Assembly: GCF_012163145.1 (NCBI RefSeq) | Contig: NZ_JAAVTX010000002.1 | Span: 186,001 to 250,000, forward strand | Direction of reading: 5' to 3' | Origin: Falsiroseomonas frigidaquae | GTDB taxonomy: Bacteria; Pseudomonadota; Alphaproteobacteria; Acetobacterales; Acetobacteraceae | Length of the DNA: 64,000 bases | Shown here: in pieces, positions 1 through 64,000 of the stretch | How positions within the stretch are numbered: the first letter of the stretch is position 1 | How the letters are laid out: each line of letters opens with the position of its first letter | Notes under the pieces: model-generated | What the model was told of the DNA's origin: nothing | The model's input: only the letters and a program-made list of their open reading frames with translations | The model's database searches: none | Made by a program: the position numbers and the translations under genes

Positions 1-291
1 CCGCGCAGCACGTTGTCCTATGTCTGGGGCGGCACGGGGCGGGAAGCCGCGGGCGGCTTCTTCGCCAGCCCCTACGGCCCGGCCATTTCCCGAATCCGCA
101 TCCAGCGGCCTGCGGCCACCCCACTCGGGCGCTGGGTGGAGGAGAAGGTGGACCTCGGCGCCGATTGGCGCAGCGCCTTCGGCGGTGCCGCGGTGCCAGC
201 CTTGCAGGAGCTGGCAATCTCCACCGACGTCGACGACACCGGCAGCCGCATCGACGCAATGGTGGAGGATATCCGGCTGGTGCCCTGCTGA
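1..291 (+). CDS. DUF3047 family protein, C-terminal part
   Basis: The 5' end lies outside the window; the reading frame is open from base 1 and stops with TGA at 289-291, leaving 96 codons. The fragment starts around a TLSYVWGG motif and carries FFASPYGP and STDVDDTGS, all of which I associate with the C-terminal half of DUF3047 proteins. These are uncharacterised, usually secreted, bacterial proteins. No function can be given. The frame continues upstream of the first ATG/TTG, so any start codon seen here is internal. Family assignment is by motif memory only. Confidence 0.6.
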   Translation, partial: PRSTLSYVWGGTGREAAGGFFASPYGPAISRIRIQRPAATPLGRWVEEKVDLGADWRSAFGGAAVPALQELAISTDVDDTGSRIDAMVEDIRLVPC

Positions 292-300
292 CGCTTCCCG

Positions 301-342
301 ATGCCCGCTTCCCAATGCCCGCTTTCCAATGCCCGCTTTCCA
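301..342. repeat. 14-bp tandem repeat, three copies
   Basis: Three head-to-tail copies of ATGCCCGCTTYCCA occupy 301-314, 315-328 and 329-342; copy 1 differs from copies 2 and 3 by one base. The array sits in the gap between the DUF3047 stop and the flavin reductase start. The unit length is not a multiple of three and the array is not inside a supported gene. Confidence 0.9.
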
Positions 343-402
343 ATCCGGCGCGGGCAACCCATCTTGGTGGGATACAGGTGCCTGACGGATGACAGAGACA
401 GC

Positions 403-906
403 ATGACGGTAAGCCGGGACGAATTCCGCGATGCCATGGCGCGGCTGGGTGCGGCGGTGAATGTGGTGACCTCCGCCGGACCCGCCGGGCGTGGCGGCTT
501 CACCGCGAGCGCGGTGTGCAGCGTGACGGACGACCCGCCCACCTTGCTAGTGTGCCTCAACCGGTCCTCCTCCGGCAACGCGCTGTTCAAGGCGAATGGC
601 GTGCTCTGCGTGAATGCGCTGTCCGCCGACCAGCATGCGATCTCGGATGCCTTCGCCGGGATGGGCGGGCTGAAGGGGGAACGGCGCTTCGATTTCGGCG
701 CCTGGTCCACCCTGGCCACCGGCGCCCCGGTGCTGGATGCGGCGGCGGTGTCCTTCGACTGCCGCATTGCCGATGTGGTGGAAAAGGGCACGCACAGCGT
801 GATCTTCGCGGAGATCCAGGCGATCCGGCAGGGCGTGCCCGGCCGTGCGCTGATCTGGTACGGCCGCGGCTACCACCCGGTGGGCCATGACGAGGCCGCC
901 TTCTGA
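403..906 (+). CDS. Flavin reductase domain protein (RutF/HpaC-like)
   Basis: A 167-residue protein with the flavin-reductase FMN-binding fold: an N-terminal FRDAMARLGAAVNVVTS segment, then FTASAVCSVTDDPPTLLVCLN and a C-terminal WYGRGYHPV. Such proteins reduce free FMN with NAD(P)H to feed a two-component monooxygenase. No monooxygenase partner is adjacent, so the physiological acceptor is unknown. I start at the ATG at 403 because it begins the conserved domain at the usual distance; upstream in-frame ATG codons fall in the 14-bp repeat. Length fits the family (about 160-170 residues). Confidence 0.8.
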   Translation: MTVSRDEFRDAMARLGAAVNVVTSAGPAGRGGFTASAVCSVTDDPPTLLVCLNRSSSGNALFKANGVLCVNALSADQHAISDAFAGMGGLKGERRFDFGAWSTLATGAPVLDAAAVSFDCRIADVVEKGTHSVIFAEIQAIRQGVPGRALIWYGRGYHPVGHDEAAF

Positions 907-963
907 CCAGAGCGCACATCCTGCGCCCACCTTGCCTGCGCCTCCGCCAGCCGCAGGCTGCGG

Positions 964-1791
964 TCAGCCCTTCACCGCCCCGGCGGTGAGGCCGGAGACG
1001 ATGCGGCGCTGGAACACCAGCACCAGGACGATCAGCGGCACGGTGACGATGACGCTGGCGGCCATGATGCGGCCCCAGGGCAGCTCGAAGCTGCTGGACC
1101 CGCTGATCAGCGCGATCGCCACCGGCACCGTCCGCATCTCATCCGTCAGGGTGAAGGTCAGCGCGAACAGGAACTCGTTCCAGGCGGCGATGAAGGCGAG
1201 CAGGCCGGTGGTCGCCATGGCGGGTCCCATCAGCGGCAGGAAGATGCGCGTCAGCACCACGAAGGGGCCGGCGCCATCCATCATCGCCGCTTCCTCCAGC
1301 TCCACCGGCATCTCCCGCATGTAGGTGGTCAGCACCCAGACAGTGAAGGGCAGCGTGAAGATCAGGTAGCTCAGCGTCAGGCCGAACAGGTTATTGTACA
1401 GGCCGAGTACGCGGATCAGCTCGAACAGCCCGGACAGCACCGCCACCTGCGGGAACATCGACACGCCGAGGATCACCAGCAGCAGCGCTTTCCGCCCACG
1501 GAACGCCACACGGCCAAGGGCGTAGGCAGCCGTGACGCCGAGGCACAGCGACAGCGCCACCACTGATCCGGCGACGATGACGGAGTTCAGGATGTTCCGC
1601 CCGAAGGGCTGTTCCTGGAACACCGCCGTGTAGTTCGACCATTCCGGCGCGCTCGGCCAGGCGTCGGCGCTGAACAGCGCAGCCCCGCCCTTCAGGGAGG
1701 AGACGATGGCCCAGTAGAAGGGGAAGACGGTGTAGGCGACGATCGCCAGCACCAGCAGGAAGAAGGCGGCACGGCCCAGGATGCGCTTCAT
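964..1791 (-). CDS. Carbohydrate ABC transporter permease (MalG/ThuG type)
   Basis: A 275-residue inner-membrane protein with an N-terminal anchor and five further hydrophobic segments. The cytoplasmic [10 protein letters not shown] loop (the EAA motif that contacts the ATPase) lies near residues 165-175. Its ATG overlaps the stop of the upstream permease as ATGA, so the two are translationally coupled. With the next two genes it forms a binding protein-permease-permease set of the trehalose/maltose class. No ATPase gene follows; the next gene downstream is the convergent flavin reductase. Confidence 0.85.
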
Positions 1792-2693
1792 CGCCCCGGC
1801 TCCGCGCCCAGCCGCACCCGGCCGAAGGTGATGAATAGCGCGGTCACCACCGCGATCACCAGGAACAGCCCGGTGGCGGCGGCCGATCCGTAGCCGACAT
1901 CCTGGAAATCCACGAGCTGCTGCCGCGCATAGACGGACATCGAGGCTGTAGCGCGGCTGTTGCCGGTCAGCACATACATCAGGTCGAAGACCCGCAGCGC
2001 ATCCAGCGTGCGGAAGATGATGGCGACCATCAGCGCCGGCCAGATCAGCGGCAGCGTGATGCGAAAGAACTGCCCGACGGGACCGAGGCCGTCGATCTCC
2101 GCCGCCTCGTACAACTCATTCGGCAGCAATTGCAGCGCGGCCAGAGTCAGCAGCGCCATGAAGGGCGTGGTCTTCCACACATCCACGGCGATGACGGCGG
2201 CGAGCGCGGTGGAATAGTTCGCTGTCCAGGCGCGCGGCTCGGCAATCAGGCCGATGGACAGCAGCATCTCGTTGATCACGCCGTACTGGTCGTGCAGCAT
2301 CCAGCCCCACATCTGCGCCGAGACCACGGTGGGGATCGCCCAGGGGATCAGCATCGCCGCGCGCAGCACGCCGCGGCCGCGCATGCGGGCGTTCAGCACC
2401 AGTGCGATGATGATGCCGAGCAGCGTCTCCAGCGTCACCGAGACGCCGGCGAAGACCAGCGTATTGCGCACCGCCACCCACCATTCCGGGTCGCGCGCCA
2501 GGAACAGGTAGTTCTCCAGCCCGATGAAGCTGGTCGCCGCCATGTCGTCCAGCCGCGCATCGGTCAGCGAGAACCAGATGGTGCGCGCCAGCGGCCAGCC
2601 GGCGACGGCGGCGATGGTGAGGAGGACGGGCAGCAGGAAAAGCCAGGCCGAACGCCGCCGCTGCTGCGCGATTGTTCCCACTTGCTCTACCAC
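1788..2693 (-). CDS. Carbohydrate ABC transporter permease (MalF/ThuF type)
   Basis: About 301 residues; the transmembrane part begins at [19 protein letters not shown]. The EAA loop reads [11 protein letters not shown] near two thirds of the length. The open frame extends far upstream, but that part is out of frame with the binding protein gene and has no membrane character. I therefore start at the GTG at 2691-2693, which overlaps the upstream stop; a second GTG at 2679-2681 is possible. It ends in an ATGA overlap with the second permease. Confidence 0.8.
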
Positions 2694-3949
2694 CGGCCAT
2701 CCCGCCCGATGCGCGCCAGATTCCGCTCCAGCCGGTCCAGCGCCGGCTCCACCGCCATCTGCCCGGCCAGCACCGCATGCACGGCGTTCCAGAACTCGGC
2801 CGAGACCTGGTTGTAGCGGCGCCCGGTGACGGCGGAGGGCCGCGGCACCGCATTCAGGAAGGTGTCGTAGAGCTCCCCGAAGAAGGGATTCGCCGCCAGT
2901 ACCTCGGCATCCTGGTAAAGCGGCCGCAGCGTCGGGTTGAAACCACCGATGATGGCGCGCCGCTTCTGTTCCGCCGCGCTGGTCAGATAGCGCACCAAAC
3001 TGATGGCCTGCTCCGGGTTGCGCGAGTGGCGGGAGACCGCAAGCTGCTCGCCACCCAGCGTCGCGCTGTGCTGGCCGTCCGGTCCGCCCTTCGGCAGCAG
3101 CGCCACGCCGACGCGGCCGCGCACCGCGCTGTCCTCCGCATTCATCAGCGGCCAGGCATAGGGCCAGTTGCGCATGAAGACGGCGTTGCCCGATTGGAAG
3201 ACGCCGCGCGCATCCTCCTCGGCATAGTTCAGCACGCCGCGTGGCGTGATGCGGCCGACCCAGCCGGCCGCCTGGCGGATGGCGGCGATGGCATGCGGCG
3301 TATTGACGGTGACGCTGCCATCCGGGTCCACGATGCGACCGCCGCCATGGCTGTGCAGCCATTCCAGCGCATTCACCGTCAGACCCTCATAGGCGCGGCC
3401 CTGGAAGACGAAGCCCCACATCCGGTCGGCGCCCGCCGCGCGCTCGGCCTGCATGATGCGGGTGGCCGTCTCAGTCAGTTCGGCCCAGGTCTCGGGCACC
3501 GCGTGCCCGTGCTTTTCCAGCAGATCGCGCCGAAAATACAGGACGCCGGCATTGGTGAACCAGGGCAGCGCCACCAGCGCGCCATCCACCGTGTTGTTCT
3601 GCACCAGCGCGGGGAATACGGGCGCCAGCTCCGCCGCCTCCACATGCTCCGAAAGGTCGAGCAGGTTGCGCGCCAGGATGCCGGGCCAGACCACATCGAG
3701 TTGCAGCACATCGATATCCGCCGAACCGGCCGACAGAAGCTGCTGGTACAGCGCCAGGCGCTGCGTGCTGCCGGCGGGGGTGGAAACCAGTTCGACCCGG
3801 TTGCCCGTCTCCCGCGCCCAGGTCTCGGCGCCCTCGCGGCAGAGCTGGAATTCCACGCCGACGGCGCCGCAGGAAATCGCCACCGTGACCTGCGCGCTGG
3901 CCGGCGTGCCCAGCGCCAGCGCCACGAGAACGGCGACAAGCCGGACCAT
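2687..3949 (-). CDS. Sugar ABC transporter substrate-binding protein (ThuE-like)
   Basis: A 420-residue periplasmic binding protein of the extracellular solute-binding family 1. The start at 3949 gives a clean signal peptide (MVRLVAVLVALALGTPASA) and is preceded by GGGAGGGG. The mature N-terminus (VTVAISCGAVGVEFQLC), LALYQQLL and DVLQLDVVWPGILA resemble the trehalose/maltose binding protein ThuE as I remember it. Substrate is inferred, not shown. It is the first gene of a three-gene operon with the two permeases. Confidence 0.8.
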   Translation of the reverse strand: MVRLVAVLVALALGTPASAQVTVAISCGAVGVEFQLCREGAETWARETGNRVELVSTPAGSTQRLALYQQLLSAGSADIDVLQLDVVWPGILARNLLDLSEHVEAAELAPVFPALVQNNTVDGALVALPWFTNAGVLYFRRDLLEKHGHAVPETWAELTETATRIMQAERAAGADRMWGFVFQGRAYEGLTVNALEWLHSHGGGRIVDPDGSVTVNTPHAIAAIRQAAGWVGRITPRGVLNYAEEDARGVFQSGNAVFMRNWPYAWPLMNAEDSAVRGRVGVALLPKGGPDGQHSATLGGEQLAVSRHSRNPEQAISLVRYLTSAAEQKRRAIIGGFNPTLRPLYQDAEVLAANPFFGELYDTFLNAVPRPSAVTGRRYNQVSAEFWNAVHAVLAGQMAVEPALDRLERNLARIGRDGRW

Positions 3950-4050
3950 CCATCCCCTCCCGATCGTGCCGCGTGCGGTTTCACGCCGAGGCAGGACAAC
4001 GCAGGCAGGGGGACGGCGCAACCCGCGGTCGCGGCTTCGTGAAGCCCCCC

Positions 4051-4080
4051 CCGCTACCACTCCCCCCGCTACCACTCCCC
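4051..4080. repeat. Perfect 15-bp tandem duplication at a gene end
   Basis: CCGCTACCACTCCCC occurs twice in direct succession (4051-4065, 4066-4080). On the minus strand the second copy contains the last codons and stop (GEW, TAG) of the sulfatase gene, so the duplication has copied the end of the gene into its 3' flank without changing the protein. Confidence 0.9.
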
Positions 4081-5631
4081 GTAGAAGACACCCGCCGCCT
4101 TGTGCCGGTCCGTGCGCAGCTCCGCCTCCGCCCAGGTCAGCGTGGTGCGGCGCTTCAGCCCGGTGAACCAGGCGAGCAGCTTCTCGCGCATCGCGGCCCG
4201 CACCGCCTCATGCGCCGGGTCGGCGCCGAGGTCGAAGAACTCCTCGGGGTCTGCCTCCAGGTCGAAAAGCTGCGGGCGGTAGCCGCTGGTCCAATGCACG
4301 TATTTCCAGCGCGCATCGCGGATCATCCAGGCGTGGTGCTGCCCGACCTTCTCCCCCAGCCGCCGCCGCGCGCCGCGAAAGGTCCAGTCCAGCTCCGACA
4401 CCACGGCATCGCGCCAGCCTTCCGCCGTGCCGCGCGTCAGGCCGAGCAGGGACCGCCCTTCCAGCAGATGCGGCGCCGGGTCCAGCGCCAGCGCATCGAG
4501 GAAGGTGGGCACCAGGTCGATCGCCTCGACGAAGCGATCCTCCACCGTGCCGCGCGTGGGATCCGCCGCCGGCGAGGGGTCATAGACCAGCATCGGCACG
4601 CGCTGCACGCAGTCGTGGAACAGCTCCTTTTCCCCCAGCCAATGGTCGCCGAGGTAGTCGCCATGGTCGGAGCAGAACACCACCAGCGTGTCCTTCCAGC
4701 GCCCCAGCCGCTCCAGCGCTTCCCAGACACGCCCCAGATGATCGTCGAGCTGGGTGATCAGCCCCTGATAGGCGGGGCGGACGGTGGTGATGCAGTCATC
4801 CTGCTGGAAGCTCTGCGAAACCTCCTCATTCTGCCATTCGCGCAGCAGCGGATGCGCGCCAGGCCCGCGCTCGCCGGGGTGGCGGGAGACGGGCAGGCAT
4901 TCATTGGCCGAATACATCGCGTGGTAGGGCGCGGGGGCGATGTAGGGCCAGTGCGGCTTCACATAGGACAAATGCAGCACCCAGGGCGTCTCGCCCTGCT
5001 GCTCCATGAAGGCGATGCCCTGGTCGGTGGTATAGGCGGTTTCGCTGTGCTCCTCCGCCACCCGTGCGGGCAGGCGGGCGTTGCGCATCTTCCAGCCGTT
5101 ATGGACCTGGCCCTGTTCGTCCTGCACGGCGATGACGTAGTCGGTCCAGGGATCGCGGCTGTCATAGCCGCGGGCGCGCAGCCATTCGGCATAGGCGCTG
5201 TCGGGCTCCGCATGGTGGCCGTCATGGCGGTCCACCAAAGTGAACCAGCCTTCCTCCAGCAGCGCCTTCAGGTCGCTCTGGCCGTCCAGTTCCAGGCGCT
5301 TCATGCCATGCGCATCCGGCAGCACATGGGTCTTGCCGGCCAGCGCCAGCGTCCGCCCCGCCTCCCGCAGGTGCCAGCCCAGCGTCACTTCGCCAACCGA
5401 AAGTGGCACCCGGTTATGCGTGGCGCCGTGCGAGGAGACGTAGCGGCCCGTGTAGTAGGACATGCGCGATGGCCCGCAGATGCCCGACTGCACATAGGCC
5501 TGCGAAAACCGCACCCCGCGCGCGGCCAGCGCATCCAGGTTCGGCGTCTTCAGGAAGGGGTGCCCGGCGCAGCCCATATGGTCCCAGCGCAACTGGTCGC
5601 ACATGATGAACAGCACATTGCGCGTGACCAT
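4069..5631 (-). CDS. Sulfatase / phosphonate monoester hydrolase family enzyme
   Basis: A 520-residue alkaline-phosphatase-superfamily hydrolase. The N-terminal NVLFIMCDQLRWDHMGC holds the first metal ligands. C52-G-P-S-R56 is the C-x-P-x-R signature whose cysteine is converted to formylglycine. FCSDHGDYLGDH gives the second metal site and LFDLEADPEEFFDLG is the usual C-terminal element. The CGPSR form and length fit phosphonate or choline-type hydrolases as well as sulfatases; substrate is open. Cytoplasmic, since no signal peptide is seen. The ATG at 5631 is chosen because the longer frame runs into the divergent gene. Confidence 0.8.
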   Translation of the reverse strand: MVTRNVLFIMCDQLRWDHMGCAGHPFLKTPNLDALAARGVRFSQAYVQSGICGPSRMSYYTGRYVSSHGATHNRVPLSVGEVTLGWHLREAGRTLALAGKTHVLPDAHGMKRLELDGQSDLKALLEEGWFTLVDRHDGHHAEPDSAYAEWLRARGYDSRDPWTDYVIAVQDEQGQVHNGWKMRNARLPARVAEEHSETAYTTDQGIAFMEQQGETPWVLHLSYVKPHWPYIAPAPYHAMYSANECLPVSRHPGERGPGAHPLLREWQNEEVSQSFQQDDCITTVRPAYQGLITQLDDHLGRVWEALERLGRWKDTLVVFCSDHGDYLGDHWLGEKELFHDCVQRVPMLVYDPSPAADPTRGTVEDRFVEAIDLVPTFLDALALDPAPHLLEGRSLLGLTRGTAEGWRDAVVSELDWTFRGARRRLGEKVGQHHAWMIRDARWKYVHWTSGYRPQLFDLEADPEEFFDLGADPAHEAVRAAMREKLLAWFTGLKRRTTLTWAEAELRTDRHKAAGVFYGEW

Positions 5632-5699
5632 CGGCCTTGTCCCCCCGGCTCCAGCCCGCCAGCATAGGGGCCAATAACGGATCAGGGGAGGCACCCGCC

Positions 5700-6662
5700 A
5701 TGCAGATCAGCCGCCGGACCGCGCTCGCGGCCAGCCTCGCCTCCATCGCCGCGCCCGCCCTCGGGCAGGGCGGCGACATGCTGCGGATCATCGCCGCCTT
5801 CCCGCCCGGCGCGGCGCTGGATGGCATCGCCCGGCTGCTGGCGGAAGCGGCGCCGCGGCATGGGCTGGGCAATGCGCTGGTGGACAACCGCCCGGGCGCC
5901 AACGGCAATATCGCCGCGGCGCTCACCGCACGGGCCGAGCCGGATGGCCGCACCCTGCTGCTGGCGATCGACAGCAGCTTCACGGTCAACCCGCATATCT
6001 ACAGCAACCTGGGCTTCGACCCGGCGGCGCTGCGTCCGGTGGCGATCGCCGGCACCTACCCGGTGGTGCTGCTGGTGCACCCATCCTCCGGCATCACGAC
6101 CCTGGCCGAATTCCTGGCCGCGGCGCGGCGCCAACCGCTGCTCTACGCCTCGGCCGGCTATGGTTCACCGGGCCACCTGGCGATGGAGCATCTGGGCCAC
6201 TCGCTCGGCCTGCGGCCGGGCCAGCTGGAGCACGTGCCGTTCCGCGGCAATGCGCAGGCGGTGACGGAGCTGCTGGCCGGCCGGGTGCAGGCCGGCTTCA
6301 TCGCCATCTCCGGCGGCGCGGGTTTCGTGCGAGACGGGCAGTTGCGGGCATTGGCGATCAGCGGGCCGCAGCGCATCGCCATGCTGCCGGACGTGGCCAC
6401 GGTGGCGGAGCAGGGCCATGCCGGCTTCGATATCCGCTTCGCCTACCTGCTGATGGCCCCCAGGGACGTGCCGGAAGCCACCCGCGCCGCCGCCGCGCGG
6501 CTTGTCGCCGCCGTCTTCGCCGACCCGGCGGCGCGGGCCAGGCTGGCGAACTGGGCGGTGACGCCGGAGGCCGGGGATGGCGCCGCGGCGGAAGCCTGGG
6601 TGGCGCGGGCCTCCGCCCAGTGGCGGGCGGTGGTGCAGGCAACGGGCATGAAGGTGGATTGA
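5700..6662 (+). CDS. Bug-family (TctC-like) substrate-binding protein
   Basis: 320 residues with a twin-arginine-like signal (SRRTALAASLASIAAPALG), followed by IIAAFPPGAALDGIARLLAE and DNRPGANGNIAA, the hallmark segments of the Bug/tripartite tricarboxylate transporter receptor family. It binds a small carboxylate or other solute in the periplasm. No TctA/TctB membrane genes are adjacent, as is common for orphan Bug genes. The ATG at 5700 follows GGGGAGGC. It is divergent from the sulfatase. Confidence 0.85.
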   Translation: MQISRRTALAASLASIAAPALGQGGDMLRIIAAFPPGAALDGIARLLAEAAPRHGLGNALVDNRPGANGNIAAALTARAEPDGRTLLLAIDSSFTVNPHIYSNLGFDPAALRPVAIAGTYPVVLLVHPSSGITTLAEFLAAARRQPLLYASAGYGSPGHLAMEHLGHSLGLRPGQLEHVPFRGNAQAVTELLAGRVQAGFIAISGGAGFVRDGQLRALAISGPQRIAMLPDVATVAEQGHAGFDIRFAYLLMAPRDVPEATRAAAARLVAAVFADPAARARLANWAVTPEAGDGAAAEAWVARASAQWRAVVQATGMKVD

Positions 6663-6687
6663 GGGGCGACCACTCCCCTCGCCCCTA

Positions 6688-6715
6688 CCCTCCCCCCCCA
6701 GGACGGGGGGAGAGG
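6688..6715. terminator. Hairpin between convergent genes
   Basis: CCCTCCCCCC and GGGGGGAGAGGG flank a six-base loop, giving a GC-only stem with a two-base bulge in the 26 bases that follow the Bug gene stop. It could end transcription from both sides; there is no strong T-run. Confidence 0.5.
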
Positions 6716-6723
6716 GCTTCGGC

Positions 6724-7845
6724 CTACATCTCGGCGTAGGTGCCGTTGCGCCAGACGTAGAAGACGTAGTCCGGCACCGTCACATCGCCCTTCTGGTCGA
6801 AGTTGATGTCGCCCAGCACGCTGGCCCAGGGGCCGCCCGACTTCAGCAGGGACGCGATGCGCCGCGGATCGGTGCCGCCGGCCCGCGCCGCCGCCGCCGC
6901 CCAGATCTGCATGGCGGCATAGGTGTAGAGGACATAGCCCTCGGGATCGATGTTGCGGGCGCGGAAGCGCTGCACCACCTGCGCCGCCGTGGCGCGCTTG
7001 CGCGGGTCGCTGCTGAAGGTCATCAGCGTGCCCTCGCCGGCCGCACCGGTGATCTGCCAGAACTCGTTGGTCACCAGGGCATCGCCGCCGATCAGGGTGA
7101 TGTTCATCCCGACCTCCTTCGCCTGGCGCAGGATCAGCCCGGATTCCGTGTGGTAGCCGCCGACATAGACCACGCCGATATTGGCCTGCTGGAGGCGGGA
7201 GACGATGGCCGAATAGTCGCGCTCGCCCGGCGTGTAGGCGGAATACAGCGCCTCCGTCACGCCCGCCGCGTTCAGCGACTTCTTGGTTTCCTCCGCCAGG
7301 CCGCGGCCATAGGCGGTGTTGTCGTGCAGGATGGCGATGCGGCGGTCGCGCATGTTCTGCGCGATGTAGCGCCCGGCCACCAGGCCCTGCTGGTCGTCCC
7401 GGCCGCAGACGCGGAAGGTGTTCCAGTCGCCGCTGTCGGTGAAGGCGGGGTTGGTCGAGGCCGGGCTGATCTGCAGCACGCCTTCCTCGCCATAGACCTT
7501 GCTGGCCGGGATCGAGCTGCCGGAGCAGAAATGCCCCGCCACCAGCGCGACCTGGCGGGAGGCAAGCTGGTTCGCCACGGACACCGCCTGGCGCGGGTCG
7601 CAGGCATCGTCACCGACCTCCAGCGCCAGTTGCCGGCCGAGCACGCCGCCAGCTGCGTTCAGATCCGTCACCGCCTGTTCGGCGCCGGCCCGCATCTGGC
7701 CGCCGAAGGCCGCATACTGCCCCGTCATCGGCCCGGCGGTGGCAACGCGGATCGGGCCGGAACCCTGGGCGAAGGCGCCGCGTCCGCCCGCCAGCAGCAT
7801 GGGCGCCGCCAGCGTACTTCCCAGAATCGTCCTGCGCTTGATCAT
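6724..7845 (-). CDS. Branched-chain amino acid-type ABC substrate-binding protein (LivJ family)
   Basis: 373 residues. A Tat-like signal (MIKRRTILGSTLAAPMLLAGG) is followed by IRVATAGPMTGQYAAFGGQM and ACDPRQAVSVANQL, typical of the type I periplasmic Leu/Ile/Val-binding fold. HFCSGSSIPASKVY and GYHTESGLILRQAKE mark the two lobes. No liv permease or ATPase genes are adjacent, so this is an orphan receptor. The start at 7845 is preceded by AGGGAGA; the longer frame upstream reads through the neighbouring dehydratase gene and is rejected. Confidence 0.85.
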   Translation of the reverse strand: MIKRRTILGSTLAAPMLLAGGRGAFAQGSGPIRVATAGPMTGQYAAFGGQMRAGAEQAVTDLNAAGGVLGRQLALEVGDDACDPRQAVSVANQLASRQVALVAGHFCSGSSIPASKVYGEEGVLQISPASTNPAFTDSGDWNTFRVCGRDDQQGLVAGRYIAQNMRDRRIAILHDNTAYGRGLAEETKKSLNAAGVTEALYSAYTPGERDYSAIVSRLQQANIGVVYVGGYHTESGLILRQAKEVGMNITLIGGDALVTNEFWQITGAAGEGTLMTFSSDPRKRATAAQVVQRFRARNIDPEGYVLYTYAAMQIWAAAAARAGGTDPRRIASLLKSGGPWASVLGDINFDQKGDVTVPDYVFYVWRNGTYAEM

Positions 7846-7924
7846 CCCGAATTCTCCCTGATTGCGGCGCCCTCGGCGCGGTTCCGAAAGGGTAAGCGAG
7901 AGCCGGGTCGGCTGACCAGCGTCC

Positions 7925-8227
7925 TTACAGAACCGTCCCGGGCGCGATGGCGTCGATAGCCTGCGCCATGGCGACATCACGCTCGGACAGGCCGCCGGCG
8001 TCATGCGTGGTGAGCAGGATCTCCACCCGGTTCCAGACATTGGACCATTCGGGGTGATGGTCGTGCTTCTCCGCCAGCAGCGCGACGCGGGCCATGAAGC
8101 CCCAGGCGGCGGAGAAGTCAGCGAAGCGGAAGCGGCGCAGGATGGCGTCCCGCCCCTCCGCCACCTGCCACAGCGGCAGGGTGTGGGGCAGTTCGGCACG
8201 GGCGGCGGTATCGAGCGGACGGATCAT
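7925..8227 (-). CDS. phhB: Pterin-4a-carbinolamine dehydratase
   Basis: A 100-residue single-domain protein with E53-K-H-D-H-H-P-E-W61 and [13 protein letters not shown], the conserved catalytic histidine region of PCD/DCoH enzymes. It dehydrates 4a-hydroxy-tetrahydrobiopterin formed by aromatic amino acid hydroxylases. No phenylalanine hydroxylase gene is in the window; in bacteria without one it may serve molybdopterin metabolism, which is an inference. The start at 8227 gives the standard length. Confidence 0.85.
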
Positions 8228-8333
8228 CGGGCATCTCCGGTATCGGAGCCATTTCCGGGTCGCCGGGCGATTCCACCCGGCTTGAAAAGGCTCTGGGCTT
8301 GACGGGTGGCGCGCCGGCGGGAAGGAAGCAGCG

Positions 8334-8729
8334 ATGACCCGCTTCAACCACCCGCCGACGCTCGAAGACATCGTCGAGATGGCCGAGCAGGCCTTTTCCG
8401 CCATCCCCAAGGAGCTGCGCGACCTGGTGCGCGGCACCGCCATCGTGGTCGAGGAGGTGGCGGATGACGAGACGGCGGCGGAACTCGGCTTCGAGAGCCC
8501 CTGGGCACTGACCGGCCTGTATCGCGGCACGCCGATGACGCAGAAGAGCGTCTTCGACGCCCCGGGCGAGCCTGACACCATCACCCTCTACCGCGAACCC
8601 ATCCTGCTGGAATGGGTGGAGACCGGCGAGGATCTGTTCCGCCTGGTCCGCAACGTGCTGATCCATGAGATCGCGCATCATTTCGGATTCTCGGACGACG
8701 ACATCGACCGCCTGGAAAGCGACGGGTAG
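8334..8729 (+). CDS. Zincin-like metallopeptidase family protein
   Basis: 131 residues with H111[12 protein letters not shown]123, an extended HExxHxxGxxD zinc motif near the C-terminus. This is the small acidic 'metallopeptidase family' found in many actinobacteria and alphaproteobacteria, of unknown biological role. A GGAAGGAAGC ribosome site precedes the ATG. It is divergent from the pterin dehydratase and ends just before a terminator hairpin. Confidence 0.8.
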
Positions 8730-8756
8730 GGCGGACTTCCGCCGCCCGTCACGCGG

Positions 8757-8783
8757 CCCTCTCCCGCCCTTCGGGGGAGAGGG
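8757..8783. terminator. Intrinsic-type terminator between convergent genes
   Basis: CCCTCTCCC and GGGAGAGGG form a perfect 9-bp stem, followed on the plus strand by CTTTCC. It lies between the stops of the metallopeptidase and ilvE genes. Confidence 0.65.
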
Positions 8784-8792
8784 CTTTCCAGA

Positions 8793-9884
8793 TCAGGCCT
8801 CGACCGGCACCGGCACGGTGCTCATCCAGCCATGCGCATCCGGCAGGCGGCCGTACTGGATGCCGATGATGCTGTCATACAGCTTCTGCGTCAGCTCGCC
8901 GGTGCCGCCATTGCCGATACTGATGCGGTCGCCCTTGTAGCCGAGCTCACCGACCGGGGAGACCACGGCGGCGGTGCCGGTGCCCCACATCTCGGTCAGC
9001 TTCCCTTCCCGCCCGGCCTGCATCACCTCCTCGATGCTGACGCGGCGTTCGGAGACATTGTGGCCCCAGTCGCGCAGCAGGGTCAGGATGGAGTTGCGCG
9101 TCACGCCATCCAGGATGGTGCCGGCCAGCGGCGGGGTCACCACCTCGTCGCCGATCTTCATCATGATGTTCATGGTGCCGACCTCATCGATCCAGCGCCG
9201 CTCCACGCCATCCAGCCACAGCACCTGGGTGAAGCCCTGGCGCTCCGCCTCCTGCTGCGCGGACAGCGATGCCGCGTAGTTGGCGGCCGCCTTGGATTCA
9301 CCCAGGCCGCCCTGCACCGCGCGCACATGCGTATCGGTGGCCAGGATGCGCACCGGCTTCACGCCTTCCTTGTAATAGGCACCGACCGGGGAGCAGATGA
9401 CGAAATAGGTGTAGCTGTGCGACGGGTGCACGCCGAGCATCACATCGGTCGCGATCACGGTCGGGCGGATATACAGGCTGGTGCCCTCCGTCCGCGGCAC
9501 CCAGTCATGGTCCACGCCGACGATCGCCTCGAAGCTCTGCCGCACCAGATCGGCAGGGATCGGCGGGATGCAGAGGCCGGCGCAGGATTTGCCGAGGCGT
9601 TCCGCATGGCGCTGGGCGCGGAACAGGCGGATCGTGCCATCGGCGCCGCGATAGGCCTTCAGCCCGTCGAACACCGCCTGGGCGTAGTGCAGCACGGTGG
9701 TGGCCGGGTCCATGCTGAGCGGGCCGTAGGGGACGATGCGCGGGTCGTGCCAGCCCTTCCCCTCCTCATAGTCCATCAGGAACATGTGGTCGGTGAAGGT
9801 CTTGCCGAAGGCCAGCGCGCTGTCCGGCTGGCGCGGCTTGGGGCTGCGGGTCAGGGTGGTGGGGAAGCGGGCCGTTTGGGTCAT
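8793..9884 (-). CDS. ilvE: Branched-chain amino acid aminotransferase
   Basis: A 363-residue class IV PLP aminotransferase. The Schiff-base lysine is K198 in GGLGESKAAANYAAS; DGLKAYRGADGTIRLFRA and DEVGTMNIM are further family segments. It transaminates leucine, isoleucine and valine in the cytoplasm, the last step of their synthesis. Length and N-terminus (FGKTFTDHMFLMDY) match the long BCAT type rather than the 300-residue E. coli type. A single-gene unit. Confidence 0.92.
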   Translation of the reverse strand: MTQTARFPTTLTRSPKPRQPDSALAFGKTFTDHMFLMDYEEGKGWHDPRIVPYGPLSMDPATTVLHYAQAVFDGLKAYRGADGTIRLFRAQRHAERLGKSCAGLCIPPIPADLVRQSFEAIVGVDHDWVPRTEGTSLYIRPTVIATDVMLGVHPSHSYTYFVICSPVGAYYKEGVKPVRILATDTHVRAVQGGLGESKAAANYAASLSAQQEAERQGFTQVLWLDGVERRWIDEVGTMNIMMKIGDEVVTPPLAGTILDGVTRNSILTLLRDWGHNVSERRVSIEEVMQAGREGKLTEMWGTGTAAVVSPVGELGYKGDRISIGNGGTGELTQKLYDSIIGIQYGRLPDAHGWMSTVPVPVEA

Positions 9885-10018
9885 GGCGTCTGTCGCTCTC
9901 GGTTTTTATTGCGTGTGGCAGGATGCTATCGCAACAGCCATGCGCCCGGGAGCCACCAAAGCTAACAATGCACCCATGCGCCGCAGGCATGAAAGGTCAG
10001 CTAAGCTGCCGTAGTTGA

Positions 10019-10047
10019 GAAGGGGACGCCTGGCCGGCGCCCCCTTC
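10019..10047. terminator. Hairpin after the DppA-type gene
   Basis: Read on the minus strand, GAAGGGGGCGCC and GGCGTCCCCTTC pair with one G-T wobble around a five-base loop, immediately after the stop of the downstream-reading SBP gene. No T-run follows, so termination strength is uncertain. Confidence 0.5.
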
Positions 10048-10053
10048 CCGGCT

Positions 10054-11637
10054 TCAGTTGCCGACGCGCACGAAGCGCAGCGGGAACCAGTTGTCGGCAA
10101 GCTGCTGCAACTGGATGTTGTTGCGCGCTGCCCAGATCACCGTCTGCTGGTGCAGCGGCGCATGGCCGGCCTGTTCCGTATGGATACGCATCGCCTCCTC
10201 GATCATGCCGGCGCGCTTGGCGGTATCGGTCTCCACCGCCATCAGCGTCACCAGCTCATCGAAGCGGGCATTGTTGAAACCGCCGACATTGAACATGCCG
10301 CGGTTGCCCTCGCGCGACGCCATCAGGTTGAAGAAGGCGTTGTGCGCGTCGTAGGTGTTGGGGGTCCAGCCCAGCATGTAGAAGCTGGTGTTGTAGCGCG
10401 GGCCCAGGATCTCGGCGAAGTAGCGGGCACGGGTCTGCGCGTTCAGGGTCACCCGCACGCCGATCCGGGCGAGCATGGACACCGCCGCGGTGCAGATCGC
10501 CTCGTCATTGACGTAGCGGTCGTTCGGGCAGTCCAGCGTCACGCCGAAGCCGTTCGGATAGCCGGCTTCCGCCAGCAGGCGACGGGCGAGGTCCGGGTTG
10601 TATTCCGGGATCTGGTCGCGCGCCTCGGTGTGGCCGTTGACGCCCGGGCCGATCATCAGGCCGGTGGCACGGCCCTGGCCGCGCATGACGGTGCGGACGA
10701 TGCTGGCGCGGTCGATGGCGTGGTTGAAGGCCCGGCGCACCCGCACATCCTGGAACGGGTTGCGGCCGCGCACATCGGATTTCAGCAGTTCCGGCCGAAG
10801 CTGGTCGAAGCCGAAATAGATGGTCCGCAGTTCAGCCTGCTGGTGGATGGTGATGCCGCTGGTGCGCGACAGGCGCTGCGTGTCCTGCGGCGGCACGGTG
10901 TAGACCATGTCCACCTCGCCCGAGAGCAGGGCGGCAACCCGCGTCCCGTCATTGGCGATGACGTTGAACTCGACGCGGGTCAGATTGTGCTCCGGCCGGT
11001 CCCACCAGCCGGGATTCGGCGCGAGCACGGTGCGGCGGTCCGGCTCCCGGCTCACCAGGCGGAAGGGGCCGGTGCCCATGGCGTTGCGCGTCGCGAAATT
11101 CTCGGCGCCGGTGGTCAGGTCGGCAGTGCGCGCGGCGTTGTTCGCCTCCGCCCAGCGCTGCGACATGATGCCGATGCCGGTGATCTCCTCCAGGAAGATC
11201 GGGTTCGGCGCCGTGGTCTCGATTTCCAGCGTGTGGTCATCGATGGCGCGCGCTTCCTTCACGCTGGCGAGGCTGCCGGCGACATTGCTGCCTGGACCTT
11301 TGGCCCGCATGTAGGAGAAGACGACATCCTGCGCCGTGAAGGGCGTGCCGTCCTGGAAGGTGACGCCGCGGCGCAGCTTGAAGCGCCAGACGGTCGGGCT
11401 GGGCTGTTCCCAGCTTTCGGCCAGCGCGGCTTCCACCTGCAGCTGGCGGTTCCGGCGCACCAGCGGCTCATAGATATTGCCGTTGAACATCAGCAGGAAG
11501 GTTTCCTGCCGCGCATAGGGGTCCATGGAATTGACGTCGCCGTCATTGGCCCAGCGGAAGAGATTGGCCTGGGCAGTGACGGGAAGTGAAAGCGCGGTGC
11601 CCGCGAACAGGGCGGCAGCCAGAATATGTCGGCGCAC
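10054..11637 (-). CDS. Peptide/nickel-type ABC transporter substrate-binding protein (SBP_bac_5)
   Basis: 527 residues with a cleavable signal ending LPVTAQA. LQVEAALAESWEQPSPTVWRFKLRRGVTFQDGTPFTAQDVVFSY is split over the N-terminal third and is diagnostic of the DppA/OppA class. VRVRRAFNHAIDR is the second family hallmark. It binds peptides or a similar oligomeric solute. No permease genes are adjacent. Translation starts at GTG 11635-11637 behind AGGAG. Confidence 0.88.
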   Translation of the reverse strand: MRRHILAAALFAGTALSLPVTAQANLFRWANDGDVNSMDPYARQETFLLMFNGNIYEPLVRRNRQLQVEAALAESWEQPSPTVWRFKLRRGVTFQDGTPFTAQDVVFSYMRAKGPGSNVAGSLASVKEARAIDDHTLEIETTAPNPIFLEEITGIGIMSQRWAEANNAARTADLTTGAENFATRNAMGTGPFRLVSREPDRRTVLAPNPGWWDRPEHNLTRVEFNVIANDGTRVAALLSGEVDMVYTVPPQDTQRLSRTSGITIHQQAELRTIYFGFDQLRPELLKSDVRGRNPFQDVRVRRAFNHAIDRASIVRTVMRGQGRATGLMIGPGVNGHTEARDQIPEYNPDLARRLLAEAGYPNGFGVTLDCPNDRYVNDEAICTAAVSMLARIGVRVTLNAQTRARYFAEILGPRYNTSFYMLGWTPNTYDAHNAFFNLMASREGNRGMFNVGGFNNARFDELVTLMAVETDTAKRAGMIEEAMRIHTEQAGHAPLHQQTVIWAARNNIQLQQLADNWFPLRFVRVGN

Positions 11638-11695
11638 GAAGATCTCCTGAGGAATCCGTGCGCGCAGACTAGAGGGATCGACCGAAAAGGAAAAC

Positions 11696-11715
11696 GGGGA
11701 CCCCGAAGGATCCCC
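11696..11715 (-). terminator. Rho-independent terminator of the Fo ATP synthase operon
   Basis: On the minus strand GGGGATCC-TTCG-GGGTCCCC forms an 8-bp stem (one T-G wobble) with a stabilising cUUCGg loop, followed by GTTTTCC. It lies about 65 bases behind the b-subunit stop and about 60 bases before the next gene start. Confidence 0.85.
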
Positions 11716-11781
11716 GCTGAAAGGCTCGGCCGTGATACGCGAAGCGCGTGGCTGTCAGGCCGCGCGCAGCGCGTGGGTCTG

Positions 11782-12291
11782 TCAGGCCGCGCGAAGCGCG
11801 CGAGGCAGATCGGCCACCGCGCGGTCGATCAGCACCGCATCCTTCTCGGCATCCATGGTCTGCGCCAGCACATCGCGTGCCGCGGCGGCGGCAACTTCGG
11901 CGGCGGCGTTCCGCACCTCGGCCAGCGCACTCGCCTCGGCGGCGGCAATCCGGTCGAGCGCCATGCGCTCGCGCCGCTTGGCGGATTGCTCCGCCTCCAG
12001 CGCCGCGGCTTCGGCCACGCGGCCGGCCTCGGCACGGGCACGGGCGATCATGTCCTCCGCCTCCGCCAGCGCGGCGGCGCGGTCGGCATCAGCCTGCTTG
12101 CGCAGCGCCTCGGCCTCGGCCCGCAGGCGCGCGGCCTCGGACAGTTCCGCCTGGATGCGTGCGCCGCGGGCGTCCAGCATGGCCGTGATCCGGCTCCATG
12201 CCATCTTGCCGACCAGCAGCACGAACAGCACGAAGGACACGGCGACCCAGAACTTCGGGTCGAGCCAGAAATGCTCGTAATGGTGTTCCAT
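11782..12291 (-). CDS. atpF: ATP synthase Fo subunit b
   Basis: 169 residues: one membrane segment at about 10-29 (PKFWVAVSFVLFVLLVGKMAW), then a long charged alanine-rich helix that forms the peripheral stalk. It starts 11 bases after the b' gene stop with AGGAG upstream. The C-terminal codons and stop lie next to an imperfect duplicate (about 11750-11775) of the GTCAGGCCGCGCG end sequence. The b/b' pair is usual in photosynthetic and many other alphaproteobacteria. Confidence 0.9.
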   Translation of the reverse strand: MEHHYEHFWLDPKFWVAVSFVLFVLLVGKMAWSRITAMLDARGARIQAELSEAARLRAEAEALRKQADADRAAALAEAEDMIARARAEAGRVAEAAALEAEQSAKRRERMALDRIAAAEASALAEVRNAAAEVAAAAARDVLAQTMDAEKDAVLIDRAVADLPRALRAA

Positions 12292-12302
12292 GGCGGCGCT
12301 CC

Positions 12303-12803
12303 TCAGCCCAGGCCGCGGGCGGCGAGGGCGCGATCGACGGCGGCGCCCACGGCGGCCTGGTCGGACTGGCCGGTCAGGCGCTGCAGCAGCGCTTCCGTGG
12401 TTTCCGTGGACACCTGGCGCAGCGCGCCCATGGCGGAATCGCGGGCCGCGGCGATACGCGCCTCGGCTGCGGTGATCTGCTCGGCCAGCCGGGCGGCCAG
12501 CGCCTCGGACCGCTGCGTCGCCTCGGCCTGGGCCGATTGCATCGCGGCGGCGATGGCGGCCTGGGCTTCCGCCCGTGCCTTGCTGGTGGCCTCACGATGC
12601 GCGGCGATGGCCGCATCGGCCTCCGCCTTCGCAGCCTGCGCGGCTTCGAGGTCACCCTCGATCCGGCGCCGGCGATCCTCCAGCACCTCCTCCACGCGCG
12701 GCAGCGCGTAGGTGGAGAGCACGAAGTAGAGGACTCCGAAGATGATCAGCAACCAGACGATCTGGGCGATCATCAGCGGATTGCCGAAATCGAGCTGCGG
12801 CAT
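12303..12803 (-). CDS. atpG: ATP synthase Fo subunit b'
   Basis: 166 residues from the ATG at 12803, which has GAGGA at good spacing; an upstream in-frame TTG is rejected. LDFGNPLMIAQIVWLLIIFGVLYFVL is the membrane anchor and ALPRVEEVLEDRRRRIEGDLEAA begins the stalk helix, typical of b'. Different naming systems call this gene atpG, atpX or atpF2. It pairs with subunit b to hold the F1 head. Confidence 0.88.
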   Translation of the reverse strand: MPQLDFGNPLMIAQIVWLLIIFGVLYFVLSTYALPRVEEVLEDRRRRIEGDLEAAQAAKAEADAAIAAHREATSKARAEAQAAIAAAMQSAQAEATQRSEALAARLAEQITAAEARIAAARDSAMGALRQVSTETTEALLQRLTGQSDQAAVGAAVDRALAARGLG

Positions 12804-12892
12804 GGTGTTCCTCGTCAACGTCCCTGATGCGCGCCACCCGGCGGGCGGCGCGCCCTATCGCGAATCTCGGCCGGCTGGTGCCGGCCGGGGGA

Positions 12893-13120
12893 TCAGGCGA
12901 ACAGGATCAGGAAGGCGATCAGCAGCGCGAAGAGCGCGACGGCTTCCGTGAGCGCGAAGCCCAGGATGCCGATCGGGAACACCGCATCGCGGGCCGCCGG
13001 GTTGCGCGCCACGCTGGTGATCAGCGAGGAGAAGATGTTGCCGATGCCGAGGCCGACGCCGAACAGCGCGATCACGGCGATGCCAGCCCCGAGGGCCTTA
13101 GCGGCAAGCACCAGTTCCAT
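12893..13120 (-). CDS. atpE: ATP synthase Fo subunit c
   Basis: 75 residues, two transmembrane helices. The proton-carrying carboxylate is E59 in [17 protein letters not shown]; the polar loop is ARNPAA and helix 1 carries GVGLGIG. The absence of the Na+-type glutamine/threonine ligands argues for a proton ring. Confidence 0.95.
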
Positions 13121-13198
13121 CTGGGTAATCCTTCCGTCTTGAATGATACAGCTTGGGGTGGACTGAGCGACGCAGGAGGCGGGCCTGAAGGGCCTGCC

Positions 13199-13954
13199 TC
13201 AGTGCAGGTGCACCGCGTCGTGCAGGTAGATGCTGGTCAGGATGGCGAAGACATACGCCTGCAGGAAGGCCACCAGGACCTCAAACCCGACCAGGGCAAT
13301 ATTGACGGACAGCGGCAGGATCGCCACCAGCGGCCCGATGGCACCAAGCCCGCCGAGCAGCACGATGAAGGTGGCGAACACCTTCAGCATGACGTGGCCG
13401 GCCACCATATTCGCGAACAGACGAATGGAGAGGCTGACCGGGCGCGACAGGTAGGACACGATCTCCACCGGGATGATGATCGGCGCCAGCCATAGCGGGG
13501 CACCCTCCGGGAAGAAGTAGCCGAAGAACTTGCGGCCATGCAGCGCCAGCGCCACCACGGTGATCAGCACGAAGACGATGGCCGCGAGGCCGAAGGTCAC
13601 CGCGATGTGGCTGGTATAGGTGAAGGCGTAGGGCAGCAGGCCGAGCATGTTGCCGAACAGCACGAACATGAACAGCGTGAAGACGAAGGGGAAGAAGCGC
13701 TTGCCCTCCTCGCCCACCTGCCCGACCACCAGGCCCTGCACGAATTCGTAGGAGGATTCGGCCAGCGACTGCAGCCGCCCCGGCACCACCGCGCGGGCCG
13801 ACATGCCGAACATGATCAGCGCCGTGATCAGCCCCGCCGCCAGCAGCATATGCGCGTTGGACTGGGAAAAGCCGACAGCGGCGCCGATCGGCCCCAATAC
13901 GGGGGTCAGCTGGAACTGGCTCAGCGCGTCGATCGTTCCGGTCTCGGCGGCCAC
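13199..13954 (-). CDS. atpB: ATP synthase Fo subunit a
   Basis: 251 residues from the GTG at 13952-13954 (VAAETGTIDALSQFQL), chosen because the N-terminus then matches other alphaproteobacterial a subunits and GGGAGA precedes it. The essential arginine is in SLSIRLFANMVAGH; the family C-terminal FAILTSIYLHDAVH is intact. It forms the two proton half-channels against the c-ring. Confidence 0.92.
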   Translation of the reverse strand: MAAETGTIDALSQFQLTPVLGPIGAAVGFSQSNAHMLLAAGLITALIMFGMSARAVVPGRLQSLAESSYEFVQGLVVGQVGEEGKRFFPFVFTLFMFVLFGNMLGLLPYAFTYTSHIAVTFGLAAIVFVLITVVALALHGRKFFGYFFPEGAPLWLAPIIIPVEIVSYLSRPVSLSIRLFANMVAGHVMLKVFATFIVLLGGLGAIGPLVAILPLSVNIALVGFEVLVAFLQAYVFAILTSIYLHDAVHLH

Positions 13955-14012
13955 TCGCAATCTCCCGTCCCCCGCGAACGGGGAACCCCTTAATGCCGCG
14001 ACGCGGCAGCCT

Positions 14013-14312
14013 CTACCCCTGCTTCCGGGCACCGCCCCGCGGATTGAACAGCCGAAACACGTTCATCACCCCGGCGACGCTGCCGAACACGAAGAACAAC
14101 AGGAAAAGCCACGGCCAGGTGCCAAGCCAACGGTCCAGCAGCATGCCGAGGACGATGCCCACGACCAGTGCTGAAACCACCTCGACACCCGCACGAAACC
14201 CGACGCCCCAGCTGCTTGCCGGCAGGGGCCCGTTGAGGCCCGGCTTGGGATCCATCCCTTGCCGCGCCCGGGCCTGCCGGAGCCTTTGCTCGAATCCGTC
14301 GTCTTCCGCCAC
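14013..14312 (-). CDS. atpI: ATP synthase assembly protein AtpI
   Basis: 99 residues from the GTG at 14310-14312 behind GGGAGAG. Two hydrophobic segments (VSALVVGIVLGMLLD and WPWLFLLFFVFGSVAGVMNVFRL) follow a charged N-terminus. AtpI helps assemble the c-ring and is usually first in the Fo operon, as here. The F1 genes (atpHAGDC) are not in the window, in line with the split ATP synthase operons of this class. Confidence 0.85.
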   Translation of the reverse strand: MAEDDGFEQRLRQARARQGMDPKPGLNGPLPASSWGVGFRAGVEVVSALVVGIVLGMLLDRWLGTWPWLFLLFFVFGSVAGVMNVFRLFNPRGGARKQG

Positions 14313-14428
14313 CGTTGCTCTCCCCTGCGGCGCCCCGCCCGGAAGGCGGCCCGCTCCTACGGCGCGACGGCACAAGTGTCAAGGCAATGAACGCGCTGCA
14401 ACATGGTTAGCACACGCGCAGGCCGCGC

Positions 14429-16321
14429 TCATTCACCGATGAAACCGCCGGATTGCCGCTGCCACAGCCGGGCATAGACGCCGCCAGCCGCCAGCAATTC
14501 CGTGTGGCTGCCCTGTTCCGCCACGGCGCCCTGATGCAGCACCACCAGCCGGTCCATCCGCGCCAGGGTGGACAGGCGGTGCGCCACGGCGATCACGGTC
14601 TTGCCGGCCATCAGCCGTTCCAGGCTTTGCTGGATCGCCGCCTCCACCTCCGAGTCGAGGGCGCTGGTCGCCTCGTCCAGCAGCAGGATCGGCGCGTCCT
14701 TCAGCAGCACGCGCGCGATCGCCACCCGCTGCCGCTGGCCGCCGGAGAGCTTCACCCCGCGCTCGCCCACATGGGCGTCATAGCCGGTGCGGCCACGCCA
14801 ATCCGACAGGGCCATGATGAAGTCATGCGCCTCCGCCCGCCGCGCCGCCTCCATCACCTCCGCCGGGCTGGCATCCGGGCGGCCGTAGCGGATGTTGTCC
14901 AGGATGGAGCGGTGCAGCAGCGCCGTGTCCTGCGTCACGACGCCGATGGCGCCGCGCAGGCTTTCCTGGGTGACGCCGGCGATATCCTGGCCATCGACCA
15001 GGATGCGGCCGCCTTCCGGGGTGAAGAAGCGCAGCAGCAGGTTGATGGCGGTGGTCTTGCCCGCGCCCGAATGGCCGACCAGCCCCACCCTTTCGCCCGG
15101 CGCGATGTCCAGGTCGAAATCATGCAGCACGGCGCCGCGCGGCGGGGCCCCGGGGGCGCTGGCGCGGCCATAGCCGAAGCGCACATCCTCGAAACGGATC
15201 GCACCGCGCGGCACCGCCAGCTTCTGCGCATCCGGCGCATCGGGGGCGGTGCGCGGCACCGCGATGCTGCCCATGGCTTCCTGCACCACGCCGATATTCT
15301 CGAAGATGCCGGCCACGTTGAAGGCCACCCAGCCCGAGATGTTGGCGATCTGCCAGGCCATCGGCAAAGCGGAGGCCACCACCGCCAGCGGCACCTCGCC
15401 GCGTGACCACAGCCAGATCGCCAGCCCGGCGGTTGCCGTCAGCATGCTGGCGTTCAGGGTGGAGAGCAGGAAGCCGTTCAGCGTCACCAGCCGGGTCTGC
15501 CGGGCGAAGTTGCGGTTGAGCGCCTCCAGCCCCTCCCGCACCCAGGCATCCTCCTGCTCGGCGCGGGCGAACAGCTTGACGGTGACGATGTTGGTGTAGC
15601 TGTCCACCACGCGGCCGGTCAGCAGGCTGCGTGATTCGCTGGCCTTGCGGGACCGGTCGCGCATCCGCGGTACGATCAGCCGCAGCAGCGTGGCGTACAG
15701 GGCGAACCAGACCAGGATCGGAATGGCGAGCCGCGCATCGGTCGCGCCCAGCACCAGCACCGCGCCGGTGCCATAGACCAGGATGTACCAGACGGCGTTC
15801 ACCGACTGCACCACGCTTTCCCGCAGCGCCGGGCCGGCCTGCATGACGCGGTTGGCAATGCGGCCGGCGAAATCCTCCTGGAAGAAGGCCCAGCCCTGGC
15901 GCACCACCTGCCAGTGGCTCTGCCAGCGGATCAGCGAGGTGACGGCCGGGATGATGGCCTGCTGCGTCACCAGGTTCTGCATCAGGATTGCGGCCGGCCG
16001 CGCCAGCAGCAGCACGGCGGCCATGCCGGCGAGGGTCCAGCCCGCATCGGCCCAGATCCGCTGCGGCCCATGCTGCTCCAGCAGCCCCACCACACGGCCG
16101 ATGAAGATCGGGATCAGCAGGTCGAGCAGCGCAACCGTCAGGCCGGTGGCGAACAGCAGCCCGAACAGCGCCCGCGCCTGGCGGGCGAAATGCCAGTAGA
16201 AACCTGGCAGGCTGGCCGGGGGCGGCGTCTCCGGCACCGGCAGGCCGAACCAGCGGGAGGCTGGGCGGCCCGGCGCGGCGACGGGGTCGACGGCGGTCTC
16301 GAAGATCTGAAACAGGCGCAT
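14429..16321 (-). CDS. ABC exporter, fused permease and ATPase
   Basis: 630 residues: an ABC transmembrane domain with about six helices (residues 50-330), then a nucleotide-binding domain with Walker A GHSGAGKTT near 412, signature [14 protein letters not shown] near 524 and Walker B LLLDEATSALD near 553. It works as a homodimer or half-transporter. The MsbA/multidrug class is likely; substrate is unknown. The N-terminal cytoplasmic extension (about 45 residues) is longer than in MsbA. Confidence 0.85.
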   Translation of the reverse strand: MRLFQIFETAVDPVAAPGRPASRWFGLPVPETPPPASLPGFYWHFARQARALFGLLFATGLTVALLDLLIPIFIGRVVGLLEQHGPQRIWADAGWTLAGMAAVLLLARPAAILMQNLVTQQAIIPAVTSLIRWQSHWQVVRQGWAFFQEDFAGRIANRVMQAGPALRESVVQSVNAVWYILVYGTGAVLVLGATDARLAIPILVWFALYATLLRLIVPRMRDRSRKASESRSLLTGRVVDSYTNIVTVKLFARAEQEDAWVREGLEALNRNFARQTRLVTLNGFLLSTLNASMLTATAGLAIWLWSRGEVPLAVVASALPMAWQIANISGWVAFNVAGIFENIGVVQEAMGSIAVPRTAPDAPDAQKLAVPRGAIRFEDVRFGYGRASAPGAPPRGAVLHDFDLDIAPGERVGLVGHSGAGKTTAINLLLRFFTPEGGRILVDGQDIAGVTQESLRGAIGVVTQDTALLHRSILDNIRYGRPDASPAEVMEAARRAEAHDFIMALSDWRGRTGYDAHVGERGVKLSGGQRQRVAIARVLLKDAPILLLDEATSALDSEVEAAIQQSLERLMAGKTVIAVAHRLSTLARMDRLVVLHQGAVAEQGSHTELLAAGGVYARLWQRQSGGFIGE

Positions 16322-16402
16322 GCCGCCAGAAGCGCCGGCCCGGCGCCGGCGTCAACCACGCCCCCGCTTCACGCCCGGTTGCGCTTCAGGCCCGGTTTCG
16401 CA

Positions 16403-18796
16403 TCACGCCACGTTGCGGTCCGCGGCCAGCAGTTCGGCGCGGGCCAGTTCCACCAGGGCATGCGGCTGCATCGGCCGGCCGAGCAGGAAGCCCTGCGCGC
16501 GGTCGCAGCCAAGCTGGCGCAGCGTCGCCAGCTGGGCAGGGGTCTCCACCCCTTCCGCCACCACCTCCGCCCCCAGCCCATGCGCCAGTCGCACGATGGC
16601 ATCGACGATGCGCCGGCCGGTGCCCGGGCTGCCCGGCCCGGCACCCGCAGGCCCGGCACCCGCAGGCCCGGCACCCGCAGGCCCGGCATCCTCCAGGCCG
16701 GCGATGAAAGTGCGATCCACCTTGATGACGTCGAAGGGCAGGTGCTGCAGGTAGCCGAGCGAGGAATAGCCGGTGCCGAAATCATCCAGCGCCACCCGCA
16801 CGCCCATCTTCCGCAGCGTCTCGAAGCTGCGCGTCGCCGCCTCCGCACTGCGGAGGAAGACGCCCTCGGTCACCTCCACCTCCAGCAGGGCCGGGTCGCA
16901 GCCGGTTGCCTCCAGCGCCTCCCGCACCAGCCCGACGCCCTGTTCCGCGCCGAAATGCCCGGCCGAGAGGTTCACCGCCACCGGCACCTCCAGCCCCTGC
17001 GCGCGCCAGGCCATGGCCTGCCGGCAGGCCTGGTCGAGCACGAGCTGCGTGATCGGGTGGATCAGCCCGGTTTCCTCCGCCACCGGGATGAACAGGCCGG
17101 GGGAGATCATGCCGCGCTCCGGGTGATGCCAGCGCAGCAGCGCCTCACAGCCCTTCAGCAACCCGGTGGCAATGACGAATTTCGGCTGGAACACCAGTGA
17201 CAGCTGGCCCGAGGCCAGGGCCTGCCGCAGATCCTCCTCCAATTGCCGGCGTTCGCGCAGCCCGGCCTCCTGGTCCATGGTGAATTGCGTGGCGCGGCCG
17301 CGGCCCGTTCCCTTGGCCCGGTACAGCGCGATGTCGGCGCGGCTCAGGATGCTCTCGACCGTCATGCCGTGCTGCGGTGCCAGGGCGGTGCCGATGCTGG
17401 CGCCCGCGCGCAGCGTGTAGCCCTTCAGGCGATAGGGTCGCCCGAGCACCTCCACCAGCCGCTCCGCCAGCAGCCTCGCCTCCGATTCCTGGGCCAGGCC
17501 CGGCTGGATCACGGCGAACTCGTCACCGCCGAGGCGCGCCAGCATGTCGCCCTCGCGCATCGTGCCCCGCATGCGGGCGGAAGCGGCGAGCAGAAGCTGG
17601 TCGCCCACCGGATGGCCCAGGCTGTCATTCACCTCCTTGAAGTGATCGAGGTCGATGCAGTGGACCGCCACCATCCCCGTCTCCGTCGCGTGTTCGAGCC
17701 GCGCCTTCAGATGGGCGCCGAACAGCAGGCGGTTGGGCAGGTCGGTCAGCGTGTCGTGCTCCGCCAGGTGACGGATGCGGCGGTCGGCCTCCCGCTGGTC
17801 GGTCACGTCCAGCGCCACCCGCACCACCCGCACCAGGTTGCCGCCCTTGCCGAAGACCGGCGCGGTGGAAACCAGCAGGGTACGGTCGGTGCCGTCGCGA
17901 TGCGGCATGCGGGTTTCCTTCGGCGGCAGGGCGACACGCTGCGCCACCACCTCCGCCACATCGTCATCGGCGCCCTCATTGCCGCCCAGTTCGCTGGCGC
18001 GGAGGCCCAGCGCATCCTCCTCCCTGTCCAGCCGGGCCAGCGCCAGGCCGGTCTCGTTCATCATCACCAGGCGGCCGGCGGGGTCGAAGGCGGCGATGCC
18101 GATGGGCAGCGAATCGACCAGCACGCGCAGCGTCCGTTCCGCTTCCGCCGCCCGGCGCGCGGCACCGGCGATCAGCAGCAGCAGCAGCAGCGCGCCCAGC
18201 AGCAGCCCGCCCAGGCTGGTCACGAAGAACACGCCCAGGTGCCGCGCGCTGACCCGCGCCTGTTCCACCGCCAGCCGCCGTTCCGTATGTAGCGCCAGGT
18301 TCAGGCGGGTCAGCAGCAGGTCGGCCTCCTCCGCCACCGCCTGGATCCGCGCCAGGCTGGGGATGTGGTCCGGCTCCAGCACGACGATGTCGGGCTCAAG
18401 CTGCTCCAGCGCCGCCTGCAGGCCCACCACGATATCGCTGTGATCGAGGACGGAGCGGGTATCCGCCTCCTCCGCGCCCTGCAGCAGCGGCAGGCGGCTC
18501 AGCAGGATCTCGTAGCGCTCGGCCAGCATGTCGCGGTCCCAGCCGGGTTCGCGACGCTCGAAGCGCAGCAGCGCGACGCGGAACCGGTGCAGTTCCACCA
18601 GCGCCTGGGTGCTGAACCAGATGGAGACGCGCTGGCTGCCGGCCTCGAGGCGGAACTGTTCCCGCGCCCGTTGCAGGGATGTGCCGATCGACAGCACGAA
18701 CAACAGCCCGGCCACCAGCAGCACCACGGCGGTGGTGCGGCCGCGGGCATGGCGCAGCAGGCGGGCCAGGGGTTTCGTGCCGGGGGGGCGCAGCAC
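16403..18796 (-). CDS. Membrane GGDEF-EAL protein with PAS domain
   Basis: 797 residues: membrane helix 22-38, a periplasmic helical sensor of about 145 residues, a second helix 186-211, a PAS domain 222-335, GGDEF with an intact G423-G-D-E-F427, and EAL with E551-A-L, D671-D-F-G-T-G and E748-G-V-E-T. Both cyclase and phosphodiesterase signatures look intact, so it may make and break c-di-GMP. Residues 704-724 are a GPAGA repeat inserted in the EAL domain. It is 10 bases downstream of the sulfite-oxidase-fold gene, its likely signal input. Confidence 0.9.
16636..16689. repeat. 15-bp tandem repeat inside the EAL domain
   Basis: GCCCGGCACCCGCAG is repeated exactly at 16636-16650, 16651-16665 and 16666-16680, with a fourth partial copy to 16689. 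It encodes (GPAGA)n in frame in the GGDEF-EAL protein. Confidence 0.95.
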
Positions 18797-18806
18797 CGTG
18801 CAGTGC

Positions 18807-19295
18807 TCAGGTCACGTCGATCTGTCGGATCTGCCAGATCGCCCGGTCGCGGAAGACCGGCGCATCCAGCTCCGGTCGTTCGGTCCAGGGATAAATCAGC
18901 CATATCGGCCCGCGGTCGCGGATGCGGAGCGGCATGCCGCCCTGCCGCGTGGCCAGCAGCGCGCCATTCTCCGTGGCATCCTCGACCGGCACGTTCACGG
19001 CATAGTCGTTCAGCGCATGGATGCGCAGCGTGGTGCCGCTGGCACCGCAGGCGCGCAGCAGGCTGGCGAGCGGCACGCCGCTGAAACGCAGCACATCCGG
19101 CCCCGTCCAGGTGGTGCGGGTGGCGATGTCCTGCATCCCAAGCGCCTCCAGCTCCGCCAGGCTGAAGGCGCGTTCGGCGCCTTCGATGCGGCCGCTGACG
19201 CGGAGGATGTGGCGCGGCGGGCGCGGCTGCGCCAGGGCGCGTTCGCCGGCCAGCGCCGCCAGCAGCGGAAGGGCAGCCAATGTCCGACGTCGCAT
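18807..19295 (-). CDS. Secreted sulfite-oxidase-fold (molybdopterin-type) protein
   Basis: 162 residues with a signal peptide ending ERALAQ. The rest resembles the core of the oxidoreductase molybdopterin-binding (SUOX/MsrP) fold: [41 protein letters not shown] and GPIWLIYPW are the matching segments. At the point where SUOX enzymes carry the molybdenum-ligating cysteine, threonines are present. It is therefore probably a non-catalytic periplasmic sensor. It is upstream of and close to the GGDEF-EAL gene. Confidence 0.65.
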
Positions 19296-19401
19296 GGGGG
19301 CACCTACTGCGATGATGGGTGCGCACGAATCCTTCGCGGGCCGGACGCAGCCTGGCCCGCAATCATCACAATAACGTTAACTGTCCCGCAGATCGCCCGA
19401 T

Positions 19402-22400
19402 TTAGCCGGGATGACCCTCGACCATCTCCACCGCGCGTTGCAGGTCGACGCTGAGCAGGCGGGACACGCCGCGTTCCTGCATGGTCACGCCATACAGGCG
19501 GTGCATCCGCGCCATGGTCAGCGGATGGTGGGTGACGATGAGGAAGCGGGTGCCGCCGCGTCCCTCCGCATCGGGGGCGGCCATCACCTCCAGCAGGTCG
19601 CACAGCCGCTCCACATTGGCGTCGTCCAGCGGCGCATCCACCTCGTCCAGCACGCAGACCGGCGCGGGGTTGCAGCGGAACACGGCGAAGACCAGGGACA
19701 GGGCGGTCAGCGCCTGCTCGCCGCCCGACAGCAGGTTCAGCGAGGACAGCTTCTTGCCCGGCGGCTCGGCGAAGATCTCCAGCCCCGCCTCCAGCGGGTC
19801 GTCGGAGCCGACCAGCGCCAGATGCGCCCGGCCGCCGCCGAACAGGCGGGTGAACAGGGCGCGGAATTCGGTATCGACCTTGTCGAACACCACGCGCAGC
19901 CTTTCACGGCCCTCGCGGTTCAGATGCCCGATCACGCCGCGCAGCTTGGCGATGGCGGTTGCCACCTCCTGGCGCTCCGTCTCGATGCGGTCCCGGGTCG
20001 CATCAAGATCGAGCAACTCGGCCTCGGCCCGCAGGTTGACCGGGCCCATCTCCTCGCGTTCCCGGGTCAGCCGCTCCATCTTGCGGCGGGCCTTTTCCTC
20101 GGCCTGGTCGGTCAGCTCCGGCATCTCGCTGGGCAGTGCCGGGTGGCCCTCGCCGAGGCGTTCGACGATGCGTTCCTCCACCGCCAGCGCGGCCGCCTCG
20201 GCCTGGCCGGCGCTGCCCTCGGCGCGCAGCTGCGCCTCCCGCGCCTGGGCGAAGGCGGCATCGGCGCTGCGGCGGGCGAGCACCGATTCGCGGTCCTCCG
20301 TCTCGGCGGCCGTCAGGGCGGCGGCGGCGGCGGCGTGGGTGGCCTCGGCCTCGGCCAGCGCCCGGCCGGCGGCCTGGCGCTGCGCGGCGGCGGTCTCCGG
20401 CGCCTCGGCCAGCGCGTCGCGTTCCGCGGCGGCGGCAGCGGCGCGGCTGGCCAGATCCTGGCGGCGGCCCGCGGCTTCGGCCTTGCGGCGCGCCCATTCG
20501 GCGCGTTCGGGACCGATCGCCGCCTGGCGCTGCTCGATGCGCCCGGCCTCGGCGGCCAGCGTGGCGCGGCTGTCGCGGCAGCCGGCTTCCGCGGCGCGCG
20601 CATTGGCCAGGGCGGCACGGGCGCGATCGACCTCGGCGCGCAGCTGGGCGAGGTCGGGGGCGGCGGCGCGGGCGGCCTGGGCCTCGGCCAGGGCGGCGGC
20701 GGCGGCATCCCGTTCCCCGGTGATGCGGGCGAGTTCCGGGGTCAGCGCCGCCAGCCGCGCCTCGGCCTCCGCCGCACGGGCGGCCAGGTTGCGGGCGGAA
20801 TCGCGGGCGGCGGCCAGCCGCTGCTCGGCGCCGCGGCGGGCCTCCCGAGCCGCGGTCTCGGCGCGGGTTGCCGACAATTCCTCGGCCGCGGCGGCACTGC
20901 GGGCTTGGCGCGCGGCGGCGGCATCCGGGGCGGCGGCGCGGGCGATGCGCGCGGCTTCCAGCGCCGCGGTCGCCGCCCGCATCTCGCCCTCCAGCCGGGC
21001 GAGCTGTGGCGCGAGCGCCGCCAGCCGCTGCTGTGCCTGCTGGTCACGCGCCACCAGCCGGTCCAGCGCCGCCTGGGCGCTTCCCTGGCGACGCTCGGCG
21101 GTGGCGCGGGCCTCCCGCTGGCGGGCCTCGGCGCCGCGCGCCTCCTGTTCCGCGGCAGCGGCCTGGCTGCGCGCGGTGCTGGCGGCGCCGGCCTCGGCCT
21201 CCGCCTTGTCGAGGCGAGCGCCGGCGGCACGCAGCGCATTGCGCTGGGCGAGGCGGACGGCGCCGGGGGTCGGGATGCCGGGCAGCAGGCCCTGCCCATC
21301 CCAGCGCCACACCGCGCCATCCTCCGTCACCAGCGCCTGGCCGGGCTTCAGCATTTTCTGCAAGGCGGCGCCGTCCGCGCCCTTCGGCAGCAGGCCGATC
21401 TGCGACAGCGCGCGGGACAGCGCATCCGGCGCCTCCACCAGCCGGGCGAGCGGCGTGGCGCCGGCCGGCAAGGCTGGCATCGGGTCGAGCGGCGGCAGGC
21501 TGCGCCAATGGCGCGGCGCCTCCGGGTCCAGCGCCGCGTCCAGCCCCTCCCCCATCGCGGCGCCCAGCGCGGCTTCCAGGCCGGGCGGCACACCGATGCG
21601 GTCGAGCACGGATTCGGCACCGCCACCCACTTCCCGCGCCCGCAGCACCTCGGCCAGCGCGGCCGCCTCGGCGGCGGCGCGGGCGCGGGCGGCCTCGGCC
21701 TCGCTGGCGGCGGCGCGGGCGGCTTCGTGGCGGGCCTGGGCGGCGGTGCGGGATTTCTCGGCGGCGTCGAGCGCGGCGCGGGCCTCGGCCAGGGCCGCCG
21801 CGGCGGCGCTGGCCTCGGCGCGGGCGGCGGCCATCTCGGGCTCCGGCACGGCGCCGGCGCGGGCCGCATCGCGCTCGGCGGTCAGGCGGGCCTGCTGCTC
21901 GGCGCCGCGGCGGGCGGCCGTCTCGGCGGCCTGGAGTTCGCTGCTGGCGCGGGATTCGGTGGCCTCGGCCTCGCTCGCCAACCGGCGTGCCGCCTCATGC
22001 GCCGTCTGGGCGGTGGTGCGGGTGGTCTCCGCAGCGGTGAGCGCGGCCTCGGCCTCGGCCAGGGCGGCTTCGGCCGCGCCGGTGCGGCCGGCAGCCTCGG
22101 CCAGCGCCGCTTCCGGCACCACGGCCTTGCGGGCCGCCTCATGGTCGGCGGCAATGCGGGCGAATTGCTGGGCCAGGCGCTGGGCACGGCTGGCGGCCTC
22201 GCCTTCCGCGGCCGCCAGGGCATTGGCCTGGGCGGCGGCCTCGGCGGCGATTTCGGTGGCACGGTCGGCGGCGGCCGCGGCTTCGGCCACGGCGGCGATC
22301 GCCTCGGCCTCCGCGCGTTCCGCATCGGCGTTGCGGCCGGGCAGTTCGGCGGCGATCCGGGAAAGTTCCTCCGCCTCCGCCTGCAGCCGGGCCTCCGCCG

Positions 22401-23514
22401 TATCGGCATCGGACTCGACGCCGGCGGCATGCTCCAGGTCGCGCGCCAGGGCGGCGTGGCGGGACTGGGCGCCTGCCAGGGCTTCGCGGGCACGGGCTTC
22501 CTCGGCGCCCAGCGTCTCCGCCTCCACCCGGCGGCGTTCCAGGGCGGTGCGGGCAATGCCTTCGGCGGCGCGCGGCGCGGGCAGACCCTGTTCGGCGGCG
22601 AAGGCACGGCGCGCGGCGGCCTCGGCGGCGGCTTCCGCCTGGGATGTGGCGTGGCGGGCGGTGGCGAAGGCCTGCCGCGCCCCGGCCAGTGCCGACTGGG
22701 CGCGGGCGCGCAGGATGGCGAGCCATTCCACCTCCGCCTCCCGCACCAGCCCGGACAGGTTGCGGTAGCGCGCGGCCTGGCGGGCCTGGCGTTGCAGATT
22801 TTGCCGCCCGGCCTCCATCTGGCCGATCAGGTCTTCGGCGCGGCCGAGGTTGTTCTCCGCCTGGCGCAGCTTGAGCTCCGCCTCATGCTTGCGGGCGCGG
22901 AGGCCAGCGATGCCGGCCGCTTCCTCCAGCACCGCGCGGCGTTCCTCCGGCCGCGCCGAGATCAGCGCGGCGACGCGGCCCTGGCTGACCATGGCGGAGG
23001 ACCGGGCGCCGGAGCCGATATCGGCGAACATGGTCTGCACGTCGCGGGCGCGCAGTTCCCGCCCGTTCACCCGGAAGGAACTGCCTTCGCCGCGCGCGAT
23101 CTTCCGCGAAATCTCCAGGTCGGTGGCTTCGGCATTGGGCGGCGGCGCCAGGCCCGTGGCCTCCTCCAGCGTCAGCGTCACCTCGGCCAGGTTGCGGCCT
23201 GGGCGGGTGGAGGTGCCGGCGAAGATGATGTCGTCCATCTCGCCGCCGCGCATGGCCCGGGCGTTGGTCTCGCCCATCGCCCAGCGCAGCGCTTCCACCA
23301 CATTGGACTTGCCGCAGCCATTCGGGCCGACGATGCCGGTCAGCCCTGGCATCACCTCCACCACCGTCGCCTCGGCGAAGGATTTGAAGCCGGCGATGCG
23401 CAGCCGGGTCAGCCGCGCATGGCGCGCGGCCTCGGCCTGGACGTCGGTCCGTGCCTCCTCCTCGGCCGGCTCGTCCGGGCTACCGCCCGCGTCTTCGGCC
23501 GGCACGGACTCCAT
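19402..23514 (-). CDS. smc: Chromosome segregation ATPase SMC
   Basis: About 1370 residues. Walker A is GPNGCGKSN at 63-71, followed by MRGGEMDDIIFAG and VSQGRVAALI. A long alanine/glutamate/arginine coiled coil runs to a hinge at about 625-758, then back to the C-terminal signature LSGGEQALTALSLVFA near 1260 and Walker B CVLDEVDAPLDDANV. It condenses and aligns sister chromosomes with ScpA/B. The ATG at 23514 is preferred over the TTG one codon upstream. The arms are unusually alanine-rich, which leaves very long open frames on the opposite strand. Confidence 0.95.
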   Translation of the reverse strand: MESVPAEDAGGSPDEPAEEEARTDVQAEAARHARLTRLRIAGFKSFAEATVVEVMPGLTGIVGPNGCGKSNVVEALRWAMGETNARAMRGGEMDDIIFAGTSTRPGRNLAEVTLTLEEATGLAPPPNAEATDLEISRKIARGEGSSFRVNGRELRARDVQTMFADIGSGARSSAMVSQGRVAALISARPEERRAVLEEAAGIAGLRARKHEAELKLRQAENNLGRAEDLIGQMEAGRQNLQRQARQAARYRNLSGLVREAEVEWLAILRARAQSALAGARQAFATARHATSQAEAAAEAAARRAFAAEQGLPAPRAAEGIARTALERRRVEAETLGAEEARAREALAGAQSRHAALARDLEHAAGVESDADTAEARLQAEAEELSRIAAELPGRNADAERAEAEAIAAVAEAAAAADRATEIAAEAAAQANALAAAEGEAASRAQRLAQQFARIAADHEAARKAVVPEAALAEAAGRTGAAEAALAEAEAALTAAETTRTTAQTAHEAARRLASEAEATESRASSELQAAETAARRGAEQQARLTAERDAARAGAVPEPEMAAARAEASAAAAALAEARAALDAAEKSRTAAQARHEAARAAASEAEAARARAAAEAAALAEVLRAREVGGGAESVLDRIGVPPGLEAALGAAMGEGLDAALDPEAPRHWRSLPPLDPMPALPAGATPLARLVEAPDALSRALSQIGLLPKGADGAALQKMLKPGQALVTEDGAVWRWDGQGLLPGIPTPGAVRLAQRNALRAAGARLDKAEAEAGAASTARSQAAAAEQEARGAEARQREARATAERRQGSAQAALDRLVARDQQAQQRLAALAPQLARLEGEMRAATAALEAARIARAAAPDAAAARQARSAAAAEELSATRAETAAREARRGAEQRLAAARDSARNLAARAAEAEARLAALTPELARITGERDAAAAALAEAQAARAAAPDLAQLRAEVDRARAALANARAAEAGCRDSRATLAAEAGRIEQRQAAIGPERAEWARRKAEAAGRRQDLASRAAAAAAERDALAEAPETAAAQRQAAGRALAEAEATHAAAAAALTAAETEDRESVLARRSADAAFAQAREAQLRAEGSAGQAEAAALAVEERIVERLGEGHPALPSEMPELTDQAEEKARRKMERLTREREEMGPVNLRAEAELLDLDATRDRIETERQEVATAIAKLRGVIGHLNREGRERLRVVFDKVDTEFRALFTRLFGGGRAHLALVGSDDPLEAGLEIFAEPPGKKLSSLNLLSGGEQALTALSLVFAVFRCNPAPVCVLDEVDAPLDDANVERLCDLLEVMAAPDAEGRGGTRFLIVTHHPLTMARMHRLYGVTMQERGVSRLLSVDLQRAVEMVEGHPG

Positions 23515-23517
23515 CAA

Positions 23518-24171
23518 TCAGCGCGTCTCGGCGACGAGCGCGGCAAAGCGGGCGAAGGCCATGTTGCCCGGTACCGTGCGGTTGCCGAAGACGAAGCTGG
23601 GGGTCGAGGTGACGTTGTGTTCCTGCTGCCCGGCGACGCGGGCGGCCAGGATGGCGCGTGCCAGTGCCTGGTCGGCCAGCACCTCGTCGTATTTCGCGCG
23701 GGACATGCCGGCCAGCGCCGCCACCTTGAACAGCTCCTCCCGCGGGTCACCGCCGCGGGCGAAGGCCCAGCGATCCTGGCTGGAGAGCAGGGTGGAGATG
23801 AAGGGTTCGTAGCGCTCCGGCGGCAGGCTGCGGGCCACGGCGGAGGCGGCCAGCGCCAGCCCGTCCAGCGGGAAATCGCGGAACACCAGCCGCATGCGGC
23901 CCGACTCGATCAGGTCGGACTTCACCTTGGGGTAGGTTTCGCGGTGGAAGGCGGCGCAATGGCCGCAGGTGAGCGAGAAATACTCGATCACGGTCACCGG
24001 CGCGTCGACGCGGCCGACGCTGCGCTCCGACATGCGCGGGTCATCGGCGGCCAGCGGCGGCGGGGCCGGCTGGGCGGGGGCGGCGCCCTGCGCGGAGGCC
24101 AGGCGGGGCGCCAAGGCAAGACCGGGCGCCAGGCTGGCGGCGATCGTCAGGATGGAACGGCGGTCGAGCAT
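23518..24171 (-). CDS. DsbA-family thioredoxin-fold protein
   Basis: 217 residues from the ATG at 24171 (GGAG upstream); a GTG 11 codons earlier is possible. An N-terminal signal (MLDRRSILTIAASLAPGLAL) leads to a thioredoxin fold with C69-G-H-C72 and the cis-Pro segment VTSTPSFVFG. It oxidises or exchanges disulfides in the periplasm. Its stop lies next to the smc start. The dciA-dsbA-smc order is common in alphaproteobacteria. Confidence 0.88.
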   Translation of the reverse strand: MLDRRSILTIAASLAPGLALAPRLASAQGAAPAQPAPPPLAADDPRMSERSVGRVDAPVTVIEYFSLTCGHCAAFHRETYPKVKSDLIESGRMRLVFRDFPLDGLALAASAVARSLPPERYEPFISTLLSSQDRWAFARGGDPREELFKVAALAGMSRAKYDEVLADQALARAILAARVAGQQEHNVTSTPSFVFGNRTVPGNMAFARFAALVAETR

Positions 24172-24200
24172 GCAGGCAGGCTCCGCGGAAATGGGCAGGT

Positions 24201-24662
24201 TCACCGCTTTCGATAGACGCCGAGGGCCAGCTTTGCCAGTGCATCGCGCAATTCCCCCGCCGGCATCTCAGCCAGCCGGGCCTCCACCGGGGCCGGCAGT
24301 TGCACCGGTTGCGGCCGTGGCGCCGGGCGGGGCACGCCGGCCGGGGCCTGCTGCACGAAGCGCAGGCGCTCCACCGCCACGCGGCCGAAATGCGCGTTGA
24401 TCCGGCTGATCAGCTCCGGCGCCAGGTGCTGCAGCTCCATCGCCACCGGGCCGGAACAGCCGAGCGTCAGCGTGCCGCTGGTCACCCGCAGCGGCTGGGT
24501 CACCGCCGCCAGGGCCGGGCCGACGATGCCCGGCCAATCCGCCATCAGCTGCGCACCGGCCGGGCTGCGCTTGCGGAAGGCCGGCCGGGTCAGCCGCGGA
24601 ATCAGGGATGACAGCGGCAGGGGGGCTGTCGGAAACCGTCGCTGATCGCCATCCTGCGCCAC
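24201..24662 (-). CDS. dciA: DUF721 protein, DnaB-loading factor DciA type
   Basis: 153 residues from the GTG at 24660-24662, which has a strong GGGGAGGGG six bases upstream. LMADWPGIVGPALAAVTQPLRVTSGTLTLGC and ELQHLAPELISRINAHFG belong to the DUF721/DciA domain, the helicase operator used by bacteria lacking DnaC. A proline-rich tail and a short C-terminal helix (LRDALAKLALGVYRKR) follow. Its start codon is two bases from that of divergent mutY. Confidence 0.82.
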   Translation of the reverse strand: MAQDGDQRRFPTAPLPLSSLIPRLTRPAFRKRSPAGAQLMADWPGIVGPALAAVTQPLRVTSGTLTLGCSGPVAMELQHLAPELISRINAHFGRVAVERLRFVQQAPAGVPRPAPRPQPVQLPAPVEARLAEMPAGELRDALAKLALGVYRKR

Positions 24663-24664
24663 GC

Positions 24665-25732
24665 GTGACCCCTCCCCTTCCCAAAACCGCCCTTCCCGGG
24701 CCCGCCCTGCTGCTGGCCTGGTATGACCGCCATCGCCGGGTGCTGCCCTGGCGGGACGGAATCGGCCCGCCCGATCCCTACCGGGTCTGGCTGTCCGAGG
24801 TGATGCTGCAGCAGACCACGGTGGCCGCGGTCGGCCCCCGCTATACACGATTTCTCGCCCGCTTCCCCGATGTGCATGCGCTGGCCGGCGCCGATTGGGC
24901 GGAGGTGGCGGCGGAATGGGCCGGCCTCGGCTACTACGCCCGGGCGCGCAACCTGCACGCCGGCGCCAAGGCCCTGGCGGCGCAGGGGTTTCCGCACAAT
25001 GTGGAGGGTCTGCGGGCGATCCCCGGCATCGGCCCCTATACCGCCGCCGCGGTCGCCGCCATCGCCTTCCAGGAACCGGTGGTGCCGGCGGATGGCAATG
25101 TGGAGCGGGTCGTCGCCCGCGTCGCGCGGGTGGAGACGCCACTGCCGGCGGCGAAGAAGCGCCTGGCGGAGCTGGCGCAGGGCTGGATGGCGGAACCCGC
25201 CGCCCGCGCCCGGCCGGGCGATTTCGCCCAGGCGCTGTTCGACCTGGGCGCCACCCTCTGCACCCCGCGCAACCCGGCCTGCGCATTGTGCCCCTGGCGC
25301 GGCGGCTGTGCGGCGCAGGCGGCCGGGGTGCAGACGGAACTGCCGCGCAAATCCGCCAAGGCGGCCAGGCCGACCCGCCACGGCACGCATTTCCTGCTGC
25401 ATGATCCGGGCGGCCTGGTCCTGGTGCGCCGCCGGGCCGAGAAGGGCCTGCTCGGCGGCATGCTGGAAATCCCCGGCACACCCTGGCGCGCCGAACCCTG
25501 GGGCGAGGCGGAGGCGCTCGCCCATGCTCCGGTCAGCGGCCTGCGCTGGCGCCTTCTGGCCGGCGAGGCGCGGCACGGCTTCACCCATTTCGAGCTGCGG
25601 ATGGCGCTGCTGTCGGCCCGCCTGACCGGCCGGCCGGACATCCCCGGCCATGCCTGGATGGACCCCTCGGTCGCGCGCGCCGCGATGCCGAGCGTGATGC
25701 ATCGGCTGCTGGCGCTGTGGGATCCGGCCTGA
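24665..25732 (+). CDS. mutY: A/G-specific adenine glycosylase MutY
   Basis: 355 residues from the GTG at 24665. The helix-hairpin-helix GIPGIGPYTAAAV-type motif ends with the catalytic D143 (DGNVERV); E45 (SEVMLQQT) is the second catalytic residue. A 4Fe-4S site is given by C199-x6-C206-x2-C209-x5-C215. The NUDIX-like C-terminal domain (residues about 230-350) recognises 8-oxoG. It removes adenine paired with 8-oxoguanine. An ATG at 24608 in frame is possible but would overlap dciA by 55 bases. Confidence 0.9.
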   Translation: MTPPLPKTALPGPALLLAWYDRHRRVLPWRDGIGPPDPYRVWLSEVMLQQTTVAAVGPRYTRFLARFPDVHALAGADWAEVAAEWAGLGYYARARNLHAGAKALAAQGFPHNVEGLRAIPGIGPYTAAAVAAIAFQEPVVPADGNVERVVARVARVETPLPAAKKRLAELAQGWMAEPAARARPGDFAQALFDLGATLCTPRNPACALCPWRGGCAAQAAGVQTELPRKSAKAARPTRHGTHFLLHDPGGLVLVRRRAEKGLLGGMLEIPGTPWRAEPWGEAEALAHAPVSGLRWRLLAGEARHGFTHFELRMALLSARLTGRPDIPGHAWMDPSVARAAMPSVMHRLLALWDPA

Positions 25733-25815
25733 CCGTATCGAGCCGCATCGGGATTCAGCGGATGGCAAGACCTGAAGCCTAGCCTGCGCCACGACCCTGA
25801 AGGTGCGGACCCCCC

Positions 25816-27894
25816 ATGCGCGTCAAGACCCTGTTCACACTGGCCATGCTGGGCATCGCTGCGGTCGGCGCCGCCGTGGGCGGCAGCATGGCGCAGGCCG
25901 AATGGCAGCGCCGTTCCGCCGCGCAGGATGCCAGCCGGCTGACCGAGGCCGCCGCGCATCTCCTGCGGCTGACCGAGGCGCTGGTGATCGAACGCGGAAA
26001 CTGGGTGATCCGCATGCACTCTACCGCGCCGGCGGATGCGGCGCTGCTGGTGCGCCTGACCACCATCGAGGGCCAGACCGATGCCGCCCTGGCCGGCGCC
26101 ACGGCCGGCCTGCGCCAGGCTGGCGAGACGATGCGACCGCATCTCCGCGCGATGGAGGCGATGGCCGCCGGCCTGGCCGCGCTGCGCGGCCCGACCCGCG
26201 CCGCCGCTCTGTTGCCCATCGCGGAAAGGCCCGCCGCCACCCGCGCCAGGCCGCAGCAGGTCTATGACCAGATCCTGACGCAGGTCGCCGCAGCGCTGGA
26301 TACCAGCCATCGCGGCGTCGCCCGGCTCGGCGATGGGCTGGAGATGCTGCTGCTGGCGGCGCGGATGAGCTGGGACCTGCGCGATGCGGGCAGCCGGCGG
26401 ATCGTCGCCGTCGCCACCGGCCGCGGCAATGCCCGCGCGCTGACCCCGGCGGAGCTGGAGACCATCGCCGGCTCCAGCCGCGTGGTGGAAAGTGGCTGGC
26501 GGCAGATCGGGCAGCTCGTCGGCCTGCTGGGCAGCCCGCCACGCCTGGTGGCCGCGATGGAGGATGTGCAGCGGCGCTATTTCGGCGAGGCCGAGGCCAA
26601 GCTGCAGGCGCTGATCACGGCCGGCCGCGCCGGTGGCACCTACCCGATGGACAGCGACGCCTTCACCGCCTTCGCCACACCCTCGTTGCAGATCCTGCTG
26701 GGCGTGCGCGACGCGGCGCTGGCGGAAGCCGCCGCGGTGGCCGCGGCGGATGAGGCCGAGGCCGGTGTGAAGCTGGGCCTGGTGCTGGCGCTGACGGTGC
26801 TGGCCGGCCTGCTGCTCGGCGGCCTCAGCCTGCTGCTGATCCGCCGCGTGGTAGTGCCGATGGTGCTGCTGACCGGCACGGTGCAGGCGCTGGCACGTGG
26901 CGAGAACGAGCTGGCGGTGCCCTGCCGCGGCCGCGCCGACGAGGTCGGCCATATGGCGGAAGCGATCGAGGTGCTGCGCCGGAACGCCCTGGCGGCGCGC
27001 CAGGTCGCGGCCGATGCGGCGGCCGAGCAGGCGGCAAAGACCCGGCACGCCGAGACGACGCAGGCCCTGGTGCGGCGCTTCGAGACGCAGGTGGCCACGG
27101 TGCTGGAAGCGGTGGCCGGCGCCGCCGCCCCGCTGGATGAGACGGCCGACCGCCTGGGCCGCGCCGCCGGCCTCGCCCGCGACCAGGCGCAAGGCATGGC
27201 GATCGCCGCCGGCGCCGCCGCCGGCAATGTGCAGACGGTCGCGGCCTCCGCCGAGGAACTGGCCAGCAGCATTGCCGAGGTGGCCCGCCAGGTGGCCGAC
27301 AGCGCCCGCATCGCCCAGCGCGCCGCGGCCGATGCGCGCGCCACGGATACCGCCATGGCCGGGCTGACGGAGGTCGCGGCGCGGATCGGCGACGTGGTCG
27401 GCCTGATCCAGTCCATCGCCGGCCAGACCAACCTGCTGGCGCTGAACGCCACGATCGAGGCGGCGCGGGCGGGCGATGCCGGCAAGGGCTTCGCCGTGGT
27501 GGCGGGCGAGGTGAAGGCGCTGGCCGCGCAGACCGCCCAGGCGACGGAACAGATCGGCAGCCAGATCGCCGCGATGCAGGCCGAGACCACCCGCGCGGTG
27601 GACGCCATCCGCAGCATCGGCCGCACCATCGAGGAGTTGGCGAACATCGCCACCCAGGTCGCCGCGGCGGCGGAACAGCAATCCTCCGCGACGCAGGAGA
27701 TCGGCCGCGCCGTGGCGGAGGCCGCCGCCGGCACCGACCAGGTGACGCGCCAGACGGCGGAGGTGATGGAGGGCGCGGAGGCGACGGCGGCCGCCACCTC
27801 CGGCCTGCGCGACGCCTCCTCCGGCCTGTCGCGCCAGGCGGATGCGCTGCGCCAGCAGGTGGCAAGCTTCCTGACCGAGATCCGCGCCGCCTGA
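25816..27894 (+). CDS. Methyl-accepting chemotaxis protein
   Basis: 692 residues. Membrane helix 1 is at about 5-25 and helix 2 at about 320-342, enclosing a periplasmic helical sensor of about 290 residues. A HAMP segment ([21 protein letters not shown]) follows, then the signalling tip [27 protein letters not shown] split around residue 536. It transmits a chemical signal to CheA/CheW. Ligand unknown. No che genes are nearby. Confidence 0.9.
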
Positions 27895-27978
27895 ACCTGC
27901 GGGTGGACCTGAAGCCGTGGGTGGACATGGGTGCGAGGGGTGTGGGAGACGCGGGCGCCTGATTCGAGGAGCCCGCCA

Positions 27979-28518
27979 ATGACCCAGACCCTGCCCGCCA
28001 CCACCGCCCGCAGCCGCGCCCTGGCGGCCGGCCGATTCGCCGGCATGGCGCTGCTCGGGTCCTGGCTGCTGGCGGCCTCGGCCCAGATCAGCCTGCCGAT
28101 GTGGCCGGTGCCGGCGACGCTGCAGAGCCTGGTGGTGCTGCTGCTCGGCGCCCTGGGTGGGCCGGCGGCGGGCCTCGCGGCGGTCGCCGCCTATCTGGCG
28201 CAGGGCGTGGCCGGGCTGCCGGTCTTCGCCAATGGCGCGGCCGGGCCGGCGGCGCTGGTCGGGCCGACCGGGGGCTACCTGCTGGGCTTCGCGCTCGCCG
28301 CCTGGCTGGCCGGCTTCGCGCGCGGCCAGGATTTCGCGCGCCAGGCGGTGCTGCTGCTGGCGGCGCATCTGCTGCTGTTCGTGCCGGGCGTGGCCTGGCT
28401 GGCGGCCTATGTCGGCCCGGCGCGCGCCTTCGAGGCCGGATTCCTGCTGTTCGTGCCGGGCACGGTGGTGAAGACCGCCCTGGCGCTGGCGCTGCTGCGG
28501 GCGCTGGCGCGGCGCTGA
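27979..28518 (+). CDS. bioY: Biotin transporter S-component BioY
   Basis: 179 residues, six hydrophobic segments. ISLPMWPVPATLQSLVVLLLG and GPTGGYLLGF are BioY signatures that line the biotin site. It imports biotin, alone or with an ECF energising module; no bioM/bioN is adjacent. The ATG at 27979 has GAGGAG seven bases upstream. Confidence 0.9.
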   Translation: MTQTLPATTARSRALAAGRFAGMALLGSWLLAASAQISLPMWPVPATLQSLVVLLLGALGGPAAGLAAVAAYLAQGVAGLPVFANGAAGPAALVGPTGGYLLGFALAAWLAGFARGQDFARQAVLLLAAHLLLFVPGVAWLAAYVGPARAFEAGFLLFVPGTVVKTALALALLRALARR

Positions 28519-28529
28519 CAGCGCCTCCG

Positions 28530-28560
28530 CCGCCCTTGGGGGGTCACCCCCCCTGGGCGG
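28530..28560. terminator. Hairpin between convergent bioY and ccrM
   Basis: CCGCCC-TT-GGGGGG, a three-base loop and CCCCCC-CT-GGGCGG can fold into two six-base GC stems separated by an internal mismatch. The hairpin contains the ccrM stop codon and lies 12 bases after the bioY stop. Confidence 0.5.
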
Positions 28561-29632
28561 CGATCTCCTGCCGGAACTCGTCGATCAGCCGCAGGCGGCC
28601 ATCGCGCGTCTCGATATGCCAGAAGGTCCAGCCATTGCAGGACGGCGCGGCCTGCAGCGCGGCGCCGACCTTGTGGATGGAACCCACCGCGGCGCCACAG
28701 CGCAGCGTCGCATCGGCACCCACCGTGGCGCGCCAGCGGCGGTTGCGGTCCACCAGCGTGCTGCCGGCCGGCACCAGCCCGCGCTCCACCAGCACGCCGA
28801 AGGCAATGCGCGGCTGTTCCCGCTTGCTGGGCAGCGACAGGGCGGCACCCTCATCCATCGGCTCGACCCCCTCCAGCCGCTTCTCCGAGGCCACCTTGTA
28901 GAGCGGGTCACGCTCGATGCCGATGTAGCGGCGGCCGAGGCGCTTGGCGGCGGCGGCGGTGGTGCCGGTGCCGGAGAAGGGGTCCAGCACCACCTCGCCG
29001 GGCATGGTGCAGGCCAGCAGCACGCGGTGCAGCAGGGCCTCCGGCTTCTGGGTCGGGTGCAGCTTGGCACCATCCTCCCCACGCAGGCGTTCGCCGCCGG
29101 TGCAGAGCGGAAAATACCAGTCGCTGCGCATCTGCAGATCGTCGTTCAGCGACTTCATGGCGGCGTAGTTGAAGCGGTAGCGGGAGTCCGGGCCATGCGC
29201 CGCCCAGATCATCGTCTCATGCGCGTTGGTGAAGCGGCGGCCGCGGAAGTTCGGCATCGGGTTGGCCTTGCGCCAGACCACGTCGTTCAGGATCCAGTAG
29301 CCCAGATCCTGCATCGCGGCGCCGAGGCGGAACACGTTGTGGTAGCTGCCGATCACCCACATGGTGCCGTCCTTGCGCAGCACGCGCCGGCATTCGGTCA
29401 TCCATTCGCGGGTGAAGGCATCATAGGCGGCGAAGCTGGCGAACTGGTCCCAGGCATCGTCCACGCCATCCACCAGGCTGTCATCCGGCCGCCGCAGCTC
29501 ACCCTTCAGCTGCAGGTTGTAGGGCGGGTCGGCAAAGATCATGTGCACCGAGGCCGGTGGCAGGCGCTTGAGCGTGGCGATGCAATCGCCCAGCAGCACC
29601 TCGTCCAGCGGCAGGTCTAGTCCCGTCCCCAT
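28544..29632 (-). CDS. ccrM: Cell-cycle regulated DNA adenine methyltransferase CcrM
   Basis: 362 residues from the ATG at 29632. The catalytic D35-P-P-Y38 lies in MIFADPPYNLQL. WVIGSYHNVFRLG, NPMPNFRGRRFTNAHET, HPTQKPEALL and DPFSGTGTT follow the beta-class order. The C-terminal SIHKVGAALQAAPSCNGWTFWH domain is specific to CcrM. It methylates adenine in GANTC and times the cell cycle in alphaproteobacteria. It is 103 bases downstream of rnhB. Confidence 0.95.
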   Translation of the reverse strand: MGTGLDLPLDEVLLGDCIATLKRLPPASVHMIFADPPYNLQLKGELRRPDDSLVDGVDDAWDQFASFAAYDAFTREWMTECRRVLRKDGTMWVIGSYHNVFRLGAAMQDLGYWILNDVVWRKANPMPNFRGRRFTNAHETMIWAAHGPDSRYRFNYAAMKSLNDDLQMRSDWYFPLCTGGERLRGEDGAKLHPTQKPEALLHRVLLACTMPGEVVLDPFSGTGTTAAAAKRLGRRYIGIERDPLYKVASEKRLEGVEPMDEGAALSLPSKREQPRIAFGVLVERGLVPAGSTLVDRNRRWRATVGADATLRCGAAVGSIHKVGAALQAAPSCNGWTFWHIETRDGRLRLIDEFRQEIAAQGG

Positions 29633-29734
29633 CGTTTCGCCACACACCCCGCCGAGTCGCAGCCGGCAAGATGCGCGGCGCGGAGTCGCGCAGTCAACCG
29701 AGCCGAAGCCGGCAACGCGCTGATTATGGGAAGA

Positions 29735-30415
29735 TCAGCCCGCCAGGGCCGGTTGCAGCGGCAGCCAGGCCTGGTCCACGGGCGCGAAGCCGCGCCGGTG
29801 ATGCGGCGTAGGGCCGAGGCGGGCGAGGCATTCGCGGTGCTCGGGCGTCGGGTAGCCCTGGTGACGGGCAAAACCCCAGGCGGGGAAGCGGCGGTCCAGC
29901 CGCGCCATCGCCCGGTCCCGCGTCACCTTCGCCAGGATCGAAGCGGCGGCGATGGACAGGCTCAGCGCGTCGCCACCGATGACGCAGCGGAAGCCGCGCC
30001 CGGGGGGTTGCCCCTGCAGACCATGCGGGGGCATCAGCGGCGCCATGTTGCCGTCGATCAGCGCCAGGTCGCAGGGCTGGCGCAGCCGCCAGAGGGCACG
30101 GGCCATGGCCAAATGGCTGGCGCGCAGGATGTTGAGCCGGGCGATTTCCGCCACGCTGGCGGCGGCGATGGCGCAATCCACCTGGCCGAGCCGCGCGGCT
30201 TCCATCAGCGCCGCATAGGCCAGGTCGCGCCGGGCGGCGTTCAGCTTCTTGCTGTCATCGAGCAGCGCCGCGAGCGCCGCGGAGGGCGGGGCGATGAACA
30301 CCACGGCGGCGGCCAGCACCGGCCCGGCCAGTGGCCCGCGTCCGGCCTCATCCACCCCAGCGACCCGTCCGCCCGCATCCAGTTCGAGGCTGTAATCCGG
30401 CATGGCCACCGGCAT
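29735..30415 (-). CDS. rnhB: Ribonuclease HII
   Basis: 226 residues with [21 protein letters not shown] (first catalytic Asp and Glu), LIDGNM and [13 protein letters not shown]. It cleaves RNA embedded in DNA. An alternative start four codons in (ATG, 30403) is equally possible. The rnhB-ccrM pair on one strand is a usual alphaproteobacterial arrangement. Confidence 0.93.
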
Positions 30416-30507
30416 AGCGCGCCCTGGCGCCCGAGGGAATCCGAGACCTCGGCAACCGCGCGGCGCGGGCCGGCGTTCGTCAGGCTGAACCAGCGGAGAA
30501 CCGATCC

Positions 30508-30975
30508 ATGCCGAAGGGCAGCTTGCAGGTGGCGGCAGATGAGGTGGAGCCGACGCCGTTCAATATCCCCGGCGCCACCGGGGGCGTGTTCCGCATCCAG
30601 ATCCTGAACGAGAATGCCGCGGCCGGGGTGGTGACCACCATCGTCAACATCCCACCCGGCGGCCGGATTCCGGCGCATCGCCACCAGGCGGGTTCGGAGA
30701 TGCACTATCTTCTGGAGGGCGACCTGATCGAGGCGGGCCGGGCGGTGACGCCTGGCACCTGCCTGACACATGCCGCCGGCGTGGTGCATGGGCCGCATGA
30801 AAGCCGCGGCGGAGCGCGACTGCTGACGGTGCAGAGCTGGCAGTCCCACAACGGCGACTTCGACTTCGAGCCGGCGGAGGGCGATACCGCGGGCGAGACC
30901 CGTCCGGTGGACCAGCAGGCGCAGGAATCGGCGCGCGCCGAGGCTGCCTCCCCCGAGCGTCGCGGCTACAGCTGA
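30508..30975 (+). CDS. Cupin domain protein
   Basis: 155 residues. The two cupin motifs are present: [23 protein letters not shown], with three histidines and a glutamate in metal-binding spacing, and [13 protein letters not shown]. The last 35 residues are polar and probably disordered. Cupins of this form bind a metal and may be small dioxygenases or sensors; no specific reaction can be named. It stops one base before the convergent next gene. Confidence 0.8.
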
Positions 30976-30976
30976 C

Positions 30977-31342
30977 TCACCCGGCCCGTCGCTCCGCCAG
31001 CCGCAGCGCGACGCAGAGGCGGGAGAAGGCGTACCAGAAGGGGCCGTGCCCGAGCGGCCCCTGCCCCGGCACCAGATCCGGCCCCACGGGATCCCCGCGC
31101 CGCAGCAGGCCGAGCCGGTTCTCGAAGCGGCCGCGCATGTTTTCCAGGAAAGCGCCGGTGGCTGCCATGTATTGTTCCAGCATCTCGGCCGCGATCTCGA
31201 TCTCGGCGATCGCCCTGCCCTCGGTGGTCAGCACCTTGAGGGCACGGCTGTCGGCGGCCAGCGCAATGTGCAGCCGGTGCAGATCGGCCAGGTGGCGGGC
31301 GATGGCCTGCCGCATCTCGCGGGCCTTGTCCGTGTCGGTCAT
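30977..31342 (-). CDS. Hypothetical alpha-helical protein
   Basis: 121 residues; not recognised. The first 75 residues look like two or three amphipathic helices (DLHRLHIALAADSRALKVL, IEIAAEMLEQYMAATGAFLE). The second half has a glycine-rich turn and FWYAFSRLCVALRLAERR. No signal peptide or membrane segment. It begins 56 bases after the methyltransferase gene on the same strand and may belong to that operon. Confidence 0.6.
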   Translation of the reverse strand: MTDTDKAREMRQAIARHLADLHRLHIALAADSRALKVLTTEGRAIAEIEIAAEMLEQYMAATGAFLENMRGRFENRLGLLRRGDPVGPDLVPGQGPLGHGPFWYAFSRLCVALRLAERRAG

Positions 31343-31398
31343 GCGTTTGCCTCCGCCTTCCAGCCTGCGCGCGCCGGTCTTGCGAAGGCGTTAAGGGA

Positions 31399-32172
31399 TC
31401 AACGGCGCCAGCCCCAGATGGCGAAGACGCGGTGCGGCACGACTAGGGGATCAGCCGGGAAACGCGCATCGAGCATCGTGGCCAGTTCGGCATCGAAGCG
31501 CCCCACCGCCTCCCCATCCAGTGCGCCGCCGACGCCGGCGGAGGCGCGGATGCGGCCGCGCCAATCCTCGCGGCTGTAGCGCGCCTCGTGGTCGAATCCG
31601 CCGAAGCCGATGTCCCGAAAGCCCGCCAGGGCAAGGTCCGTGGCCCAGGCCGGGTAGAAGCCGGTGCCGCGGCCCATGCGCCAATGCGGGTTGTACGCCT
31701 CGATCAGCCACTCGGTCGCATGGGCGACGTTGCCGGGCAGCGGAATCCAGTCGTAGTGGCAGATCAGCAGGGCGCCGCCGGGGCGCAGCACCCGCATCGC
31801 CTCCGCCGCCGCCAGGCCGCGGTCGAACCAGTGCCAGGCCTGGCCGGCGGCGACCAGGTCGAAGGATTCGGCCGGCTGGTCGGTGCGTTCGGCGAGGCCC
31901 TCGGCGAAGCGGGCGCGGTCGGCCAGGCCCTGTTCCTGCGCCAGCCTCGTGGCGGCGGCGACCTGGCCGGGGGCGGGGTCGAGACCCAGCACATCGGCTC
32001 CGCGCGATGCCAGGCCGCGGGCCAGCGCGCCGGTGCCGGTGCCGAGGTCCAACGCGCGGAGGCCCGGGCGCAGCAGGCGGTGATGCGCCAGCAGCTCATA
32101 CAGCCCGTCCGGAAAGCCCTGGCGGTGGCGGGCGTAGTCGGCGCTGGTCAGGCTCCAATCCGGGCGGCTCAT
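31399..32172 (-). CDS. Class I SAM-dependent methyltransferase
   Basis: 257 residues. Motif I is LDLGTGTGALARGL, followed by LGLDPAPGQVAAA and LVAAGQAWHWFD, typical of the Methyltransf_11 group. FEAR-type DNA or RNA methylase motifs are absent, so the substrate is a small molecule or unknown. It overlaps the upstream glycosyltransferase gene as ATGA and so is the last member of a coupled three-gene set. Confidence 0.85.
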   Translation of the reverse strand: MSRPDWSLTSADYARHRQGFPDGLYELLAHHRLLRPGLRALDLGTGTGALARGLASRGADVLGLDPAPGQVAAATRLAQEQGLADRARFAEGLAERTDQPAESFDLVAAGQAWHWFDRGLAAAEAMRVLRPGGALLICHYDWIPLPGNVAHATEWLIEAYNPHWRMGRGTGFYPAWATDLALAGFRDIGFGGFDHEARYSREDWRGRIRASAGVGGALDGEAVGRFDAELATMLDARFPADPLVVPHRVFAIWGWRR

Positions 32173-32747
32173 GCGGCGCGTCTCCTGATGGCGTGAAGGT
32201 CCTCGGCGGTATCGACATCCCGCAGCCGGCGCAGCAGGGCGATTCGGCGGCCCTGGAAATTGGCCAGGGTGTCGGCCAGCGCGTGATCGGTGGACCAGCG
32301 CACGCCGGCGAAGGGCTTCGCGGGACGGTGCGGGCCGAAGCCGACCAGCCAGTAGCCGCCATCCTCGGCCGGGCCGAACACCGCCTGCGCCCGGCCGAGC
32401 GCGCGGAAGGCGGCGGCGATGTCGGCGGCGCCGATGCCCGGAATGTCGCTGCCCACCAGCACCACGCGGCGATGCGGCGCCATGGCGCGGGCCATGCGCT
32501 GACCGAGGTCGCCGCCGCCTTGCGGCCGCACCGCCACCGGGCGCGGCCAGCGGGCGCGGGCGCGGTCCGGCGTCGCGACGATGCAGGTGGTCCAGCGCCG
32601 GTCCCGCGCCACGGCGCCGAGCAGGGCGGCAAGCTGTCCTCGATAGAATCGGAGCGTCGCCATGGCGCCGATGCCGCGGGCCAGCCGGCGCTTCAAGGTG
32701 CCGAGCCGCGGCGCGCGCGCGAAGACCAGCAGCGTGTCACCCCTCAT
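32169..32747 (-). CDS. TIGR04282-type (DUF2064) glycosyltransferase
   Basis: 192 residues from the ATG at 32747, which overlaps the stop of the preceding glycosyltransferase (ATGA). LLVFARAPRLGTLKRRLA, VVLVGSDIPGIGAADI and FGPAEDGGYWLVGF are the nucleotide-sugar/DUF2064 segments. The family is annotated in databases as arsenosugar biosynthesis because it often sits near arsS. Here no arsS is adjacent, so that role is not supported by context. Confidence 0.78.
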   Translation of the reverse strand: MRGDTLLVFARAPRLGTLKRRLARGIGAMATLRFYRGQLAALLGAVARDRRWTTCIVATPDRARARWPRPVAVRPQGGGDLGQRMARAMAPHRRVVLVGSDIPGIGAADIAAAFRALGRAQAVFGPAEDGGYWLVGFGPHRPAKPFAGVRWSTDHALADTLANFQGRRIALLRRLRDVDTAEDLHAIRRRAA

Positions 32748-33451
32748 CCTTGTCTTCGCCCCGTATAGATCCGCGCAATGATGCCGGGCGGAACGCCGAG
32801 GTAGAAGAGGCCGAGGCAGGTGAGGTTGCGGGCCGAGCGCCGCCACCAGCCATCCCGCTGCCAGCGGACCGCGCTGGTGATGGCGGCGGCCGGCATCGCG
32901 GCCAGCCGGGCGCGGCCCAGGCGACGGGCGAGGTCCACATCCTCCATCAGCGGCAGCGCCTTCATGCCGCCGACAGCCGCCAGCAGCCCCTTGTGGATCA
33001 GCAGCCCCTGGTCGCCATAGGGCAGGCCGAGGGCGCGGCTGCGCCAGGCGACGGCGCGTTCCAGCCGGCGGGCCTGGGGGCTGGGATCATCCAGTACGAA
33101 GCGGAAGTGATGCGCGCGGCCGGGATCGGCCATGGCGGCGCGCACCGCGATCTCCCAGTCCGGGGCCAGGCGTGTATCGGCATGCAGCAGCAGCAGCCAG
33201 GGGCCTTCCGCGGCCGCGATGCCGGCGGCGAGCTGGCCGCCTCGGCCGCGTGGCGCGTGCAGAATGCGCGCGGTTCCGGCCGCCTGCACCGTGGCATCCG
33301 TGCTGCAGCCATCGACCACCAGAACCTCCGCCGGCGCGTCGCCCAGGGCGGCCAGCGTGGCGGGCAGGCTGGCGGCGGCGTTCAGCGCCGGGATGATGAC
33401 GGACAGCCCCACGATCGGCAGTCCCTCGATCGGCAGTCCCTCTATTCGCAT
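32744..33451 (-). CDS. TIGR04283-type family 2 glycosyltransferase
   Basis: About 235 residues. LSVIIPALNAAASLPATLAAL, VLVVDGCSTDAT, LLLHADTRLAPDW and PYGDQGLLIHKGLL follow the GT2 order. It forms a pair with the DUF2064 gene. The ATG at 33451 is followed by an EGLPI direct repeat; a GTG at 33412 would remove it, so the true N-terminus is uncertain. No clear ribosome site is seen for either. Confidence 0.78.
   Translation of the reverse strand: MRIEGLPIEGLPIVGLSVIIPALNAAASLPATLAALGDAPAEVLVVDGCSTDATVQAAGTARILHAPRGRGGQLAAGIAAAEGPWLLLLHADTRLAPDWEIAVRAAMADPGRAHHFRFVLDDPSPQARRLERAVAWRSRALGLPYGDQGLLIHKGLLAAVGGMKALPLMEDVDLARRLGRARLAAMPAAAITSAVRWQRDGWWRRSARNLTCLGLFYLGVPPGIIARIYTGRRQG
33412..33441. 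repeat. Perfect 15-bp tandem duplication near a start codon
   Basis: CGATCGGCAGTCCCT occurs at 33412-33426 and 33427-33441. It codes in frame for EGLPI twice just after the presumed start of the glycosyltransferase. Confidence 0.9.
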
Positions 33452-33548
33452 TTTGTTCTTGACGACCCCGACCCATCCAGCTTCAGATGCATGAGAACAA
33501 ACCACGAAACATGAGGATCGGTCGATGCCGGATGGAGGAGCTACCACG

Positions 33549-34634
33549 ATGCCCTCCCTCGCCCGCAAGGGGCGCGGGGCCGTCACCAACCCGGGCGTCA
33601 GGTACGAAACGACGCATGCCGAGCTGTATGATGATGGCTGGGGCACGCTCGATGCGGATTTCGCCGCCCTGCCGCCGCTGGCGACGACGCTGACGCAGGA
33701 CCATGCACGCAGCGCCCTGTCCTGGAACGACAGCCCAGATCTCGGCTTCGACCGGTCCCTGAACCCCTATCGTGGCTGCGAGCATGGCTGCGTCTACTGC
33801 TATGCGCGGCCGGCCCATGCCTATGTCGGCATGTCGCCGGGGCTCGATTTCGAAACCAAGCTGATGTTCAAGCCGAACCTGCCGGAGCTGCTGGAGAAGG
33901 AGCTCTCGAAGCCGGGCTATGAGGCGCGGCCGGTGGCGCTGGGCGCGAATACCGACCCCTACCAGCCGGTGGAACGCACGCTGGGCATCACCCGGCGGGT
34001 GCTGGAGGTGCTGGAGCGTTTCGGCCATCCGGTGACCATCGTCACCAAGGGCGCGCTGGTGCTGCGGGACCTGGACATCCTGAAGCGCCTGGCGGCGCGC
34101 AACCTGGTGCATGTGTGCATCTCCGTCACCACGCTGGACATGAAGCTGGCCCGGGTGATGGAGCCGCGCGCGGCGAACCCGCTGAAGCGCCTGGCGGCGG
34201 TGACGGAGCTGGCGAAGGCGGGGGTGCCGGTGGGCGTGCTGGCGGCGCCGATGATCCCGGGCCTGAACGACATGGAGATGGAGCGCATCCTGGAAGCCAG
34301 CGCCAGCGCCGGCGCCAGCCATGCCGGCTATGTGCTGCTGCGCCTGCCGCTGGAGATCAAGGAGATGTTCGAGGCCTGGCTGCGCGAGCATCACCCGGAT
34401 CGCGCCGCCCGCGTGCTGGCCCTGGTACGGGAAACCCGCGGCGGTCGCCTGTACGATGCCCGCTTCGGCCAGCGCCAGACCGGCAGCGGCCCCTATGCGG
34501 AGCTGCTGGCCCAGCGTTTCCGGATCGCCCTGCGCCGCAATGGGCTGGACGGGCGCAAGACCATGCGCGGGTCGCTGGATTGCAGCCAGTTCCAGGCGCC
34601 ACGCGCCCCCGCGCGGCAGATGGAGCTGCTGTAG
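33549..34634 (+). CDS. PA0069-family radical SAM protein
   Basis: 361 residues. C77-x3-C81-x2-C84 (GCEHGCVYCYARP) binds the 4Fe-4S cluster. The preceding KGRGA and SLNPYRG segments and FETKLMFKP identify the PA0069/SplB-like group. Its reaction is unknown. The ATG at 33549 is preferred over that at 33525 because GGAGGAG precedes it and the KGRGA motif then lies at the family position. It is divergent from the glycosyltransferase set. Confidence 0.85.
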   Translation: MPSLARKGRGAVTNPGVRYETTHAELYDDGWGTLDADFAALPPLATTLTQDHARSALSWNDSPDLGFDRSLNPYRGCEHGCVYCYARPAHAYVGMSPGLDFETKLMFKPNLPELLEKELSKPGYEARPVALGANTDPYQPVERTLGITRRVLEVLERFGHPVTIVTKGALVLRDLDILKRLAARNLVHVCISVTTLDMKLARVMEPRAANPLKRLAAVTELAKAGVPVGVLAAPMIPGLNDMEMERILEASASAGASHAGYVLLRLPLEIKEMFEAWLREHHPDRAARVLALVRETRGGRLYDARFGQRQTGSGPYAELLAQRFRIALRRNGLDGRKTMRGSLDCSQFQAPRAPARQMELL

Positions 34635-34637
34635 GCG

Positions 34638-34820
34638 CTACATCCGCCGCATCGGCACCCGTTCCGTGGTCGCCCAATCGGGCCAGCCGATGAAGCGCTC
34701 CACCAGCACCAGCGCCGTGGCGACCACCAGCACGACGATGATGATCTGCACGGTGCGCCGCGATGGCGGATGGCGCAGCCACTGCGCCATCCGGATCAGC
34801 ACACGGGTGAACGGATCCAC
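34638..34820 (-). CDS. Small single-pass membrane protein
   Basis: 60 residues; not recognised by name. A charged N-terminus precedes one hydrophobic helix (VQIIIVVLVVATALVLVERF) and a conserved-looking tail WPDWATTERVPMRRM. The GTG start at 34818-34820 is directly adjacent to the TAA stop of the dehydrogenase gene, so it is co-translated. It faces the convergent radical SAM gene with three bases between stops. Confidence 0.6.
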   Translation of the reverse strand: MDPFTRVLIRMAQWLRHPPSRRTVQIIIVVLVVATALVLVERFIGWPDWATTERVPMRRM

Positions 34821-35906
34821 TTACCCGTTCGTCGGCACGCCGAGCCGCCGCGCCACCTGCAGGATGCTCTCCCAGGTATCCGGCTGCAGCGGCACGCCGT
34901 TGGCGAGGCGGTCGGCGCGGGTCTGCGCTTCCTTGTCGCCAGGCGCGAGCACCGGGCTGGCCGGGTCGGCCGGGGCGGTCTCCATCACCCAGTCGACATA
35001 GGCGCGGCCGGTGGCCTCGAACTCCGCCTGGGTGCCGAAATGCGCGGGAGAGACATAGAAGCTCAGCATGCCATTGGCGATGCGCCCGCGCGCCTCGACC
35101 GGGCCAGAGGTACCGCCACCGGTCAGCGCGCCGGCCAGCATCTCGCACATGAAGGCGAGGCCGCTGCCCTTGTGCTCACCGAAGGCGCGGATCGCGCCCT
35201 TCCCGTTCGAGGGATTGCGCGGGCCGATCTGCGGATAGTCGCCATACAGCGTGTGCGGGTCGGCGGACAGGCGCCCATCCGGCTCGATCAGCGCGTCATG
35301 CGGCAGTTCCTTGCCGCCATTGGACGCCACCAGCACCTTGCCCTCCGCGACCAGCGATGTCGCGAAATCCAGGATCAGCGGCCTGCCGGGCAGCGGCACG
35401 CCGACGCTGAAGGGGGCGGTGGAAAAGCGCCGCTCCACCCCGCCGAAGGGCGCCACCAGCACGCTGCCGGCGACGTTGACGAAGTGCACCGAGATCAGCC
35501 CCGCCGCGATCGCCTTCTCGGAGTATTCGCCGACCCGGCCGATATGCCCGGCATTGCGCAGGCCGACCACGGCGATGCCGTGCTGCAGGGCGCGGGCGAT
35601 GCCGAGTTCAACAGCCTGCGGGGCCACCGTCTGGCCGAAGCCGAACTTGCCGTCCAGCAGCGCGAAGCAGCCACCATCGGTGATGATCTCCGCGGTCTGG
35701 CCCTTCAGCACGAAGCCGGATTCCAGCCATTCCACGTAGCGCGGCACGCGCGCGACGCCGTGGCTGTCGTGGCCTGCCAGGTTCGCGCCCAGCAGATGGG
35801 TGCTGATGCGGGTGGATTCCGCGCCGTCGCAGCCGGCGGCGCCGAAGATCTTGGTCACCACGGCTTCGAGGGCCGGTGCGGGCACATTCACGTATTCGGC
35901 GGCCAT
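34821..35906 (-). CDS. Ldh-family (malate/L-lactate/ureidoglycolate-type) dehydrogenase
   Basis: 361 residues of the YlbC/MDH2 NAD(P)-dependent oxidoreductase family: HLLGANLAGHDSHGVARVPRY holds the catalytic histidine, then GFGQTVAPQA, HIGRVGEYSEKA and GEHKGSGLAFMCEML. Substrates in this family are 2-hydroxy acids or ketogulonate-like sugar acids. As the gene following a sugar-type ABC operon (59 bases behind the ATPase), it probably oxidises or reduces the imported compound. Confidence 0.85.
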   Translation of the reverse strand: MAAEYVNVPAPALEAVVTKIFGAAGCDGAESTRISTHLLGANLAGHDSHGVARVPRYVEWLESGFVLKGQTAEIITDGGCFALLDGKFGFGQTVAPQAVELGIARALQHGIAVVGLRNAGHIGRVGEYSEKAIAAGLISVHFVNVAGSVLVAPFGGVERRFSTAPFSVGVPLPGRPLILDFATSLVAEGKVLVASNGGKELPHDALIEPDGRLSADPHTLYGDYPQIGPRNPSNGKGAIRAFGEHKGSGLAFMCEMLAGALTGGGTSGPVEARGRIANGMLSFYVSPAHFGTQAEFEATGRAYVDWVMETAPADPASPVLAPGDKEAQTRADRLANGVPLQPDTWESILQVARRLGVPTNG

Positions 35907-35965
35907 GCTTTCTCTCGGATGTTCTTCCGCCGTCCACTCTAGGCCCGGGACGCGGCTTCGGGAAC

Positions 35966-37066
<1,101 letters not shown>

Positions 37067-37101
37067 GGCAGAACCCCTAGCAGGAGAAGAAGGAAGGCCG
37101 A

Positions 37102-37998
37102 TCAGCCCTTGGTGGCGCCCGCGGTCAGGCCGGCGATGTAGTAGTCCATCAGGAAGGCATAGATGACGACCGGCGGCAGCGCCGCGACCAGCGCACCGGC
37201 CATGATCTGGCCCCAGGCGAAAGTATCCGCGCGCACGAGCTGGGAGACGACGCCGATGGTCAGCGGCATCTGGTCCGGCGTGGTGACGAAGGCGGTCGGG
37301 TAGACGAAGGCGGCCCAGGACACGGTGAAGGCGAAGATCGTCGCCGCAATGATCCCCGGCAGCGCTACCGGAATGAAGATGCGGAGCAGCATCTGCGACC
37401 AGGACGCGCCGTCGATCAGCGCCGCCTCGTCGAGCTCCTTCGGGATGGAGGCGAAGTAGCCGATCATGATCCAGGTGCAGAACGGCACCGTCAGCGTCGG
37501 ATAGACCAGGATCAGGCCCCAGATCGAATTCAGCAGGCCGAGCCCACCGACGATCTGGTACAGCGGGATGAACAGCAGCGTATCCGGCACCAGGTAGGTC
37601 AGGAACACGCCGGTCGCCAGCGCCTGGCTGCCGAAGAAGCGCATCCGCGCCAGCGCGAAGGCGGCGAGGATCGAGATCACCATGGTCAGCGCCACCACGC
37701 AGATGGTGATGACGATGCTGTTCAGCATGAAGCGCTGGAACAGCGGGTTGAAGAGGATGGCGCTGTAGTTCTCCAGCGTCGGGTCGCGCACCAGCCAGGG
37801 GCTGCCGACTTGGCTGGCGATCTCGCCGCTGCCCTTCAGGCTGGTGACGAACATGTAGAAGGGTGGCGCCAGGAAGATGATGGCGGCGAAGACCAGCGAG
37901 ATATACGCCGTCCACAATGCCCAGCGGCGTTCCTTCGAGAGGCTGCCGGCCAGGTGGTAGATGCCCTTGGGCGCTTCCGCTGCGGTGCTGGCCGACAT
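37102..37998 (-). CDS. Sugar ABC transporter permease (MalG type)
   Basis: 298 residues with six membrane segments. The EAA loop is [18 protein letters not shown]. The ATG at 37998 overlaps the stop of the other permease in TGATG; a GTG one codon upstream is less likely. Part of a complete binding protein-permease-permease-ATPase operon. Confidence 0.9.
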
Positions 37999-38939
37999 CA
38001 CATCTGCTCCTTGTTGCGCCGGGTGACGCTGCGCAGCACGAAGAAGGCGCAGAGGGCGAGGATCGGGAACATGAACAGCGACACGGCCGCACCGCGCGGG
38101 ATGTTGCCGGACAGGATGCCGACCTGGAAGGCGTAGGATGCGAAGACATGCGTCAGGTCGCGCGGCCCGCCATTGGTCAGCACGCGGACGATGTCGTAAT
38201 TCGCGAAGGTCACGATCAGGCTGAACAGCACGGTGATCGATATGATGTTGGCCATCATCGGCAGCGTCACGTAGCGCAGCCTCTGGAAGGATGACGCGCC
38301 GTCGATCATCGCCGCTTCATACAGCTGCTCCGGCACCGACTTCAGCGCGGCCAGGTACATGATCATGAAGAAGGGCGCGCCGATCCAGACATTCACCATG
38401 ATGATGGCGATGCGCGCCCACCAATGGTGGCCCAGCCACGGCACCTCCGGCACCGAGATCACCGACAGCAGCCAGTTGATCGAGGAATAGGAGGGATCGA
38501 ACATCCACCACCAGCCGAGCGTGGAAAGCGCCGGCGGGATCACCCAGGGCACCAGCAGCATGCCGCGCCACTTGCGCTGCCCCTTGTCCGGGATGTGGTG
38601 CAGCATGTGCGCCAGCCAGAAGCCGATGGAGGCCTTCAGCAGCACCGCCGTGACCGCGAAGAAGCAGGACTGGAACGCCACCATCCAGAAGGTGTCGCTC
38701 TCAAACAGCAGCTCGAAGTTCAGCGTGCCGGCGAAAGCCGTCATCCGCCGGTTCAGCGTCGAGAGGTAAATCGCATAGGCCGCCGGATAGGCGACCAGGC
38801 CGACGATGATGGAAAGCAGCGGCAGGGTCATCAGGAAGGCGATCGTCGATCGCCGTCGCGCGAAACGCTGCATGGCGTTTGCGCGTCCGCGGCCCCTGCT
38901 CGCCATGCCGCCCGTGGCGTGGCTGCCATCGGCTACCAT
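37998..38939 (-). CDS. Sugar ABC transporter permease (MalF type)
   Basis: 313 residues from the ATG at 38939 behind GGGGAGAGC; the longer frame is not needed. [25 protein letters not shown] is the first helix and [18 protein letters not shown] the EAA loop. It lies 70 bases downstream of the binding-protein gene. Confidence 0.9.
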
Positions 38940-39009
38940 GATGCTCTCCCCTGCATCGTTGCGGATGGGCGGGTGGTGCCGCCCATCCGTCGCCAATCCG
39001 CAGCCGGTT

Positions 39010-40371
39010 TCAGCCGCCGCGGACGATGTTGGTCAGTTCGCGATGCAGCCAGTCGAGCGACTGGTCGATGGTCTCGCCGCCCTGGGCGATGCGCGCCACC
39101 ACCTTGGTGTTCAGCGCCTGCTGGTAGGCCTGCACGGCGAATTCCGCCGGCGCCGGGGCCATGGCGATGCTGGCGGTGGCGTTGTGATGCTCCCGCAGCG
39201 GGTAGTTGTAGACGGTGCCCTGCGGCGGTCCTTCCTTCGCCCAGACCTCGAAGTTGTTCATGCTGACGAAGGGCGGGATATCGTAGCCGTTGCTGGTGTT
39301 GGTCTGCTTTTCCGCCGAGCTCCGCTCGGACAGGAACTCCAGCAGCTGCTTGGCCGGGCCCTTGTTGCGGCTGAACGCCCAGATGCCCCAGAAATACGGC
39401 AGGTACGGGGTGAAGCGGCCTTCCGGCCCGGCCGGCACCGGCACGGTCCAGCACTTCTCCGCCACCTGCGGCGCATCCCGCTTGGCCACCGCCCAGGCGG
39501 ATGGCGGATTGAACACCAGCGCGGAACGGCCGGAGATCAGCGCCCGGTTGTTGGCACCGTCATCCCAGGCCCAGACATCGTTCGGCAGGAAGCGAGACAG
39601 CTTCACCAGGTATTCGACCGCGGTCTTCAGCTTGGCGTTACCCTGCACCGTCACCTTGCCGTCGCGGTCCATCATGCTGGCGCCGAAGGACGCCATGATG
39701 GCGCCGACCGCATCCACCGCATCGGTGAAGGACCCCATCGGGATGCCGAAGGGCACGCCCGCGGCGTGGCACTTCTCCGCCGCCACCAGGAAGGTGTCCC
39801 AGTTCCAGGTATCGGCGCCCGGGCCGCGGGTGTTGGAGGCCGGCCACATGGCGCGGATGTCGATGCCCGCATGTTCCTGCAGAAGATCGAAGCGGACGCA
39901 GGCCGGCTTCATCTGCGTGCCGGACACCGCCGGGATCGCCACCCACTTGCCGCGGATCTTGCCGAGGTATTCGGCCGCCGCGTTCACCGGGCCGTATTTC
40001 GCCGTCAGCCGGCCCATCACGTCGTCCAGCGGCTCCAGCAGGTCGTACTTCGCCGCCGGCTCCCAGGTCGGGAAGGACAGGATATCGTGGCCGGACCGCG
40101 ACTGCGCCTGGGCGGCGATGGTCAGCAGGTTCTGGTTGCCGACCGAGGTGATGAAGTCCACCTGCACGTTGACGCGGTTCTTTTCACCCCATTCGGCGCA
40201 GAGCTCGCGCATCGCGCCATTGCCGGCTGGAACCCAGTGGTCCCAGAAGCCGCAGCGGAGCGTCGTGGTGGCCTGCGCGTGGACCGCCGGCGCCGATAGA
40301 GTGGCTCCCGCGGCCGTGGTCAAGGCAGTGGCGCGCAGCACGTCGCGCCTGGTCATCCTGTCGAATGCCAT
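39010..40371 (-). CDS. Sugar ABC transporter substrate-binding protein, Tat-exported
   Basis: 453 residues. The N-terminus MTRRDVLRATALTTAAGATL is a twin-arginine signal, and VHA-QA a likely cleavage site. The body follows the family 1 solute-binding pattern (FWDHWVPAGNGAMRELCAEWGEK, ILSFPTWEPAAKYDLLEPLDD, KRDAPQVAEKCWTVPVPAGPEG are the distinct segments). Start at 40371 with GGGAGGAGG upstream. First gene of the operon down to 34638. The ligand is probably a polyol or sugar acid, inferred from the Ldh-type enzyme. Confidence 0.87.
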   Translation of the reverse strand: MAFDRMTRRDVLRATALTTAAGATLSAPAVHAQATTTLRCGFWDHWVPAGNGAMRELCAEWGEKNRVNVQVDFITSVGNQNLLTIAAQAQSRSGHDILSFPTWEPAAKYDLLEPLDDVMGRLTAKYGPVNAAAEYLGKIRGKWVAIPAVSGTQMKPACVRFDLLQEHAGIDIRAMWPASNTRGPGADTWNWDTFLVAAEKCHAAGVPFGIPMGSFTDAVDAVGAIMASFGASMMDRDGKVTVQGNAKLKTAVEYLVKLSRFLPNDVWAWDDGANNRALISGRSALVFNPPSAWAVAKRDAPQVAEKCWTVPVPAGPEGRFTPYLPYFWGIWAFSRNKGPAKQLLEFLSERSSAEKQTNTSNGYDIPPFVSMNNFEVWAKEGPPQGTVYNYPLREHHNATASIAMAPAPAEFAVQAYQQALNTKVVARIAQGGETIDQSLDWLHRELTNIVRGG

Positions 40372-40441
40372 CCGAACCTCCTCCCTCGCGGCCGGTTATC
40401 CGGTCCGCCTTTGTCCCGCGTGCAGGTTAGTCAGGCCCGAA

Positions 40442-40451
40442 GCAAGCTTGC
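40442..40451. promoter_or_regulatory. Palindrome in the divergent sugar-ABC/oxidase region
   Basis: GCAAGCTTGC is a perfect 10-bp palindrome midway between the starts of the binding-protein gene (40371) and the oxidase gene (40536). It is nested in a wider inverted repeat GAAGCAA...TTGCTTC. A shared operator is possible; no regulator gene is adjacent. Confidence 0.3.
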
Positions 40452-40535
40452 AACCTTCCATGTCGTTGCTTCGCCGATAGTTCGTCACGATGGCCAGGAT
40501 TGACCGCATGCCCCCTGCCGCAGGACCATGCGGGC

Positions 40536-41672
40536 ATGGACACCCATGATTTCGACGTACTCGTCATCGGCGCCGGCATTGCCGGTGCCACCGCCGCCGC
40601 CCATTGCGCCGCGACCGGGCGCGTGGCGCTGATGGAAGCGGAGGAAACCGCCGGCTATCACAGCACCGGCCGGTCCGCCGCCATCTGGATCCAGAACTAC
40701 GGCCCGCCCGATGTGCGCCGCCTGTCGGCCGCCTCCCGCGCCTTCTTCGCCGAGCCGCCGGCGGGCTTCGCCAGCGCGCCGCTGCTGGCGCAGCGCCCCG
40801 TGGTGACGGTTGCCCCGGCCGACCAGGCGGCCGCGATGGCGGCGATGCTGGAGGATGGCGAGGGGCTGGAGCCGCTGCCGCTCGCCGCCATCGCCGCCAT
40901 GGGGCCGCCGCTGCGGGAAGGCTATGCCGTCTCCGCCGCGATCGAGCGCGATGCCTTCGACATCGATGTCGCCGCGCTGCATGCCGGCTTCCTGAAGACC
41001 GCGCGGGCGGCCGGCGGCGTCCTCGCCCTGCGCTCGCGCGCCGGGCGCATCTGGCACGACCGCGGGCTGTGGCACGCGGCCGCCAAGGACGGCACGGTGT
41101 TCCGCGCACCGGTGCTGGTGAACGCGGCCGGCGCATGGGGGGATGAGGTGGCGGCGCTCGCCGGGCTGGCGCCGATCGGCCTGCAGCCGAAGCGGCGCAC
41201 GGCGCTGATCATCGACCCCGGGCAGCATGATTGCAGCCGGTGGCCGCTGATCGGCGATGCCGCGCATAGCTGGTACCTGCGGCCGGAGGCGCGGCGCAAG
41301 CTGATGCTGTCCCCGGCCGATGAGACCGACATGCCGCCGCATGACGTGCAGCCGGATGAAATCGACATCGCCATCGCCATCGACCGCATGCAGCAGGCGC
41401 TGGATATTCCTGTGACGCGGGTGGAGCATCGCTGGGCCGGGCTGCGCAGCTTCACGCCCGACCGCAGCCTCGCCATCGGCTTCGACGCGCAGGCGCCGGG
41501 CTTCCTGTGGATGATCGGCCAGGGCGGCTACGGCATCCAGACCGCGCCGGCGGCGGGGCGGCTGGTCGCCGGCATGGTGGCCGGCGCGGTGGCGGAGGAA
41601 TTGCTGCCGATCCTGCCCCTGGTGAACCCGAACCGCTTCGCGCGAAACGGCGCCGGCACGGTGGCGGCATGA
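40536..41672 (+). CDS. FAD-dependent amine/D-amino acid oxidoreductase (DadA/DauA-like)
   Basis: 378 residues. DVLVIGAGIAGATAAAHCA is the Rossmann dinucleotide motif. GYHSTGRSAAIW, with the flavin-contacting TGRSA, and the C-terminal [18 protein letters not shown] match DAO-family enzymes such as D-arginine dehydrogenase. It oxidatively deaminates an amino acid or related amine. It overlaps the next gene as ATGA, so both enzymes act in one pathway. The operon is divergent from the ABC importer. Confidence 0.85.
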   Translation: MDTHDFDVLVIGAGIAGATAAAHCAATGRVALMEAEETAGYHSTGRSAAIWIQNYGPPDVRRLSAASRAFFAEPPAGFASAPLLAQRPVVTVAPADQAAAMAAMLEDGEGLEPLPLAAIAAMGPPLREGYAVSAAIERDAFDIDVAALHAGFLKTARAAGGVLALRSRAGRIWHDRGLWHAAAKDGTVFRAPVLVNAAGAWGDEVAALAGLAPIGLQPKRRTALIIDPGQHDCSRWPLIGDAAHSWYLRPEARRKLMLSPADETDMPPHDVQPDEIDIAIAIDRMQQALDIPVTRVEHRWAGLRSFTPDRSLAIGFDAQAPGFLWMIGQGGYGIQTAPAAGRLVAGMVAGAVAEELLPILPLVNPNRFARNGAGTVAA

Positions 41673-42649
41673 CCGGCGCCCTGCCCAGCCACGCCGATGT
41701 CCGCGCCGCCGCGGCACGGATCGCGCCACACATCATCCGCACGCCGATGCTGCGCCACCGGCTGCTGGACGAGCTGACCGGCGGCACCATCCTGGTGAAG
41801 CCCGAACCGCTGCAACGCACCGGCAGCTTCAAGCTGCGCGGCGCCACCAATGCCGCGCTGCTGATGCCGGAGGCGGCGCGGGCCGGCGGCGTGGTGACGC
41901 ATTCCTCCGGCAATCACGGCCAGGCCACCGCCTGCGCCGCGGCCATGCTCGGCATGTCCGCGCTGATCGCGATGCCGCAGGATGCGCCCGCCATCAAGGT
42001 GGACAGCACCCGCCGCTGGGGCGCCGAGATCACCTTCTTCGATCGCCGCGGCACGGACCGGGAAGCGCTGGCCGAGCGCCTGGCGGCGGAGCGCGGCGCC
42101 ACGCTGCTGCCGCCCTTCGACCATCCCGACATCATCGCCGGCCAGGGCACGCTGGCGCTGGAGCTGTTCGCGGATGCCGAGGGCGCGGGCCTGGCCCTTG
42201 ATGCGCTGGCGGTCTGCACCGGCGGCGGCGGGCTGATCGCCGGCTGCGCCCTGGCGGCGGAGGGTGCCTCCCCCGCCACGCAGATCTGGGCGGTGGAACC
42301 GGAGGGGTGGGACGACACCCGCCTGTCGCTGGAAGCCGGGCAGCGGATCGCCGCCGACGGGCAGGGGGAGACGCTGTGCGACGCGCTGCTATCGCTGCGG
42401 CCGGGCGCGCTGACCTTCGCGGTGAACCAGCCGCGCCTGGCCGGCGGCGTGGTGGTGACGCGGGCGGAGGTGTTCCGCGCCATGCGCTTCGCCTTCGAGC
42501 ACCTGAAGATCGTCGTCGAGCCGGGCGGCGCGGTGGCGCTGGCCGCGGTGCTCGCCGGCAAGGTCGAGGCCCGTGGCCGCACCGTCGGCGTGGTGGTCAG
42601 CGGCGGCAATGTGGACCCGGCGGTCTTCGCGCAGGCCCTGGCGGCCTGA
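41669..42649 (+). CDS. PLP-dependent threonine/serine dehydratase-like enzyme
   Basis: 326 residues. K55 in TGSFKLRGATNA binds PLP; SSGNHGQATA, CTGGGGLIAG and VVSGGNVDP are the fold II cofactor loops. The catabolic dehydratase length is right and no ACT domain is present, so it is not the feedback-inhibited IlvA. Coupled to the oxidase gene, it may supply or consume a hydroxyamino acid. Serine racemase-like activity is an alternative. Confidence 0.85.
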   Translation: MTGALPSHADVRAAAARIAPHIIRTPMLRHRLLDELTGGTILVKPEPLQRTGSFKLRGATNAALLMPEAARAGGVVTHSSGNHGQATACAAAMLGMSALIAMPQDAPAIKVDSTRRWGAEITFFDRRGTDREALAERLAAERGATLLPPFDHPDIIAGQGTLALELFADAEGAGLALDALAVCTGGGGLIAGCALAAEGASPATQIWAVEPEGWDDTRLSLEAGQRIAADGQGETLCDALLSLRPGALTFAVNQPRLAGGVVVTRAEVFRAMRFAFEHLKIVVEPGGAVALAAVLAGKVEARGRTVGVVVSGGNVDPAVFAQALAA

Positions 42650-42750
42650 AGCGGGCCGGCGCGGCCGGTTTAGCCGCGTCTTAACCGCCTGCCGCTATCT
42701 CCTCAGCCTTGCCCGCCCATGAGGGGCGCGCGGGAGCTGCACGGAGATCC

Positions 42751-43839
42751 ATGGCCAAGGGCGGCAAGAACGGCGCGACGATCGTCATCAAGCGCATCGA
42801 GGAAGGCGAGCACGGCCACCATGGCGGCGCCTGGAAGGTGGCCTACGCCGATTTCGTGACGGCGATGATGGCGTTCTTCCTGCTGATGTGGCTGCTGAAC
42901 GCGACCACGGAGGAACAGCGCCGGGGCCTCGCCGACTATTTCGCGCCGACCAACGTGATGGGCCAGAACCAGACCGGCGCCGGCCAGCCCTTCGGCGGCC
43001 GCACCCCGAATGAATCCGCCCAGGTCACCCAGAATGCCGGCGCCATCCGCCTGCAGCGCGGCCCGCTGCCGGTGCTGGAGGATGTGGAGGTGGAGGAGGA
43101 TGTTCCCACCGTCGCCCGCCCCGTGCCGAAGCGGGAGGGGCCGGAGGGCGATGACGACGAGGCCGACCCGCGCCGCGTCCGCCAGGCCCGCGCCGACCTG
43201 CCGCCCGGCGATGCCGACCCGCGCGAACAGGCCCGCCAGGCGCAGCTTGCGGCGGAAGCGCAGGAGGCCGAGGCGCGGGCCCTGTCCGATGCCGCGCTGC
43301 GCGCCGAGCATGAACGCCGCGAGCGGGCCGAATTCGAACGCGCGGCGGAGGAAATCCGCGCCGCCGTGGCGATGGACCCGGCGCTGGCGGAACTGGCGAA
43401 GCAGATGCTGGTGGAACAGGTGCCGGAAGGCCTGCGCATCCAGCTCGTCGATGCCGAGGGCCAGCCGATGTTCGCACTCGGCGGAAGCGCCCCCAATGAT
43501 CGCGCCCGGCTGCTGCTGGCGCGCGTCGCGCAGGTGATCAACCGCCTGCCGCAGCAGATCGCCGTCGCCGGCCACACCGATGCCACGCCCTTCCGCGGCG
43601 GTGGCGAGCGTTCCAACTGGGATCTCTCGGCGGAGCGCGCCAATACCACGCGCCGGCTGCTGGCAGAGGCGGGGCTGGTGGAAGGCCGCATCCGCAGCGT
43701 CACCGGCAATGCGGAACGCGACCTGCTGGTGCCGGAAACGCCGAACGCCGCCGCCAACCGCCGCGTCTCCATCACGCTGCTGCGCGATCCGCCCCCCACC
43801 ACGCCGCCCAATCCCCCAGCGAGGACCACCGCACCATGA
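42751..43839 (+). CDS. motB: Flagellar motor stator protein MotB
   Basis: 362 residues. The membrane segment AYADFVTAMMAFFLLMWLL carries the proton-binding D34. A charged, probably disordered linker (residues 95-220) precedes an OmpA-like peptidoglycan-binding domain (AVAGHTDATPFRG, NWDLSAERANTTRRLL). The start at 42751 has GGAGA upstream. It overlaps motA as ATGA with motB first, the reverse of the E. coli order. Confidence 0.93.
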   Translation: MAKGGKNGATIVIKRIEEGEHGHHGGAWKVAYADFVTAMMAFFLLMWLLNATTEEQRRGLADYFAPTNVMGQNQTGAGQPFGGRTPNESAQVTQNAGAIRLQRGPLPVLEDVEVEEDVPTVARPVPKREGPEGDDDEADPRRVRQARADLPPGDADPREQARQAQLAAEAQEAEARALSDAALRAEHERRERAEFERAAEEIRAAVAMDPALAELAKQMLVEQVPEGLRIQLVDAEGQPMFALGGSAPNDRARLLLARVAQVINRLPQQIAVAGHTDATPFRGGGERSNWDLSAERANTTRRLLAEAGLVEGRIRSVTGNAERDLLVPETPNAAANRRVSITLLRDPPPTTPPNPPARTTAP

Positions 43840-44702
43840 CCACGATCGGCGGCCTGGTCTTCCTGCTGGCCATGGTGTTCGGCGGCTACGTGATCGCCGG
43901 CGGCAAGTTCGGCATCATCCTGCACTCGCTGCCCTATGAGATGATGATGATCGGCGGCGCCGCCATCGGCGCCTTCGTCATGGGCAACAGCATGCATAGC
44001 GTGAAGCACACGCTGGGCGGCTTCGGGCAGATCATCAAGGGCGAGCGCTTCCACAAGCACGAATACGTGGACCTGCTGTCGCTGCTGTACTGGTTCGTGC
44101 GGCTGGCGCAGACCAAGGGCGCGATGGCGCTGGAGGCGCATATCGAGAAGCCGGCGGAAAGCGTCGCCTTCCAGAAATTCCCCAAGATCATGGCGGACAA
44201 GATCGCGCTGGCGATGATCTGCGACTACCTGCGCATGGTCGGCATGAATGCGGACGACCCGCACCAGATCGAGGACATCATGTCCAAGGAACTGAAGAAG
44301 GTGCGGGCGGAGGAGTTGCACGTGGCGCACACCTTCCAGAACACCGCGGACGCGCTGCCCGCGCTGGGCATCGTCGCCGCCGTGCTCGGCGTCATCAAGA
44401 CCATGGCCGCGATCGACAGCCCGCCCGCCGTGCTCGGCGGCATGATCGGCGGCGCGCTGGTCGGCACCTTCCTCGGCATCCTGCTGGCCTATGGTGTGAT
44501 GGGCCCGATGGCGACGCGGCTGAACGGCGTGATCGAGGAGGACTGCAAATACTACGAGGTGATCCGCGCCGTGCTGGTGGCCCATCTGCACGGCAATGCC
44601 CCGCAGGTGGCGGTGGAGGCCGGTCGCAAGACGGCGCCGACCCATTCGATGCCGAGCTTCGCGGAGCTGGAGGAAGCGCTGCAGAACCTGCAGATCGGCT
44701 GA
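43836..44702 (+). CDS. motA: Flagellar motor stator protein MotA
   Basis: 288 residues with four membrane helices. LVFLLAMVFGGYVIAGG begins helix 1; the proline-containing DALPALGIVAAVLGVIKTM and GGALVGTFLGILLAYGVMGPM form helices 3 and 4. The cytoplasmic loop is charged (KKVRAEELHVAHTF). With MotB it forms the proton-driven stator. No flagellar structural genes are in the window. Confidence 0.94.
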   Translation: MTTIGGLVFLLAMVFGGYVIAGGKFGIILHSLPYEMMMIGGAAIGAFVMGNSMHSVKHTLGGFGQIIKGERFHKHEYVDLLSLLYWFVRLAQTKGAMALEAHIEKPAESVAFQKFPKIMADKIALAMICDYLRMVGMNADDPHQIEDIMSKELKKVRAEELHVAHTFQNTADALPALGIVAAVLGVIKTMAAIDSPPAVLGGMIGGALVGTFLGILLAYGVMGPMATRLNGVIEEDCKYYEVIRAVLVAHLHGNAPQVAVEAGRKTAPTHSMPSFAELEEALQNLQIG

Positions 44703-44714
44703 GGCACCGCGCCT

Positions 44715-46715
44715 TCAGCCGCGCGGGCCCACCCTTCCCGCCACCAGCGCCGCCACCCGCCGCAGCAGCTCCGCCCGCGGGAAGGGCTTGCGCAGGATCT
44801 CGACATGCTGCGGCAGGTCGCCCAGCGGCTCCACCCCCGGATAGCCGGTCACCACCAGCACCGGCAGGCCCGGCCGCAGCTCCGCCAGCCGCAGCAGCAG
44901 GTCCACGCCGGACAGGCCGGGCATGGCGTAGTCCGTCACCACGCAATCCAGCTGCGCCCCCTCGGCCACCACCTGCAGCGCCTCGTCGCCGCTGGCGCAG
45001 CGTGTCACCTCGTAGCCGGCGCCGGACAGGAAGGCGCCCAGCGTCTGCAGCACGTCCGGCGCGTCATCCACCAGCAGCACCCGGCCACAGCCGGGCTGCG
45101 CCACGGGGCCGGGCCTGCCCACCTCCGCCGCCGGCTCGGCCGGGGCTATGCGCGGCAGCAGCACCTCCACCCGCGTGCCCTGGCCAGGTAGCGACGCCAC
45201 CCGCACATCGCCGCCGGATTGCCGCGCATAGCCCAGCACCATCGGCAGGCCCAGGCCGGATCCCTCCCCCACATCCTTCGTGGTGAAGAACGGCTCGAAG
45301 ATCTTGTCGAGGATCTCGTCCTTGATGCCGGACCCGGTGTCCTCCACCGACAGCACGGCATAGTCGCCGGGTTGCAACGTCTCCGTCGCCTCGTCCGGGC
45401 CGATGCGGGTGCCATAGGCGCGGATCGTCAGGCTGCCGCCGCGCGGCATCGCATCCCGCGCATTGATCGCGAGGTTGAGGATGCAGGCCTCCAGCTGCGC
45501 CGGGTCGGCGAAGGCCTGCAGCCCGCCGGCCTGGTCCCCGGCGGGCGCGCCGGCTTCTTCAAGGGCGCGGATGCGGATTTTGGGGCCCAGCGTGCGCTCC
45601 AGCATCGCCACCGTCTTGCGCAGCAGCGCGGCGATCTCGATCTGGCTCGGCCGCAGCACCTGCTTGCGCGAGAAGGCGAGCAGGTGGTGCGTCAGCCGCG
45701 CACCGCGCAGCGCCGCGTCGATCGAGGAGGCGACCAGTTCCTCGCTCGCCAGGTCGCCCAGGACGCGGTCCTGCAGGATCTCCATACTGCCCATCATGGT
45801 CTGCAGCAGGTTGTTGAAGTCATGCGCCACGCCGGCGGTCAGGCGGCCGACCGCCTCCATCTTCTGCGCCTGGCGCAGCAGCGCCTCAAGCTGCACGCGG
45901 GCGGACATGTCGAGGATGGCGGACAGCACCATCGGCCCGTCCTCGGTCTCGATCGGGTTCAGCCCGATCTCGACCGGGAATTCGCTGCCATCCTTGCGCA
46001 GCCCGTGCAGGTCCCGACCCGCCCCCATCGGGCGCGATTGCGGCTGCGCGAAGAAGCCGCGGCGCAGCGCCGGGTGCAGGTCGCGCGACCCCTCCGGCAC
46101 CAGCATGTCCACCGGCCGGCCCAGCATCTCGTCCCGCCGGTAGCCGAAGACGCGCTCGGCCTGGGCGTTCACCATCTCGATCTGGCCGGCGGCGTTGATC
46201 ATGACCATGGCGTTGGGCGCGGCCTCGACCACCTGGCGGAAGCGTTCCTCCCCGGCGCCACGGGAAGCGCGGCGCAGCAAGGCGAGCTCGGCCAGCCGGC
46301 GCTCCACCTCCTGCTGCGCCTCCTCCAATTCCTGCCGCAGCCTCTCCCGCGCCGTCAGGTCCCGCAGCACCAGCAGGAAGCCGGGCTCCGCCGGATCGGA
46401 GCGGGCCAGCAGGATGCTGGCGGCCTGGAAGCGCGTGCCGTCCTGGCGCAGGCGCTCGGCCTCCACCGCGCAGCGCCCGTCCCGCCGCGCCGCATTCAGT
46501 TCCACAGCAGGCTGGTCCGCCGCCAGGGCCTCGGGCGGATAGAACAACCGGAAGTGCCGGCCGAGCACTGCCTCCGGCACATGGCCCAGCAACCGCGCCG
46601 CCGCGGCGCCCAGATGCCGGATGTCCCCTTCGGGCGACAACCTGATGACGGCGCTGTCGCCCAGCGCCTCCACCACGCAATCGAGATCGGCATCCAGTGG
46701 CTGTGGCGAACGCAT
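44715..46715 (-). CDS. Soluble hybrid histidine kinase, PAS-PAS-HK-receiver
   Basis: 666 residues from the ATG at 46715; the upstream TTG is not used. Two PAS domains (about 16-121 and 158-273) precede the phosphoacceptor H298 ([15 protein letters not shown]), a HATPase domain ([28 protein letters not shown]) and a C-terminal receiver with VLLVDDAPD and the phosphoaspartate in VVTDYAMPG. No transmembrane segment, so it senses a cytoplasmic signal. It is convergent with motA and 12 bases away. Confidence 0.88.
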
Positions 46716-46845
46716 GTCTCGGGCGACCTCACCAGTCCCAGGGGCATTGGGCGCGGCAGCCGCGCGGAACGGCCGGCCGCGTTCGCGACGCCTCAATGTA
46801 GGCCAGCGCCTATAACGCTCCCATTATCGTGTGGTTAACGCGGCA

Positions 46846-47160
46846 TCAATCAGGTCCGAGCACGCGCCCGGTCGCAGCCTCGACGAGTATTCGCCGCTGT
46901 GTCGCCCGGCGGTGCAGCGTCAGGCGCAGTCGGCCGGCATCGGCGCCCTCGCCGCGCTCGACCACGGAATAGACGAGGCCCGCGCGCAAATCCGTCAGGA
47001 AGACCTCCAGCGCCACGCCGAGCAGCGCTGCCGCCTGGGCCGCGGTCAGTACCGCGTCTCCCGCCCCGTCGATCTCCACCTGCTGTGGCAGGTTGGCGTG
47101 CCAAGGCTCATTCCTTGCCGGCTCGTTCATGGCAGGCTCGTTCATGGCGGGCTCGTTCAT
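46846..47160 (-). CDS. DUF6522 family protein with repeated N-terminus
   Basis: Up to 104 residues. The domain from VEIDGAGDAVLTAAQAAALLG to RGEGADAGRLRLTLHRRATQRRILV resembles DUF6522, small proteins of unknown role in Rhizobiales and Rhodospirillales. The N-terminus is MNEPA repeated three times plus RNEP, each unit having its own ATG, so translation could start at any of three codons. It follows the HWE kinase gene by 54 bases on the same strand. Confidence 0.7.
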   Translation of the reverse strand: MNEPAMNEPAMNEPARNEPWHANLPQQVEIDGAGDAVLTAAQAAALLGVALEVFLTDLRAGLVYSVVERGEGADAGRLRLTLHRRATQRRILVEAATGRVLGPD

Positions 47161-47164
47161 GGCA
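47120..47164. repeat. 15-bp tandem repeat that multiplies a start codon
   Basis: GGCTCGTTCATGGCA, GGCTCGTTCATGGCG and GGCTCGTTCATGGCA follow each other at 47120-47134, 47135-47149 and 47150-47164, with a decayed fourth copy at 47105-47119. Each copy contains CAT, that is an in-frame ATG on the minus strand. Confidence 0.95.
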
Positions 47165-47214
47165 GGCTCCTTCAGGCGCCGCGCAGGGCTGCCGGGGTGT
47201 TCAGGTCGCTCCGG

Positions 47215-48462
47215 TCACACCGCCGCCAGAACCGAGGATGGTAGCCCTTCAGATCTGCTGCTTCTCAGCAGGGGCACCACGAAATCACAGACCAGTCCGG
47301 TGGGCTCCCACGCCATGACGATCGTGCCACCCAACTGCGTGCGAAGCGTGTTGGTCAGGACGCGGGACCCGAAGCCGCGCTTGTGCGGAGGGGCCGGCAA
47401 CAGCGGGCCGCCGCTCTCCGCCCACCGCATGTGGAGAGTGCCATCTTCTCCGGCCTGCCAGGAGATCCGCAGTCGTCCCGTGGGAATGGAGAGGGCACCA
47501 TACCTGATCGCGTTGGTCGTCATCTCGTGCAGCGCCATCGCGAATGGCTGCACAGCGGCGTTCGGGAGTGTCAGCATCCGCCCATCCAGGTCAGCCTGCG
47601 GCCGGGAGCCTGTCTCGAGGTAGGGCGCCAGTTCACCGCGCAGCATCGCATGCAGGTCGGCGCCCTGCCAGTGACTGGCGGCCAGCAGGTTCTGCGCCCG
47701 CGCCAGGGCGGCGACACGGCCTTCGATGACCTGGACGAAGGTAGGAACATCTTTGGCCACGGTCAGCCGCAAGGCAGCCTGCAGGACCGCGAGCATGTTC
47801 TTCGACCTGTGGTCGATCTCCAGGGAGAGGAATTTCTGGCGCTCCGCCCCATTGCAGCAATCCACCAGCGCCTGCTTCAGGGCCACCTCCTTGCTTCGCA
47901 TCTGGTCGAGCCCCCGAAGACGCGCCACCGCGGCCGCCAGCAGATTGGCGTAGCTCTGAAGGAAAAGAACATCGGATTGGGTGAAGTCGCGAGGCACGCG
48001 ACTATCCACCTGCAGAAGGCCGAAGGGCGCCTTCTCCTCACTGCCCAGGATCGCGACGTTCACCACCGCCCGCACGCCGTTCTGCTTCAGGAATTCAGCG
48101 TATTCGAAGCGCGTTTCGCCTGCGATGTCGGAGGAACTCATCGGAATTCCGTGCCGAAGAGCATGGGTCTCCGAGGATCTTTCGCTGAGTTGGACCTCTG
48201 CGACGCCAACCACGCCGGGATTCCACCCAACGCCGGCGCGCACGCGAAGGGTCTGCCCATCTGGCAGGAGTTCCACCACCTTGGCGAGATCGGTGCCGAG
48301 GGCCTCACCCACCAGGACGCAGGCCTGGGTCAGGATCACATCCAGGTCGGCGCATTTGAGAGCCAGTTCACCGAACTTCGCCAATACCGCCTGCTGGCGC
48401 AGCAGCTTTTCGACTTCGAGGCTGCGGGCCGGCTCTCCGTGGCTCAAGAATTCAATCCTCAT
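47215..48462 (-). CDS. GAF-domain HWE-type sensor histidine kinase
   Basis: 415 residues from the ATG at 48462 (upstream GTG/TTG codons are alternatives). A GAF domain (about 30-185) is followed by EIDHRSKNMLAVLQA with phosphoacceptor H218, the N-box HEMTTNAIRYGAL at 312-324 and MRWAESGGP, the W-x-E pattern of HWE kinases. Soluble. This class often feeds the general stress response or light responses, but no partner regulator is adjacent. Confidence 0.85.
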   Translation of the reverse strand: MRIEFLSHGEPARSLEVEKLLRQQAVLAKFGELALKCADLDVILTQACVLVGEALGTDLAKVVELLPDGQTLRVRAGVGWNPGVVGVAEVQLSERSSETHALRHGIPMSSSDIAGETRFEYAEFLKQNGVRAVVNVAILGSEEKAPFGLLQVDSRVPRDFTQSDVLFLQSYANLLAAAVARLRGLDQMRSKEVALKQALVDCCNGAERQKFLSLEIDHRSKNMLAVLQAALRLTVAKDVPTFVQVIEGRVAALARAQNLLAASHWQGADLHAMLRGELAPYLETGSRPQADLDGRMLTLPNAAVQPFAMALHEMTTNAIRYGALSIPTGRLRISWQAGEDGTLHMRWAESGGPLLPAPPHKRGFGSRVLTNTLRTQLGGTIVMAWEPTGLVCDFVVPLLRSSRSEGLPSSVLAAV

Positions 48463-48703
48463 TGGCCGCGGCCACGCCAACCGGCGCCCGCCCCGAACCG
48501 GGGTATGGATCACCAACGCGGATCAACCGGACAAGGCGCCGCAAGTTGCGTCTGATTTCAGCTTCTGGCCGGACAACTGCGCGTGGCCTGGATACGGGGC
48601 CCGCAATGCCGACTGCCTCGGCGACCACCGCGAAGGCGCTGCCTGCCCGAAGTCCTGGCCATGGCAGGCGCGCGGTTCAGCGCGCGGTGGGAAGGTTGAC
48701 CGG

Positions 48704-49189
48704 ATGGCGCGGGAACGGCATCCGGGGGAAATGACCCAGACCCCACTTGCACCGAACCCGGCACCCGGCCCCGATCTCGATCCGCAGGGCGCACCCTACC
48801 ACGCCCTGCTCGGGTTGACCCTCGTGCATTGGGAGGAAGGCCTGGCCCGCCTCGCCTGCATCGCCGGCGACGCGCATCGCAATCGCTCCGGCATCATCCA
48901 TGGCGGGCTGATCCTGTCGATGATCGACCAGGCAGCCGGCTATGCCGGGCTGTGGTGCAGCGTGCCGGGGAATGTCCGCAAGGCGGTGACCCTGGACCTC
49001 GATTGCCGCTTCACCGGCCAGGTGAAGGGCGGACGCCTGATCGCCGAGGGCAAGGTCGCGCAGCGCGGCCGCAACATCTTCTTCTGCCGGACCGAGGTGT
49101 TCGACGAGGCCGGGCAGATGGTGGCGTTCGGTGCCTCGACCCATCGCTGGCGCGCCGGCAGCGAGACGCATGAGGGCCAGCCGGCCTGA
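48704..49189 (+). CDS. PaaI-family hotdog thioesterase
   Basis: About 161 residues from the ATG at 48704, which has GGAAGG eight bases upstream; the ATG at 48731 (MTQTPLAPNP) is a second candidate. RNRSGIIHGGLILSMIDQAAGYA carries the hotdog catalytic region and VTLDLDCRFTGQVKGGRLIAEGKV the following strand pair. It hydrolyses an acyl-CoA; the substrate is unknown. Confidence 0.8.
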   Translation: MARERHPGEMTQTPLAPNPAPGPDLDPQGAPYHALLGLTLVHWEEGLARLACIAGDAHRNRSGIIHGGLILSMIDQAAGYAGLWCSVPGNVRKAVTLDLDCRFTGQVKGGRLIAEGKVAQRGRNIFFCRTEVFDEAGQMVAFGASTHRWRAGSETHEGQPA

Positions 49190-49196
49190 AGCCGGT

Positions 49197-50420
49197 TCAG
49201 CCGGGCTCCGCCTGAAGCGCCAGCGCCGCATCGGGTCCGGCCAGAATCTCCACCAGCCGGGCGAATTCGATCCGGTTCAGCCCGGCCGGAGTCGCCGCCA
49301 GCCGGGTGATCTGCGCGACGGCGTCGCGCAGGCTGCGGTCGAAGGCCAGTTCCTGGCCCAGCCGGCGACCGGCGGCTTCCAGCCGGCGCAGGTCGCGCGC
49401 CGCCCCCTCCAGCATCGCCACCACCGAATCCTCCGCGCGCGGCCCGGCGGCGACGCGCGCCAGCGGCACCAGCAGCGTTTCCACCAGCGCCGCCGCGAAG
49501 CGTGCGTGGCAGGCCTGCCCGGTGTCGCGGCGCAGGATGGCGGCGTGGCGCTGGCGCTGGTCCCGCACCAGCGCATTGGCGGTGTGCTCCAGATCCGCCA
49601 GGCGACGGGCCAGCAGCCCCGCCGTCTGCGCCATCTCGTCGGGGGATGTGGCGGCGGCGACCGCCGCGGCGTCGTCAGCCAGCATGCTGGCCAAGGCGCG
49701 CTCCGCCACCGGATGGATCTGCGCCGACAGGCTGGTGGCGAGCGTGGCGATCTGCCCGGGCGCCAGGGCGGCGCGCAGCAGCAGCGTCAGCCCGGCCGAT
49801 AGCGGCGCGGCGCCATCCGCCACCAGCGGGGCGAGCGCCGCCCTTGCCAGCGCCAGCGCCTCCATCGCGCCGGCCGAGGCGGCGGTCCGCGCCTGCCACA
49901 GCGGCACCGCCTGGCGCCAGACGGCGGCGCAGAGGGCCAGGATCGGCAGGGCGGCCGATTCCGGCAGCCCGGCGGCAACCCAGCCGCGCGGCACCTGCGG
50001 CGTCGCCACCATGCTCGCCGCAGGCCATAGCCGCGCGCCGAGCGCGGCGACGACGGCATGATCGGTCAGGCTGTGGCCGACGGTGCCGGCCTCCACCTGC
50101 TCCGCCAGGTCCGGCAAGGCGCCGCTGACCAGCGCGGCGATCGGGGTGATGGCGCTGCGCGGCACCAGGTTCGAGCCGGGCCGCCAGCCGGCTGCCGGCA
50201 CCAGCGCCGCCTCCAGCGGCAGGAACAACAGCCGCGGCAGGCGGAGCGGGCGGGGCGGCTGCAGGCGCCGCAGCCGCGGGCGCACGCTGTTCAGAACCTC
50301 GTCGATCATGCTGCGATCGGCCAGGCCGTCCAGCATGGCGACCACCCGGCCCACCGCGTGGTCCGGCGCCTGCTGCAGCGCGAGGCGAAGCTGGCGCGCC
50401 TGGCCGCCGAGCAGGTTCAT
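49197..50420 (-). CDS. Hypothetical protein, GH8-linked
   Basis: 407 residues; not recognised. Mostly helical and alanine/leucine-rich. The N-terminal quarter has LRRLQPPRPLRLPRLLFLPLE and PRSAITPIAALV; the rest alternates amphipathic helices with no signal peptide, no clear membrane span and no enzyme motif. It overlaps the preceding gene as ATGA, so they are translationally coupled, behind a GH8 glycosidase gene. Probably a cytoplasmic partner of the neighbouring hypothetical protein. Confidence 0.65.
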   Translation of the reverse strand: MNLLGGQARQLRLALQQAPDHAVGRVVAMLDGLADRSMIDEVLNSVRPRLRRLQPPRPLRLPRLLFLPLEAALVPAAGWRPGSNLVPRSAITPIAALVSGALPDLAEQVEAGTVGHSLTDHAVVAALGARLWPAASMVATPQVPRGWVAAGLPESAALPILALCAAVWRQAVPLWQARTAASAGAMEALALARAALAPLVADGAAPLSAGLTLLLRAALAPGQIATLATSLSAQIHPVAERALASMLADDAAAVAAATSPDEMAQTAGLLARRLADLEHTANALVRDQRQRHAAILRRDTGQACHARFAAALVETLLVPLARVAAGPRAEDSVVAMLEGAARDLRRLEAAGRRLGQELAFDRSLRDAVAQITRLAATPAGLNRIEFARLVEILAGPDAALALQAEPG

Positions 50421-51460
50421 GGTGCCAGGGCCCTCAACGCTTCGTTCCGCTGCGCCAGATCCACCAGCCCGCCGCAGCTCCAGGCCGGGCCGGGGGCGAC
50501 CATGCGGCGGGCGCGCAGCAGCGTGTCCCATTCCGCCCGCGGGCCGGGCCAGCTTTCCGCCTCCAGCGGCGGCACCGGCAGCACGGATACCAGCTCCGCC
50601 AGCACCCCGCCGCGCCCGGCCGCGCCGGCGGCGGCCCATAGCGCGCCGACCATGGTCCAGCCATCCAGCAGCCAGTCGGCCCGCGAGGCCAAATCTGCCA
50701 GCAGGGGCAGCACATCCCCCTGGCGCACCTCGCCGCGCGCCAGCCTGGCTGGCAGTTCCGCCACCGTGCGCCACAGCGCCTGCAGCGATGCATCCGCGAC
50801 CAGCAGCGTCATCCGCGCCGCGCCCAGCGCGATGGCGGCGCCGCGCCGTTCCTGCGGTGTCTGCGCCATCTGGCTCCAGGCGGCGATGCTGGCGCAGAAG
50901 GCTTCCAGTGCGACGATGGCCTGGGGAATGGCGGCGGAGGGACTACGCTCCGAAAGCTGCCCCGGCCCGGTGCCGGCCTGCGCCAGGACCGCCACCATCG
51001 GCGCCAGCAGGTCGGCCGCATCCGGCGCCAGAGGCAGGAAGCGCGCGGCCAGCACGTCGCGCAGCCCATCGCGCACCGCCTCCTGCTGCCGCAGCGCCGC
51101 CTTGGCCGCGGCCTGGGCGGGGCGCCCGGCATAGCCGAGCCGCGCCACCTCCCGCGCCGCGGCCCGCACCAAGGCGGGCGTCGGCCGTTCCTGAGTCGCG
51201 ATGCGGTCCCAGAGCTGGCGATCATGCAGCGAGGGCGCGCAATGCAGCAGGCAGGCATTCCAGCCCATGACATAGACGCCCCGCCCGCCCAGCGCCGGCA
51301 GCAGCATCTCGGCCGGCCCGGAGGAACCGCGCCGCAGCCGCGCACCGGACAGCATAGGCGCCGTGAAGGGCATGGCGCAGCCACGCTCCGCGAAACTGGC
51401 CTGGCGTTCCGGCAGGCTGGCCGCGAAGCCCTTGATCGTGTCTTGCATACAGTCTGGCAT
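50417..51460 (-). CDS. Hypothetical protein, GH8-linked
   Basis: About 347 residues; not recognised. GGRGVYVMGWNACLLHCAPSLHDRQLWDRIA is the most distinctive part; the remainder is helical (RAAAREVARLGYAGRPAQ, AALRQQEAVRDGLRDVLAARFLPL). No signal peptide. The start is uncertain: ATG at 51460, 51448 or 51373 are all in frame and none has a strong ribosome site. It lies 72 bases behind the GH8 gene and overlaps the next one. Confidence 0.62.
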   Translation of the reverse strand: MPDCMQDTIKGFAASLPERQASFAERGCAMPFTAPMLSGARLRRGSSGPAEMLLPALGGRGVYVMGWNACLLHCAPSLHDRQLWDRIATQERPTPALVRAAAREVARLGYAGRPAQAAAKAALRQQEAVRDGLRDVLAARFLPLAPDAADLLAPMVAVLAQAGTGPGQLSERSPSAAIPQAIVALEAFCASIAAWSQMAQTPQERRGAAIALGAARMTLLVADASLQALWRTVAELPARLARGEVRQGDVLPLLADLASRADWLLDGWTMVGALWAAAGAAGRGGVLAELVSVLPVPPLEAESWPGPRAEWDTLLRARRMVAPGPAWSCGGLVDLAQRNEALRALAP

Positions 51461-51532
51461 CTGGAGGCCAGGGTGGGGCAGCGCGATAAAGGAAGTGTTC
51501 GCGCAGGTGGAAAATCGGTGGCCCGGCTGCCT

Positions 51533-52714
51533 TCAGGAGTCGCGCTGGCGCAGCCGCAGGCGTGGTTCCTCCGACATGTCCAGGCCGCGCTCATCCCAGG
51601 CGTAATGCGCCATCATCACCAGCTTCGCCGCATAATAGTCCTGCGCCTCGGCCACGCGCGGCAGAGCCTCGTGCCGTCCCCAGCCGGCCTGCGACGCCAT
51701 GGCGAGCTGTGCCACGGCCTGGATGCCGGCGGTGGCGGCATAGGGGGCGACGGCTCCGGTGTTCAGGTCCGCCCAGGCCGGCATCTGGCGCCAGCGCGGA
51801 TCGCCCCAGAAATCGGCGCAGGCGCGCAGGGCCGGCTCCCGCAGATGTCCGCCCCAGACCAGGTGCAGCGGCACCCGCACCGCATCCCAGGAGAACCGCG
51901 GCGGCCAGGGGCTGGCGGGAGACGGGCTGCCGCCACCCCGCGGCAGGCGCAGCCAGTCCGGCGGCAGCCCCCAGCGGCCGAACCGCCCACCCCGAAGCAG
52001 GCGCAGCCCGGCCTGGCGCAGCGCGTCCCAGCCCGGATCGGGGAAGGCCCCGTCCAGCGCCCGTATCGCGCCGAACAGCCAGTAGGACGGGTTGAGCACG
52101 ACATGGTCGGCATGGACGAAGCCATGCGCGCCCGGCAGCAGCAGCCGTTCGGAACCGATGGACAGGGTGCAGATGCGGAGCAGGTCCCGGCCGATGCTGC
52201 CGGCGAGGCTTCGGTGCTCCGGCACGCCCCAGCGCTCATGCCCCAGCAGCAGGCCCCAGGCGATCAGCAGGTCGCCGTCGCTGGCATTGTTCGGATCATC
52301 GACCGGCAGGGCGGCGCCGGGCGTGTAGCGCCAGGCATGCAGCGCATCCCCGGGCCGTCGCAGCGCGCCACGCGTCCAGACGAGGATCCGCTCGAAGCTC
52401 GCCCGGTCGTTGTGCCGCGCGGCGAAAATCAGCCCGGTGCCCTGTCCCTCGCTGTGCGAGACGCCGCGATTGGCGGAATCGATGATGCGGCCATCGTCGC
52501 GGATCCAGCGGCGGCGAAAGGTGACCCAGTCCAGCTGGTCGCGTTCCGCCTTCAGTCGCGCACCCGCCGCGGGCGGCAGGGAGGCCCGTACCGGCCGCCC
52601 GGTTTCCTGGGCATCCCCGTGGCTTGAAGCTCCGAGCCCGACCAGGAGACCAGCCCAGGCCCGGCGGCCATACGCTGCGGTGGGACGCGACAGGGTTGTA
52701 CCGCAATCGGTCAC
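51533..52714 (-). CDS. Glycoside hydrolase family 8 (endoglucanase-like), secreted
   Basis: 393 residues from the GTG at 52712-52714 (AAGGA upstream). An N-terminal hydrophobic segment (AWAGLLVGLGASSHGDA) acts as a signal. The GH8 motifs are DDGRIIDSANRGVSHSEGQG with the general acid E89, and DDPNNASDGDLLIAW with the conserved Asp near 146. Family members cut beta-1,4-glucans and are often BcsZ in cellulose synthase operons; no bcsA/B is in the window. The two genes behind it are unknown. Confidence 0.82.
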   Translation of the reverse strand: MTDCGTTLSRPTAAYGRRAWAGLLVGLGASSHGDAQETGRPVRASLPPAAGARLKAERDQLDWVTFRRRWIRDDGRIIDSANRGVSHSEGQGTGLIFAARHNDRASFERILVWTRGALRRPGDALHAWRYTPGAALPVDDPNNASDGDLLIAWGLLLGHERWGVPEHRSLAGSIGRDLLRICTLSIGSERLLLPGAHGFVHADHVVLNPSYWLFGAIRALDGAFPDPGWDALRQAGLRLLRGGRFGRWGLPPDWLRLPRGGGSPSPASPWPPRFSWDAVRVPLHLVWGGHLREPALRACADFWGDPRWRQMPAWADLNTGAVAPYAATAGIQAVAQLAMASQAGWGRHEALPRVAEAQDYYAAKLVMMAHYAWDERGLDMSEEPRLRLRQRDS

Positions 52715-52888
52715 CCTCGTTCCTTCGATCACTTTCGCATGATAGCGGCGATGCCTCCGGCGGCAAACCCCATTCCAATAGGCGCATGCTTCGCCCGCGG
52801 ACATCTATTCCATTTCTAACAAATCTTAATTCATCTGAAACGTTTCGACGTGATGATATGTGGATCATTCTGCTGAATGATCTGATGA
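52715..52888. promoter_or_regulatory. AT-rich divergent control region
   Basis: Bases from about 52800 are markedly richer in A and T than the rest of the window. The region separates the GH8 gene from a divergent secreted-protein gene. It contains the palindrome GAAACGTTTC (52837-52846), whose CG centre recalls LacI-type operators, and the inverted repeat GATCATTC-TGCT-GAATGATC (52863-52882), which ends six bases before the plus-strand ATG. Confidence 0.5.
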
Positions 52889-53497
52889 ATGACCTTCGCC
52901 CCACGTAGCAGGCTCCCCCCAGCTGCGACTCCTCTGGTCCTCGCATTCGTGATCCTGCTCGGCGATGCCGCGCTGGCCACCACGAAGGACCAGATGCTGC
53001 CGACGCTGCCGCTACCGCCAATGACGGTGAGCGAGGCGCTGGCCGCGATGCCGGCGCTGCAACCGGCCGGGCAATTGCCGCTGCCGGGCGGCCTGACCCT
53101 GCACCTGGCCTTGCCCCAGGGCGACCATTGCAGCCCGCAGGCCGCTTGGCTGCTCTGCCCCGGCCTGCGCCTCGCAAGCCGCGGTGCCGGCGGCGATGCG
53201 CCCGTGGTGGCGGCATGGCACACCAGCCTGCCGCAGCCGCCGCTGGCCCTCGCCACGCTGCGCCAGGCAGCGCTGGATCGCTACGGCCCGCCTGCGCGGG
53301 AGGAACGGGTGGTGGAGCGGCGACGCGGCCTGGACCTGGTGCAGCACCGCATGGGCTGGACCCTCACCGGGCATCACGCGCCGCTGTGGCTGGAGGCTGT
53401 GTTCGTGCTGCAGGAAACCGAGGCGCAGGAAGGGCCGGCACCGCTGGTGCAGCGTATCGGCTGGTCCGCCACGCCGGAGGCGGCGGCCCAGGATTGA
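52889..53497 (+). CDS. Hypothetical secreted protein
   Basis: 202 residues; not recognised. A signal peptide (PLVLAFVILLGDAALA) is followed by an alanine/leucine/proline-rich domain with two cysteines (DHCSPQAAWLLCPG) that may pair in the periplasm. DRYGPPAREERVVERRRGLDLVQHRMGW is a conserved-looking charged segment. The ATG at 52889 has no good ribosome site, and a hairpin lies just upstream. Divergent from GH8; a periplasmic partner role is only a guess. Confidence 0.6.
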   Translation: MTFAPRSRLPPAATPLVLAFVILLGDAALATTKDQMLPTLPLPPMTVSEALAAMPALQPAGQLPLPGGLTLHLALPQGDHCSPQAAWLLCPGLRLASRGAGGDAPVVAAWHTSLPQPPLALATLRQAALDRYGPPAREERVVERRRGLDLVQHRMGWTLTGHHAPLWLEAVFVLQETEAQEGPAPLVQRIGWSATPEAAAQD

Positions 53498-53541
53498 GCG
53501 GCGCCACGGCACGGAAGCGCGTGCGCTGCCGCCCGGCAGCT

Positions 53542-54498
53542 TCAGGCGGCGGCGCGGTCCAGATGCGGGCGCATCTGCCGGAACAGCACCTCCACCTCCG
53601 CCCGCTGCGCATGCGCGGTGCCGGACTGCGCCACTGTGGCCCCACCCGCCGCGCTGCCCCAGGCGAAGGCGTCCTCGGCCGAGGCGCCACGGGCCAGCGC
53701 CAGGGTCATCGCGGCGACGAAACTGTCCCCCGCCCCGGCGGCGCCGCGCACCGGTACATCCGGCGCCGGCAGCCGCCAGACCCGCTGCGCGCTGGCCAGC
53801 ACCGCGCCGCGATGGCCGAGCGTCACCGCCACCAGCCGCGCCGCGCCGGACCGCGCCAGATCCAGCGCCGCCGCTTCCTGGTCTGCCGATTCCGGCAGCT
53901 TGCGGCCGACCAGCGCCTCGAATTCGCCCAGGCTCGGCTTGATGAGATCCAGCCCGCCAGCCGCCACCGCGGCCCGCATCGGCGCGCCGGAACTGTCCAC
54001 CACCACGCGCTGGCCGCGGGCGCGGGCTTGGGCTGCCGCGATGGCGAAGAAATCCTCCGGCATGCCGCGCGGCAGGCTGCCGCTGAGCACCAGCCATTCG
54101 CCGCCGGCCTCCGCCAGCGCCGCGAGCGCGGCGCGCCACTCGGCCTCCGCCACCTCCGGCCCTTCCGGCACGAAGCGGTATTCCAGGCCGCTGGAGAGAT
54201 CCTGCACGATCTGGCTGATGCGCGTGCGGCCGGCGATTTCCACCGTCCGGCGCGGCACGCCCTCCGCGTCGATCAATTCCTCGATCAGGCGGCCGGTGAC
54301 GCCGCCGGCCAGCACGACGGCCAGCGCCGCCCCGCCCAATTCCCGCACCACGCGCGCGACATTCACGCCACCGCCGCCAGGGTCGAAGCGTTCGTTCCTG
54401 GTGCGGATCTTCCGAACCGGGCGCACCGCCTCCGCCTCGCAGGCCAGGTCGACGGAGGGGTTGGCGGTGAGGGTGACGATCAGGGGGTCGCTGGACAT
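53542..54498 (-). CDS. PfkB-family sugar kinase (1-phosphofructokinase/hexose kinase type)
   Basis: 318 residues. TLTANPSVDLACEAE, DPGGGGVNVARVVRELGG and GAAGAGDSFVAAM (catalytic Asp near residue 258) place it with FruK, LacC and PfkB. It phosphorylates a fructose- or tagatose-phosphate with ATP. No PTS genes are adjacent, so a 6-phosphofructokinase role is as likely as FruK. It is downstream of, and on the same strand as, the lactate permease gene. Confidence 0.82.
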   Translation of the reverse strand: MSSDPLIVTLTANPSVDLACEAEAVRPVRKIRTRNERFDPGGGGVNVARVVRELGGAALAVVLAGGVTGRLIEELIDAEGVPRRTVEIAGRTRISQIVQDLSSGLEYRFVPEGPEVAEAEWRAALAALAEAGGEWLVLSGSLPRGMPEDFFAIAAAQARARGQRVVVDSSGAPMRAAVAAGGLDLIKPSLGEFEALVGRKLPESADQEAAALDLARSGAARLVAVTLGHRGAVLASAQRVWRLPAPDVPVRGAAGAGDSFVAAMTLALARGASAEDAFAWGSAAGGATVAQSGTAHAQRAEVEVLFRQMRPHLDRAAA

Positions 54499-54544
54499 GG
54501 GCGCGAGCCTGCCAGAACAGCGCCCGGCGCGCGAGGGTGGGACC

Positions 54545-56074
54545 TCATCCGGGCCAGGCCGCCACCGCCGCCAGCGTCAGCGCGCCGCCCAGCGCCACCA
54601 CAAGCGTCGCGGCGGGCAAGGTGCGGCGCAGCACCTCCCCCTCCCGCCCCGCAAGGCCGACGGTGGCGCCGCCGGCCACGATATTGTGCGGGCAGATGAT
54701 GTTGCCGATCGCCGCGCCAAAGCCCTGCGCCGCCAGCAGTGGCAGCACCGGCAGCGACAGCGCCGCGGCGGTGGCGAGCTGGAAATCGGTCAGCAGGATG
54801 TTCGATGCGGTGGCGGAGCCTGTGACGAAGGTGCCGAGCGCCCCGGTCGCCGCTGCGAAAACCGGCCAGCCCGCGCCGGCCAGTCCCGCCGCGGCCTGCG
54901 CCAGCGCGGCGATCATCCCGGAATGCACCATCAGCCGCGCCAGGCCGAGCATCAGCAGCAGCGCCAGCAGCACGGCCGGCAGCCGGACCAGCGCCCGGGC
55001 TGCGGCGCCGCCCAGTTCCGACAGGCGGCGACGCCGCCACAAGGCGGCCAGCAGCAGGCTGGCCATCAGCAGCGTGCCCGGGTGGTACAGCGGCGCGACA
55101 CTGCCGCCGAAGGCGCCCTCGGCCAGCGACCAGTCGAGCGTGGCGCCGGCCAGGGCCTGGCGCAGCGGCGGCAGCAGCCTGGTCGCCAGGATCAGACCGA
55201 GCAGAAGCAGGTAGGGCAGCACCGCAGCCAGCATCTCCCGGCGCGTCGGCCCCGGCTCCGGCGCCGGGCGGCGCGACCTCGGCTCCGGCGCCGGGCGGCG
55301 CCTCGGCAGGGCGGCGGCGAAGGCGAGCCCGCCGATCAGCGCGCCGCCCAGCGTCGGCAGTTCGGGCCCGACCCAGAGCGCGATGGCCGTGAAGGGCAGC
55401 AGGAAGGCGAAGGCCGCGCCCAGCGCCAGGCGCAGGCTCGCCGCGCCTGCCATGTGGCGCAGCGCCAGCGCCATGGCCCAGCCGCAGGCCGCATGCAGCA
55501 GCGCGGTGGCACCGGACAGCGCCAGCGGATCCAGGCCGCTGGCCGCCACCTGCGGCACCACGGGCGTGCCGACCGCGCCGAAGGACACGCCCACCGCATG
55601 CCCGACCAGCGCCATCGCCACCGCCTGCGCCGGCGGAAAGCCCAGCCCGACGAGGATCGGCGCCGCCAGCACCACCGGCGTGCCGAAGCCGGCCGCGCCC
55701 TCCGCGAACAAGGCGAAGAACCAGGCGACCAGCAGCGCCGTGACGCCACGGTCCGCCGATAGCCGCAGCAGCGCGCGCCGCAGCGCCTCGGTGCCGCCAT
55801 TCGCCTGTTGCCATTCGTGCAGCATCAGTGCGGGGGCGACCACCCAGATGATGGTGAGGGCGGAAAAGCCCGCCTCCGCCGCGACGCCCGCCAATGCGCC
55901 GCCAAGCCCGCCGGCCGCCGCGGGCCCCTGCCAGCCGAAGACCAGCAGCGCCACCGGCAGGGCCGCGGCGCCGCCCGCCAGCCCGGCCGCCACCGCCCCC
56001 CAGCCGAGCCCGGCCATCAGCAGCACGACAAGACCGATCGGCAGCAGTGCGGCGGCGGCCTGAAACGCGCTCAC
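54545..56074 (-). CDS. L-lactate permease (LctP family)
   Basis: About 509 residues from the GTG at 56072-56074; only TTG or GTG starts are available. Twelve or more hydrophobic segments with the family motifs [31 protein letters not shown] (in parts), [15 protein letters not shown] and [19 protein letters not shown]. It imports lactate or glycolate with protons. A cytoplasmic loop near residue 275 holds a duplicated RRPAPEP segment. It is divergent from the stress protein/D-lactate dehydrogenase pair. Confidence 0.85.
55253..55302. repeat. 27-bp direct duplication in the lactate permease gene
   Basis: CGGCTCCGGCGCCGGGCGGC begins both copies (55253-55279 and 55280-55302). The duplication is in frame and gives RRPAPEP twice in a cytoplasmic loop. 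Confidence 0.8.
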
Positions 56075-56201
56075 CAGGCGACTGCCCCCATATAATCCGG
56101 TGTCGCGCGTAACATCCGCAAGATGTTCCTCATGCAACCAGCCTGGCCCGGCTGGCGCTGGACCTCAATCGAACCACCGCGACTTGCCGACACACCCGTC
56201 A

Positions 56202-56216
56202 CTCATACCGTATGAG
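56202..56216. promoter_or_regulatory. Palindrome in the lactate permease/stress protein gap
   Basis: CTCATAC-C-GTATGAG is a perfect 7-bp inverted repeat with one central base. It lies about 130 bases from each start codon in a 257-base divergent region. Candidate operator; the protein that would bind it is unknown. Confidence 0.45.
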
Positions 56217-56261
56217 CAATCTTGTCCGACCCAAGGCTGCCCGGAATTTCGCGATCAAACA

Positions 56262-56275
56262 TTGATTTTTATCAA
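56262..56275 (+). promoter_or_regulatory. Perfect FNR/FixK-type box
   Basis: TTGAT-TTTT-ATCAA matches the FNR/FixK consensus TTGAT-N4-ATCAA at every position and is part of a longer palindrome CATTGATTTTTATCAATG. Its centre is 63.5 bases before the ATG of the stress protein gene. A class II arrangement (centre at -41.5) would put the transcript start near 56310. Confidence 0.75.
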
Positions 56276-56331
56276 TGTACAGACCCTCCCCTCAGGTCAG
56301 ACTTGTGCGGGAAACCCAGGCGAGGAACATC

Positions 56332-57207
56332 ATGCCCACGGCGTCACCCCCACAACGGGCCCTGCCCCGCACCATCCTGCTGGCCACCGACCTCAGCAGC
56401 CGCTGCGACCGCGCGCAGGATCGTGCCATCCTGCTGGCCAAGGGCTGGGCTGCCCGGCTTTGCATCCTGCACGTGATGCCCGTCGAGGAACCGGCGGACC
56501 TTCCCTCCTGGCGCCGCGACCGATCCGGCGCCGCGGCCCGCGCCGAACAGCAGATCCGCGCCGACCTGGAGGGCTGCGGCACCGAATGCGACGTGATGCT
56601 GGCGCGCGGCGAGGCGGCGGAGACCATCCTCGCCCAGGCCGAGGCGATGGATGCCGGGCTGCTCGTCACCGGCGTGGCACGGGACGATATGCTGGGCCGC
56701 GCCACGCTCGGCGCCATCGTGGACAGGCTGGTCAGCCACGCGCCGATGCCGGTGCTGGTGGTGAAGGGCCGGCCGCGCGGCGCCTATGGCGAGATCCTGG
56801 TGGCAACGGATTTCTCCGAATCCTCGCGGCAGGCATTGCAGGCGGCGCTGCACTTGTTCCCGGCGGCACGGATCACGCTGTTCCATGCCTTCCAGGTGCC
56901 CTTCGAGGGCTTCATCAGCCGCGACGCCAACATGCAGGAGATGCGCGACCAGGCGGCGGCGGAACTGGACGACTTCCTGCGGCATGTGCAGGGTCCGGCG
57001 GATTGGCGCGACCGGGTGACGCCGCTGCTGGAATACGGCCAGGCCGGCGCGCTGATTTGCGACTATGTGCAGGCGCGGGGCATACCGCTCGTGGTGATCG
57101 GCACCCAGGGGCGCAGCGGCCTTGCCAGCTTCCTGGTCGGCAGTACCGCCAAGCGCCTGCTGGCCGCGCTGCCCTGCGATACCATGACCCTGCGCCAACA
57201 CGGCTGA
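56332..57207 (+). CDS. Tandem universal stress protein
   Basis: 291 residues from the ATG at 56332 (CGAGGAAC upstream). Two UspA domains: residues about 10-145 ([15 protein letters not shown] ... PMPVLVVKG) and 150-290 ([15 protein letters not shown] ... [24 protein letters not shown]). The second has the G-x2-G-x9-G-S/T ATP-binding pattern. It lies behind an FNR-type box and 23 bases before ldhA, which points to low-oxygen expression. Confidence 0.9.
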
Positions 57208-57230
57208 ACCAGCCCTTGCCGGAGACACCC

Positions 57231-58241
57231 ATGCAGATCGTCGTGTTCAGCGCCAAGCCCTATGATCGGCAGTTCCTCGATGCCGCCAACGCGGCCGCCG
57301 GGTCGCCGCACCGCATCACCTATCTGGAGGCGCGCCTGTCACCGGAAACCGCGCCACTGGCGGCAGGGGCGCAGGCGGTCTGCGCCTTCGTCAATGACCA
57401 GGCCGATGCCGCGGTGCTGGAGCAATTCGCCCGCGGCGGCGTGAAGATCCTGGCGCTGCGTTCCGCCGGCTTCAACAATGTGGACCTGGTGGCGGCGCAG
57501 CGGCTCGGCATCACCGTGGCGCGGGTGCCGGCCTATTCGCCGGAATCGGTGGCGGAGCACACGGTGGCGATGATGCTGTCGCTGAACCGCCGCATCCACC
57601 GGGCCTATCACCGGGTGCGGGAGGGTAATTTCGCGCTCGATGGGCTGCTCGGCTTCGACATGTTCGGCCGCACCGCAGGCATCATCGGCACCGGGCGCAT
57701 CGGCCTGGCGGTGGCGCGCATTCTTGCCGGCTTCGGCTGCCGGCTGCTGGCCTACGACCCCTACCCCGCCGCGGAAGGCGCCGCGCTGGGGCTGGAATAT
57801 GTCGGCGTGGAGGATCTGCTGGCGCGGTCGGACATCATCACGCTGCATTGCCCGCTGACGCCGGCGACGCATCATCTGATCGACGCCGCGGCGATCGCGC
57901 GCATGCGGCGCGGCGCCATGCTGGTGAACACCAGCCGCGGCGCCATCGTCGATACACGCGCCGTCATCGCCGGGTTGAAATCCGGCGCCATCGGCCTGCT
58001 TGGCCTGGATGTGTATGAGGAGGAAGGCGACCTGTTCTTCGAGGATCTGTCCGGTCAGATGCTGCAGGACGACATCTTCGCCCGGCTGCTGACCTTCCCC
58101 AACGTGCTGGTCACCGCGCACCAGGCCTTCTTCACGCATGAGGCGCTGACCGCGATCGCGGAGACCACCATCGGCAACATCAGTGCCTTCGCCGAAACCG
58201 GCAGGGCGTTGCACGCCGTCTCGACCGAGAAGCTGGCCTGA
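57231..58241 (+). CDS. ldhA: D-lactate dehydrogenase (fermentative)
   Basis: 336 residues, close to E. coli LdhA throughout ([20 protein letters not shown]-like, [22 protein letters not shown]). NAD site GTGRIG at 153-158; catalytic R236 (NTSRGAIVD), E265 ([13 protein letters not shown]) and H297 ([12 protein letters not shown]). It reduces pyruvate to D-lactate with NADH. GGAGA precedes the ATG. In operon with the stress protein gene under the FNR-type box. Confidence 0.93.
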
Positions 58242-58247
58242 GCGGTC

Positions 58248-59003
58248 TTAGACCTTGGCCGCGCTGCGCCGTGCGTCCTCGATCCAGGCCTCGACATTGA
58301 GCAGCCGGCTGATGTCGCCGAGCGCGTGGCGCAGCGCGGCGGGGTCGGCGGTCGCCAGATCCTCGAAGCGCGCATAGCCGACCATCCGCAGCCGGGCGAG
58401 CATCCCCGGGCCGAGCGCGGTGACGGGGGGCGATGGGGCCGGGTCTTCGGCGTCGGGCGCCACGGAATCTGGCGCGATCGGAGCGGAGAGCTCCGCCTCG
58501 GGCTGCATCTCCGCTTCGGCCAGTACTTCCGGCTCGGAATCCTGCTCCGTCGGCACGGCGTCATGGGTCGCCGCGGCCTCGTCCTGCACCAGCGCCAGCG
58601 TCACCACCGGCTCCGCCTCGGCGGGAAGATCGCTGACCAGCGCGGAGAAAATGCTCTCCGCCACGTCAGTCGCGAGCGTCGTTGCCTCCGCTTCCGGCAA
58701 CGGCGAATCGGCGCTGGCCGCCTGCGGGACGGGCACCGGTTCCGGCATTGGTTCCGGTATTGGTTCCGGCACGGTCTCTGGCGCCATCTCGGGCACCGGC
58801 TCCGCCACGTTCGCCGCGTGGCGCACCGGTCGCCAACGTGGCGGACGGGTGGCGGCGTCCAGCGATGCCTGCCGGCGTTCCGCCTGCAATGCTGCCCGGC
58901 CGGATTGCAGGGCGGCACGCAGGGCGGTGCGCTGGCTGCCGCGCGCGGCACGCGAAGCGGCAACCAGGATTTCGCCCGGCGGCGGCGTGGGCGCGTCACT
59001 CAT
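58248..59003 (-). CDS. Acidic Pro-Glu-repeat protein with C-terminal helix-hairpin-helix
   Basis: 251 residues; not recognised as a named family. Residues 1-60 are arginine/alanine-rich, 65-100 a PEP/PEPM/PEPI repeat, 100-195 acidic and probably disordered. The last 55 residues (ALGPGMLARLRMVGYARFEDLATADPAALRHAL) look like a helix-hairpin-helix of the kind that binds DNA or proteins. It lies 88 bases behind gvpA on the same strand, after the hairpin. Connection to gas vesicles is unproven. Confidence 0.65.
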   Translation of the reverse strand: MSDAPTPPPGEILVAASRAARGSQRTALRAALQSGRAALQAERRQASLDAATRPPRWRPVRHAANVAEPVPEMAPETVPEPIPEPMPEPVPVPQAASADSPLPEAEATTLATDVAESIFSALVSDLPAEAEPVVTLALVQDEAAATHDAVPTEQDSEPEVLAEAEMQPEAELSAPIAPDSVAPDAEDPAPSPPVTALGPGMLARLRMVGYARFEDLATADPAALRHALGDISRLLNVEAWIEDARRSAAKV

Positions 59004-59048
59004 GCGGGCATCCTTGCGCCAGGGGGTGGGGCGGCAAAGGGGACGGGA

Positions 59049-59078
59049 CGGCCGGACGGGTGCATTCCCGTCCGGCCG
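59049..59078 (-). terminator. Strong hairpin directly after gvpA
   Basis: CGGCCGGACGGG and CCCGTCCGGCCG form a perfect 12-bp stem around a six-base loop, beginning 13 bases behind the gvpA stop. There is no T-run, so it may act as a partial terminator or 3' RNA stabiliser between gvpA and the next gene. Confidence 0.7.
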
Positions 59079-59091
59079 GTCAGCTAGCCAG

Positions 59092-59310
59092 TCAGGCCGC
59101 CGCGAGCGACGGGTCGCTGGTCAGGCCAACCGCTTCCGCATACTTCAGATAGGTCTCGACGGAGGCGATGACCGCGCGGATCTCGATGGCGATCAGCTCG
59201 ATGCCGACCAGCGAGATGCGGACGAAGGCATCGACAACGATGCCCTTGTCGAGGATGCGGTCGATGACCTCCGCGAGGGAGGAAGACGCCAGGCTCTTGT
59301 TGATGTTCAT
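59092..59310 (-). CDS. gvpA: Gas vesicle structural protein GvpA
   Basis: 72 residues. [56 protein letters not shown] (read in parts) is the GvpA shell protein almost without change: alpha-beta-beta-alpha, no cysteine, short acidic tail. AGGAGGGCG precedes the ATG. GvpA monomers build the hollow gas vesicle wall. None of gvpF/L, gvpN, gvpG, gvpK or gvpO is in the window, so this copy is isolated. It lies 163 bases behind the PYP-cluster genes on the same strand. Confidence 0.93.
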
Positions 59311-59473
59311 GGGCTCACGCCCTCCTGTCTTGCGGTGTCATCCCGAGCTCATCCCGGAACGGCGGAGACCATGCCGGCAGCGGGAAATCCTTCGCCGCCT
59401 GATGCCGTGCTGGCCGCCTCGATTGTCGCCGGAAGCACTTAAGGAAGCCCTTCCGGAACGAAGCATTCCTGCG
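59311..59473 (-). promoter_or_regulatory. gvpA upstream region
   Basis: The 163 bases between the last PYP-cluster gene and gvpA contain an inverted repeat, CCGGAAG (59429-59435) with CTTCCGG (59450-59456), with GGAAG-CC-CTTCC overlapping it. This could end the upstream transcript or regulate gvpA. I see no convincing -10/-35 pair. Confidence 0.35.
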
Positions 59474-59971
59474 TCAGCCGGCGCTGAGCTGATGCAGGAA
59501 GGACGCCAGCACCGCGCGGTACTGCGATTCCGCCTCCGCGATGCGGTATTTCAGCGCGGCCGCATGCACCATCAGCTCGGCCGGGGCCAGGCTGGGGTCG
59601 GCCGGATCGAAATCCGCCTGCACGTCGCCGCGCGCGTCATAGCCCTCGAAGAACTGCAACGCTTCCTCCACGCTGTCGGCGACGCAGACATGGAACTGGT
59701 CCTTGGCGCCCTGCGCCTTGCTGAACACGCGGATATCGGCGACGAAATGGCCGTCTTCCGTCTGGTACAGGTTCAGCTCATGCCACAGCGGCGTGCCGAC
59801 GCGGTAGCCGTTGCCGAAGCCGACATGCCGGCCCGAGAAGGAAACCGGCCGGCTTCCCGACTTCCGCAGCATGAAGGTGGAAGTCGCGCCACGCACCGGC
59901 GTGCGCGCCTCCGCCGCCATGGCCAGCGGTGGACGTTCGCTGAGCTGTTCGAGCGCGTTGACAACGTTCAT
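59474..59971 (-). CDS. PYP-locus small protein, paralogue 1
   Basis: 165 residues; family unnamed. From the ATG at 59971 (AAGGAG seven bases upstream). Shares with the proteins at 59968-60447 and 60889-61392 the order SGSRPVSFSGRH, then PLWHELNLYQTEDGHFVADIRVFSK, then EEALQFFEGYDARGDV and a C-terminal helix ending YRAVLASFLHQL. No signal, membrane span or catalytic motif. It overlaps the preceding gene as ATGA and is the last gene of the pyp transcript before gvpA. Confidence 0.78.
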   Translation of the reverse strand: MNVVNALEQLSERPPLAMAAEARTPVRGATSTFMLRKSGSRPVSFSGRHVGFGNGYRVGTPLWHELNLYQTEDGHFVADIRVFSKAQGAKDQFHVCVADSVEEALQFFEGYDARGDVQADFDPADPSLAPAELMVHAAALKYRIAEAESQYRAVLASFLHQLSAG

Positions 59972-60447
59972 CGGAGATCTCCTTGGGGGTTGCGATGGCC
60001 GAAGCAGGTGGAAAGCACCTCGCGCCAGGATTGCCGCAGGCGTTGCGCGCAGGCCGCCGCCGCCTGGTGGCGTGCCGGCTCCGCCAGCCCCTCCGCCGCC
60101 GCGTACAGCGCCTCGACAGGCAGGTCGTGCAGCGGGTCGTGCGCGTGCAGGAAGGCGAGCGCCACGTCCGGCCCGTCGCACGCCTCGGCATAGTCGCGCG
60201 ACACGGATCGATCCTCCCGCAGCGCGTGGCGGATGGCGATGACGAGATGGCGCGTGACCGATTCATGCACCGTCACATCGCTCCACACCGGAAGCGTCGG
60301 CTCCCGCGCCGAGACCTGCAGCAGCAGGCGGCCGTGGAAGCCGAGCGGCCGGCGGCCGTGCCGGGGCAGCGACAGGAAGGCCGGCTGTTCCGCCTGGAGC
60401 GAGCCCAGGCCGGGCGCCAGGGGCAAGGTGACCGCCTGCTGCATCAT
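59968..60447 (-). CDS. PYP-locus small protein, paralogue 2 (divergent)
   Basis: 159 residues. The same layout as its neighbours but further diverged: HGRRPLGFHGRLLL, LPVWSDVTVHES, HLVIAIRHA, VALAFLHAHDPLHDL and a C-terminal helix (LRQSWREVLSTCF). The stop overlaps the next paralogue's start; its own start is 18 bases after pyp, behind AGGA. Probably a cytoplasmic partner of PYP or of the other paralogues; function unknown. Confidence 0.72.
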   Translation of the reverse strand: MMQQAVTLPLAPGLGSLQAEQPAFLSLPRHGRRPLGFHGRLLLQVSAREPTLPVWSDVTVHESVTRHLVIAIRHALREDRSVSRDYAEACDGPDVALAFLHAHDPLHDLPVEALYAAAEGLAEPARHQAAAACAQRLRQSWREVLSTCFGHRNPQGDLR

Positions 60448-60465
60448 AGCCGCGTCCTGACGCGA

Positions 60466-60840
60466 TCAGAGCCGCTTGATGAAGATCCAGATGCCCTCGT
60501 CGATCGAGGTGGACTTCATGTGCACGCGGACCTTGGCCGGGCTCATCTTGTAGTCGAAGGCGTATTCGAACATCGTGTTCAGGCTTCCCTGCGACACGCC
60601 CTGCTGGAAGCGCCCCTGGAACTGGTGGCCCTTGGTGCAGGGCGCCACGTCGTTGAAGAAGTTCTTGCCGATGACCTCGCCCGCCGGGCGGGACGACAGC
60701 GCGCTTTCCTGCGCGTTGTACTTCATCACCCGCCCGATGCGGTCCACCAGGATGGCGCCGAAGGGCAGGCGGTCGAGCCGCGTCGGGTCCTGCGAGACCA
60801 GGTTCTCGACATGGTCGGCGCCGAATTTGATGAGTTCCAT
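60466..60840 (-). CDS. pyp: Photoactive yellow protein
   Basis: 124 residues, full length for PYP (125 in Halorhodospira). The chromophore cysteine is C68 in FFNDVAPCT; Y41 and E45 (KYNAQES) match Tyr42 and Glu46 that hold the p-coumarate phenolate; R51 matches Arg52; position 49 is Ser where Halorhodospira has Thr50. LNTMFEYAFDYKMSPAKVRVHMK completes the PAS fold, with M99 at the Met100 position that speeds recovery. It is a cytoplasmic blue-light sensor. AGGA precedes the ATG. Confidence 0.95.
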   Translation of the reverse strand: MELIKFGADHVENLVSQDPTRLDRLPFGAILVDRIGRVMKYNAQESALSSRPAGEVIGKNFFNDVAPCTKGHQFQGRFQQGVSQGSLNTMFEYAFDYKMSPAKVRVHMKSTSIDEGIWIFIKRL

Positions 60841-60888
60841 GCTTGGCTTTCCTGTTCGATAGGACTGGGTCTGGTCGCCGCGCCTGGT

Positions 60889-61392
60889 TCAGGCCGGCAG
60901 GGCGAAGCGGTACAGCAGCTCGCCGAGCAGGCCGCGCCACTGGCGCGTCACGGCATCCGCCTTCTGGCGCAGCGCGGCCGCCATCAGCGCGATGTCCACC
61001 GTGCTGATGCGGCGATCGGAAGCGTCGAATTCCGGGGCGAGATCCGCGGTCGGATCGAATTGTTCCAGCCAGGACAGCGCATCCTCCATGGTCTTGAAGA
61101 TCTCTGCGTGGTGGATGTCGGTCTCGCCGCTGGATTTTTTCAGCATCCGCACGGCGAGCGCGCAGTCGCCATCCGCGGTGCGGTACAGCGCCACCTCGTG
61201 CCAGGCCGGAATGCTGGGGGCCCAGGATGTCGCCTCGGCCAGCATCACCCCGCGCATCCGCAGCGGCTTGCCGCCGGAGACGCGCAGCGTGATGTCCGAA
61301 GGCTCCACCGGCTGCGGCAGCGGCGCGGCCGGCAGGGGGGACGACGCGCTGACTCCCGGCAGGCCGGGCAGGCTGAAGGCAACCGAGACCAT
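60889..61392 (-). CDS. PYP-locus small protein, paralogue 3
   Basis: 167 residues from the ATG at 61392 (GGGAGA six bases upstream). A proline/serine-rich N-terminus (SLPGLPGVSASSPLPAAPLPQP) precedes the shared domain: SGGKPLRMRGV, IPAWHEVALYRTADGDCALAVRMLKK, ALSWLEQFDPTADL and a helix ending WRGLLGELLYRFAL. First gene of the pyp transcript, 48 bases before pyp. Not recognised as a named family. Confidence 0.78.
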   Translation of the reverse strand: MVSVAFSLPGLPGVSASSPLPAAPLPQPVEPSDITLRVSGGKPLRMRGVMLAEATSWAPSIPAWHEVALYRTADGDCALAVRMLKKSSGETDIHHAEIFKTMEDALSWLEQFDPTADLAPEFDASDRRISTVDIALMAAALRQKADAVTRQWRGLLGELLYRFALPA

Positions 61393-61644
61393 CCTGATCT
61401 CCCTGGCGCCGCGCCATCGGCAAGCCGAGGCGACGAGCGCAGTGGCTCGAACGAAACCCGCCCTGATCGTGGACGAGACATGCAGAGGCCCGCGCAGTGC
61501 GGTGCCACGAATGTGATCCTGCGCCGGCCGGGTAAAGCGGCGGTAAAGAGCCGACATGATTCCCGCACCGCGCGGAACGGCGACGCCGCAAGGATTCCTT
61601 CAGGATTTCCTGCTTCGCTCGGCTTTCCAAACGGGGAAGCCGCC
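61393..61644. promoter_or_regulatory. Divergent pyp-operon / ligase control region
   Basis: 252 bases separate the starts of the pyp transcript (minus) and the coumarate ligase (plus). Close to the ligase start AGGATTCCTTC is followed at 11 bases by AGGATTTCCTGC, an imperfect direct repeat that may bind a regulator. No clear sigma-70 promoter or palindrome is visible to me. Confidence 0.4.
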
Positions 61645-62895
61645 ATGCCGACCACGCTGCCTGTTGCTGCATTGTCAGATGCCGCGCTGCTCCGCCTGCT
61701 GCGTTCGCTGCTGCCACAGGAACTGGGCGGCGCCGGCGGCCGCGCGATCACGCCCGCCAAGGCCGCCGTGTGGCCCGCGGAGCTGTCGCTCGGCGCCGAG
61801 GGGCTGGGCCTGGACAGCCTGGAACTGGTGACCTGCGCCGCCGCGGTGAACGAGCTGTTCCGCCTGCACGAAAGCGGCGTGGAGGACTACCTGCTGGCCG
61901 AGCGCCGCCTGGACGCCTGGTGCCACATCATCCGCGCGGGCATGCAGGACGGCACCACCGGCATCACCTTCCGCACCTCCGGCAGCAGCGGTGCGCCGCG
62001 CCGCTTCACGCATGCGCACGCCGCGCTGGCGGCGGAAGCCGCGCATTGGGCCGGCATCTTCGCCGACCGTCGTCGCATCATCCAGCTCGTCCCCGCACAC
62101 CACATCTACGGCTTCCTGTTCACCATCCTGCTGCCGGAGGCGCTGGGCGTGCCGGTGGTGGATGGCCGCGCGCTGTCGCCGGGCCGCCTGGCGCGGCTGC
62201 TGCGCGGCGATGACCTGCTGGTGGGCTTCCCCGCCGGCTGGACGCCCATGCTGCGCAGCCTGGACCGGCTGCCGGACGGCATCCGCGCCACCAGCAGCAC
62301 CGCGCCCCTGCCCGCCGCCACACACCACGCGCTGCGCGAGGCCGGTGCCGCGCAGGTGGTGGAGGTGTACGGATCTTCCGAGACCGCCGGCCTCGCCGCG
62401 CGCAGCGTACCCGAGGCGCCCTTCGCCCTGCTGCCGCGCTGGCGCCCCGGCCAGGCAGGCGAGGCCGCCTCCGTCATCGAGGTCGCGACCGGCGCGGAGA
62501 TCGCCCTGCCCGATCGCTGCGAATGGCTCGGCGGCGGCACGCTGCGCCTGCTCGGCCGCAAGGACGACGCGGTGCAGGTCGGTGGCGTCAACGTCTATCC
62601 GGCACGGGTCGCGGCACGGCTGGCGGCGCATCCGCTGGTGTCGGATGCCGCTGTGCGTCTGGATGCAACGCTGCCGGAGCCGCGGCTGAAGGCTTTCGTC
62701 ACGCTGCACACGCCGCGCGAACGCGCTGGCGCGCATGCGGCGCTGGAGGCCTGGTGCCGCGAGAACCTGCCGGCCGCGGAGCGCCCGGTCAGCATCGAGC
62801 TGGGAGGCCGGCTGCCGCGCAACGCGCTGGGAAAGCTTTCAGACTGGGCATCGGCCGGGACTTCAGGCGCGGCTTCGGCCGCCGCGCCTCACTGA
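61645..62895 (+). CDS. pcl: p-Coumarate:CoA ligase, PYP-activation type
   Basis: 416 residues, shorter than plant 4-coumarate ligases and like the PYP-specific group. P-loop TFRTSGSSGAPRRF at 108-121, YGSSETAG at 242-249, LLGRKDDAVQVGGVNVYP and a C-terminal NALGKL with the adenylation lysine. It makes p-coumaroyl-CoA, from which the chromophore is attached to PYP Cys68. GGGGAAG precedes the ATG. The tyrosine ammonia-lyase that supplies p-coumarate is not in the window. Residues 55-62 (GLDSLELV) resemble a carrier-protein Ser motif. Confidence 0.9.
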   Translation: MPTTLPVAALSDAALLRLLRSLLPQELGGAGGRAITPAKAAVWPAELSLGAEGLGLDSLELVTCAAAVNELFRLHESGVEDYLLAERRLDAWCHIIRAGMQDGTTGITFRTSGSSGAPRRFTHAHAALAAEAAHWAGIFADRRRIIQLVPAHHIYGFLFTILLPEALGVPVVDGRALSPGRLARLLRGDDLLVGFPAGWTPMLRSLDRLPDGIRATSSTAPLPAATHHALREAGAAQVVEVYGSSETAGLAARSVPEAPFALLPRWRPGQAGEAASVIEVATGAEIALPDRCEWLGGGTLRLLGRKDDAVQVGGVNVYPARVAARLAAHPLVSDAAVRLDATLPEPRLKAFVTLHTPRERAGAHAALEAWCRENLPAAERPVSIELGGRLPRNALGKLSDWASAGTSGAASAAAPH

Positions 62896-62908
62896 GCAGC
62901 CGCCGCCG

Positions 62909-64000
62909 TCACGCCGCCTTCTGCCGCAGCAGCAGGCGGCGGATCGCGGCGGCCAGTTCCGCCTCCTCCGTCGCCTGGGCGAAGATGAAGACCAGCCGCG
63001 CCTCGCTATCCACGCCGGCCATCTTCACGCGCTGTGCCGGCAGCCCCGGCAGGTCCAGCATCGCTTCCGACCCGGCCGGCATCAGCGGCGCCGGCGTGAA
63101 GCGCGCGCCGTGGTCGGAGATGTCCTTCAGTCGCCCCTCCAGCGTCTCGCCATTCAGGATCAGCCGCGCCGGCAGATCCACCGCATGGCGCGGCTCCCGC
63201 CGCCGATCGGTTTCGCTCAGCCCGCTGCGGGCCAGGCCGATGATGCGGCTCTGCAGTGTCGACAGGCAGGCGGAGACCTGGCCGGAGGCGCCGTGGATCA
63301 TGCCGACGGACATGCGGTTGTCGTCGATTTCCTGCACCGCGGCGGCAACGCGGCGGCTGGCGCCGGTGGCGGCTTCGGAGGCGTCGCGCACCGCGCTCGC
63401 CACTTCCTCCACCACGCTCGACTGGTCCTGCAGCATCTCGGCGATGCGGCCGGTGATGGTATCCAGCGCACCCATGCCGGCATGCACGCTGTCCATCGCA
63501 TGCAGGGCATTGGCCGCGCCGGCCTGCACGCTGGCCAACCGTTCCGCAATCTCGGTGGAGGCCTTGGCGGTCTGCGCCGCCAGCGTCTTCACCTCGCCGG
63601 CGACCACGGCGAAGCCTTTGCCGGCCTCCCCCGCCCGCGCCGCCTCGATCGTCGCGTTCAGCGCCAGCAGGTTGGTCTGCCGCGCGATCAGGCCGATCAT
63701 TCGCGTCACGTCGTCGATCTCATCCGCCTGGCGCCGCAGATCATCGAAGGTGGTGCGCGCGGCGTCGGAGGCGGTGACCACCTGGCGCGTCGTCTGCGCA
63801 GCCAGCGCCATCTGGCTGCTGCTCTCGCGGATCGCCTCGACGATGCGCGCGGTGCCGGCCGCCGCCTCGTCCGACCCGGCGGCGGAGCGCTCGGTCTCGC
63901 CCTGCGCCGCGGCGGCCTCGTGCGAGGCACGCACGGTCGCGCGTTCCAGCGTATCCGCAATCTCCTCCAGCTCGCGCGCCGAGGTGTTGATCTCATCCAC
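62909..64000 (-). CDS. Methyl-accepting chemotaxis protein with PilZ domain, C-terminal part
   Basis: 363 codons; the 5' end lies beyond base 64000. The MCP signalling domain includes [35 protein letters not shown] (in parts). After it, [38 protein letters not shown] has the R-x3-R and D-x-S-x2-G pattern of PilZ, which binds c-di-GMP. The sensory half is not visible. It is convergent with the coumarate ligase, 13 bases away, and could link light or c-di-GMP to motility. Confidence 0.88.

Follow-up and report, generated by a model that had tools for sequence, protein, structure and literature searches.

Photosensor genes have already been reported next to gas-vesicle genes in two kinds of setting. 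In Rhodobacter capsulatus SB1003 and Loktanella sp. SE-62 the gene for photoactive yellow protein (PYP) lies near the gas-vesicle genes (Kyndt et al., 2004, cited in PMC3646047), and in Bradyrhizobium ORS278 a phycocyanobilin-binding bacteriophytochrome and gas-vesicle genes are found on one island (Jaubert et al., 2007, cited in PMC3899966). The roles of the known Gvp proteins are covered by the accessible part of PMC9501494. A survey from 2025, covering PYP homologues and 113 pyp operons, names the PYP signal transduction chain as an important knowledge gap; the terms gas vesicle and gvp are absent from its main text (PMC12826048). Likewise, the accessible part of PMC9664959 does not mention gas vesicles and that of PMC11089705 treats only those of Microcystis.

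We have analyzed a stretch of 64,000 nucleotides from Falsiroseomonas frigidaquae (the window; its genome is G000) in which three small genes, P1, P2 and P3, accompany a pyp gene. The first-pass annotation had described three paralogues on one strand, with pyp among them and an ATGA overlap between two. The positions, the minus strand and the place of pyp between P1 and P2 are confirmed, and the overlap joins P2 and P3. The features are the following:

60889-61392, minus strand: P1, first family member, 167 aa, in group P1 of the tree
60466-60840, minus strand: pyp, photoactive yellow protein, 124 aa (NCBIfam TIGR02373, 162 bits, cutoff 143.05)
59968-60447, minus strand: P2, second family member, 159 aa
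59474-59971, minus strand: P3, third family member, 165 aa
59968-59971, minus strand: ATGA, overlap of the P2 stop and the P3 start
59092-59310, minus strand: gvpA, main gas-vesicle shell protein, 72 aa (PF00741, 61.2 bits, at G000:C12:245164-245280, which is 59164-59280 of the window)
58248-59003, minus strand: X, a Pro/Glu-rich protein of 251 aa, 3' of gvpA
61645-62895, plus strand: pcl-like CoA ligase gene (Pfam AMP-binding 2e-13, AMP-binding_C 1.3e-6)
62909-64000, minus strand: chemoreceptor-type gene with MCP and PilZ domains (MCP-PilZ), adjoining pcl and reaching the end of the window

The order on the minus strand is P1, pyp, P2, P3, gvpA, X. The pcl-like gene, presumably involved in chromophore activation, is divergent from P1 and matches the pcl-like gene of a relative (G124) at 55%; pcl was assigned by its Pfam domains in the window and with the queries pcl_L006 and pcl_G124 in relatives. 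The remaining gas-vesicle cluster starts just beyond the window end, at about G000:C12:250.7k. It gave matches to PF00741, PF06386 and GvpO, and GvpN, GvpJ, GvpG, GvpS and GvpK were named by reading the sequences. Between 58900 and 61800 we found no sigma-70-type promoter site and three terminator-like sites (mean of 1.5 in shuffled sequences), and Rfam gave no match over 58000-62000. Closeness of pyp to a gas-vesicle cluster is shared with R. capsulatus SB1003 and Loktanella sp. SE-62; the small paralogue trio is not named in the account of those systems in PMC3646047, as far as its accessible text goes.

P1, P2 and P3 are confirmed as true homologues by sequence comparison. A search of the whole window genome with P3 recovered P1 (6.7e-19) and P2 (3.8e-4), followed by two further matches at 0.25 and 0.52. 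A profile alignment that separated the three would have refuted their kinship; hhalign of the group profiles joined them instead, with 2.2e-27 for P1-P3, 1.4e-15 for P1-P2 and 5.9e-16 for P2-P3. It also tied P3 to a fourth type of copy, D, described below (4.2e-18, from three rows), and to a distant copy from another family of the same class, in genome G458 (2.2e-10). In a tree of 53 rows, 18 of them labelled, with long branches flagged and G730 left out, the labelled P1, P2, P3 and D rows could each be set apart by a single branch. Outside the P3 clade lay the third copies of G178, G659, G597 and G703, and P1 of G734 formed a long branch, with runs of the letter X in a nearby translation. Between the window and its relative L006, taken to be the same organism as G730 (which matches the L006 proteins at 100%), identity is 47-59% for P1-P3 (P2 being the least conserved), 88% for pyp and 85% for gvpA, so the trio evolves faster than its two neighbours. 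At closer range (G044 against G124) the dN and dS values were 0.006 and 0.126 for P1, 0 and 0.043 for P2, and 0.016 and 0.044 for P3.

In 13 of the 16 loci compared, the end of the second copy shares 4 bp with the start of the third (the single copy of G718 is outside this count). The overlap is ATGA in eight and GTGA in five (G044, G124, G601, G597 and G178, some with alternative starts nearby); two of the other loci have a 23-bp overlap and one an 11-bp gap. Such an overlap suggests matched production of the two proteins, and hence that they may form a complex.

The family corresponds to nothing named so far in the collections searched. P1-P3 hit no Pfam or NCBIfam family, Gvp models included, at E values up to 1, and for 18 members the best Pfam value was 0.027, with unrelated names. 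PHROG and the PDB sequences gave no meaningful match. Searches of the open-licence literature on gas vesicles together with PYP, phytochrome, Acetobacteraceae or Rhodobacter capsulatus returned no description of it, in line with the earlier statement that no described function was known. GvpO, a small protein of the same cluster, shows no profile similarity to P3 (hhalign E 0.61 over one column) and is encoded separately in the window genome (PF05800, 1.3e-20).

AlphaFold2 models were obtained for P3 (pLDDT 84) and P2 (pLDDT 82). The single-protein prediction that had been proposed gave both a common topology, in which five strands precede a short helix and then a long one at the C-terminus, although the two models are not independent because the same six rows, reordered, were fed to both. 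GvpC consists of alpha-helical repeats, according to the accessible part of PMC9501494, and the modelled five-stranded sheet sets P2 and P3 apart from it. The best Foldseek match was a phage coat protein for P3 (E 0.009, TM 0.25/0.28) and again for P2 (E 0.2, TM 0.23/0.25), too weak in either case to be taken as homology. The models also resemble PUR-alpha and WGR domains weakly and at low significance.

A profile search in other genomes had been suggested, and it places the family mainly in Acetobacteraceae. At least 17 of 398 genomes of this family contain it, with at least 52 matches; as minimum counts, 13 genomes have three copies, three have four and one has a single copy. Among 385 genomes of the class, the only convincing matches among those listed were in the window genome and in G458, and within the nine genomes of the family of G458 only G458 itself had a member. 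In both scans up to nine first-look candidates per genome were scored, which makes the counts over the 398 and 385 genomes lower bounds. Reaching beyond the class, a peptide-pattern scan of genome contigs with P3 found one relative, L006. Weak profile matches in G480 and G558 (class scan), G011 and G444 were dropped as chance. Against plasmids, P1 gave no match and P3 a single weak one (E 0.08, an E. coli plasmid) that we do not take as a relative.

A set of 200 Acetobacteraceae genomes was scanned with P3. Five carry P3, and all five are among the nine with GvpL/F (Fisher p = 5e-8). We have inspected the neighbourhoods of the copies, 4.6-24 kb in all 17 genomes (the neighbour ORFs are the longest open frames, and some exceed the gene length). 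Fifteen of the 17 stretches contain gvpA. In 13 of these it is downstream of the family copies and shares their strand; in the other two, G124 and G601, it is found beyond pcl on the opposite strand. G044 has gvpN to gvpK after the trio, with gvpA and pcl absent from the 24 kb examined, and the 6.2 kb contig of G597 holds only part of a large cluster gene; past its third copy the ORFs read like transposase genes. The genes are therefore linked to gvpA or the gvp cluster, which is what we used to define a gas-vesicle accessory protein. Since this is the commonest neighbour, we assign the family primarily to gas vesicles, and to PYP only in part of its range.

Gene X is another frequent companion. 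An X-like sequence was found near gvpA in 14 of the 17 genomes (window 58248-59003; L006:10967-11914; L135:7387-8145). By reading, X has an Arg-rich N-terminal helix and a Pro/Glu-rich middle; its homologues have a helix-hairpin-helix-like C-terminus just under the Pfam cutoff, a match that the window copy lacks. In other clusters the GvpC gene adjoins gvpA, and X presumably occupies the position held there by gvpC.

A pyp gene is in the stretch in nine of the 17 genomes (G000, G730, G711, G734, G594, G601, G124, G592 and G044), and in all of them except G592 it sits between P1 and P2. G592 has two tandem pyp genes at the place of P1 (L136:4726-5786) and a distant family copy elsewhere. In G458 the distant copy precedes pyp by about 2.5 kb, and pcl and gvpA come next. 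Codon 41 of the G044 pyp is an in-frame stop (L019:9227-9598), and the gene is intact in its relative G124; this is not a clean case of the family outliving PYP, because gvpA and pcl are also missing from its stretch.

A dedicated PYP partner should always be accompanied by pyp, and the other eight genomes have no pyp in their stretches. G195 has the trio and gvpA, and no PYP was found in its whole genome; none was found genome-wide in G178 either (a genome 89% complete). G767 and G779 also have the trio and gvpA, with neither pyp nor phytochrome in the 19 kb examined, and neither sensor was found in the stretches of G718 and G597, as in those of G195, G767 and G779 (5 of 17). In the window genome itself a second PYP gene (G000:C18:193354-193722; L097:7337-7726) is on a different contig from the family members and the gvp matches.

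The three remaining genomes, G178, G659 and G703, exchange PYP for phytochromes. None has pyp in its stretch, and each has a fourth family copy, D, within a run formed by a phytochrome, a STAS protein, a heme oxygenase, a second phytochrome, a short coiled-coil-like protein, D and a bilin reductase (L138:3411-9515; L021:6203-12531; L141:2988-8672). The first phytochrome has 605-625 aa and the second 478-507 aa. By Pfam all six contain PAS_2, GAF and PHY and no kinase domain, and both types end shortly after PHY. Pfam-type confirmation was obtained for STAS and the bilin reductase in G178 and G659 and for the heme oxygenase in G659, the remaining members being assigned by BLAST. To judge by its genes, the run looks like a self-contained bilin photosensor unit. 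In G178 three family copies and then gvpA follow the run without a change of strand. The run of G703 and the three other copies of that genome lie on separate contigs, and the contig of the run stops within the reductase gene. G659 and G178 combine phytochrome, bilin synthesis and gas vesicles, as the island of ORS278 does. They differ in that the run phytochromes lack any recognised output domain and have a family copy beside them; the account of ORS278 in PMC3899966 does not mention the family in its accessible part.

It had been proposed that the three copies form a complex or bind PYP in different states. A complex does seem likely from the linked copies and the overlapping genes. That the trio exists for PYP is not borne out, given the trio and gvpA in G195, G767 and G779 without a pyp found, and the phytochrome genes without pyp in three genomes.

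The explanation that we favour, with a rough probability of 0.47, is that P1-P3 are accessory gas-vesicle proteins in a mixed complex at which a photosensor without output domain docks. The long C-terminal helices would join P1, P2 and P3 into a hetero-oligomer placed on or near the growing GvpA shell, the sensor (PYP or the phytochromes of the run) would dock on it, and the light signal would leave the sensor through contact with the partner protein. PYP is a single domain and the run phytochromes end after PHY, and they should therefore act by touching another protein; as family copies lie in both kinds of sensor run, the family is our preferred candidate. A general gas-vesicle role of P1-P3 is very probable and is more secure than the docking step. 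That the complex is the docking point of the genome's light sensor is, from gene order and domain content, doubtful, and we lowered our estimate because chemoreceptor genes were confirmed beside some sensors. Docking is not the sole role, because no sensor was found in the stretches of five of the 17 genomes. Several observations also stand against the explanation as a whole: X and other gvp genes are common to the loci too, the phytochrome beyond gvpA in G178 has its own histidine kinase (HisKA and HATPase), and ten genomes have GvpL/F and no convincing family member (G076, G167, G011, G005, G444, G539, G314, G417, G504 and G505). The faster change of P1-P3, the single copy of G718, the tandem pyp genes of G592 and the third copies outside the P3 clade count against it as well. 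Besides the family, candidate partners would include X, the MCP-PilZ receptor and further gvp proteins. In its most specific and unlikely form, the trio would make a light-switchable collar on the vesicle into which PYP (blue light) or the paired bilin phytochromes plug, light altering growth or collapse by contact, with no transcription involved.

The strongest competitor, a tentative but serious one, is that P1-P3 are assembly or shell factors of gas vesicles outside light signalling. The photosensors would then be nearby because of a shared lifestyle and would signal to others such as MCP-PilZ. The intact trio-gvpA arrangement of G195, G767 and G779 agrees with this, and so does the distribution of the MCP-PilZ gene. 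It was matched in three of the 17 genomes: in the window it adjoins pcl, and in G659 and G703 it flanks the phytochrome run on the other side (window 62909-64000; L138:1562-3061; L141:1160-2791). It could offer the sensors an alternative outlet. What it does not account for is the position of the sensors, since with pyp inside the trio in 8 of 17 genomes and a fourth copy inside the phytochrome run in three, chance adjacency is not expected.

A regulatory role, with P1-P3 as nucleic-acid-binding regulators of gvp expression, comes from the predicted sheet-plus-helix fold and appears improbable. PUR-alpha and WGR domains do consist of an antiparallel sheet followed by a helix, but the likeness is weak, the family has no sequence match to either, and nucleic-acid binding is not inferred from the fold. 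Moreover, in contrast to PUR-alpha and WGR, the proteins are mostly acidic: the computed net charge is negative for 18 of 20 members, zero for G195_2 and +2 for G178_a. Finally, the view that P1-P3 are dedicated PYP partners reading its dark and light states, attractive for the window and the seven further Acetobacteraceae genomes with pyp between P1 and P2, is the least probable and is contradicted as a general rule by the family genomes without pyp, G195 above all, and by the second PYP of the window genome on a contig apart from the three members.

What recurs in these genomes is a small set of genes that connects gvpA with PYP or with output-less phytochromes and supplies three or four concrete candidate partners. 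This suggests a link between light and buoyancy in some Acetobacteraceae, so far unstudied. Its confirmation would make buoyancy a direct target of photosensors, and the family might then serve as a tool for the light control of gas vesicles.

Other genes recur around these clusters. A coiled-coil-like protein of 700-940 aa, with no convincing Pfam match, ends the gas-vesicle run and comes directly before P1 in several genomes (L023:9189-11282; L006:4377-6773; L138:12411-14960). Directly 5' of gvpN, several clusters have a protein of 229-238 aa (L023:696-1385; L020:9861-10577), whose copy in the window genome gave no match in Pfam or NCBIfam. The clusters of G076 and G444, free of the family, have near gvpA a protein of 276-298 aa with an apolipoprotein-like match below the cutoff (L092:5709-6539; L093:8886-9782). 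In G195, by eye, genes resembling those on the left of the window's gas-vesicle island and the 1387-aa gene on its right enclose only a lone GvpL/F-like gene (L095:7659-8444), the gas-vesicle genes of this genome being on other contigs. The single copy of G718, accompanied by gvpA and X, is a few kb from ParA/ParB-like genes (by reading) in a plasmid-like setting (L142:5065-10849).
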